Part shown: positions 1 through 38,469 of the stretch, piece after piece
Layout: every line of letters starts with the position of its first letter
Position numbering within the stretch: the first letter of the stretch is position 1
Assembly: GCA_026388815.1 (NCBI GenBank)
Contig: JAPLJA010000165.1
Span: forward strand, 1-38,469
Length of the DNA: 38,469 bases
Reading direction: 5' to 3'
DNA from: Pseudomonadota bacterium
GTDB lineage: Bacteria; Desulfobacterota; WTBG01; JAPLJA01
Notes under the pieces: model-generated
Seen by the model: only the letters and a program-made list of their open reading frames with translations
Database searches by the model: none
Told to the model about the DNA's origin: nothing
Made by a program: the position numbers and the translations under genes

Positions 1-867
1 CGAGTCCACGTATTATTACACGCCGAAGGTGCCCAGGAAGGACCGGGAGCAGGCAGATGCAGATCTGCGGGATACCATTGAGACACTGCAAGCCAACTAC
101 TCGTGCTGGGGGTATCGGACACTGCGGGCACAGCTTCTGCTGCGATACGGCCTGCGGGTGAACGGAAAACGCGTTCTGAGGGTCATGCACAAATACGACC
201 TGTTCCGGCATATCAGGCGGCGGTTCATCCGGACGACCGACTCGGATCATGCATTCCCCGTATATCCCAACCTGCTCAAAGGATTGGAGGTCAGAGATGT
301 GAACCAGGTCTGGGTGGCCGACATCACCTATCCGCCTACGGCGGACATCTTAACGGGGTTTGTATTCCTGGCCGTCGTGATGGATGTGTTCTCACGCCGG
401 GTAGTAGGCTGGGCGCTTGCCAAGCGTATCGACCATCACCTGACCCTGGAGGCGCTCCGCATGGCACTCAAGACCCGTATACCCAGGGCAGGATTGATCC
501 ACCACTCGGACTAGGGTGTCCAGTATGCCTGTACGCAGTACTTCAAGGAACTGCAAGAGCATGAGGTTGTCATCAGCATGTCATCCAAGGGCAATCCGGA
601 TGACAATGCCTACGCTGAGGCCTTCTTTAAAACGCTAAAAAACGAGGAGGTGTACTTATGGGAGTATGAGAGCTTTACGGACGTTGTGGAGCGTATTCCG
701 GAGTTCATCGAGGAGGTCTACAACCGGAAGCGTGTCCATTCGGGGATTCAGTACTTGCCCCCAGAAGAGTTTGAGGCTATAGTACAAGACGAGCAGAGAA
801 AACAATCACTCGGACAGCTCACCCTAAAACTGCCACGTTAAGTCTACAGTCCATGGGGTGCAGTCCA
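1..867 (+). mobile_element. IS3-family insertion sequence, right-hand part
   Basis: The element enters from beyond the left edge of the window and ends near position 867. Read on the minus strand, the end starts TGGACTGCACCCC, the expected form of an IS3-family terminal inverted repeat (TG...CA ends). Coding sequence of an AlkP-type gene resumes directly after it at 869, so the element sits inside that gene. The left end and orfA are outside the window, so neither the partner repeat nor the target-site duplication can be checked. Confidence 0.75.
2..841 (+). pseudogene. IS3-family transposase OrfB, 5'-incomplete, with an in-frame TAG
   Basis: This is the DDE-integrase subunit of an IS3-type transposase. 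The reading frame is open from the left edge and holds an HTH_21-like segment (CWGYRTLRAQL), then the rve core: first Asp in VWVADITY, second Asp in VVMDVFSRRVVGW, and the Glu in NAYAEAFFKTLKNE. The frame is broken once by TAG at 512-514 inside HHSD*GVQY, where the family usually has Gln or Arg, so a single C-to-T change (CAG to TAG) explains it. No frame change occurs, and the second half (from 515) continues in the same frame to TAA at 839-841. It is most simply a recently inactivated transposase. Stop-codon readthrough cannot be excluded from sequence alone. Confidence 0.85.
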
Positions 868-868
868 A

Positions 869-1324
869 GTTGATCCAAATACTGTTGTATTTATTATTTC
901 TGATCATGGATCTAAATCTTCAGGTGTATTGCCTCAAATGAAATCTGTAACTAAATCTCCAAACCCGGATTCTAATAAGCAATCCAAAAAACCAGATGCT
1001 GTTGCCATTGGGTTGTCAGGTGATCATCATATAGATAGTATATTCATTGCGTATGGCAAACCAATAAAAAAAGTCTCAAAAATTACGGTACAAATTTTTG
1101 ATATATTCCCCACGATTTTAGCATTAATGGGTTTGCCAATCCCTGATGATATTCAGGGTCGTGTATTGAAAGAAATTATCGACGAAACATTTCTTGAAAA
1201 ATATCCGATAAAAACTATCAGGTCTTATGAAAATTATATAAAACGACAAAGGGTTTCGCTTTCATCAAAAATTGAGAGTAAAGAGAACCTTGATATGCTT
1301 CGCGCATTAGGTTATGTGAAATAA
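869..1324 (+). pseudogene. AlkP-superfamily (type I phosphodiesterase-like) C-terminal fragment
   Basis: The C-terminal about 150 residues of an alkaline-phosphatase-superfamily hydrolase of the type I phosphodiesterase/nucleotide pyrophosphatase kind. FIISDHGS is the metal-binding Asp-His motif, GDHHIDSIFIAYG is the following metal-site region, and DIFPTILALMGLPIPDDIQGR is the typical closing motif (first 20 residues are diagnostic). The 5' part is replaced by the IS3 end at 867. In-frame codons run back to 869, and the first Met (929) is internal, so this is not a complete gene. A separate N-terminal fragment of the same superfamily lies at 4173-4952. The middle of the protein is missing from both, and the order is reversed, so they look like remains of two paralogues rather than one split gene. 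Confidence 0.8.
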
Positions 1325-1356
1325 CAAATTTAGATTTTAATCTTGATAAAGGAATA

Positions 1357-1440
1357 ATGATGAATTCACACTATAACTTTTTTCATCCAGCCTTTATAAG
1401 CGTCTTTTCAGTCTCAATGGCGACAAATATATTTAGCTAG
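1357..1440 (+). pseudogene. Possible 5' stub of a gene cut by the IS5-family insertion
   Basis: A start codon (ATG at 1357 or 1360) with a good ribosome-binding site (AAAGGA at 1348-1353) opens a 27-codon frame, MMNSHYNFFHPAF and so on, that ends exactly where the IS5-family element appears to begin. It sits 32 bp downstream of the AlkP fragment, as a next gene in an operon would. No continuation is recognisable on the far side of the element. The product is unknown, and it may be a chance frame. Confidence 0.3.
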
Positions 1441-2685
1441 CAGAAAAGGTTGCTGAAAAACTCCCTGATTTAAGCATTTTTAATTTATTCTGAACCGCAC
1501 CTATGATAGGATGCCCTAAAAATAGAGAACGGAGGCATCCATGCGAGCAAGACCTGATAGACAAGCTACCATGTTGTGCTTCATCACACCCGAACAACGG
1601 GTTCCCCCCGACCATCCCATACGACGGATTAAAGCTCTGGCCGACCAGGAACTGAAACGCCTTTCTCCGGTCTTCGGACAGATGTACTCCACGACCGGCC
1701 GTCCCTCCATACCACCGGAGACGATCTTGAAATCGCTCCTGTTGATTGCGCTCTTTTCCGTTCGGAGTGAGCGGCAGTTTTGTGAACAACTGGATTACAA
1801 TCTGCTCTTCCGATGGTTTCTCGATCTGGACATGATGGCAGAGAGCTTTGACGCTACGGTGTTTACCAAGAACCGGGAACGGCTAATGGATCACGAAGTT
1901 GGTCGTCTCTTTTTCGATGCGGTTGTTCGCCAGGCGAGGAGTGTAGGGCTGATGAGTGACGATCATTTTACGGTGGATGGGACGCTGATTGAGGCGTGGG
2001 CCAGTCTCAAGAGTTTCCGGCCGAAAGGAGAGGTTCCTCCGGATTATGATGATCCTTGGAACCCCACGGTAGATTTTCACGGGGAGAAGCGGAGCAACCA
2101 GACGCACGAGTCCACGACTGATCCTGAGAGCCGGTTGATGCGGAAGGGAAAGGGGAAAGAAGCCAAACTTTGTTATGGGGCACATGCTTTGATGGAGAAC
2201 AGAAATGGTCTTTTGGTGGATGTGAAGGTTACGAAGGCAACGAAGACTGCGGAGGCGGAAGCGGCAGAAGCGATGTTGAAACGTCAATGCCGTCGTGGGG
2301 TCAGACCCAAGACCCTGGGAGGGGATAAAGGATATGATACCCGTGGTTTTGTTTCCCTGCTGCGTAGTCGGGAAATTACCCCTCACGTAGCGGCCAATAC
2401 CAAAAGAAAAGGTGGTTCGGCAATCGATGGGAGGACGACCCAGCATGTCGGATATAGTATCAGCCAGCGAATTCGGAAGAGGGTGGCAGAAATCTACGGC
2501 TGGGTGAAAACCGTAGGGGGCTTTAGGAGGACACGATTTAAAGGGATAGGAAAGACGCAATTGGCAGCGTGGCTTGTGGGCGCTGCCTATAATCTCTTGC
2601 GGATGGCTAAACTGATACCGCAGGGAGCGGAGGAGTGAGGTGAGAACAGGAGAAACCCCAGAAATGGACTTAAGAATCTTTTCTG
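1441..2685 (+). mobile_element. IS5-family insertion sequence
   Basis: About 1.25 kb containing one intact transposase gene. Candidate ends are an imperfect 11-bp inverted repeat, CAGAAAAGGTT at 1441-1451 and its complement form AATCTTTTCTG at 2675-2685 (one mismatch). A second terminal-like sequence just inside the left end (TTGCTGAAAAACTCCC, 1450-1465) resembles the ends of the MITE at 37454-37604. No convincing target-site duplication was found, so the exact boundaries are tentative. Confidence 0.6.
1541..2638 (+). CDS. IS5-family transposase (intact)
   Basis: A 365-residue DDE transposase that cuts and rejoins the ends of its own element. The N-terminal region (PTS/DUF772-like, including GRPSIPPETILKSLLL) is followed by the DDE_Tnp_1 core: first Asp in FTVDGTLIEAWAS, second Asp in LGGDKGYDT, and the Glu in VAEIYGWVKTVGGF. 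KGKGKEAKLCYGAHALMENR is a characteristic stretch of this IS5 branch. The start ATG at 1541 follows GGAGG (1531-1535). The length is normal and I see no stop or frameshift, so the enzyme may be active. Its product could act on short related elements in the genome. Confidence 0.9.
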   Translation: MRARPDRQATMLCFITPEQRVPPDHPIRRIKALADQELKRLSPVFGQMYSTTGRPSIPPETILKSLLLIALFSVRSERQFCEQLDYNLLFRWFLDLDMMAESFDATVFTKNRERLMDHEVGRLFFDAVVRQARSVGLMSDDHFTVDGTLIEAWASLKSFRPKGEVPPDYDDPWNPTVDFHGEKRSNQTHESTTDPESRLMRKGKGKEAKLCYGAHALMENRNGLLVDVKVTKATKTAEAEAAEAMLKRQCRRGVRPKTLGGDKGYDTRGFVSLLRSREITPHVAANTKRKGGSAIDGRTTQHVGYSISQRIRKRVAEIYGWVKTVGGFRRTRFKGIGKTQLAAWLVGAAYNLLRMAKLIPQGAEE

Positions 2686-2821
2686 GGACAATGTTTATCT
2701 CTGAGTTGAGCCTTTAGATGGTTTTTTTGTTGTAATTATAATCATTTCAGGGAGCCGCTGCGCCGTTACTAAAAAACAACCAATTCTGACGCACACTCGG
2801 TAAAAGCATTCGAGAAGGAAT

Positions 2822-4111
2822 ATGAGGCGGATTAAAAAGTGGGCAACAAACATATGTCTTTTGATTTTGACCTGTATAGTTTCTTTTTTAATTTCAGAAT
2901 TTATATTGAGGTTGAAAGAATACAAAAAACCGCCTAACTTTTCCCTTGCTTACAGATATTATTTTAAACCAGACAGTGAATTAGGATACGACATCCAGGA
3001 AAATTTCCCAAAAACAAAAGCGCATATTGAAGGTAACTATTTCTATGAATTCTGGTCTAATGAACTTGGGTGTTTCGATACCCCCTACAAAGAACAAGTG
3101 GATTATATTCTTTTGTTGGGGGACAGTTTTACCCATCTGTTTGCACCTTTTAAAGACAAATGGGGAACAATCGCCCAAAATATCCTTGATTTTCGAGTAT
3201 TGAAATGTGGTGTTGTTGGATATGGTACTAAGCAGGAATTTCTTAAGGCCAAAAAGATTATTTCAAAGATAAAAAGGCCGCCAAAACTAATTATTATTGG
3301 CTATCATATTAATGACTTCACCGAGGATTATCTTTTCCCTTCAACAACTGTCGTAAAAGGCTTTACCGTTGCTACATTTAAAATTTCTGATATTAAGAGT
3401 GGAGTTGTAACCAGGAAAGATATATTAACCTTAGAAAAAGAATTGGAGGAATATGGAAGGTCGCAAAATAACAATGATTCTTTTTTAACCGCAGTAAAAA
3501 GCTGGTTTTTAAAAAATTCCATTTTATGCAATAAGGTTAAAGAAATAATACGGAATATTTTTCACATACTCCTTTACAGGCCTAAACAAGAAGCCACTCG
3601 CCCAGTTCCACCTCCTCCGATTCCTCCCGGTTATTGGTTTTTTGGCTTTTTATCTTTACCAGAGAATGAATACCCATGGCTAAAAAAAGCTTGGGACATT
3701 CATTTTGCAAACTTCAGAGCTTTTAAAAGGCTTGCCGATAATCTTGGAACGAATTTGCTTGTGGTAATAATTCCTGCAAAACATCAGATTTACTTTCCCC
3801 AACAGTTGAAGGATAACGGTATTGACCTTGATACCCCAATAAGAAAACTTTGTAAATTCTTTGAAAGAGAAAAAATCGTGTACATCGACCTTCAGCCATT
3901 ATTTAAAAAATATGCGAAACACGATAGCCATAAATACCTGGATCCTGAAAAAGATCTCTATTGGCGATTCGATGGTCACTGGAACATAAAAGGTAACCAT
4001 TTGGCAGGGTTACTCGTTTCTGATTACATAGTCGAGAACAATCTCATTCCCGTGCAAAACAAGGATAAAAAACTAAGAGAAATTAGGGAACAATTGGAAG
4101 AGTTTGAATAA
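2822..4111 (+). CDS. Membrane-anchored SGNH/GDSL-hydrolase-like protein
   Basis: A 429-residue protein with an N-terminal signal anchor (about residues 8-28) and an SGNH-type extracytoplasmic domain. The nucleophile block is YILLLGDSFTHLF (Ser in GDS), followed by a VLKCGVVGYGT stretch, an IIIGYHINDF strand with the Asn position, and near the C-terminus FDGHWNIKGNHLAG, which supplies the Asp-His pair of the triad. Proteins of this kind add or remove acyl groups on surface polysaccharides (AlgX/AlgJ and related SGNH groups); the substrate here is not known. ATG at 2822 follows GAGAAGGA. The next gene, an AlkP-type stub, starts 61 bp downstream on the same strand, so the two were probably co-transcribed. 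The IS5-family element lies just upstream and may have removed the native promoter. Confidence 0.7.
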   Translation: MRRIKKWATNICLLILTCIVSFLISEFILRLKEYKKPPNFSLAYRYYFKPDSELGYDIQENFPKTKAHIEGNYFYEFWSNELGCFDTPYKEQVDYILLLGDSFTHLFAPFKDKWGTIAQNILDFRVLKCGVVGYGTKQEFLKAKKIISKIKRPPKLIIIGYHINDFTEDYLFPSTTVVKGFTVATFKISDIKSGVVTRKDILTLEKELEEYGRSQNNNDSFLTAVKSWFLKNSILCNKVKEIIRNIFHILLYRPKQEATRPVPPPPIPPGYWFFGFLSLPENEYPWLKKAWDIHFANFRAFKRLADNLGTNLLVVIIPAKHQIYFPQQLKDNGIDLDTPIRKLCKFFEREKIVYIDLQPLFKKYAKHDSHKYLDPEKDLYWRFDGHWNIKGNHLAGLLVSDYIVENNLIPVQNKDKKLREIREQLEEFE

Positions 4112-4172
4112 AAATACTCGGTATAATTTTAGGGTCGAGATCATTTGTTTACGGTAATACGGGGGAGAATAT

Positions 4173-4967
4173 ATGTTTGAGCCACTTCTGAAAACAGGTC
4201 AACAGACGTTAAAAAACAAAAAAAGTTCAGGTGCTTTACATCGCCACACGAAAGATCAATCTATTTGTGCGATAATAATTATCACGATTGTGGTTTTTCT
4301 ATGTTCAGTTTATGCCTGCTCGAGGCATCAGGCGTCGTCGATTGAGGAACTGGTTAAAGAGACCCATCCCAGCAATCTTAAAATTCTGCTTGTCGGGCTT
4401 GACGGCGCGACGTTTTCGGTCATAAAGCCGATGATAAAGGAAGGAAGGCTTTCCCAATTGAAAAAATTGATGGATGGGGGCGTGCAGGGTATACTCAAGT
4501 CGCAGGAGCCAACGATTTCACCTGCAGCCATATGGACATCAATAGTAACGGGCAGGGACCGCAAGGACCACGGCATAGATTTCTTCTTAGTGTCAGACCC
4601 TGAATCGCCCAATAAAAAACCGCGTCTGATGAATTCCGGCCATCGCAAAACTCTTGCCATCTGGAATATCCTCGGCCCTTTTGCTAAATCATCAGGTTTC
4701 ATCGGGTGGTGGGCCTCTTGGCCTGCTGAAAAGGTGTATGGGTGGATAATCTCCTCCTATTTAGCCCACGACAACTTCCTGAAGTGGCTCCCTAAAGGTA
4801 TAATAAGACATGATCTTACCTATCCTGCAGCACTGACGAATGAACTGCAGCCATTTATGGTGAATCCTATGGACCCACCTTTGGAGGAGATGTGTGCACT
4901 TGTTGAACTCACTCAAGAAGAACTGGAACAGGTGAAGGCCGAAAGCAAAGAAGGGGTCAGGTCTTGA
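4173..4967 (+). pseudogene. AlkP-superfamily (type I phosphodiesterase-like) N-terminal fragment
   Basis: The first about 260 residues of an AlkP-superfamily hydrolase. An N-terminal membrane or lipoprotein-like segment (residues about 32-49, ending VYACS) is followed by KILLVGLDGATF, the first metal-binding Asp motif, and EPTISPAAIWTSIVTGR with KDHGI, the nucleophile and substrate loop region. The C-terminal metal motifs (DHG, GxH) are absent because the gene runs into the RAYT remnant at 4953. The last residues (EGVRS) and the stop are encoded by that remnant. GGGGGAGA before ATG 4173 is a strong ribosome-binding site. It was probably an exported phosphodiesterase or phosphotransferase acting on surface lipids or glycans, and is now inactive. 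Confidence 0.8.
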
Positions 4968-5248
4968 TTTATCAGTTATGATCTACGCTGGACAAAGAGA
5001 AGTCTAAAGAGATTCCCCGGCAGCAGCGTTATTCAAGCAGACCCTTACTGAGCGATTTATTCGGAAAAGGCAAAATCAAGACGAAAACAGCGAGGAACGC
5101 GATTATCCACCAGGCATACATGCGTCGTGAGTGCATCATAGGTACACCTTGAAACTGATTGTAGATCATTTGCACTTGCACTATACTACGATCAGCAAGA
5201 CGGTCAAGGAATTAGAGAAGATAAACTTATATCCCAAGACCTGACCCC
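4953..5248 (+). mobile_element. Decayed IS200-like/RAYT element with 14-bp terminal inverted repeats
   Basis: A 296-bp segment bounded by perfect inverted repeats, GGGGTCAGGTCTTG at 4953-4966 and CAAGACCTGACCCC at 5235-5248. That sequence is a familiar terminal motif of REP-associated tyrosine transposase elements. The inside still encodes the tail of such a transposase (see the entry at 5021). The left edge falls inside an AlkP gene and the right edge inside a dxs gene on the opposite strand, so both genes end exactly at the element. Confidence 0.75.
5021..5244 (+). pseudogene. RAYT (Y1-type transposase) C-terminal remnant, frameshifted
   Basis: The first frame, from 5021, reads RPLLSDLFGKGKIKTKTARN followed by AIIHQAYMRRE. 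A second frame, from 5143, reads YTLKLIVDHLHLHYTTISKT, followed by VKELEK and ending KT* at 5242-5244. Together these match the C-terminal layout of RAYT proteins: the 'RP.L..LF' linker, a conserved helix, and a helix-turn-helix of the kind GYTLKEIADHLGLHYTTVS. A frameshift separates the halves, and the catalytic HUH/Tyr domain has been lost. The stop codon lies inside the right terminal repeat, as is usual for these elements. Confidence 0.7.
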
Positions 5249-5685
5249 TTTTGCCTGCGGCCTTTGGCAAAGCCTATTGCAGCAGAAATGGAGGTTGACG
5301 CATGACCTGCGCCATAGACGTCGTGCTCGCTTTCAGTGATTTTGGGGAAACCGCTGATTCCTCCATATTGGCGTAATGTGTGGAAAATGTGTTTTCTGCC
5401 GGTAATAATTTTGTGTGCGTAACTTAGGTGGCCGACGTCCCAGATTATCTTGTCTCTGGGGCTGTCAAAAAAATAGTGGAGTGCGAGCGTAAGTTCGACA
5501 ACCCCGAGGGACGACCCGAGATGTCCACCGGTTTTTGAAACAGTATTGATAATGAACTTCCTTATCTCTTCAGCCAACCGGATCAACTGGGCCACGGTGA
5601 GTTTTTTTAAGTCATCGGGATTTTCGATTCTTTCGAGTAAGTTTGTCTCAATTTGTGGACTAGTCATCATAGAGGATAATTCCAT
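5249..5685 (-). pseudogene. dxs: Truncated dxs paralogue, N-terminal 140 residues only
   Basis: An N-terminal fragment of 1-deoxy-D-xylulose-5-phosphate synthase. It keeps [28 protein letters not shown] and [19 protein letters not shown], all standard DXS motifs, with Leu where Gln is usual in WDVGHQ. A good ribosome-binding site (CAGGAG) precedes ATG 5685. The frame leaves DXS sequence at the RAYT boundary (5248) before the GDG thiamine-diphosphate motif, so no enzyme can be made. It is clearly different from the intact dxs at 33008-34876 (roughly two-thirds identical by eye), so it is an old paralogue or acquired copy and not a recent duplication of that gene. Confidence 0.85.
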
Positions 5686-6118
5686 GAACTCTACTCCTGA
5701 AAGTTTTTTTATTGCTTGAAAGTTGAAGGCGCTCTGTCTGCTGCAGTATTATTCATAACGGGCATGCTCATAAAGAGTGCTTATAACCGGTCAAAACTAT
5801 GGCAACCAGGATGCATGTTTATTGAACTTTTTGTGCGCCATATTTCCGCCAAAGTTGATGGCATTATAAACAAATATGTTATTCCTATCAAATGGTTTTA
5901 TGTGCGTAGCAATAAGAGCGAAAGGTCAAACCATAACAAGCAACTATTGACATAACCAACCCAGCTCGATTCATACAAAACCTGATAGATGTTAAACCTC
6001 ATTTTTTCTATTTTTTCCCGGCGTTCGGTCTTTTTCTCGTTATGATCGGCTGTGTACTGTTTAAGCTGTGGTTCTGGAGAATGAACGCAAGGGAACTGTT
6101 GAAGAGCAGTTCCTGAAT
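5686..6118. other. 433-bp gap with a possible membrane-protein tail remnant
   Basis: No complete gene is supported. On the plus strand, 5937-6116 forms an open frame without a good start that ends HFFYFFPAFGLFLVMIGCVL, then FKLWFWRMNARELLKSSS*. Its hydrophobic segment and basic tail resemble the C-terminus of a membrane-anchored GT2 enzyme. The minus-strand dxs stub takes its ribosome-binding site from the left edge. I see no terminator or RNA. Confidence 0.3.
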
Positions 6119-7579
6119 TTACAGTTTGTTTGAAAAAAACTTTCTGAACAGCATGCTGTCCAAAGGTGCCGCATGAAAATGGTTTTTAAACCGGAATTTT
6201 GCTATCGGATGATAAAGATTGAAAAGCAGGTTTGTTAACGGCTTGTTGATCTTGTATTTAATATTTTTGTTTGAAAATAAAGAGGTAAATTCTATGCTCT
6301 TGAGCTGATTTGCCTGTTTGGTGTTGAGCCAAGATTTAAAATTGAAATACCAGTCTGTCGTGCCGAAATAACCCCACTCCTCAAGGCTTTTGGGTGGAAT
6401 AAAACCATTCTGCAGGGCAAAATCATACATCGGTGTTCCCGGATAGGGGGTATATACAAACACCGGCGTATAAGCATTTTTGTTTTCCCGTACCAGTTGT
6501 AAGCAGGTCTGGATTGTAGAAAACATTTCTTGTTTTGTTTCGGTCGGGAACCCGACAATAAACGTATATTTAACGATAAACGGGTATTTTGCTATTTTTT
6601 TGTTTACTGCAAGCAGATCTTCGACAGTTATTTGTTTGTCCACCATTTCAAGGATACGCCGGCTGCCTGACTCGGCACCGATGTCGACATTGATACAGCC
6701 TGACTTTACCATAAGCTCAAACAGCTCATCATCTATTCTGATGGCTGTATCCACACGCAGGCCAAGGGTTCCCCAGTTGATGTCCAGCTTTTCATCAATA
6801 ATACCCTGCAATATTTCTTTAATCCGGTTCAGGTCGGTAAAGAAATTATCATCTTGAAAATAAACCGTCTTGACCTTAAATTTTTCAACAAAATGTTTGA
6901 GCCGTTTTACGGTTTCTTTGCCTGAGAAAGCCCGCCAGGTCCGCTTGTTAAAATAATTATTATAACAGAAAGAACACTTGAAGGGACAGCCTCTGCTGCT
7001 GACAAAGTCAAGTGATTTGCCCTCAATGTGGAGGGATGCATAGGCGTCCACATTAACCAGTTCATAGGGAAGTTCCGGAAGCTCGTCAAGATTTTTAATA
7101 AAACCACGCTCTTGATTTTTTATAATTTTTCCGTCGTGTTTGTAGTAGATACCTGGTACGCTCGTGAGCGGCTCTTTTTTATCCAGCGCCTCCACAAGTT
7201 CCATAAAGGTTAGATCGCCTTCACGGAGAACTATAATATCAACGTACGGATTTTCCAGGCTTTGATCCGGTATGATTGTGGTATGAACTCCGCCCCATAC
7301 CAGTGGAGCGTTGCTGTGCTTTCTGACAATTGTAGCGGCTTCGAGCGCATGGTGTATCTGTTTTCCCGTCATGCAGGTTATGCCGACGCAGAGCGGGTTA
7401 TTTCGAAGCGCTGTTTCAAGTCGTTGCTGCCAATTTGCTTCCACTCGCTGATCAATGATGGTTACCTGATAGCCCCTTTGATAAGGCATCGCTGCTATTG
7501 ACAGCAGGCCCAAGGGAAGCCGGGCGCCCAGCATATCAAATGTGCCGGTTTTTGGCTGGATGAGAATTATTCCCTTCAT
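6119..7579 (-). CDS. B12-binding-domain radical SAM protein
   Basis: A 486-residue radical SAM enzyme of the BchE/PhpK-like layout: an N-terminal Rossmann cobalamin-binding-like domain (residues about 1-150, with LVWGGVHTTIIPD), the radical SAM cluster motif GCPFKCSFC (Cys 198, 202 and 205), then an SPASM-free barrel with DIGAESGSRRILEMV. The classic DxHxxG cobalamin ligand motif is not visible, as in many members, so a base-off/His-off mode would be needed. Such proteins methylate or rearrange unactivated carbons in lipids, tetrapyrroles and natural products. The substrate here is unknown. It stands alone on its strand, with the divergent GT-C gene 274 bp away. Two more members of the family lie at 27517-30424. 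Upstream Shine-Dalgarno sequence is weak. Confidence 0.85.
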   Translation of the reverse strand: MKGIILIQPKTGTFDMLGARLPLGLLSIAAMPYQRGYQVTIIDQRVEANWQQRLETALRNNPLCVGITCMTGKQIHHALEAATIVRKHSNAPLVWGGVHTTIIPDQSLENPYVDIIVLREGDLTFMELVEALDKKEPLTSVPGIYYKHDGKIIKNQERGFIKNLDELPELPYELVNVDAYASLHIEGKSLDFVSSRGCPFKCSFCYNNYFNKRTWRAFSGKETVKRLKHFVEKFKVKTVYFQDDNFFTDLNRIKEILQGIIDEKLDINWGTLGLRVDTAIRIDDELFELMVKSGCINVDIGAESGSRRILEMVDKQITVEDLLAVNKKIAKYPFIVKYTFIVGFPTETKQEMFSTIQTCLQLVRENKNAYTPVFVYTPYPGTPMYDFALQNGFIPPKSLEEWGYFGTTDWYFNFKSWLNTKQANQLKSIEFTSLFSNKNIKYKINKPLTNLLFNLYHPIAKFRFKNHFHAAPLDSMLFRKFFSNKL

Positions 7580-7853
7580 GAATATACTGGTATAAAACTG
7601 ACTATTGAGATTAATCCTATTTATGCCTATTCAATAACACGGCCTTTACCGTAGCCAATCCCATTGCAAATTTTATATAAAATATTTGCACAATTCTACA
7701 CTTTTTATAATAAAATATGTAGTCTTTTCGACCTCGATGAACCACTGATTACAAAGATACAAAAAGATTAATAGTGGTTTACACGGAGTCTTTTCGTTTT
7801 TACAGGAACATGTGAACTGACCAAAAGGAGTTCTTCTGGGTAGAGGTCTAGCA

Positions 7854-9050
7854 ATGAATAAACCACAATTGCCCCAACTTAATGAAATTTTCTTATTTCT
7901 AATGATTCTTTTTATTGGACTGGTTCTCCGTTTAATTCACCTGAATGGACCCCTTAGTTTTGATGAGGTATGCAGCTGGTCTTTTGCGCGGAGAACCCCT
8001 TTTATCCAAATGTGGAATGTTGCTTTATCTGACCCTACCCCTCCTCTGTACTACGCCGTCTTGCATTTCACGATGCGTTTCTTGGGAGATACTCCTGCCC
8101 TCATGCGGATACCATCTGTGGTATTCGGTATGCTCATACTTCCGCTTGTCTACTGGTGTATGCGCCAAGGCTCTTTCAGAAAGATGGATGGGTTGTATGC
8201 TGTGCTCTTGGTTTCGGTATCATCTATGCTCGTCTATTATTCCCAGGAATTGCGTGCGTACATCATGTTAGCCTTTTTAGGGGTTTTATCGGTAGGTCTG
8301 CTCTTGCGCTGTCTCAGGAATCCCACTTTGGCAAATAATCTCTTCTATGCAGTAGCCATATTCATAATGTCATATACTCATCATTACGGTCTTTTCCTTC
8401 TTGCTGCACAAATCCTCTGCATCATACTCTACCGGCGATGGCAGACACTGCTCGTATCATTATTGACATCTGCTTTGATTGCACTCCCGTTATTCCTTCG
8501 GATCCTCCAGGGGAAGTTTAATTATTCCGACGCAATAGATAGGGTTACCAACTGGGGAGCTGTCATTGCCTTGATCAACATGCTCAATGTGGGCACCATT
8601 GACCTGATAACAATTACTGAGCAGCAGCCGGGTCCTCATGTAGCATATCAAAATTTCTCTATGAATCTTGCCATTTCCATCGTAGGCCTTGTTATTTTCT
8701 TGATCATATTCTTGATCGGATTGACAAAACTGAAGGGATACGCCCCTGAACAACGGCAGTTTATGGTGATTCTGGGAATCTGTATTGTTGTTCCAGTAAC
8801 ACTGGCACTGTTGGCTGGCAGTCCATTATCACCAAGGCCTCAATGGCTCCTGAGAGGACTGATATACATCTGGCCGCTTTATTACATGCTTGCAGTAGTT
8901 AACTGCAGCAAATCGCGGTTCAAAGGATTTTTCATAGCAATCATTGTATTGATAAATTGTCTTTCCCTTTACCCATATTACACGATGTTTTCTCGCTGTA
9001 AGGAAGCCACTGCCCTTGAACAATTAAACAGCAGAACGACCAACATTTAG
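7854..9050 (+). CDS. GT39-like (GT-C fold) membrane glycosyltransferase, probable 3' frameshift
   Basis: A polytopic membrane protein of the PMT/ArnT superclass, expected to move a sugar from a polyprenyl-phosphate donor to an acceptor on the outer face of the membrane. LSFDEVCSWSF in the first large loop carries the acidic catalytic motif, DPTPPLYYAVLHF is the hallmark that follows, and about ten hydrophobic segments complete it. ATG 7854 follows TAGAGG. The frame stops at 9048-9050, but frame +1 from about 9049 stays open to 9216 and reads like protein (DAQSVPVTVPPYTKGDVYFF, then WWIDDTACLKPF). The true C-terminus may therefore have been lost to an indel near 9048. Confidence 0.75.
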   Translation: MNKPQLPQLNEIFLFLMILFIGLVLRLIHLNGPLSFDEVCSWSFARRTPFIQMWNVALSDPTPPLYYAVLHFTMRFLGDTPALMRIPSVVFGMLILPLVYWCMRQGSFRKMDGLYAVLLVSVSSMLVYYSQELRAYIMLAFLGVLSVGLLLRCLRNPTLANNLFYAVAIFIMSYTHHYGLFLLAAQILCIILYRRWQTLLVSLLTSALIALPLFLRILQGKFNYSDAIDRVTNWGAVIALINMLNVGTIDLITITEQQPGPHVAYQNFSMNLAISIVGLVIFLIIFLIGLTKLKGYAPEQRQFMVILGICIVVPVTLALLAGSPLSPRPQWLLRGLIYIWPLYYMLAVVNCSKSRFKGFFIAIIVLINCLSLYPYYTMFSRCKEATALEQLNSRTTNI

Positions 9051-9051
9051 A

Positions 9052-9216
9052 GATGCCCAGTCTGTTCCTGTAACTGTTCCTCCTTATACCAAAGGGGATG
9101 TATACTTCTTCTGGTGGATAGATGACACCGCATGTCTCAAACCATTCCCGCAGAACAGGATATTTGTCTATGATGGGGAAAAAAATTCCTGGAAGAGATA
9201 TGGAATTCAGAAATAA
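9052..9216 (+). pseudogene. Frameshifted C-terminal tail of the preceding GT-C gene or another gene's remnant
   Basis: This frame has no start codon and begins two bases after the stop of the GT39-like gene in a different frame. It encodes VPPYTKGDVYFFWWIDD, then CLKPFPQNRIFVYDGEKNSW, and ends KRYGIQK* at 9214-9216. The composition is protein-like and resembles the short soluble tail found after the last membrane helix in GT39-type proteins. It could instead be the 3' end of a deleted gene. Confidence 0.4.
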
Positions 9217-9234
9217 GGTATGCCGTAAGGTGTT

Positions 9235-10195
9235 TTATGAAGATTCTGGTGAATATGGGGTATTAGTTCGGTGACCAAAGGGACGGAGGCATGCCGTAAG
9301 CCCTATCCAGATCAGGGAAACTGCTCCTATTCTGATGAAGTTGGGGAGGGGTTGACCAGAGGCATACACAGGTATCATGCGGTTCAAAAATTCCACGGAA
9401 GAATCCATCGGGGTAAAATGATACCCAACATAGTAGTGCAATAGCAGAGATAACGCAATCCAGTGGTAGACACGGACCTTTGAGTGATAGAGAATCGGTT
9501 CAATGATTTTTGTAGTTACCACAATGACCGCTGGCAGCATATAAAGGAAGAGACGGGTCTTATCCGCACCGTAGAACAGAAGGATAAACCCGACTATCGT
9601 TGCTATTAACCAGTGCAGGTTATGCCGAAAGAAGTTCCAGCTATCCGCCATTCTGTATAAAAAAGAATGAGTGGCAGCAGGCCGAGATCGCTGAATATTT
9701 CGAGGATGAAATTTGGCCAGAATTTTTCGTTTGTTACTTGATAAACGAAAATTCCTTGCAGATCACCGATTGCATTATAGGAATTATGAACCTCGATTGC
9801 ACTTCGTACGATGAAGAGTGTTACGGCAGGAAAGAGAATCAAGGTGCTGAGATAGAACAGTGCATTCTTACTCTTACCTCCACGAGTCTGCATGTAGTGA
9901 ACAAATACCACCGGTACAAAAAACAGGATAGATTCTTTTTGCAAGACTCCTACCGTCATTAGAGGTGGAATGAGATGATATTTTTCCGTAGCCATGAGGT
10001 AGAGAAGAGCAAGTATGAACATTTTGGTTTGAAAATCGATATAGAAGGGAGAGTACCACCTAAATACAGGAGAAGATCACCACTGCCCGACTGGAAAGAA
10101 TCTATGCCGAGGAAAGTGGCAATCACAGGAGCAATTCTTATAAGGAGGACAAACAGGAACAGCACCTGTATAGCACGTTGTTTACTGTGCATCAT
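9235..10195 (-). pseudogene. Polytopic membrane protein gene broken by two frameshifts
   Basis: Three consecutive minus-strand frames join into one protein of about 320 residues. The first (start ATG near 10195) runs through DSFQSGSGDLLLYLGGTLP. A shift near 10045 leads to FYIDFQTKMFILALLYLMA. A second shift in the A6 run at 9659-9664 (T6 on the coding strand) leads to LYRMADSWNFFRHNLHWLIA, ending at 9235. Several hydrophobic segments suggest an EpsG-like or GT-C-like membrane protein, but I do not recognise the family. It lies 22 bp downstream of the acetyltransferase gene and would be the last gene of that operon. The homopolymer site means one shift could be a sequencing error. The other is not in a long run. 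Confidence 0.65.
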
Positions 10196-10217
10196 GATTC
10201 TATGGGTATTTAACAGA

Positions 10218-10793
10218 TTATGAAATTTCCGTTACAACAGCACCCCTGATTTCATATTTCAATCCGCATCTGCACTGGAAGGGGGAAATACCAGGAGGGA
10301 TTATCTCAGAACAGCGGCACATGTATCCTTTAAACCTTGCAGGATGGCCGTAAACGATATGGTAGGGAGGAACGTCTCTGGTAACGACTGACCCAGCCCC
10401 GATAAAGGCATATTCGCCGATGGTTATTCCGCAGATAATGGTGGCATTTGCCCCAATAGTAGCACCTCTTTTGATGAGGGTGCCGGTCAGTTCTTCCGGT
10501 CTTCTCTTGTTTTGAGCCCGGGGCTTAAGTTCATTTGTAAAGACTGCAGCGGGGCCTATAAAAACATCGTCTTCAATCGTAATATTATCCCAGATTGCTA
10601 CGTTATTCTTTACAGTAACACCGTTCCCTATCCTCACGTAGTTCTCAATGTAACACCCCTCACCTATGTTGCAATCATTACCAATTACCGCTCCCAGCAT
10701 TACATGGACGTTTCTCCAGATTCGTGTGCCATCACCAATACTCTGTGACTCTACTACGGCATCGTTATGGATAAAAGGAACCTTGTGCTTCAT
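10218..10793 (-). CDS. Hexapeptide-repeat N-acetyltransferase (WbpD/WlbB type)
   Basis: A left-handed beta-helix acyltransferase of 191 residues, expected to acetylate the 3-amino group of a UDP-sugar with acetyl-CoA. Hexapeptide repeats run from IGDGTRIWRNVHV through ITIGEYAFIGAGSVVTRDVP, the classic family ending. The loop FTNELKPRAQNK with an adjacent RRPEELTGTLIKRGATIG stretch is typical of WbpD-like enzymes. The tail has two Cys pairs (MCRCSEI and FQCRCGLKYEI), a zinc-ribbon-like feature often seen in these enzymes. I place the start at ATG 10793, not at the longer 10859, because GGGGGAG lies just before it and the protein then matches family length. It follows the GT2 gene in one transcription unit with the aminotransferase and dehydrogenase. 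Confidence 0.85.
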   Translation of the reverse strand: MKHKVPFIHNDAVVESQSIGDGTRIWRNVHVMLGAVIGNDCNIGEGCYIENYVRIGNGVTVKNNVAIWDNITIEDDVFIGPAAVFTNELKPRAQNKRRPEELTGTLIKRGATIGANATIICGITIGEYAFIGAGSVVTRDVPPYHIVYGHPARFKGYMCRCSEIIPPGISPFQCRCGLKYEIRGAVVTEIS

Positions 10794-10804
10794 ATGCGCT
10801 CCCC

Positions 10805-11524
10805 CTATTGGCGAAAACCAAGACCAAGCAGGAAAAGTGGCCTGAGAATGCTCCACCAACCGGTTATGGGCTGCATCTTGGTGTAACCAAGTGCTTTTGG
10901 CGGATATATCTTTGTCACCGGTACCTCTTTTGTCCTGTAGCCAAGTTTAATCACTTTATAGTACAGATATGGCTCAAGTTCATATTGGTCAAGCCACTCC
11001 TGCCAGAGATTAATACGTTTGTCCTGAAAAAGTGATGTCCTGAACGCTCGAAATCCATTGGTACTGTCTGTCACCCACTTTCCAGAGACCAGAGAAAACA
11101 GAATGGGGTGGGCTTTCGTTGCGAATATTCTATAGAGAGGCATTTTCCCGTAGTAGCCGCCTTTTTTGAACCGTGAACCCTGAACGAAGTCATACCCTTC
11201 TCTCGTTATCGGACTTATTAGCCTTACAATTTCCTCTGGATTATCTTTATTGTTGCCAGCAATGATTACAATGATGTCAAAGGAATTGGCAAGGCTATAC
11301 TCTATCCCTTTACGGATGGCACAGCCGACCCCCAGGGTCTTCCCGAGGGGGATGATGGTTGCCCCCAGCGCTCTTGCCGTTTCCGGCGAGCTGTCATCAG
11401 AGCCGTCATCTACTATGAGTATTTCATCTACAACGGATGTATCTATTCTTGATACAACTTTGTCAATTTTGTGGAACTCGTTATAGCAGGGTGCAATACA
11501 GATTATCCGTTTCCCATCAAACAC
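10805..11524 (-). CDS. GT2 glycosyltransferase, DPM1/polyprenyl-phosphate type
   Basis: A 239-residue family 2 glycosyltransferase with the GT-A fold. IICIAPCYNEFHKIDKVV and ILIVDDGSDDSS form the nucleotide-binding start. The position of the usual DXD reads IIAGNNKDNPEEI, a variant found in one DPM1-like subgroup, with the Asp of KDNP as the likely metal ligand. Later motifs are GSRFKKGGYYGKMP and DSTNGFRAFR. Such enzymes typically transfer a sugar from a nucleotide donor to polyprenyl phosphate at the cytoplasmic face. No C-terminal membrane anchor is evident beyond the short hydrophobic end. The start is GTG 11524, three bases after the aminotransferase stop, which indicates translational coupling. 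The acetyltransferase start follows 11 bp downstream. Confidence 0.85.
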   Translation of the reverse strand: MFDGKRIICIAPCYNEFHKIDKVVSRIDTSVVDEILIVDDGSDDSSPETARALGATIIPLGKTLGVGCAIRKGIEYSLANSFDIIVIIAGNNKDNPEEIVRLISPITREGYDFVQGSRFKKGGYYGKMPLYRIFATKAHPILFSLVSGKWVTDSTNGFRAFRTSLFQDKRINLWQEWLDQYELEPYLYYKVIKLGYRTKEVPVTKIYPPKALGYTKMQPITGWWSILRPLFLLGLGFRQ

Positions 11525-11527
11525 AGG

Positions 11528-12643
11528 TCACTCGCTGCCCTCTGTACAAAGACGGGTGAGAATCTCACAGACAGAATCTATCTGGTCGTCAGTAATTTCA
11601 GGAAAGAGAGGAAGAGAGATAATCTTTTTTGTAAGAGATTCAGCATGAGGGAAGTCGCCTTCTTTGTATTCCAGATAGGCGTAGGCTTTTTGCAGATGGA
11701 GGGGTATGGGATAGTGAATACCGCAGTAAATCCCCTTTTCAGCCATTTTCTCGATAATCAAATCCCGGCTGCCCGGAACCTGTATGACAAAGAGATGGTA
11801 GACGTGGGTGGAATGATCGGCTTTGGCAGGAAGGGTAATTGATGGATTCGATTCAAGGTTCCTCCTGTACCGTTCAGCTGCCCTTATCCGTGCCTTATTC
11901 CACTCCTCTAAAAATCGGAGTTTCACATTGAGAATGGCTGCCTGAATCTCATCGAGACGGCTGTTCATCCCAAAGGTCGGATGATAGTATTTTTTCGTTG
12001 AACCGTAGTTCCTTAAGCCCAAGAGGTTTTGATAAACCGTTTCATCGGCCGTGGTGACACCCCCTCCATCTCCGAAGGCTCCAAGATTTTTCCCTGGATA
12101 GAAGCTGAAGGCGGCTGCCTTTCCCCAGCTTCCGGCTCGACGGTTTTTATACTGAGCGCCGTGAGCCTGGCAGGCATCTTCGATAACAATAAGATTATGC
12201 TTTTCCGCGATGGCGTTTATCGTATCCATGGGGGCGACCTGTCCGTAAAGGTGGACAGGGATAATCGCTTTCGTTTTTGAGGTAATAGCCTTCTTGATGG
12301 TATTCACATCAATTAAATACGTCTTAGGATCACAGTCAACAAATACAGGCCTTCCCCCTGCAAGTTCAATAGCTGCTGACGTGGCAAAAAAGGTATTTAC
12401 AGCAGTTATCACCTCGTCCCCCGGTGAGATCCCCGTTGCTCTCAATGCAAGGTGGATGGCATCAGTACCAGAGGCTACACCCACAGCATAGACTGAACCG
12501 ATAAACTCTGCGAAATTCTTTTCAAAAGTGGAAACCTGTTTGCCCAGGATAAAAGACGAACTGCTAAGGACGTTCTCAATAGCCTTTCTGAGTTCATCCT
12601 TGTGGTGTTCATACTGGATCTTTAAGTCAACTAATGGAATCAT
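11528..12643 (-). CDS. DegT/DnrJ/EryC1/StrS-family sugar aminotransferase
   Basis: A PLP-dependent aminotransferase of 371 residues that converts a keto-sugar nucleotide to the amino sugar, using glutamate as donor in known relatives. [17 protein letters not shown] binds the PLP phosphate, [10 protein letters not shown] (Asp156) contacts the pyridine, and [16 protein letters not shown] holds the Schiff-base Lys185. Length is normal. AGGAG precedes ATG 12643. With the upstream Gfo/Idh dehydrogenase and the downstream acetyltransferase, it matches the WbpB-WbpE-WbpD order of steps leading to a 2,3-diacetamido uronic acid or a related 3-acetamido sugar. The UDP-sugar 6-dehydrogenase (WbpA) that would begin that route is not in the window, so the exact product is open. 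Confidence 0.9.
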
Positions 12644-12684
12644 TCATTTCTCCTGCGTTAACTCGTTCTCAGGGTATTGGTTAG

Positions 12685-13698
12685 TCAGTCTATGGTAACA
12701 ATTTTACTCTGTTCTTTCATTGATTGAGTTGCTGCTTCAAGTGCTTTTACAACATTGAGGCCATCCAGACCATCTGTAAGGGGCTGGGCGCCGGTTTTTA
12801 CACAGGCAATAAAATGCTCGCATTCTGCAAGGAGAGGTTCATTGAGCTTAATGCTGGGGATTACAACCTCCCCCTCCCTGATGGAAAGGCGGAAATCGGT
12901 AAAGCTGTCATGATAACCTTCGTCCTTATCAAAACCCTTGTTGTAGATTCGGATGGGCTCGGAAAGATTCATATCATCCCATACGAGCATCTTTTTTTCA
13001 CCCACTACGGTAATCTGACGGACTTTGCGAGGATTCAGCCAGCTTGCATGGACATGTGCAACAACCCCTTTTTTGTATTCAAACGTCGCATACACCACAT
13101 CTTCGATATCCTTATTCAGATAGCATCCTCCGCGTGCAGTAACAGATTTTGGATTTTCACCGAGCCAGTAGGAGAATATGGATATATCGTGTGACGCAAG
13201 GTCCCACAGTGCATTAACATCATAACGTACGGGACCCAGATTTGTCCTGTTTGCATCTATGAGATAGATCTGTCCTAATTCGCCGCGATCGATGTATTCC
13301 TTTGCAGCCCTGATTCCTGCATTGTATTTAAACGTATGTCCTACAAACAGGATCCAGTTCTTTTTTTGAGCAGTTTCAATAAGCTGCTGGCATTCAGGCG
13401 CAGAGGATGCCAAAGGCTTCTCAACAAACACGTGATGTCCTGATTCAAGGCTCTTTTTAGCAAGGGTGAAGTGTGTGGATGTGGGTGTCGAAATTACTGT
13501 GCAGTCTAACTTTTTATTTTTCAAAATTTCTGATGGTTCGGTGGTTGTTTTTATTTGAGGGAACCGTTTTTTTATTTGAAGTAACCTGTTGCTGTTGGTA
13601 TCACAAACCATCTGAACATCTACACCCTCCATAGAAACAAAATTACGGAGGATATTCGGCCCCCACCTTCCGACCCCTATGACGCCCAAAGAAATCAT
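12685..13698 (-). CDS. Gfo/Idh/MocA-family NAD(P)-dependent sugar dehydrogenase
   Basis: A 337-residue oxidoreductase with an N-terminal Rossmann fold (GVIGVGRWGPN, residues 6-16), the family catalytic motif EKPLA (Lys94), and the second-domain His in ALWDLASHDISIF. It would oxidise a sugar nucleotide, plausibly C3 of a UDP-N-acetylhexosamine or its uronate, to the keto form used by the adjacent aminotransferase 41 bp downstream. Sequence features (NRTNLGPVRYDVNALWDL) fit the sugar-nucleotide branch of the family and WbpB-like use, but substrate assignment is inferred from neighbours. The ribosome-binding site before ATG 13698 is weak (GTGGGG). It is the first gene of the minus-strand run that ends in the broken gene at 9235. 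Confidence 0.85.
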   Translation of the reverse strand: MISLGVIGVGRWGPNILRNFVSMEGVDVQMVCDTNSNRLLQIKKRFPQIKTTTEPSEILKNKKLDCTVISTPTSTHFTLAKKSLESGHHVFVEKPLASSAPECQQLIETAQKKNWILFVGHTFKYNAGIRAAKEYIDRGELGQIYLIDANRTNLGPVRYDVNALWDLASHDISIFSYWLGENPKSVTARGGCYLNKDIEDVVYATFEYKKGVVAHVHASWLNPRKVRQITVVGEKKMLVWDDMNLSEPIRIYNKGFDKDEGYHDSFTDFRLSIREGEVVIPSIKLNEPLLAECEHFIACVKTGAQPLTDGLDGLNVVKALEAATQSMKEQSKIVTID

Positions 13699-13804
13699 TT
13701 TAAATTACCCCACTATGAAAATTACAGTTCATTTTTTCTCCCTGATTCTGCTATGTAACCTCAACAAGGCACATTTTCCCTGTAATATATAATACAGATT
13801 TTAG

Positions 13805-15685
13805 TTAATATCCATTATAAATAACTAATGACTTTGGTGGATCCAGGATACGGATAAAACCGACGGGATCGTTACCGACAAATACTCTCTCCAGTTTCCG
13901 TACAGGGTTAGTCTTGAAACCTTTCATCCAGTGATAGTTGATGACAATCTCGCCACTCTGAGGAACTACGTTGCTCAGTTCCAGCCGGTTGTAATCCGAT
14001 TTTACTACGCCCTTGCCTTTTAGAAAAAAGGAAGATTCTCTTTTGACCTGATAGATGGAAAATTTATCAATCTCCTTCAATTTAAGAATGTATCTCGGAA
14101 ACTGGGAAAAAACCTTTTTTGATTCCTCGCTCCAGCAGACAATCCACTTAACATTGTAGAGGTTGAACTGTTGTTGCAACTTGTCAAGAGAGTAGTCGCC
14201 GATCTTCTTTTCAAAAAGGAGTCCTGCTGTAAAGCTTGCATAACTGTGCTTGATAGGGTACATCGGACGGGGGCCACATAAGAATTCACGTTTCACATAT
14301 TCTGGAAAAAGGGCGGGAAGGTGACCTCCATAGTATTGGTGGTTCGTGGTATATTCTGAGTCCTCAATAAGGATTCTTCCCTCCCGGGTAGTAGCGTGTG
14401 CAAGCCAGTTCAGGAGCTCTCTTAAGGGAGCGGGAAACTCGCAGCTCAACTGGTAGAGCTGGTAGCCGTATACCGTCTTGAGGGGTTTGAATACCGGCTG
14501 CACCAGAAGTACCGTGATCAGGGAGAGGATAAAGGTGGTTTCGAGTATACCTTTCCCCCTGAAGAGGGTGCGGAGTAGTACGCCCAGGCCTGCACTCGCG
14601 GGCAGGAGGAGGAATAGGTTCAGGGGAAGGGTGAACCGCTGGGGTTGTAATTGGGGAAAGACGGCGGTGTGTGAACCATAGTAGGCGGCAGCAAAGAGAA
14701 AAAATATTCCACCCAGCAGTGAAAGTGAGAGTTTTTGTTTCCCCTCTTTCCACCAGCCGAAGAACCCGGCGAGGCTGAAGAGCAACAGGAGTGCATCCAT
14801 GAAGGTATTGTTGAGCGCGGGTGTCTTCCGGTGCAGTATGCTCTGGGTCTGCCGGATATAGACATTGAGAGGTTCAAGCACATTTTCAATCTGTAGGGTG
14901 AAGTGGTAATTTTCAGGTCGTGTGGTCTTGTCTTGGAAAAACTGGGTGACGGGTATCAGCCAGTAACTGTTGAGTGAAAGTACAATGAGTGCCATGAGGG
15001 CAAGCGAAAGGTGGTGCCGGGGGGTGAGTGTTTTGAAGTGGCAGACATAGAGGATGAGCAGGGGTGGCACGAGGAGGAGGGGGGAGAGGATGTGCATCAG
15101 GAGCACCAGGGATGAGAGAAGGGTAGTGAGGAGATACCGCTTCCAGGTAAAGTGGTGAAAGAGTGTGTAGAAAAGAGAGAGAAGGTAGAGGGAGAGGAAG
15201 CTTACCCACACAAAGCTTACCATTCCCCAGCTCACGAAATCAACGGCGAGGGAGAGGTGGAACAGGAGCAGGGCCATGAGTGCAGCGAGGAGGCCGTGTT
15301 CTCGGGAGAGGGAGAAATTTCTGGCCGAGAGGTAGATGAGCAGAGGATAGGAGAGGAGAAGAAGAATCAGGTAGAGTTTAAAGGCACACCCTTCTCCCAG
15401 CAGGGGAGAGAGGATAAAAAACAAAAGTTCCCATGCTTTGTTGTCGGCGTTGACCAGTGCGCCGTGAGGAAAGCCGGCGAGAAAGAAGGGATCGTATCCC
15501 CAACATTTTCCACTAGATAACAGGAATCTTTTTGTAGTGAGGCAATGAGAGAAATGCATCGAGTAGTCATCAGTATAGATGGGAGAATTGGAGAAGATGT
15601 CAACAGGTTGCAATAAAAGGGTAATCGAAAATGCTGATAAGAGGAAAATCAGAACTAATCCTACGAGCGTGGCTCTATTGGTCAT
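13805..15685 (-). CDS. Large polytopic membrane protein, GT-C-like (PTPS-related/YfhO-like layout)
   Basis: A 626-residue protein with about ten membrane segments over residues 1-400 and a soluble C-terminal part. Early loop motifs are YTDDYSMHFSHC and GYDPFFLAGFPHG, which match the family often called 6-pyruvoyl-tetrahydropterin-synthase-related membrane proteins; these have the GT-C topology of lipid-linked sugar transferases. The Asp pair in the first loop is a candidate catalytic site. The C-terminal region (YNVKWIVCWSEESKKVFSQF) has a close counterpart in the divergent gene at 15872 (VKYVVVWNEKTKQYFSGYP), so the two are relatives. ATG 15685 follows GAGGG. Coding sequence is rich in CTC/CTT Leu codons, giving long purine-rich tracts on the plus strand (about 15000-15420) unlike its neighbours. 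Exact function unknown. Confidence 0.7.
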   Translation of the reverse strand: MTNRATLVGLVLIFLLSAFSITLLLQPVDIFSNSPIYTDDYSMHFSHCLTTKRFLLSSGKCWGYDPFFLAGFPHGALVNADNKAWELLFFILSPLLGEGCAFKLYLILLLLSYPLLIYLSARNFSLSREHGLLAALMALLLFHLSLAVDFVSWGMVSFVWVSFLSLYLLSLFYTLFHHFTWKRYLLTTLLSSLVLLMHILSPLLLVPPLLILYVCHFKTLTPRHHLSLALMALIVLSLNSYWLIPVTQFFQDKTTRPENYHFTLQIENVLEPLNVYIRQTQSILHRKTPALNNTFMDALLLLFSLAGFFGWWKEGKQKLSLSLLGGIFFLFAAAYYGSHTAVFPQLQPQRFTLPLNLFLLLPASAGLGVLLRTLFRGKGILETTFILSLITVLLVQPVFKPLKTVYGYQLYQLSCEFPAPLRELLNWLAHATTREGRILIEDSEYTTNHQYYGGHLPALFPEYVKREFLCGPRPMYPIKHSYASFTAGLLFEKKIGDYSLDKLQQQFNLYNVKWIVCWSEESKKVFSQFPRYILKLKEIDKFSIYQVKRESSFFLKGKGVVKSDYNRLELSNVVPQSGEIVINYHWMKGFKTNPVRKLERVFVGNDPVGFIRILDPPKSLVIYNGY

Positions 15686-15871
15686 TTCAGTACCCTCAAT
15701 CGATGGCTATACATGAAACATTTGAAAAAATCTAATTCTTTACATATCATAGTATCACATCGTGAAGCTTGGTGAAAGGACTTCCACGCTTTATTGGGTA
15801 AACGTATCATTGAAAATTATTACAATCTAAGCATGCACAGTTAAGGTAGAATTGTATGGAAACAGGGAGAA

Positions 15872-18181
15872 ATGTCTTTGCCAGTTAAAAGGTTAGAGAA
15901 AAAGTATATCCTCATTATTTTTATCATAGCACTTCTCTGGGTTGTGTACTTACTTGGGGCACGGGAAGTAATCTCCTCGTATCTCGTCAATATGGTATCC
16001 ACTCAGGAAAGGATATCTTCTGTTATACTGAATTTCAATAGCCTCCTTTTGTTTTACACGATAGTGACAGTCAGTCTCTTATTAACTCTGAGCATGTGGG
16101 ACTCTCTTGAGAGATTTGTGAATGTTGAGTATATAGTTCTTTTTGTTTCTGTAGGAATTTTCAATTTGACCCAGAAAGACGTGTACCTTTATCAATCAAA
16201 ACGACTATGGCTTTTTTGTATCTTTTTTATTGGTCTCTATTTTATATTTAGATCTCAATTTGTTCAGAAATCTATAGGAACAATGATAAGCAAATTTATA
16301 TCTTCCAGACTCTGCATTTTTACTATTTCAATAACTTTATTACTCGGATGGTTCTTATATTCTTTTCCACCAAAGGAATGGACATCATATATTACGGTTG
16401 ATGACTATCCAGCCGTTTTTGCTCTTTCAAAACGCGGAGCGGACATAATAAAACAATGGGGATATTTTGGGTGGGATTCTTCCTTTGTCGGGGGATATTT
16501 TACGGCCTCAGAAATGGGAATGAATTTAGTGCACTTTTTGCTTCCTTTATCTTTTCTGGGATGGGAGATAGGGTTCCATGTATTGATTCTCATATCTCTC
16601 CTTAGCTTCCCCTTACTTTGCCTTGAGTATGTGAAAACGTGTTGCAAAGTAAATGACACAAAGGCACTACTTACTTTGCCCATTGCTTCATTTTTTGTCT
16701 TGCACTACTTTGATTACAGGATAGGTTTGCTGGGGTTTGGCATGGTGGCAGCCTTTATCGGCATAGATCTGCTCATCCTGTCTTTAATTCTTCTCCAGAG
16801 ATTAAAAGAAAAAAAACGTTATACATTCTTCCTTTTAACGCTTACCATGTCTCTGCTGTTTTATACCCATCTGGGATTTTTCTTTTATGCAATTATGTTT
16901 ATCCTGATCGATTTTCTGATAGCTCCAAGAAGAGAGAATCTGGGATATATCTGTTGTTTAGGATGCTTGCTTCTCATCATTGCTTCGCCCTTCTTGATTT
17001 ATAAACTGAAATATCCAGCTTATTTTCTTCTTGATAACCGTAACTATAGTCCACCAAATTTTTCGTTTGATAATTACTTTATAAATGTGATAAGGTCTGT
17101 GTATCGCCTCTTTGATTATTCTTCGTGGGCTACCAGAGAGGCGTATTATCCGTTACTTTTCTCTCCCATCTTGGCATATTTGTTTTTCCAAAAGACCTGG
17201 AAAAGGGAAGCCATATTTACTTTATTTATTGTCATATTCTATGCGCTGGTTCCCTCTTCTCTGTATTTATTGTTTAGCAGAATAAGGTTCTTGATACCTT
17301 TTTTTCTATCAATACTGGCGGTGGGCTTTTTAATCACGAATTATGAGAAAAAATATTTCCTTATTTTATTATTTGGGTTATTGGGTTCCATGATGTGTAT
17401 TAACAACTATTTTGTAAATAAGCCCTATGTTTTTAAGCATAGTAAGCCTGGCGATTCCTATAATAAACCACTCTTGGAAATGATTAAAAATCTGGATGGG
17501 AGATATATCGCTGTAGAAAATAATCAACACTGGAAACGTTGGGGCAAAAAGATTGTTCCTGATTTCCATTGGTTGCCATTGCTGCAGTTAGAAACGAATA
17601 AGCTCTTTTTCTCTAATATGTATGATGGATACCACCATACTCCGTATCGGGGAAATTCCTTTGAGGGGGGGTTTTTTAGAGGAAAGCGGATTGACAAATG
17701 GGCAATTGAGGATATCAACAAAATACTTTTGCAATGGGGCGTGAAGTATGTAGTAGTATGGAATGAGAAGACCAAGCAATATTTTTCTGGATATCCGGAG
17801 TTCTTTAAGAATGGGTGGCAGGATACCGATTGGGTTATCTTTCAATCTCAGAATGCTGACATAAGAAGCGCAGTAGTAAATAGTGGGGGAAACGCAACAG
17901 TTATTGACAAAGACTTTTTTGAGAAGCAGGTGATCTTATCTGGTGTGAAAAAAGGCGCAAAAGTGACAGTGAGATCTAACTATTTTCCTGCATGGAGGGC
18001 TTACTATAACAGTGCAGAGATACCACTTATTGACTCTGGTGGACAGATTGGTTTTTTTGCACCTGATTCAGGGGATTATAAAGTTACGTTTAAATACCCT
18101 CGATATACCTTTTTCAATATCTTAGCAATAACTGCTTTACTATTCAGTTTTTTACTTTCGCATAAAAGGATAGTGCCATAG
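15872..18181 (+). CDS. Large polytopic membrane protein, GT-C-like, with C-terminal periplasmic domain
   Basis: A 769-residue integral membrane protein. About twelve to fourteen hydrophobic segments come first, including an extra N-terminal set of four or so relative to the neighbour at 13805. VDDYPAVFALSKRGADI and GWDSSFVGGYFTASEMG correspond to the acidic first loop and the 'YDP..AGF' motif of that neighbour. The soluble tail includes VRSNYFPAWRAYYNSAEIPL, the 'YYPGW' element typical of YfhO-type proteins, before a last membrane helix. It is likely to be a lipid-linked glycosyltransferase acting outside the membrane, by fold and not by proven activity. ATG 15872 follows AGGGAG. The 186-bp divergent gap upstream should hold promoters for both directions. 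An ALG5-like GT2 gene follows 33 bp downstream. Confidence 0.7.
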   Translation: MSLPVKRLEKKYILIIFIIALLWVVYLLGAREVISSYLVNMVSTQERISSVILNFNSLLLFYTIVTVSLLLTLSMWDSLERFVNVEYIVLFVSVGIFNLTQKDVYLYQSKRLWLFCIFFIGLYFIFRSQFVQKSIGTMISKFISSRLCIFTISITLLLGWFLYSFPPKEWTSYITVDDYPAVFALSKRGADIIKQWGYFGWDSSFVGGYFTASEMGMNLVHFLLPLSFLGWEIGFHVLILISLLSFPLLCLEYVKTCCKVNDTKALLTLPIASFFVLHYFDYRIGLLGFGMVAAFIGIDLLILSLILLQRLKEKKRYTFFLLTLTMSLLFYTHLGFFFYAIMFILIDFLIAPRRENLGYICCLGCLLLIIASPFLIYKLKYPAYFLLDNRNYSPPNFSFDNYFINVIRSVYRLFDYSSWATREAYYPLLFSPILAYLFFQKTWKREAIFTLFIVIFYALVPSSLYLLFSRIRFLIPFFLSILAVGFLITNYEKKYFLILLFGLLGSMMCINNYFVNKPYVFKHSKPGDSYNKPLLEMIKNLDGRYIAVENNQHWKRWGKKIVPDFHWLPLLQLETNKLFFSNMYDGYHHTPYRGNSFEGGFFRGKRIDKWAIEDINKILLQWGVKYVVVWNEKTKQYFSGYPEFFKNGWQDTDWVIFQSQNADIRSAVVNSGGNATVIDKDFFEKQVILSGVKKGAKVTVRSNYFPAWRAYYNSAEIPLIDSGGQIGFFAPDSGDYKVTFKYPRYTFFNILAITALLFSFLLSHKRIVP

Positions 18182-18214
18182 AATATCCATCAAACAGAGC
18201 AGAGGACGAAACCA

Positions 18215-18964
18215 ATGAATAACGAAGGTGATGGAATATACTTAACTATTATAATACCGGTCTACAATGAAGCTAAGAAGATCCGCAAGACATTGAAAGG
18301 CATTATCGACTACCTCAAGAAAAAGGATTTTCCCTACCAGGTTCTGATTGTAAATGATGGAAGCAAGGATAATACCGTAGAAGTGGTGGAGAAGTTTTTT
18401 AAAGAGGAGAAATTTGATAACTTTTCTATCCTCGATTTCAAAGAGAATAGGGGTAAAGGGTTTGTAGTCAAGCAGGGGATGTTAGCTGCCAAAGGTGAGT
18501 ACATCCTCTTTATAGATGCTGACTCATCAGCACCTATTGAAGAGTTTGATAAGTTTAGGGCAAATTTTGATAAAGGGTATGATATCTTTATTGGAACCAG
18601 GAAGGCTAAGGGTGAAATAAGGGCAACCAATATTCCCCTCCATAGAGCAATCTTGGGGTTGGGTTTTTCCTTCTTAGCGAGAAAATTCCTCGCCACAAAG
18701 GTCTGGGATTTTACCTGTGGATTTAAATGTTACCAGAAAAATGCGGTACAACCTATTTTTTCCAGACAGGTCCTGGACGGCTGGAGTTTTGATGCGGAAG
18801 ATCTCTTTTTGGCACAAAAACTCGGCTTTAAGGTTAAAGAGATTCCCATTCGCTGGAATCATTACCAGGAAGATACCAAGGTCAATGCCCTGAAGGAGGT
18901 GTTCAAATCCGGCTGGGAACTCCTGAAGATCAGGATCAATGACCTCAGGGGATTATATCGCTAG
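18215..18964 (+). CDS. GT2 polyprenyl-phosphate glycosyltransferase (ALG5/DPG-synthase type)
   Basis: A 249-residue family 2 glycosyltransferase. YLTIIIPVYNEAKKIRKTL and VLIVNDGSKDNT form the nucleotide-binding start, FIDADSSAPIEEF carries the DXD metal motif, and ENRGKGFVVKQGML and DFTCGFKCYQ are hallmarks of dolichyl-phosphate beta-glucosyltransferase relatives. It should load a hexose onto polyprenyl phosphate on the cytoplasmic side, making the donor used by GT-C enzymes such as its neighbours. It is probably co-transcribed with the 15872 gene. It ends tail-to-tail with the minus-strand GT-C gene, and the two TAG stops share the palindrome CTAG (18961-18964). Confidence 0.85.
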   Translation: MNNEGDGIYLTIIIPVYNEAKKIRKTLKGIIDYLKKKDFPYQVLIVNDGSKDNTVEVVEKFFKEEKFDNFSILDFKENRGKGFVVKQGMLAAKGEYILFIDADSSAPIEEFDKFRANFDKGYDIFIGTRKAKGEIRATNIPLHRAILGLGFSFLARKFLATKVWDFTCGFKCYQKNAVQPIFSRQVLDGWSFDAEDLFLAQKLGFKVKEIPIRWNHYQEDTKVNALKEVFKSGWELLKIRINDLRGLYR

Positions 18965-20955
18965 CGCCCACCCTTGTGACTTCTGACGTTCCCACTGAAG
19001 GTATGGATATCCAGAGGTTCGATTCTGATTTCCCCTCTTTCATCTTTTGAAGAGACATAGTAGTTCCTGCCCGGGGAAAAAGGGAGTAATTCGCTATTAC
19101 GCTTGCCGAGATCCCGTGCAAATACGATAGAGTCATTGAGTCCGGGTGAGTTATAGAGAAAACCAGAACCTAAATTCATCCCTTGATATGGATTATCCTC
19201 GCTCTTCTGAAAAATCAGTGCATTCGTGATGCCCATTTGTAGCGTTTTTTTCATGAGCTTATCATCAACTTCCCAGAACGAGTTTGAGTAAAACCTGGAG
19301 AGTTGAGGTAATCTGACGAGACCTGAGAAGGCAAGCGAACACAAGAGAAGGCCAATGAAGGCATTTTTTACGCTCCTTTCGCTGCAATGCCTGGAAAAGG
19401 CAATCTTTTCCATAATCTGAAAAAGGGCCTTCGCTGTTAAAGCAAGAACGAAGGGCAGTGAGATGTAGTAGAAACGCGGACCAAGGCAGAGATCCTGAAA
19501 GAAATAAAAAAAATAGAGAACAGGGGCGGCTAGAAGGCCACAGAGGAGCACATAGTCCTGCCGGTCTTTCTTGAAGAGGAAAGGTGTCCAGAAAATGATG
19601 AGAGGGATGAGAGAGGGAAAAGGCCACTCGAAAAGATTCTCATTGAGGGTGATAAGATTGCTTAAAGTGTTCATGAGTCCTCTCAAAGGAGTATGGGGGG
19701 GTCTGTCCATGATAGGTACACTGAAAAATCCAAAGGAGTGTTTATCACCCCAGCATACTTGGTAACCAAAGAGAAGAGGATCACCATTGGTTACATAATT
19801 GTATAGGAGCAGGATGCCACCCATCATGACAACAGCACAGCTAAAATAGATGAAGGGACGGAAAATCTTTTTAGACAGACTCCAGACGAAGAAGAAAAAA
19901 CCATACAGCATACCTATAATCAAGGCATCGGGGGGACGGATGTTTAACATGGTGCCAAGCGATAATCCTGCAGCAAGGGCATATAGGTTTCCCTCCTCTC
20001 TTTGCGATTTATCCAAGGTATAGAGAAAGAGGAGAAGGAAAAAGAGTGTTGAAACATGATTCATAAAGCTTGCGGACATAAAGAGAACAAAAGTGGATGT
20101 GGAAAATAAGATTACGGAAAGTCGGGCCTCTCTTTCTCCGTAGGATTGAAGGATAATGTTGTAGAGAAGGATGCATGAGAGGGATGCTAAGAGAGGATTA
20201 ATGATCCAGGGCATTTCGGTAATAACACCGATCATTAAAAGGAATGGATGCCCTGGAGGATACTCGGAATACCACCGGTCAGAAAAGATCATATTATCAA
20301 AACGATACCGGAAAAAATCGGCGATTGGTGGTAAAGGGGCTGTCACATGTCCACTCGCGAATATCTTTGTCTGAAAGAGCTGGGCAATTTCATCCTGGAC
20401 ATGGGGAATGTGTTCAAAGACTGTCCATGAAAAAAGGTTTGCAAGGATGAAGACCAACGAAGAGAAGAGCAGGAGGAAATATTTTTGGGGAAGCCTCCAG
20501 ATGATCCTGCAGATTTGAGTAATATGTACCGGGAAGCCGTCAGTATGGCCAAGTGTATAATTGAGAAAAGAAAGGGAAAAGAGAATTCCTACAAAAGATA
20601 CAGAAAGCCAGTGATAGTTACGGAAAGGGTTGGGAGATAACGTTAAATATCTGGTGAGAAGACCCCACTGATTTGCAGGTGTGCAGCAAAGGCCAGTTAA
20701 AAGCAGGAAGCATGTTAGAGAGATAATACCCTTGAGCGAGAAGAGGAAAGTTGTTACTTTCTCATACCCCCCTAAGAGAACGAAGACATTATAGATAATG
20801 AGGAGACCAATGATTGGAAAGATGAAGATAATCAGCCGGGGTGTTTTTGCCTGGGACTCAAGCCATAGAGTGGATATGGCCGAAACAAGAGAGATAATTC
20901 CAAAGTATCTATATCCAATCTTTTGCGAAGTGTGATGATACTCTCCTGATTTCAT
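18961..20955 (-). CDS. GT-C membrane glycosyltransferase, tandem copy A
   Basis: A 664-residue polytopic protein with the ArnT/PMT-type plan. EHIPHVQDEIAQLFQTKIF in the first large loop carries the acidic motif. SEYPPGHPFLL, LNIRPPDALI and TNGDPLLFGYQVCWG follow among about twelve membrane segments. It ends in a short soluble tail containing GSGFLYNSPGLNDSIVFARD. It is likely to transfer a polyprenyl-phosphate-linked sugar to a surface acceptor; acceptor and sugar are unknown. It is the last of three paralogous genes in a row (copies at 21042 and 22879) and is closest to the one at 22879, with about 60% identity by eye in the motif region. No clear Shine-Dalgarno sequence precedes ATG 20955. 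Confidence 0.75.
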   Translation of the reverse strand: MKSGEYHHTSQKIGYRYFGIISLVSAISTLWLESQAKTPRLIIFIFPIIGLLIIYNVFVLLGGYEKVTTFLFSLKGIISLTCFLLLTGLCCTPANQWGLLTRYLTLSPNPFRNYHWLSVSFVGILFSLSFLNYTLGHTDGFPVHITQICRIIWRLPQKYFLLLFSSLVFILANLFSWTVFEHIPHVQDEIAQLFQTKIFASGHVTAPLPPIADFFRYRFDNMIFSDRWYSEYPPGHPFLLMIGVITEMPWIINPLLASLSCILLYNIILQSYGEREARLSVILFSTSTFVLFMSASFMNHVSTLFFLLLFLYTLDKSQREEGNLYALAAGLSLGTMLNIRPPDALIIGMLYGFFFFVWSLSKKIFRPFIYFSCAVVMMGGILLLYNYVTNGDPLLFGYQVCWGDKHSFGFFSVPIMDRPPHTPLRGLMNTLSNLITLNENLFEWPFPSLIPLIIFWTPFLFKKDRQDYVLLCGLLAAPVLYFFYFFQDLCLGPRFYYISLPFVLALTAKALFQIMEKIAFSRHCSERSVKNAFIGLLLCSLAFSGLVRLPQLSRFYSNSFWEVDDKLMKKTLQMGITNALIFQKSEDNPYQGMNLGSGFLYNSPGLNDSIVFARDLGKRNSELLPFSPGRNYYVSSKDERGEIRIEPLDIHTFSGNVRSHKGGR

Positions 20956-21041
20956 GGTGAAAATCTAATGGTCCATTATGAATTGATTTGCCAAATCATT
21001 CATGCGATAACCAACGTCTATCTCCCAGTCCTCTTCTGCCT

Positions 21042-22862
21042 TTAGGTCGACAGTTCAATTAATTCAAAAGCTTCTGGCGGTGACTCAGAGAGTCCGTTTT
21101 GATTGATTATTTTTTTTACCTCTCTTTTGTGTCTATACAAAAATCCTTTCCTGCCTTTGAAGAGCGATAGGAGTTGTGGGTTTTTTTTACCTAAATCTTT
21201 GGCATAAATGATATCCTGGGTTTCAAGATTCGGGGTGTTCATAAAGAAACCACTTCCGAGCAGAAGTTCGTTCTTATCCTGTGCCTCTATAAAAACGATA
21301 GCATTTTTAATTCCTTTCTCTCTGGCAGCTTTTTCAATCCTCCTGTCGACCTGAAGGTCAAGAAGATAGTACTGAGGGATGAGATCAGTAATGTAGGCAG
21401 GAATCGAGAATAGAGACAGCATTCCTGCTATGGTCAGAGCAAGCACGGGTTGATTATCTGTAAGAGAGAACCTCTTTAAGTTTGGGAGTGAGAGCATAGA
21501 ACATAGCTTAACAAAGCAGAGAAGACCCCGGGAAGTAAGGATAACAATGAATGGCGTTACGTTGAAGTAAAATCTCCCCATGAAAAGACGATCATACCAG
21601 CCCCAAAAGAAATAGAGGACCACATTGCACCCAATGATGAGGAGAAAAATCCAATCCCAGAATGTTGTCTTGGCAAAAAGAAATAAAAGCACGATAAAAA
21701 AAATAACTGGTAAAGGCCATTCAAACATGCCTTTATCCGTTAGCCGGATTTGTCTCAATGTATTTACAATTCCAAGAAAAGGGGTGTGAACCCAACCTCC
21801 CCGAATTTCATGAAAGCCTAAAGTATGATTTTGTCCCCATCGCACAATGTATCCGAAGAGAAGCGGATCGCCATTTGTCTTATAGTTATAGAAGAAGAGG
21901 ATGCCTGCCATTAGACAAAACCCGAATAACCACATTCCCAGAATCCTTACTCTAAACCCCTTAGATTTAAAACCTATCACCAGACTGTATACCCCAACGG
22001 GTAGATAGAGAACAATTGCATCTAAGGTACGAATATTGAGGCTCATCCCGAGAGACAAGCCAGAACATAAAGCTAAGAGACTATTTTGCCTTTTAAGGGA
22101 GAGCACAATGGTGGTAACAGAGAGAAGAAAGAAGAACATAGATGACGTATGGTTCATAAGTGAGGCTGAGGTAAAAATGACTTTAGGAGACAGGATAAAA
22201 AGTATCCCTGAAAGAATGGCAGTGGTGCGATCAAACGTTTCTCTACAGAGAAGAAAAACGAGCAAGACTGACAGCGCTGCAAGGAGAGGGTTAACAATCC
22301 ATGGACTTCCGAGCCGCAGTCCAATCATGAGCAGGAAAGAGAATCCTGGCGGGTATTGAGAGTACCATTTGGGTTGAACAATCATATTATCCTCTGCAGA
22401 AGTAAAAAATTCTGGCAGAGGAGGTGGAGGAGCAGAGAGATGACCCGATAAAAATATTTTCGCCTGAAAGAGTTGTGCGATTTCGTCTGTAACTCTCGGT
22501 ACATTGTCAAAGACCAGAGAGGAAACAGCGATAATGATGAGAAAGATAAAAAGGGAACAAAATAAAAGAATCCAGAGGGTATAGTTTTTAAATACCTTGT
22601 TCTCAAGAAAACAGAGCGTATTGTAAAATAGTGAGCCCCGACTTTTTAGACACCTCTGAACAAGGAACCCGGATAAGAGAAGGGTTACCATTACTAAAAA
22701 TAAAGAGGAGCAAAAATCGCGATCAATGCGGGGGTAAAAATAACCGGGATCATTTTTTAAAGAGTGGGTAGTGAACAGTAAGGAAAGGAAAAGAATTGCT
22801 AATTTCCATAAAGGAAGCGTTCTCAAAGAGTTATAAAATGTTCGGTTTATGATGTTTCCCAT
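21042..22862 (-). CDS. GT-C membrane glycosyltransferase, tandem copy B (divergent)
   Basis: A 606-residue paralogue of the flanking genes. The acidic loop reads VPRVTDEIAQLFQAKIF, followed by SQYPPGFSFLL, LNIRTLDAIVLY and TNGDPLLFGYIVRWG. The N-terminus is about 50 residues shorter than in copies A and C. The tail has GSGFFMNTPNLETQDIIYAK, equivalent to copy A's GSGFLYNSPG element, where the bound substrate or donor may be contacted. It is more divergent from A and C than they are from each other, despite lying between them. It starts 16 bp after copy C ends, so the two are surely co-transcribed. No strong ribosome-binding site is seen, so coupling to copy C is plausible. Confidence 0.75.
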   Translation of the reverse strand: MGNIINRTFYNSLRTLPLWKLAILFLSLLFTTHSLKNDPGYFYPRIDRDFCSSLFLVMVTLLLSGFLVQRCLKSRGSLFYNTLCFLENKVFKNYTLWILLFCSLFIFLIIIAVSSLVFDNVPRVTDEIAQLFQAKIFLSGHLSAPPPPLPEFFTSAEDNMIVQPKWYSQYPPGFSFLLMIGLRLGSPWIVNPLLAALSVLLVFLLCRETFDRTTAILSGILFILSPKVIFTSASLMNHTSSMFFFLLSVTTIVLSLKRQNSLLALCSGLSLGMSLNIRTLDAIVLYLPVGVYSLVIGFKSKGFRVRILGMWLFGFCLMAGILFFYNYKTNGDPLLFGYIVRWGQNHTLGFHEIRGGWVHTPFLGIVNTLRQIRLTDKGMFEWPLPVIFFIVLLFLFAKTTFWDWIFLLIIGCNVVLYFFWGWYDRLFMGRFYFNVTPFIVILTSRGLLCFVKLCSMLSLPNLKRFSLTDNQPVLALTIAGMLSLFSIPAYITDLIPQYYLLDLQVDRRIEKAAREKGIKNAIVFIEAQDKNELLLGSGFFMNTPNLETQDIIYAKDLGKKNPQLLSLFKGRKGFLYRHKREVKKIINQNGLSESPPEAFELIELST

Positions 22863-22878
22863 GATATTTTGGTATGTA

Positions 22879-24828
22879 TCAATTATTCTTCAATTGTTCG
22901 ATGATGATTTCGCCCTTTTCATTTTTTGATGCACTGTAGAAAGATCGACCAGGGAAAAAAGGCATTAATTGGACATTCTCTGCACCAAGATCTCTCGCGA
23001 ATATAATAGAGTCATTTAAGTTAGGAGAGTTATGAAGGAAACCAGATCCTACATAATCCTCATAGAAACCTTTACTATCATAGTAATTGATCTTTAGGAA
23101 AATAACGGCATTTTTTATACCTATTTGTTTGGCTTTCTTCATGGGTTTGTCATCAACCCCCCAGTAAGAGTCAGAATAAAAATTATAGAGCTGTGGCATT
23201 CGGACAAGACATGAAAACACAACCGATAAAAAGAGGAGAGCAATCACGGCATCTTTAATATATTTTTCTGAACACGATCTTAGAAGAGAGATACCCTTCA
23301 TTATCTGAAAAAGTGCCTTTGTAGTTAAAATAATAATGAAGGGTAAAGAGATATAATATAATCTTGGGCCAAGACATAAGTCCTGAAAATAGTAAAAAAA
23401 GTAAATTATCGGGGCAGCCAAAAATCCCCAAAAGAGACGATAATCACAGGAGTTTTTTTTGAAGAAAAAGGGTGTCCAAAAGATCACTAAGGGGATGAGT
23501 GAGGGGAGGGGCCATTCAAAAAGATATTGGTTTAATGCAAAGAAGTTGCTCAAAGTATGCACGAGACCTGTCAATGGAGTGTGTGGCGGGCTATACGCGA
23601 TGGGTTCGCTGGAAAATCCGAAGGTATGTTTTTTACCCCACCGTACTTGGTAACCAAAAAGGAAGGGATCCCCGGTTGTTTTATAATTATAAAGAAGCAG
23701 TATTCCAGCCATAATGGTAACAGTAGAGATGAAGGCTAAGAGAGGTAGGTAATTTCTTTTAGCCGGTTTCTCTATAAGATAAAAAATTCCATAAAGTACA
23801 CCTATCACAAGAGCTTCTTGAGGTCTAATGTTGAGCATGGTACCAAGTGATAAGCCCGCAATAATGGCAAGAAAGCTACTGTTATTGTGTTGAAATTTAT
23901 TGAATGTATAGATAAAGAGAAGCATAAAAAAGAGCGTAGTAACATGGTTCATAAAACTTGAGGACATGAACAGGACAAAAGGTGATATGGCAAATAGAAT
24001 GACTGATAATCTGGCCTCTTGTTGTCCATAATATTGGAGAGCAACTTTATAAAGAAGAATGCATGAAAGCGAACCTAAAATAGGATTAATGATCCATGGG
24101 ATCTTTAACAGTAGACCGAGGAGCAAAAAGAATGGATGCCCAGGAGGGTATTGCGAATACCAACGGTCAGCAAAAATTATGTTATCAAAACGGTACTGAA
24201 AAAAGTCAATGATTGGCGGTAAGGGAGCAGTTATATTCCCCATGGAAAATATTTTTGCCTGAAAGAACTGGGAAATTTCATCTTGGACATGAGGAATGTG
24301 CTCAAAGACTTTCCATGAAAAGAAGTTTGTGGTTATAAGAATCATTAATGCAAATAGTAGCAAAAAGTATTTTGTTTGAAGTCTCCAGACCGCTTTACAT
24401 GCCGAGACGATTTTCAACCAAAGACCTTCAGGATGAGAAAGCAAATAATTAAGCAGGGCGAGGGAAAAAAGTATTTCGATAAAGGAGACGGCAAGCCAGT
24501 GAAAATTACGAAAGGGGCTTGGGTTTACTCTTACATACACCGGAATTATTGTGGATGGGGTGTAGCACAGAGCAGTAAAAAATAAAAAACAAATGAGAGA
24601 AATTACTCCTCTTAAAGAAACAAAAAAAGCTTTTACTTTATTCAGGCTGCCTATTAAAGAGAAGAAATTATAAATCATGAGAAGGGTGATCAAGGGAAGA
24701 GTGATGAAAAAATATCTGGGAATATGTGCCTGAAACTCAAGCCATAGAGCAAACAAGAAGGAGATAAAAGCAATACTGCCGAAAAAACCCTTGTTTTTTA
24801 TTTGAGATGCATAACTCTTAATTTGCAT
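22879..24828 (-). CDS. GT-C membrane glycosyltransferase, tandem copy C
   Basis: A paralogue of the two genes that follow it. Motifs are EHIPHVQDEISQFFQAKIF, SQYPPGHPFFLLLG, LNIRPQEALVIG and TTGDPFLFGYQVRWG, with the tail element GSGFLHNSPNLNDSIIFARD. The frame is open to a TTG at 24891, but I place the start at ATG 24828 (giving about 649 residues, MQIKSYASQ...) because the protein then aligns with the start of copy A; ATG 24861 is a second option. It is the first gene of the minus-strand unit, and the roughly 116-bp gap to the divergent YfhO gene must contain its promoter. Its function is expected to be the same as copies A and B with a different sugar or acceptor. Confidence 0.72.
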   Translation of the reverse strand: MQIKSYASQIKNKGFFGSIAFISFLFALWLEFQAHIPRYFFITLPLITLLMIYNFFSLIGSLNKVKAFFVSLRGVISLICFLFFTALCYTPSTIIPVYVRVNPSPFRNFHWLAVSFIEILFSLALLNYLLSHPEGLWLKIVSACKAVWRLQTKYFLLLFALMILITTNFFSWKVFEHIPHVQDEISQFFQAKIFSMGNITAPLPPIIDFFQYRFDNIIFADRWYSQYPPGHPFFLLLGLLLKIPWIINPILGSLSCILLYKVALQYYGQQEARLSVILFAISPFVLFMSSSFMNHVTTLFFMLLFIYTFNKFQHNNSSFLAIIAGLSLGTMLNIRPQEALVIGVLYGIFYLIEKPAKRNYLPLLAFISTVTIMAGILLLYNYKTTGDPFLFGYQVRWGKKHTFGFSSEPIAYSPPHTPLTGLVHTLSNFFALNQYLFEWPLPSLIPLVIFWTPFFFKKNSCDYRLFWGFLAAPIIYFFYYFQDLCLGPRLYYISLPFIIILTTKALFQIMKGISLLRSCSEKYIKDAVIALLFLSVVFSCLVRMPQLYNFYSDSYWGVDDKPMKKAKQIGIKNAVIFLKINYYDSKGFYEDYVGSGFLHNSPNLNDSIIFARDLGAENVQLMPFFPGRSFYSASKNEKGEIIIEQLKNN

Positions 24829-24944
24829 TGTGCAAGCTTTACGCCAGTGAGCGTTGCTCATAATTAAATATGAAAAGAATGGAAAATGCAATCAAGAACA
24901 ATTATCATAATCCCTCAGTAGTTGCAGTCGATTAGGGGAAAAGA

Positions 24945-27143
24945 TTGAATAGAAGTAAATTATGGGTCGTATGGATCATCCTAATAGTTACTCTCCTTCC
25001 TTTCTATAAGCTCGCATTGATGCAGGGGACTATCATCACTGACGATATCTTCGCCAGTGATTTGATGAATGATCGCTATCCCCTCCGTCATTTCCTCGGT
25101 TCAGTGATCAAGGAAGGAAGACTCCCTCTCTGGATTCCCCATATTTATGGGGGATTCCCCCTTTTTGCTGCTGTAGAGGTGGGTAGTTTTTATCCCCCAA
25201 ATCTTATATTCTTTGGCTTTTTTAAGCCCCTGATTGCCCTGAACCTTGTCATTCTTTTCCATATCTTTTTAACAGGATTATTCGCTTATCTTTATGCCCG
25301 ATCCTTGAATCTCGACAGAGTCAGCGCCCTTTTTTCTGGCACCATATTGATGTACAGCGGTTTTTTTATCAGCCACCTCAAGCAGCTCAACATGGTGAAT
25401 GCGGCATGTTATGTTCCACTCCTCTTTTTTATGATTGAGCGCTATCGACAGTACGGAAGCTTTAAGTACCTCCTCTACTTTTCCCTTGTCTTGGGGATCC
25501 AAATCCTGGCAGGTCATCCTCAGATTACCTATTACACAATACTGGGATGCTTAGCTTACTTTTGTTTTCGAGTGAAGGATATCTTCCCTATGAAGAAATC
25601 CCTCACTCGATTATTACTCTTTTTCTTGAGTATAGGCATTGGATTCGGCATTGGGGCTATTCAGCTGATACCTGCTTTACAGCTTTCCTCACTTTCCCAA
25701 CGTTCTGGAGGAGTTACTTATGAGTTTGCAACTGTCTGGTGCAATTACCATCCCCTTGACATTTTAACGTTTCTCTATCCTTTTATTAACGGAAATCCTG
25801 GCACGGCATCCTATGCACTTGGCACAAATAAAGGAGGAAGTGTATTCTGGAGAAGTGGAAGCGTCTTCTGGGAAGATTACGGCTATGTTGGTCTGATACC
25901 GTTTATCCTATCCCTCTTCTTAATATGGAGAGCATTTAAGTCAAATGAATTAGTAAGATTTTATACCTTTTTTCTCTTGGGCTCCTTTCTTCTTGTTATG
26001 GGTTCTTTAACTCCTGTATTTAAAATCTTTTTCTATCTGGTACCGGGCATGAACTACTTTCGTTTTCCCACCCGTTTTCTGCTCTTCACTGATCTCTCCT
26101 TGGCAATCCTTGCCGGAATGGGATTGACGAAGTTTTTTGTGAAGCGTTCTTATCGCATAACTACATTGGTTTTTGTCATAACACTTGCCGACCTGTGGTT
26201 TTTCCAGGTAAGACAAAATCCGGTAGTAGAAATGGAGAAATGGGAAGAAATGCCGGAAACTGTAAAATTTCTCAAACAGGATCAGGGATTGTTTAGGATA
26301 TTTTCTCCTCTCTCCAGGCTTACCCATATCCTTACCTATAGAGAAGCTAAAGGGTGGGAAGGAGACTTATCTCCCTATCTAAAGCAGAGAGAAGTTCTTC
26401 AGCCAAGCAGCAATGTTCTCTACAGTATTTCCAGCTGTGACGGCTATATTAATCTTACCCCTCAATATCTGCTTAAAATATGGGGAGATGAAAAGGTGAA
26501 GGGCTACCTCTCAAATACCTACCGTCTTTCTCCTGATGAAAAAGAAATCCAGATAGATGAAGGATTTGTTAAAGTCTTGAGTCTCTTTAATGCGAAATAT
26601 CTCCTGTCTTGGTGGCCAATCCATCATCCGGACCTCAGGGAGGTCTTCCGGTCCGGGAAAACAATAATTTATTTAAACCAGCAGGTATTCCCCCGGTGCT
26701 TTGTGGTCCCACATTCTTTGGTTATACAAGATGATGATGAATCAGTTCGTTTTCTCTTTTCCGAAAAGTTTTCGCCAGGAAAGACGGTAATCCTCTCAGA
26801 GAATCCAGAAATACCTGAAGAGAGAACATCAACCCCTCAAAGTTCACTGGTCGAGATAAAGGAGTATAGTCCAACAAGGAATATACTCAAGGTGAAGATG
26901 GCCTCCCCTGGTTTCCTTGTGACCTCTGATACGTACTATCCTGGATGGAAGGTGGAGATAGATGGAAAAAGGGGAAGGGTATACCGGGCAAATGTGTGCC
27001 AGCGGGCGGTTTACCTTCCTGTGGGTGATCACGAGGTGAGGTTCTTTTTTGCACCCTCAAGCCTTACCCTCGGTTTCGTTGTGAGCAGTTTTGCGCTTCT
27101 CCTGGTTGTAGTGTTGCTTAGGGTAAGGAGAGATAAGGCATGA
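24945..27143 (+). CDS. YfhO-family membrane protein (GT-C-like)
   Basis: A 732-residue protein of the YfhO family. The first extracytoplasmic loop has ITDDIFASDLMNDRYPLR with its acidic residues, then WIPHIYGGFPLFA and FYPPNLIFF; about twelve membrane segments follow, including GHPQITYYTILG and NYFRFPTRFLLF. The C-terminal beta-rich domain ends with the family signature TYYPGWKVEIDGK and VYLPVGDHEVRFFFAP, then a last helix and a basic tail. Known relatives glycosylate lipoteichoic acid or other surface polymers using lipid-linked sugars. The start is TTG 24945 after AGGGGA. The gene is divergent from the tandem GT-C set, and a 373-bp gap separates it from the radical SAM pair downstream. Confidence 0.85.
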   Translation: MNRSKLWVVWIILIVTLLPFYKLALMQGTIITDDIFASDLMNDRYPLRHFLGSVIKEGRLPLWIPHIYGGFPLFAAVEVGSFYPPNLIFFGFFKPLIALNLVILFHIFLTGLFAYLYARSLNLDRVSALFSGTILMYSGFFISHLKQLNMVNAACYVPLLFFMIERYRQYGSFKYLLYFSLVLGIQILAGHPQITYYTILGCLAYFCFRVKDIFPMKKSLTRLLLFFLSIGIGFGIGAIQLIPALQLSSLSQRSGGVTYEFATVWCNYHPLDILTFLYPFINGNPGTASYALGTNKGGSVFWRSGSVFWEDYGYVGLIPFILSLFLIWRAFKSNELVRFYTFFLLGSFLLVMGSLTPVFKIFFYLVPGMNYFRFPTRFLLFTDLSLAILAGMGLTKFFVKRSYRITTLVFVITLADLWFFQVRQNPVVEMEKWEEMPETVKFLKQDQGLFRIFSPLSRLTHILTYREAKGWEGDLSPYLKQREVLQPSSNVLYSISSCDGYINLTPQYLLKIWGDEKVKGYLSNTYRLSPDEKEIQIDEGFVKVLSLFNAKYLLSWWPIHHPDLREVFRSGKTIIYLNQQVFPRCFVVPHSLVIQDDDESVRFLFSEKFSPGKTVILSENPEIPEERTSTPQSSLVEIKEYSPTRNILKVKMASPGFLVTSDTYYPGWKVEIDGKRGRVYRANVCQRAVYLPVGDHEVRFFFAPSSLTLGFVVSSFALLLVVVLLRVRRDKA

Positions 27144-27516
27144 ACGACGATGAAGGGACAGGTGTTAAACTGCCAGAGAGATGGAGATATTCATAATGCT
27201 GAATTTCTCATCAAAGGTGTTAGTATTTGAGCCAGGTCATAAAAATTTCACCGGAATAATGGATTCTGTGTTATAATTACCAACAAATGCGAAGGGTTTT
27301 TAGATAGTTGCTAACACCGGTTAGTCTCGAAGTTAACCCCATTTTCTCCCCTTCGAAGACCGTTTATGCAGCCAAGGATTAAGTACTATTTACCATGAGC
27401 CTCCCATACAGGAAAGTGGTGTGAAGGTTCTGACAATTTTCCGCCGATGTAAATCTCTAAGATTGTTCAGATTATATGAATGCGGGAGTGATTTTTTTTA
27501 GGGAGAACATATATAC
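27144..27516. other. 373-bp intergenic region before the radical SAM pair
   Basis: No gene is seen. TATAAT at 27272-27277 is a perfect -10 but has no matching -35 at 16-18 bp. An imperfect stem (GTCTCGAAG paired with CTTCGAAGAC, 27323-27362 region) encloses a loop of about 20 bases and lacks a U-tract. GGGAGAAC just before 27517 is the ribosome-binding site of the next gene. Confidence 0.4.
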
Positions 27517-29007
27517 ATGAAAATTCTTTTTATTTCGCCTTCCTGTGAGAACATGGGGATGGAATACCTCTCTGCGGTATTAAAACGGGCCGGCCATCAG
27601 GTTGAACTGGTCTACGATCCTCAACTCTTCAACGATACCTTTGTTTTTAGCAAACCCTTGAGCAGGATGTTTAGTCATGAAAAGAGAATTTTGAAAGAGG
27701 TTGGTATGCACCGGCCTGATCTGGTCGCATTCTCTGTGGTATCTGATAATTATCACTGGGCATGTCAAAGGGCAAAAAAGATCAAAGAAACCTATCGTCT
27801 TCCCATTATCTTCGGCGGTGTCCATCCTTCTTCTGTTCCGGACATAGTCATGCAAAATGATTTCGTTGACTATGTGGTCGTTGGTGAAGGTGAGGGAGCG
27901 GTCGTGGATCTCGCCAATCGTATTAACCGGGGAGAACCCGTTTCAGATATTAAAAACCTCTGGTACAAAGAAAATGGTTCCATTAAGGGGAATGAAGTAA
28001 GGCCTACCATCCAGAACCTGGATGAACTCCCCTTCCCCGATAAAGACCTTTTCTATAAAAAACTCCCCTTTTTCAGGGATGGCTACTACATCATGACGAG
28101 CAGGGGGTGTGTGTACCGCTGTACCTACTGCAACAACTCTCTCTTCAAGAGGATGTACGCCGGGAAAGGCCCGTTTTTCCGGAGGAGAAGCGTTGAGAAT
28201 GTGCTCAGTGAGCTGAAGGAAGCAAAGAAGAAGTACAACATGACCTCCATCCACTTCTGGGACGAAATCTTTGTGAGCGACCACGACTGGCTGAAGGAGT
28301 TTTTAGAGCGATACCGCAGGGAGATAGCCCTCCCCTATGCCTGCTGCATCCATGTAAATTTCATTAATGAAGATGTCGTTGCCATGCTCAAAGAGAGCGG
28401 TTGCTGGCAGGCATTCATGGGAGTCCAGTCTCTCAATGAAGATATCAAGAAGAACATCCTCCACCGGAATGAGACAAATGAGAAAGTGAAAGAAACCATC
28501 CGGCTCTTCAACCAGTACCGTATTTCGATTGTGGCGGAGAACATCATCAACCTGCCCAACGAGAAGGAAGATGATCTCGTGTACATGATGAAGTTCTATA
28601 ATGAAAACCGTCCTTCCCGTCTGTATGTATTCTGGCTTTCATTTTACCCCAAGACTGAGATCGTAGACATAGCCCAGAAAATGGGGATTCTGGATGAGAA
28701 GGCGATTGAAGATATAGAGACCAGAACAAATACCAAGCCGTTCCAGCTGGGCGGGACCATCGAGAACAAGCGGTTTGAAAAATGTCAGGCTATGCTCGCT
28801 TTCGTCAACAAACTGCCCAGGGGCTTGAATGATTTTCTCATTGAAAAGAAGATGTATCGATTCTTTCCTTCTTTTAAGGGGTTTTACCATTCTTTGGTCC
28901 GCATCATGGACCGCAAAAAGAGGTTTGATATCAGCGCCTACCGGATCACCCGCGTGTACTGGCTCTTCATGTTCAAAAAGCTCAAGGGGCTTCTTTATGG
29001 GATGTGA
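27517..29007 (+). CDS. B12-binding-domain radical SAM protein (first of an overlapping pair)
   Basis: A 496-residue protein with an N-terminal cobalamin-binding-like Rossmann domain (FGGVHPSSVPD and VVVGEGEGAVVDL around residues 99-132) and a radical SAM domain with GCVYRCTYC (Cys 198, 202 and 205). FMGVQSLNEDIKKNIL is the usual strand-and-turn following the barrel. There is no DxHxxG ligand motif. The C-terminal 90 residues are basic and helical, as in members of unknown function. The substrate could be a lipid or sugar of the surrounding glycan locus, by context only. ATG 27517 follows AGGGAGAAC. The next gene starts inside its last codons, so the two proteins are translationally coupled and may form a two-step or heteromeric system. 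Confidence 0.85.
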   Translation: MKILFISPSCENMGMEYLSAVLKRAGHQVELVYDPQLFNDTFVFSKPLSRMFSHEKRILKEVGMHRPDLVAFSVVSDNYHWACQRAKKIKETYRLPIIFGGVHPSSVPDIVMQNDFVDYVVVGEGEGAVVDLANRINRGEPVSDIKNLWYKENGSIKGNEVRPTIQNLDELPFPDKDLFYKKLPFFRDGYYIMTSRGCVYRCTYCNNSLFKRMYAGKGPFFRRRSVENVLSELKEAKKKYNMTSIHFWDEIFVSDHDWLKEFLERYRREIALPYACCIHVNFINEDVVAMLKESGCWQAFMGVQSLNEDIKKNILHRNETNEKVKETIRLFNQYRISIVAENIINLPNEKEDDLVYMMKFYNENRPSRLYVFWLSFYPKTEIVDIAQKMGILDEKAIEDIETRTNTKPFQLGGTIENKRFEKCQAMLAFVNKLPRGLNDFLIEKKMYRFFPSFKGFYHSLVRIMDRKKRFDISAYRITRVYWLFMFKKLKGLLYGM

Positions 29008-30424
29008 CCTTCTTCTGATTAATCCTCCTCTTTCCATGGAGGAGATCTACGGAGCTTTTGCCGATCTTGGCAGCAGGGTCCCGCATCTGGGTCTGTGCAC
29101 GATAGCCGCAGTAGTCAGGAGAGCAGGGTTTACCGTGAAGATTCTCGATGCACCCGCCTTAAACCTGGGATTCAAAGAGACGGTAGAATTCGCAATGAAG
29201 GAAAAACCAAGGTTTGTTGGAATCTCGGCCGTTACTGACTCCATCCTGATAGCCTATTCTCTCGTCAATACTCTGAAATCCCAGTCTCTGCAATCGAAGA
29301 CAATCATTGGTGGTGCTCATATAACGGCATTGCCCGAAGAGACGTTCAATGAATGCGAAAGTCTTGATATTGGCGTTATCGGAGAGGGTGAAGCCACCAT
29401 TGTAGAAATTCTCTCAGGAAAGAATTTACGTGGGATAAATGGAATAATCTTTAGAGAAGAGGGTACTGTTTATCTCACACCTCCCGGGGAATACGTGCAA
29501 GATTTAGATAGCCTTCCATTCCCCGCCTGGGATCTCTTACCCCAGCTTGAGAAATACTACAGACCTTCTCCTCATATGTATCTGCGACTCCCTTCCACCT
29601 CACTCCTGACTTCGCGGGGTTGCCCAAACAGGTGTAGTTTTTGCGTCATGGCATTGAGCGGTAAAAAATTTCGTGCTCACAGCGCAGAATATACGATAGG
29701 AATGATAGAACATGTGATGAAAAATTATCATATCAGGGATATTATCTTCTACGATGACAATTTTCTCCTCGATAGGAAAAGAGCGGTAGAAATATGTGAG
29801 GAAATAATAAGGAGGAAACTGAATATCACATGGTCATGTCTGGCTCGTACAGAAATAATGTCGAAGGATATACTCAAGCTCGTAAAAAGAGCAGGATGCT
29901 GGCAGATTGCCTATGGCATTGAAAGCGGAGATCAGAGAATATTAGATATTCTTAAAAAAAATACTCGTGTGGAAAAATCAGAAGAGGTATTAAGACAAAC
30001 AGTAGAAGCAGGGATAAGGACTCGTGGTTTCTTTATGATTGGTGTTCCTGGCGAGACAGAAGAGTCAATTGAAAAGACCATTGATTTTGCAAAGCGCTCA
30101 TGTCTGAATGATTTTCAGGCAACTTTTTTTACCCCTTTTCCAGGTACTGCATTCTATCAGAATATTAATCAGTACGGTGAGTATACAAAAAACTGGAGCA
30201 ATATGAGTACCTGGGCACCGGTATTTGTTCCCCACGGCCTCACACTCGATAAACTCGTCAAGTACCATAAAAAAATGCACCGCGATTTTTATTTCAGGCC
30301 TAAAATCCTCTTCCAATATGCAACCCGCTTTGCTACACGGCCTTCCATACTTTTAAACTCGTTGAAAGCCGGACTTAAATTATTTGCCTATTCCTTCCTC
30401 GGAATGCAGAAAGGGAAGGCATAG
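28997..30424 (+). CDS. B12-binding-domain radical SAM protein (second of an overlapping pair)
   Basis: A 475-residue radical SAM enzyme. The start is ATG 28997 (MGCDLLLINPPLS), not the upstream 28829, because residues before it read as a shadow of the previous gene and AGGGG lies 8 bases ahead. It overlaps the preceding stop by 11 bp. The cobalamin-like domain holds INPPLS, IIGGAHITALPEE and VIGEGEATIVEIL. The cluster motif is GCPNRCSFC (Cys 209, 213 and 216), followed by IIFYDDNFLLDRKRAVEIC and YGIESGDQRILDIL. It resembles the hopanoid/BchE-like branch in order of motifs but lacks DxHxxG. ATFFTPFPGTAFY is typical of the family. The substrate is unknown. Confidence 0.85.
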   Translation: MGCDLLLINPPLSMEEIYGAFADLGSRVPHLGLCTIAAVVRRAGFTVKILDAPALNLGFKETVEFAMKEKPRFVGISAVTDSILIAYSLVNTLKSQSLQSKTIIGGAHITALPEETFNECESLDIGVIGEGEATIVEILSGKNLRGINGIIFREEGTVYLTPPGEYVQDLDSLPFPAWDLLPQLEKYYRPSPHMYLRLPSTSLLTSRGCPNRCSFCVMALSGKKFRAHSAEYTIGMIEHVMKNYHIRDIIFYDDNFLLDRKRAVEICEEIIRRKLNITWSCLARTEIMSKDILKLVKRAGCWQIAYGIESGDQRILDILKKNTRVEKSEEVLRQTVEAGIRTRGFFMIGVPGETEESIEKTIDFAKRSCLNDFQATFFTPFPGTAFYQNINQYGEYTKNWSNMSTWAPVFVPHGLTLDKLVKYHKKMHRDFYFRPKILFQYATRFATRPSILLNSLKAGLKLFAYSFLGMQKGKA

Positions 30425-30522
30425 ATTTTATTTCAAAGCTAACAGTAACCCCACCTTCCTCATAGTGCCCGGCGTCAAAATCTCTTTGTAATTTCTATAT
30501 AGTTCTGTTATTTTTATAATTT

Positions 30523-31719
30523 ATGCAAGATATTCACATCCTTTCAATTTCTGAACTCACTCAGCTCATCAAATTTCAGCTTGAGCAGGGCTTTGATTAC
30601 CTCTGGGTGGAAGGTGAAATTTCCAATTTCCGGATGCCTTCCTCGGGGCACTTTTACTTTACCCTGAAAGATGAGAAGAGCCAGATCAGGGCAGTGATGT
30701 TCAGGTCCCAGAACCGCACTCTGGAGTTTGCCCCTGAAGACGGGCTGTCAGTGATCTGCCGGGGAAGACTCAATGTGTATGAGACCCGGGGAGAATACCA
30801 GCTGATCCTTGACTACCTTGAACCCAAAGGGCGGGGAGCCCTTCAGCTTGCGTTTGAACAGCTCAAGCAGAGGCTTGCACAAGAGGGGCTGTTTGATCCT
30901 GACCATAAGAAGCCTCTCCCCCAGTTGCCCAGGAAGATCGGGATTGTCACTTCTCCTACCGGCGCTGCCATCCGGGATATCCTGAACATCATCGAGAGAA
31001 GATTTGCCAACGTGGGAATCCTCATCTATCCGGTAAAGGTTCAGGGAGAAGGTGCGGCCCAGGAGATAGCGAGCGCCCTGGATGAGCTCAACCGGACGCC
31101 GGGGATTGACGTAATAATCCTGACGCGGGGTGGGGGTTCAATCGAGGACCTCTGGCCATTCAACGAAGAGGTCGTAGCGCGGGCGATCTACCACTCCGAG
31201 ATACCGGTGATCTCTGCTGTTGGGCATGAGGTCGATTTCACCATTGCTGATTTTGTTGCTTCCTTAAGGGCGCCTACCCCGTCAGCCGCGGCTGAACTGG
31301 TGGTGCGGAATAAAGACGACCTTATCTATAATCTCAATACAGTGTATGTCCGTCTGAAAAACTCTATCAGGAAGATTTACGAATTCAATCAGAGCCGTTT
31401 TGCTTTTCTCCAGAAGAGGATGCCAGATCCCCGGAAGATGATCCCCGGATTGCGGCTCACGATAGATGAATACGGTGAACGTATCGCCTTTTATGTATCA
31501 AATGCGGTAAAGATAAAAAAGGAGAAGATTGAGGGAATGATGGGGAGGCTGGATGCCTTAAGTCCTTTGAATGTCTTAAAGCGGGGATACAGTATCACCC
31601 GCACCGTGCCTGATTTGAAGGTAGTGAGGAATGCAAAACAACTTGCCTCTGGTGATAAGATCAATGTGAGGCTTTTTAAGGGCGAGCTCATGTGTCGCGT
31701 GGAGGAGGTTAAAATATAA
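30523..31719 (+). CDS. xseA: Exodeoxyribonuclease VII large subunit
   Basis: The catalytic subunit of exonuclease VII, which degrades single-stranded DNA from both ends in a metal-independent way. The N-terminal OB fold (residues about 5-100; LWVEGEISNFRMPSSGHFYF) is followed by the catalytic domain with GIVTSPTGAAIRDILNIIER, VIILTRGGGSIEDLWPFNEE and ISAVGHEVDFTIADFVAS. The coiled-coil and C-terminal segment are shorter than in E. coli (398 against about 456 residues), which is common in this lineage. LKRGYSITR near the C-terminus is conserved. ATG 30523 has no recognisable Shine-Dalgarno sequence; TATAAT sits only 3 bases upstream and is too close to serve as its -10. It is the first gene of the xseA-xseB-ispA-dxs-tlyA-ispH group. 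Confidence 0.95.
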   Translation: MQDIHILSISELTQLIKFQLEQGFDYLWVEGEISNFRMPSSGHFYFTLKDEKSQIRAVMFRSQNRTLEFAPEDGLSVICRGRLNVYETRGEYQLILDYLEPKGRGALQLAFEQLKQRLAQEGLFDPDHKKPLPQLPRKIGIVTSPTGAAIRDILNIIERRFANVGILIYPVKVQGEGAAQEIASALDELNRTPGIDVIILTRGGGSIEDLWPFNEEVVARAIYHSEIPVISAVGHEVDFTIADFVASLRAPTPSAAAELVVRNKDDLIYNLNTVYVRLKNSIRKIYEFNQSRFAFLQKRMPDPRKMIPGLRLTIDEYGERIAFYVSNAVKIKKEKIEGMMGRLDALSPLNVLKRGYSITRTVPDLKVVRNAKQLASGDKINVRLFKGELMCRVEEVKI

Positions 31720-31793
31720 GGATCCAAGGGGTCCAGGGTTCAAGGGGTCAAGGGAAATGCGGATTGCGGATTGCTGGGTGATGAAAATACCTA

Positions 31794-31847
31794 CCCGCCT
31801 TAGGCGGGCCTGCGGTCTTGTGTAGGGGCGAACCTGTGTGTTCGCCC
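31794..31847. repeat. Two adjacent palindromes between xseA and xseB
   Basis: CCCGCC-TTA-GGCGGG at 31794-31808 and GGGCGAAC-CTGTGT-GTTCGCCC at 31826-31847 are perfect inverted repeats. Neither is followed by a T-run, so they are not typical terminators. The second belongs to a widespread 'GGGGCGAAC...GTTCGCCC' intergenic class; a half-copy (AAGGGCGAACC) lies after ispH near 36720. The same gap also starts with short near-repeats of AAGGGGTC (about 31726-31752). Confidence 0.8.
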
Positions 31848-31863
31848 TTGGGAGATGGATAAC

Positions 31864-32106
31864 ATGCAAGAAGAGAGTTTTGAAGAGGCATTGAAGAGAC
31901 TCGAAGAGGTGGTAAAGAGGCTGGAGCAAGGGGATTTGCCACTGGAAGAATTGCTCTCCCTCTTTGAAGAAGGGATCAGGCTGTCCCGTTTCTGTGCCCA
32001 GAAATTGGACGAAGTGGAAAAGAGGATCGAGATTCTGGTTACGGACAGTAAGGGGAACAAGAGGAGAGAGCCATTCAGCATAGAAGAGGAGGGGGAAACC
32101 CATTGA
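31864..32106 (+). CDS. xseB: Exodeoxyribonuclease VII small subunit
   Basis: The small, all-helical subunit that binds the large subunit's extended helix. It contains SFEEALKRLEEVVKRLEQGD, LPLEELLSLFEEGIRL and the Cys-containing helix, matching XseB throughout. I prefer ATG 31864 (80 residues) over 31855 because GGGAG (31850-31854) directly touches the earlier ATG but is 9 bases from this one. The stop overlaps the TTG start of ispA (ATTGA), as expected in a tightly coupled operon. Confidence 0.93.
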   Translation: MQEESFEEALKRLEEVVKRLEQGDLPLEELLSLFEEGIRLSRFCAQKLDEVEKRIEILVTDSKGNKRREPFSIEEEGETH

Positions 32107-32993
32107 ACCTGAACGTTTACCTGCAGGAAAAGAAGGACCTCGTTGACGCAGCCCTGGATCGATATCTCCCCCCGGCTGAGAAATTCCCCAGGAGCGTGCA
32201 TCAGGCAATGAGACATATCCTCTTTGCGGGAGGGAAAAGGCTGAGGCCTGTCCTTGCACTCTCTGCCGGGGAGCTGGTAGGAGGGAATACCCGCAATATT
32301 CTTCCCTGTGCCTGTGCGCTTGAGTTGATTCATACCTACTCTCTCATCCATGATGACCTGCCGGCGATGGATAACGATGATTACCGGAGGGGGATGCTTA
32401 CCACCCACAAACAGTTTGGTGAGGCTACAGCTGTCCTGGCAGGGGATGCCCTCCTCACGGAGGCCTTCAGGCTTTTAAGTTGCGAAGAGGTGAAGGAAAA
32501 ATTCCCTGCAGGGGTGCTCATCGAAGTGATTAACGAAGTTGCTTTTACTGCTGGTTCAGGGGGGATGATAGGAGGGCAGGTGGTAGATATTGAATCCGAA
32601 GGTAAGGAGATAGACCCCCCCCTTCTCGAGTATATCCACACCCACAAGACAGGTGCGCTGATCTTGACTTCCGTCCGGATGGGCGCAAAGCTCGGCGGGG
32701 CAAATGCTATGGAGATCGGGGCACTAACCAGGTACGGAGAGTCCATAGGCCTGGCATTCCAAATCGTTGACGACCTGCTGAATGTCGAGGGAGACAGGGA
32801 AGAAATGGGGAAATCCCCGGGCACTGATGCTGTTCAATCCAAAGCAACCTATCCTCACCTCCTCGGTGTGAGTGAGTCAAAGAGAAGGGCTGAGGACCTC
32901 GTTGCATCTGCCCATAAGGCCCTCGAGCCATTCGGATCGAAGGCTGATGTCCTCAAAGAGATTGCCACGTTTGTCATCTCCCGGAGGTATTAA
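32103..32993 (+). CDS. ispA: Short-chain prenyl diphosphate synthase (farnesyl/geranylgeranyl type)
   Basis: A trans-prenyltransferase of 296 residues that condenses IPP with DMAPP, GPP or [14 protein letters not shown] binds [16 protein letters not shown] is the first Asp-rich motif with the two-residue insertion typical of bacterial Isp[11 protein letters not shown] is the middle motif, and FQIVDDLLN is the second Asp-rich motif. The product length (FPP or GGPP) cannot be fixed from sequence alone. The start is TTG 32103, overlapping the xseB stop, after GAGGGGG. It sits 14 bp before dxs, so the two steps of prenyl supply are made together. Confidence 0.93.
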
Positions 32994-33007
32994 CAGAAAA
33001 AGAAGGG

Positions 33008-34876
33008 ATGAGCACCATTTTAGAAAAGATTAATACACCCGAGGAGTTAAGGAAGCTCGATCCAAAAGACCTCCCGTTGCTTGCTGAGGAACTGAGGGAG
33101 ATGATTATCTCCACGGTTTCTCAAACGGGCGGACACCTGGCTTCAAGTCTTGGCGTGGTTGAACTCACCATTGCCCTCCACTACGTATTTGACACGCCCC
33201 GAGACAAGATTATCTGGGACGTGGGGCACCAGTCGTATGCCCATAAAATCCTGACGGGAAGAAAGGAACTCTTTCGCACCCTCCGTCAGCATGGTGGTTT
33301 GAGCGGGTTCCCCCGGAGGAGGGAGAGCATCTTCGATACCTTTGATGTGGGGCACAGCAGCACCTCTATTTCTGCTGCCCTGGGCATGGCAGAGGCACGG
33401 TGCCTGAAGAAAGAGAAGTACAAGATCATAGCCGTTATCGGAGATGGTTCGCTCATGGCCGGTATGGCGCTGGAAGGGCTGAACCATGCGGGGCATCTGA
33501 AGAAGGACATGATTGTTGTTTTAAATGATAACGAGATGGCTATCTCTTCCCGCGTAGGCGCTCTCTCTTCATACCTCTCGCGTCTCATCACCGGCCAGAC
33601 CTACAGTAGGTTCCGGAAAGACATGCAGGCCTTTTTCAAGTCCCTGGGTGAACCGTTCTACAAGTTTGCAAAACAGACAGAGGAATTTTTTAAGGGGATA
33701 TTTGCGCCCGGTGTCCTCTTCGATGAGCTGGGGTTCCGATACGTAGGGCCCATCCCCGGCCACCGGATTGATTATCTTCTTGAAAATTTTAAGAACATCA
33801 AACACCTGGAAGGGCCTATCCTGGTCCACGTGGTTACCACCAAAGGCAAAGGGTATCAGCCGGCAGAGAAGGATCCAACCAGATTCCATGGGATAGGCCC
33901 CTTTGAGAAGGAAAGCGGCGTCCCTCTCGCTTCAAAACCTGGTCCCTCCTTCACCGGGGTTTTCAGCGAGACCCTGGTGAAGCTGGCTAAACAAGATGAA
34001 AGGATTGTGGCAATCACAGCCGGTATGAGCAACGGGACCGGACTGGACAAGCTGGCGAGTGAATTCCCGGAGAAATTCTACGATGTCGGGATTGCCGAGC
34101 AGCACGCAGTGACCTTTGCGGCAGGCATGGCTGTCGAGGGGCTCAGGCCGGTAATTGCCATTTACTCAACCTTCCTCCAGCGATCCTATGACCAGATTCT
34201 GCATGATGTCTGCCGCCAGTCACTCCCTGTCACCTTCGTCCTGGATCGGGCCGGCATCGTAGGAGAGGACGGTTCGACCCACAACGGTCTCTTTGACTTC
34301 TCCTATCTGAGGCATATGCCCAATATCATCATCATGGCGCCCAAGGATGAGAATGAACTCCAGCACATGCTGAAGACAGCGATTGATTCATCAAAGCCAG
34401 CCGCAATCCGCTATCCGAGAGGAAAAGGAATAGGAGTACCTCTCGATGAAGAAATCAGGAACCTTGCCGTGGGGAAGGGAGAGGTGATAAGCGAGGGAAA
34501 AGACGCAGCCATCGTAGCCATCGGCTCCACCGTGTACCCCGCACTATCTGCCGCCCAGGAGCTTAAAAAGGATGGAATAGCGTGTACCGTGGTCAATGCC
34601 CGTTTTGTAAAGCCCCTCGATGAGGAACTCATCTGTACCCTTGCCCGCGAGATCGGGAAGATACTCACCGTCGAAGAGAATGTCCTGGCCGGCGGATTCG
34701 GCTCAGCAGTTCTGGAGCTCCTCAACAGGAAATCTATCCCTGCTGAAAAAGTTACGTGCCTGGGAATTGATGACTGTTTTGTAGAACACGGCCCTCAGGA
34801 GTTCTTGAGAAAGAAGTACGGGATAGATTCTTCCGGTATCGTTCAGGCGGTAAAGGCACTCCTGCAGAAGACATAG
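33008..34876 (+). CDS. dxs: 1-deoxy-D-xylulose-5-phosphate synthase (intact)
   Basis: The full 622-residue thiamine-diphosphate enzyme that joins pyruvate and glyceraldehyde 3-phosphate in the first step of the MEP isoprenoid pathway. [14 protein letters not shown] and [16 protein letters not shown] lie near the start, [20 protein letters not shown] with LNDNEMAIS is the GDG...N cofactor motif, and [17 protein letters not shown] contains the catalytic Glu of the pyrimidine-binding domain. The transketolase C-terminal domain ends [13 protein letters not shown]-like. ATG 33008 follows AGAAGGG. The remaining early dxs stub at 5249-5685 is a second, broken copy, so this one should be the functional gene. 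Confidence 0.96.
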
Positions 34877-34879
34877 CGT

Positions 34880-34957
34880 TCAGCTATCAGCCGTTAGCTG
34901 TCAGCTTTAAGACATTACCGCAGGAGCGGCCTTCGGTCTTTTTTAGCTGATAGCTGA
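34880..34957. repeat. Perfect 12-bp inverted repeat enclosing a GC hairpin, between dxs and tlyA
   Basis: TCAGCTATCAGC at 34880-34891 pairs with GCTGATAGCTGA at 34946-34957. The enclosed stretch contains CCGC-AGGA-GCGG (about 34918-34929) followed by a T-rich run (34937-34944), which could act as a weak terminator on the plus strand. The AGCTGATAGCTGA type of repeat is common in intergenic DNA of several lineages. Confidence 0.75.
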
Positions 34958-34967
34958 GAACTTCAAA

Positions 34968-35699
34968 ATGAAAAAGGAACGACTCGATAAACTCCTCGTT
35001 CAAAGGGGACTTGTGAGCAGCCGGGAAAGGGCTCAGGCCCTGATCATGGCAGGCAAGGTGCTGGTAGACGGCAGGAAGGTAGAGAAGGCCGGGGCCCTGG
35101 TCAGCGCAGAGTGCTCTCTCCTCCTTAAAGACCGGGACTTACCATATGTGAGCAGGGGAGGGCTGAAGCTTGAGAAGGCACTGAAGGTTTTCGGGGTTGA
35201 TGCAGAGGGGAAGACCTGTATGGATGTAGGGGCATCCACTGGCGGGTTTACCGATTGCCTGCTCAAGAAGGGGGCGAAAAAGGTCTATGCCGTTGATGTT
35301 GGTTACGGACAGCTTGCCTGGTCGCTCAAACAGGATCCCCGCGTCGTCAGCCTTGAGAGAAGAAATATCCGGTACCTCTCACCTGGAGACATTGGTGAAC
35401 TGGCTGACCTTGCCGTAGTTGATACCTCCTTCATCTCTCTCAAGAAGGTACTCCCGGCCGTTGTGCAGTTAATCAAGGAGGAGGGAAGGATCATCGCCCT
35501 GATTAAACCCCAGTTTGAAGTGGGTAAGGGAAGGGTAGGCAAGGGGGGTGTAGTGAAGGACAGGGAGGACCATAAAATGGTAATAGACGAAATCTCGCGC
35601 TTTGCCACAGGGTTGGGGTTGAAGGAACTGGGGCTGACTGAATCTCCGCTCCTCGGCCCGAAGGGAAACAGGGAGTTCTTTATATACTTGAAAAAATAA
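34968..35699 (+). CDS. tlyA: TlyA-family 2'-O-methyltransferase (S4 domain plus FtsJ-like domain)
   Basis: A 243-residue RNA methyltransferase-like protein of the TlyA/hemolysin A family, which methylates ribose in 16S and 23S rRNA in characterised members. The N-terminal S4 RNA-binding domain (residues 1-60; RLDKLLVQRGLVSSRERAQA) is followed by the FtsJ-type domain: DVGASTGGFTDCLLKKGA for S-adenosylmethionine, VVDTSFISLKKVLP, and LIKPQFEVGKG with the catalytic Lys. ATG 34968 lacks a strong Shine-Dalgarno sequence. Its place downstream of dxs is the usual one in delta-proteobacterial-type operons. Confidence 0.92.
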   Translation: MKKERLDKLLVQRGLVSSRERAQALIMAGKVLVDGRKVEKAGALVSAECSLLLKDRDLPYVSRGGLKLEKALKVFGVDAEGKTCMDVGASTGGFTDCLLKKGAKKVYAVDVGYGQLAWSLKQDPRVVSLERRNIRYLSPGDIGELADLAVVDTSFISLKKVLPAVVQLIKEEGRIIALIKPQFEVGKGRVGKGGVVKDREDHKMVIDEISRFATGLGLKELGLTESPLLGPKGNREFFIYLKK

Positions 35700-35700
35700 A

Positions 35701-35840
35701 AATTCTAAATTCAAAGCACGAAATCCGAAACAAGCACAAATGTTCAAAATACGAATGAACCAAATAGGAATATTTTAAATTTTGGTATTTGGATTTTGAA
35801 TTTGTCTCGGATTTCGATATTCGCATTTCGGATTTGGGAT
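35701..35840. repeat. AT-rich imperfect inverted repeat between tlyA and ispH
   Basis: The 156-bp gap is mostly one dyad. CGAAATCCGAAACAA at 35719-35733 pairs with TTGTCTCGGATTTCG at 35802-35816 (one mismatch), with further looser pairing toward the centre (TTCAAAATACG against ATTTTGAATTT). This 'aaTTCGAAATCCGAAA'-type repeat is known from many environmental genomes as a dispersed intergenic element. It has no open frame. Confidence 0.75.
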
Positions 35841-35861
35841 TAATCAAGAGGGGAATTGCAC

Positions 35862-36707
35862 ATGCACGTTAAACTTGTCGATGCCACCGGGTTCTGCATG
35901 GGTGTCCAGCGGGCAGTCAGCATGACGCTTAAGGCGGCTGACAGAGGAGAGAGCAAGATCTGCACCTATGGCCCATTGATCCACAATCCTCAGGTGATTG
36001 AGCTCCTGAAGGGGAAAGGGATTGAAATCATCTCTGACCTGCGGGAGCTCCATTCCGGGATCGTTGTCATACGTGCTCATGGTATCTCACCTCAGAAAAA
36101 AAAGGAGATCGAAGAAACAGGTGCGCAGATCCTCGATGCTACCTGTCCCCGGGTAAAAAGAGTCCAGAAGATCATCAGACAGTATGCCACTCAGGGGTAC
36201 GCTACCCTTATCGTGGGCGACAAGGAGCATGCTGAGGTGGTAGGGCTCCTGGGGTTTTCTCAGGGGAAGGGATTTGTTGTAACGTTAGAAGAGGAAGTAG
36301 AAGATCTCCCAAGCCTCAAAAAGGTATGTGTTGTGGCGCAGACAACGCAGAATGAGAGAAGCTTCAACCAGGTCAGCAGGAGGGTTAAGGAGAGATTTAC
36401 TGAGTCGCTGATCTTCAATACCATCTGCGACTCCACCCAGAAGAGACAGGGAAAAACTCTGGAGCTTGCCAGACAGGTGGACGGGATGGTGGTAGTGGGC
36501 GGTAAGAACAGTGGTAATACCTTGAGGCTGGTGAAACTCTCGGAATCTACCGGTACGCCAACGTTCTTCATTGAACACGAGGATGAGCTGGACATGGAGC
36601 GGCTCAAGTTCCTTGCGACTGTTGGGGTTGTGGGCGGCACCTCTACCCCGCTCTGGATACTGGAGAAGGTGGTGAAGAGGATTGAGGAAGCAGGGACCGG
36701 AGATTAG
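35862..36707 (+). CDS. ispH: 4-hydroxy-3-methylbut-2-enyl diphosphate reductase
   Basis: The last MEP-pathway enzyme, an iron-sulfur protein that reduces HMBPP to IPP and DMAPP. The three cluster Cys are Cys12 (ATGFCMGVQRA), Cys95 (DATCPRVKR) and Cys189 (NTICDSTQKRQ). EHAEVVGLLG and VAQTTQNERSF are the other active-site strips, and GGKNSGNTLRLVKLSE is the C-terminal binding loop. I use ATG 35862 (281 residues), not TTG 35856, because AGAGGGG lies 8 bases ahead. With dxs and ispA it makes this operon a concentrated isoprenoid supply unit. Confidence 0.95.
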   Translation: MHVKLVDATGFCMGVQRAVSMTLKAADRGESKICTYGPLIHNPQVIELLKGKGIEIISDLRELHSGIVVIRAHGISPQKKKEIEETGAQILDATCPRVKRVQKIIRQYATQGYATLIVGDKEHAEVVGLLGFSQGKGFVVTLEEEVEDLPSLKKVCVVAQTTQNERSFNQVSRRVKERFTESLIFNTICDSTQKRQGKTLELARQVDGMVVVGGKNSGNTLRLVKLSESTGTPTFFIEHEDELDMERLKFLATVGVVGGTSTPLWILEKVVKRIEEAGTGD

Positions 36708-36784
36708 GGATTTAAGGTAAGGGCGAACCGGGGGGCGAGGCAGGGACAGCCACCTGTTTCCCGCAATAGCCGAAATCCCATGAC

Positions 36785-36813
36785 TTGCCTTTGTACCCCA
36801 CTTGTGCTACACT
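36785..36813 (+). promoter_or_regulatory. Probable sigma70 promoter of the DinJ/YafQ module
   Basis: TTGCCT at 36785-36790 and TACACT at 36808-36813 are separated by exactly 17 bp and lie 28 bp before the antitoxin start, which also has a near-perfect ribosome-binding site (AAAGGAGGTG). Confidence 0.55.
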
Positions 36814-36841
36814 TTTGCTGTAAGAACAAAGGAGGTGTATG

Positions 36842-37102
36842 ATGGGTAAAACAGCAACTGTGAGGGCACGCATCGAACCGAACCTGAAAAAGCAAGCAGA
36901 AACCCTTTTAATCAAATTGGGCCTATCCGCCAGCCAGGCGATAACCATGTTCTACCGTCAGGTCACGCTGCGGAAAGGACTCCCATTCGATGTGGTCATT
37001 CCCACTTCGACCACCCTGAGGACATTCCAGGACACCGATGCGGGGAGGAACCTGGTTGTATGCAAAGATGCCGATGACATGTTTAAGAAGTTGGGTATCT
37101 GA
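36842..37102 (+). CDS. dinJ: RelB/DinJ-family antitoxin
   Basis: An 86-residue antitoxin with an N-terminal ribbon-helix-helix DNA-binding part (TATVRARIEPNLKKQAETLL, then KLGLSASQAITMFYRQV) and a C-terminal toxin-wrapping helix (TTLRTFQDTDAGRNL). It should repress its own promoter and neutralise the toxin encoded next. I prefer ATG 36842 over 36839 because of its distance from AAAGGAGGT. The stop overlaps the toxin's ATG by one base, which is the standard coupling for this module. Confidence 0.88.
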   Translation: MGKTATVRARIEPNLKKQAETLLIKLGLSASQAITMFYRQVTLRKGLPFDVVIPTSTTLRTFQDTDAGRNLVVCKDADDMFKKLGI

Positions 37103-37374
37103 TGCGCACACCGGTCTATACCCGGCAGTTTGAAAGAGACATCAAAAAAGCGGAGAAGCGCGGGAAGAGTCTGGAGAAACTAAAGATTATTGCACGTGCT
37201 TTGATCGAAGGTAGGAGACTCGACCCCCTGCACAGAGACCACCAGTTGGTCGGGAGTTATGCGGGCCGCAGAGAGTGCCACATTGAGGCAGACTGGCTGC
37301 TCATCTACAAGATTGAGAAGGAGTGGATCATCTTTGAAAGAACGGGGTCACGTTCCGACCTATTCAAAAAGTAG
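37102..37374 (+). CDS. yafQ: YafQ-family RelE-type toxin with Arg at the catalytic His position
   Basis: A 90-residue ribosome-dependent mRNA endonuclease homologue. YTRQFERDIKKAEKRGK is the N-terminal helix, DHQLVGSY and RECHIEADWLLIYKI form the core, and FERTGSRSDLF closes the fold. Compared with E. coli YafQ (catalytic His50, His63, Asp67 and His87), this protein keeps the matching His47, His60 and Asp64. The last position is Arg84 (codon CGT, 37351-37353). All four map with the same offset of three, so the alignment is firm. Cleavage activity may be weak or lost, while antitoxin binding may remain. Confidence 0.88.
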   Translation: MRTPVYTRQFERDIKKAEKRGKSLEKLKIIARALIEGRRLDPLHRDHQLVGSYAGRRECHIEADWLLIYKIEKEWIIFERTGSRSDLFKK

Positions 37375-37453
37375 GAAACCGCTAAAAAGGAGCTAAAAAG
37401 GAGCTTAACAGGACAACGAAAAAGCTGAAGACCAGTTAGTAAATGGGCGCTGA

Positions 37454-37604
37454 GGGGCTGTTGAAAAACTCTTATGAGCGTTATTGCGAGAGACAAAGTC
37501 TCCAAGCAATCTCAGCGTTCGCTTCATTATTTCTAACCTTTTTAGATTGCTTCGTCGCTACAGATCCTCCCAAAAACAACAGAAGGCACTTTTCCAACAC
37601 CCCC
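37454..37604. mobile_element. MITE-like element, about 151 bp, with 17-bp imperfect terminal repeats
   Basis: GGGGCTGTTGAAAAACT at 37454-37470 pairs with ACTTTTCCAACACCCCC at 37588-37604 (14 of 17 bases). The ends resemble those of IS5-type elements, and the TTGCTGAAAAACTCCC stretch near the left end of the IS5-family element at 1441 is similar. The interior has no coding capacity but carries the dispersed motif AGATTGCTTCGTCGC (about 37546-37560) and its inverted partner TTGCGAGAGAC (about 37484). It was possibly moved in trans by an IS5-family transposase. Confidence 0.6.
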
Positions 37605-37702
37605 ACTGTCCCTGTTATGCATTAGCTTTATCCCATATCCTATAGTCCTCTCTCACTATTCTCTGCAAAAATAAATTTCCATGAGCATCAATTTCCATTT
37701 CT

Positions 37703-37738
37703 TGTCATATTGACAAAATGTCATAAAGCGGGTAGCAT
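37703..37738 (+). promoter_or_regulatory. Promoter with overlapping TGTCA/TGACA operator for the AbrB/RelE-like module
   Basis: TTGACA at 37710-37715 and TAGCAT at 37733-37738 have a 17-bp spacer. Three alternating 5-mers overlap the -35: TGTCA (37703-37707), TGACA (37711-37715) and TGTCA (37719-37723), each 8 bp apart. This gives two nested palindromes, a likely binding site for the AbrB-type antitoxin encoded 25 bp downstream. Confidence 0.6.
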
Positions 37739-37762
37739 ATCTATGAAGGAAAGGAGGACGGT

Positions 37763-38026
37763 ATGCTTATTACGATAGACAAGCGGGGGAGTATTAATCT
37801 TCCGGCAGCGGTGCGCAAGGAGCTTAACCTTGATAAGGGTGCATATCTTGACCTGACGGTTATTAAGGGCGGGACCCTCGTGCTGAATCCGGTGGCGGTC
37901 TATCCGACCGTCCAGTTAAGCGAGGCGGGGCTTAAAAAGATACATGAAGCGCGAAAGAGCGGTAAGGGAAAAATACCCAACTGGCTTGCGAAGGAAGTGA
38001 AGCGTGCCAAAGCTGACGCCAAGTAA
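37763..38026 (+). CDS. AbrB/MazE-type (SpoVT-AbrB fold) antitoxin
   Basis: An 87-residue protein with an N-terminal swapped-hairpin DNA-binding domain (LITIDKRGSINLPAAVRKEL, then GAYLDLTVIKGGTLVLNPV) and a basic C-terminal tail rich in Lys and Ala (KIHEARKSGKGKIPNWLAKE), the usual toxin-binding part. It should bind the TGTCA/TGACA repeats ahead of it and repress its own operon. ATG 37763 follows AAGGAGGAC. The toxin gene starts inside its last codons. Confidence 0.85.
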   Translation: MLITIDKRGSINLPAAVRKELNLDKGAYLDLTVIKGGTLVLNPVAVYPTVQLSEAGLKKIHEARKSGKGKIPNWLAKEVKRAKADAK

Positions 38027-38306
38027 GCTTTTCGTGAATGATGTGGAGGCGGTTCGGTCGAACAGCATTCTTGTCGGCAAGATCTCAAAGACACTTGCCC
38101 TCCTGGAAGAAAATCCCTTTCATTCCAGTCTGCATGCTGAGCGTATCATCAACGACCCGAGAGCGTGGTCCGTGCGCCTGGACAAGCGCTACCGCATTTC
38201 TCTGGAGCCGGAACTTTACTGCAAAGGAGGCAATCCTGACTGGTCAGGCGGCATCCTGCTTCTGCGTATCCTCGACCACGATGATCTGTACAAGCATCCT
38301 CGGTAG
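38004..38306 (+). CDS. RelE/YoeB/Txe-like toxin partnered with an AbrB antitoxin
   Basis: A 100-residue protein with an RelE/ParE-fold pattern: an N-terminal helical part (SNSILVGKISKTLALLEENP), HSSLHAERIINDPRAWSVRL, then DKRYRISLEPEL and a final ILLLRILDHDDLYKHPR strand with a His-Asp-His ending, much as the DHDDLY/HDxVY end of YoeB- and Txe-like toxins. It probably cleaves mRNA on the ribosome or binds DNA gyrase-like targets; I cannot tell which. The start is GTG 38004, overlapping the antitoxin frame by 23 bp. The pairing with an AbrB-type antitoxin is less usual than RelB or Phd partners. Confidence 0.78.
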   Translation: MPKLTPSKLFVNDVEAVRSNSILVGKISKTLALLEENPFHSSLHAERIINDPRAWSVRLDKRYRISLEPELYCKGGNPDWSGGILLLRILDHDDLYKHPR

Positions 38307-38314
38307 CCGGGAAA

Positions 38315-38469
38315 TTATTCAATACAGTCTCGTCCGGGTATCTTGCTTCCAGAGGGCATAGGGACATTTCCCATATTAATTCTGAAAACGACGCCACTAT
38401 GCTCGTAATCAACAATAGCGCCGACAACCTTTACAAATCTCAAGGTGATACTTGCAGTGCTTTTTCTGC
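38315..38469 (-). CDS. Possible 3' end of a minus-strand gene entering from the right
   Basis: A 51-codon minus-strand frame, open to the window edge, ends at TAA 38315-38317. It reads ITLRFVKVVGAIVDYEHSGV, then VFRINMGNVPMPSGSKI, and closes PGRDCIE*. The composition is protein-like, but no family is recognised and no start is available. Other frames here have stops. It converges with the toxin gene, 8 bp away. Confidence 0.3.
   Translation of the reverse strand, partial: RKSTASITLRFVKVVGAIVDYEHSGVVFRINMGNVPMPSGSKIPGRDCIE

Follow-up and report, generated by a model that had tools for sequence, protein, structure and literature searches.

The window analyzed here, the whole stretch of 38,469 nucleotides, belongs to a draft genome of 3.49 Mb in 316 contigs with an estimated contamination of 5.26%. 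It contains three paralogous genes, hereafter called A, B and C, that lie side by side between a GT2 glycosyltransferase gene and a YfhO-family gene (Table 1). The first-pass annotation had described three tandem GT-C paralogues at this place, and this description is borne out by the ORF list, in which all three are intact and on the same strand, as well as by the family matches and pairwise identities given below. The intergenic gaps deduced from the ORF coordinates are of 16 and 86 bases, and C-B-A would be the order of a probable shared transcription. The longest ORF of C has a TTG start at 24891 and encodes 670 residues; the ATG at 24828 lies 21 codons further in and aligns near the start of A.

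Table 1. Position and strand of the three paralogues and their immediate neighbors in the window, with the basis of each assignment.
Feature	Position	Strand	Basis
Copy A, predicted GT-C_A glycosyltransferase, 664 aa	18961..20955	-	ORF, PMT_2 match, fold model
Copy B, predicted GT-C_A glycosyltransferase, divergent middle copy, 606 aa	21042..22862	-	ORF, PMT_2 match, fold model, trees
Copy C, sister of A, 649 aa from the ATG at 24828	22879..24828	-	ORF, PMT_2 match, trees
GT2 glycosyltransferase, convergent; resembles polyprenyl-phosphate sugar synthases	18215..18964	+	Glycos_transf_2, 1.1e-31
YfhO-family membrane protein, divergent neighbor of C; another GT-C-type candidate	24945..27143	+	PF09586, 1.9e-15

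The stop codon of the GT2 gene overlaps that of A by four bases (CTAG at 18961-18964). The NCBIfam matches of its product are all below the cut-offs, including those to PgfS and to the dolichyl-phosphate hexose transferase, and the YfhO-family protein is likewise below the cut-off for PgfM1/PgfM2. Further off, on the strand of A, are found a hexapeptide acyltransferase, a second GT2, a DegT aminotransferase and a GFO/IDH/MocA dehydrogenase, which together would fit the supply of an amino sugar. Several other features of the window deserve mention. Three distant B12-binding radical SAM paralogues (6119-7579, 27517-29007 and 28829-30424), 23-29% identical, flank the glycosylation genes on both sides. 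In the ORF at 5227-5685, the match to DXP synthase is limited to the first 132 positions of that enzyme; the ORF is 65% identical to the full-length DXS encoded at 33008-34876 and is probably a truncated second copy. Finally, 929-2638 contains a short ORF whose match to SGSH_C (sulfatase C-terminal) is below cut-off, followed directly by a DDE transposase; this ORF is possibly a disrupted gene.

At the amino-acid level, A and C are 59.6% identical (386/648), against 37.0% for A and B (212/573) and 35.7% for B and C (205/574). Third codon positions follow the same order, with 45.1% for A-C, 30.5% for A-B and 30.7% for B-C. Among the aligned sites, 158 are the same in all three copies and 187 group A with C, whereas 35 group A with B and 40 C with B; these last two counts show that B is equally distant from A and C. 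In 50-column windows with at least 16 residues compared per pair, the A-C identity is always the highest, save at columns 375-425, where A-B equals it at 50%; the windows at the ends hold 3 to 5 residues of B and are uninformative for this profile. The motifs that the first-pass annotation had reported as shared nearly word for word by A and C are indeed present in both, but for the most part they occur throughout the family and were lost from B. EHIPHVQD, for instance, is also found in other members of the family and thus mostly reflects retained ancestry, so that alone it does not prove the A-C link, which the tree does. The shorter N-terminus noticed for B is genuine, since its open frame allows only about 9 more codons (615 aa), and the predicted catalytic Asp is reached at residue 126 in B versus 188 in A and 183 in C (ATG numbering).

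Homologues were searched with each copy. With C as query (E <= 1e-20) they were found in 8 of 58 class and phylum genomes, the source genome included; with B (E <= 1e-12) in 10 of 98 class and phylum genomes; and with A (E <= 1e-12) in 7 of the 17 searchable genomes of the class. The genomes searched include no other genome of the source's family. A profile search of genome contigs with the family alignment A1 gave 80 loci, whereas a search of genome contigs with C alone found no relative. Five of these loci had no ORF passing the profile search and were dropped (L096, L117, L119, L120 and L123). L126 and a 736-aa ORF beside the member of L071, both under 200 bits, were left out of the tree, as were L015-L022, which duplicate named records. 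We built a quick tree of 79 rows and a careful one of 29 rows, the latter from 26 hand-picked rows among the 76 locus rows plus A, B and C; both sets were re-aligned by the tree tool. A search for viral copies returned four stretches matching the pattern, none of which was confirmed.

The quick tree pairs A with C (99, starred) inside a starred clade that also contains one gene each of the genomes G005 (L048) and G009 (L049). The careful tree gives the same result, with 100/98 (starred) for A and C and 100/99 (starred) for the four-row clade. On the 29-row tree, AU tests reject A and B as sisters (p 3.2e-5), the result that would have spoken against the earlier grouping, as well as C with B (2.4e-5) and the three copies as one clade (5.0e-5). 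The claim that the outer copies are closest to each other is therefore well founded, on both trees and on an identity of 60%. B belongs to no starred small group and has a long branch (1.56 and 1.66 in the two trees). In the careful tree it groups with two class members and the A/C clade (92/94, unstarred); given this weak position and a branch of about 1.6, how close B is to the A/C group is unsure. As judged from these trees, A and C split after their lineage had separated from G005 and G009, relatives from two other genera of the class that carry a single copy. A is slightly nearer than C to both relatives (53.1 vs 50.4% and 48.2 vs 45.7%), a difference that points to neither copy as the parent.

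All three proteins pass the PMT_2 cut-off (PF13231, 26.1 bits), with 31.5 bits for A, 27.6 for B and 38.4 for C. The AlphaFold models of A (pLDDT 89.0, pTM 0.91) and B (pLDDT 80.9, pTM 0.86) match the GT-C_A enzymes Pmt4, ArnT, ALG12 and the OST catalytic subunits with Z above 20. The model of A superimposes with Pmt4 at Z 24.6 (rmsd 3.8, 351 residues aligned), with ArnT at Z 21.8 (4.2, 410) and with OST catalytic subunits at Z of about 21; that of B gives Z 25.3 with Pmt4 (3.4, 347) and 24.1 with ArnT (4.5, 425). Foldseek agrees for A, with 27 matches at E <= 0.001. The family profile matched no solved structure at E <= 0.001, the four distinct sequences returned at E 0.0074 to 0.14 bearing unrelated names, and the fold therefore rests on the predicted models. 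According to these models, A and B have the GT-C_A fold, the membrane module of ArnT, PMT and the OST catalytic subunits, and C is expected to share it through its identity of about 60% to A. The fold matches begin near residues 145-159 of A and 76-98 of B; the helices ahead of them thus make up an N-terminal addition that is shorter, and also poorly modelled, in B.

The first periplasmic loop of the module carries an Asp (A188, B126, C183) that is found in 78 of the 79 rows, the remaining one having a gap. In PimE, the base is proposed to be the equivalent Asp, located at the site of the catalytic Asp of ALG6, ArnT and PglB (PMC12041525). Fold match and invariance suggest that the family Asp is its equivalent, and we predict that it acts as the base. 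All three copies also retain N253, H300, R340, N386 and R494 (A numbering). Several positions conserved elsewhere are altered in B, for example 428, where Met replaces Gly two residues ahead of its Arg430. We also asked whether one copy had lost a catalytic residue; no such loss was seen among the conserved charged columns, and the single basic column that B lacks, the one aligned to A316, is not invariant. Two other signals were set aside. The invariant Asp is followed by Glu in A, B and C and by Ala or Ser in the two nearest relatives, which suggested a concerted change, but 26 of the 78 rows that have a letter there, counting A, B and C, show DE, which thus says little. B shares 16 of 61 A=C states (0.26) versus 14 of 66 (0.21) for the next row, the highest value but not strikingly so.

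The source genome has no clear member of this family besides A, B and C; a fourth match, on contig C267, is weak (E 1e-5, 28% over 83 residues). PMT_2 itself is matched 28 times there at E <= 0.001 and 3 to 28 times across the 17 class genomes, so richness in GT-C proteins is common to several members of the class. The same genome encodes two PMT_2-matching proteins of 644 and 645 aa, 62% identical, on different contigs (L132, 3077-5011, and L133, 2908-4845). A second array lies on contig C265 (L128, 2162-16910). It consists of six long head-to-tail paralogues with a GT-C-like front and C-terminal TPR repeats. Interspersed among them are two pieces of 227 and 315 aa with TPR repeats only, and the contig end cuts the last paralogue. 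Four of the six match PMT_2 and their layout is TMTC-like, with one weak TMTC_DUF1736 match. The closest pair in this array is not always adjacent: the genes at 2162 and 10899 are 61% identical over 576 aa, with paralogues between them. The order of A, B and C, with its outer sisters, thus looks like the ordinary birth and death of tandem genes.

How did the two sisters come to lie on either side of B? Gene conversion between A and C across B, one of the two explanations first put forward, would agree with an A-C identity that is high across the whole gene while B differs. However, the identity profile shows no sharp boundary along the genes, and no long identical tract exists: A and C share at most 15 identical nucleotides in a row (permutation p 0.72) and at most 5 identical codons (p 0.63). 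Identity at four-fold sites is near chance, with 34 of 92 sites identical versus 27 expected from composition, and GC3 is 0.483 in A vs 0.371 in C. On these tract, silent-site and composition tests, we reject a recent conversion. Since silent sites are nearly saturated, the A/C duplication is old and an ancient conversion would leave no visible trace; conversion could then have occurred only as an old event, since erased, and we regard it as highly improbable. The other early explanation, the duplication of one outer copy across an existing B, fared better. An A/C duplication and an older B lineage stand, whereas the presence of B in place at that time is compatible with the data but unproven, because a sister pair is outermost in one out of three random orders of three genes, by our own reasoning, and the sample includes no close relative. 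The stretches around the G005 and G009 genes carry one A/C-type gene each, with no B-type gene within the stretches fetched. Among the 75 loci with a detected member (80 fetched), two, both from Ignavibacteria, contain a further member in tandem, and these two pairs are orthologous copy by copy (100 each, starred, in the 79-row tree); the flanks reach 4 kb or more on each side at only 38 of the 75. The trio is the largest array of its family in the sample and only the source genome carries it.

Duplication of a block followed by loss is an ordinary route to outer sisters. Here, a block made of the A/C ancestor and B could have been duplicated in tandem (X-B-X-B) and one B then lost, a possibility that the non-adjacent nearest copies on C265 encourage; nevertheless, the window holds no relic of a second B, tblastn with B matching only A, B and C, and the trio is tightly bordered by other genes at its ends, so that we hold this route to be possible but rather doubtful. 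We see slightly less chance that A and C were already neighbors when B came to lie between them, through transfer or rearrangement. B does lie outside the A/C clade in both trees, the searches of class and phylum genomes found no close relative of it, and no B lies near the A/C-type gene of either single-copy relative. Yet its GC of 0.406, between those of A (0.436) and C (0.369), gives no signal of an alien composition.

Altogether, the explanation we favor, with a probability of about 75%, is that of three GT-C_A (PMT/ArnT-like) paralogues acting as lipid-phosphate-sugar transferases, in which B represents an older lineage and A and C would derive from one duplication that came after the genera of G005 and G009 had branched off, and would have diverged independently for a long time since. 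The trio is a case of ordinary tandem paralogy, that is, of gene-family growth in a GT-C-rich lineage. One could also speculate, tentatively, that GT-C enzymes of different subfamilies repeatedly expand in tandem by birth and death in this poorly known lineage, as in the trio and the C265 array, and so form an evolving set of extracytoplasmic enzymes that diversifies the cell surface. The analysis settles a simple question of relationship, with two sisters and one older cousin that all have the conserved residues. What is known of GT-C enzymes is unchanged by it; the trio nonetheless offers a clean, testable case for how duplicated GT-C enzymes divide donors or acceptors.

Concerning function, A, B and C are most likely lipid-phosphate-sugar-dependent transferases. 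Each copy would transfer a sugar from a polyprenyl-phosphate donor to an acceptor at the outer face of the cytoplasmic membrane. The three may add sugars one after another or deliver one sugar to several acceptors, as the first-pass annotation proposed. The GT2 enzyme, encoded on the strand opposite to the trio, is a candidate maker of the lipid-linked donor. GtrA (PF04138) had no match in the source draft genome (0/1), the control search being positive in 8 of 14, and the 138-aa ORFs at 9235-9651 and 9606-10022 did not match it either.

The closest curated family is NF047440 (LA_3751/LA_3752 family putative glycosyltransferase), best or second-best by profile for the three copies and matched at E <= 0.01 by 33 of the 36 members of the family alignment A2; the scores of 41.2 (A), 23.5 (B) and 44.7 bits (C) are far below its 200-bit cut-off. 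Literature searches on LA_3751/LA_3752 found no papers, and those on tandem paralogues and polyprenyl gave nothing relevant among the matches listed. With the PMT_2 and GT-C_A transferases (ArnT, PMT, ALG12, PimE), the models of A and B have in common the fold of the catalytic module and the invariant Asp at its start. They differ from the solved GT-C_A members by an identity of only about 10% and by extra N-terminal membrane helices, about 145 residues in A and 85 in B, beyond the listed matches. A parallel can also be drawn with the multi-component transmembrane glycosylation systems, described in the review PMC8035078 as a GT-A enzyme, a GtrA flippase and a GT-C enzyme. As in these systems, GT2, YfhO-type and PMT_2-type genes are found together here; the classic three-component set is nevertheless incomplete, as no GtrA flippase was found in the genome, and the genes do not form one transcription unit. 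Unlike these systems, the locus carries three GT-C paralogues of the same family in a row.
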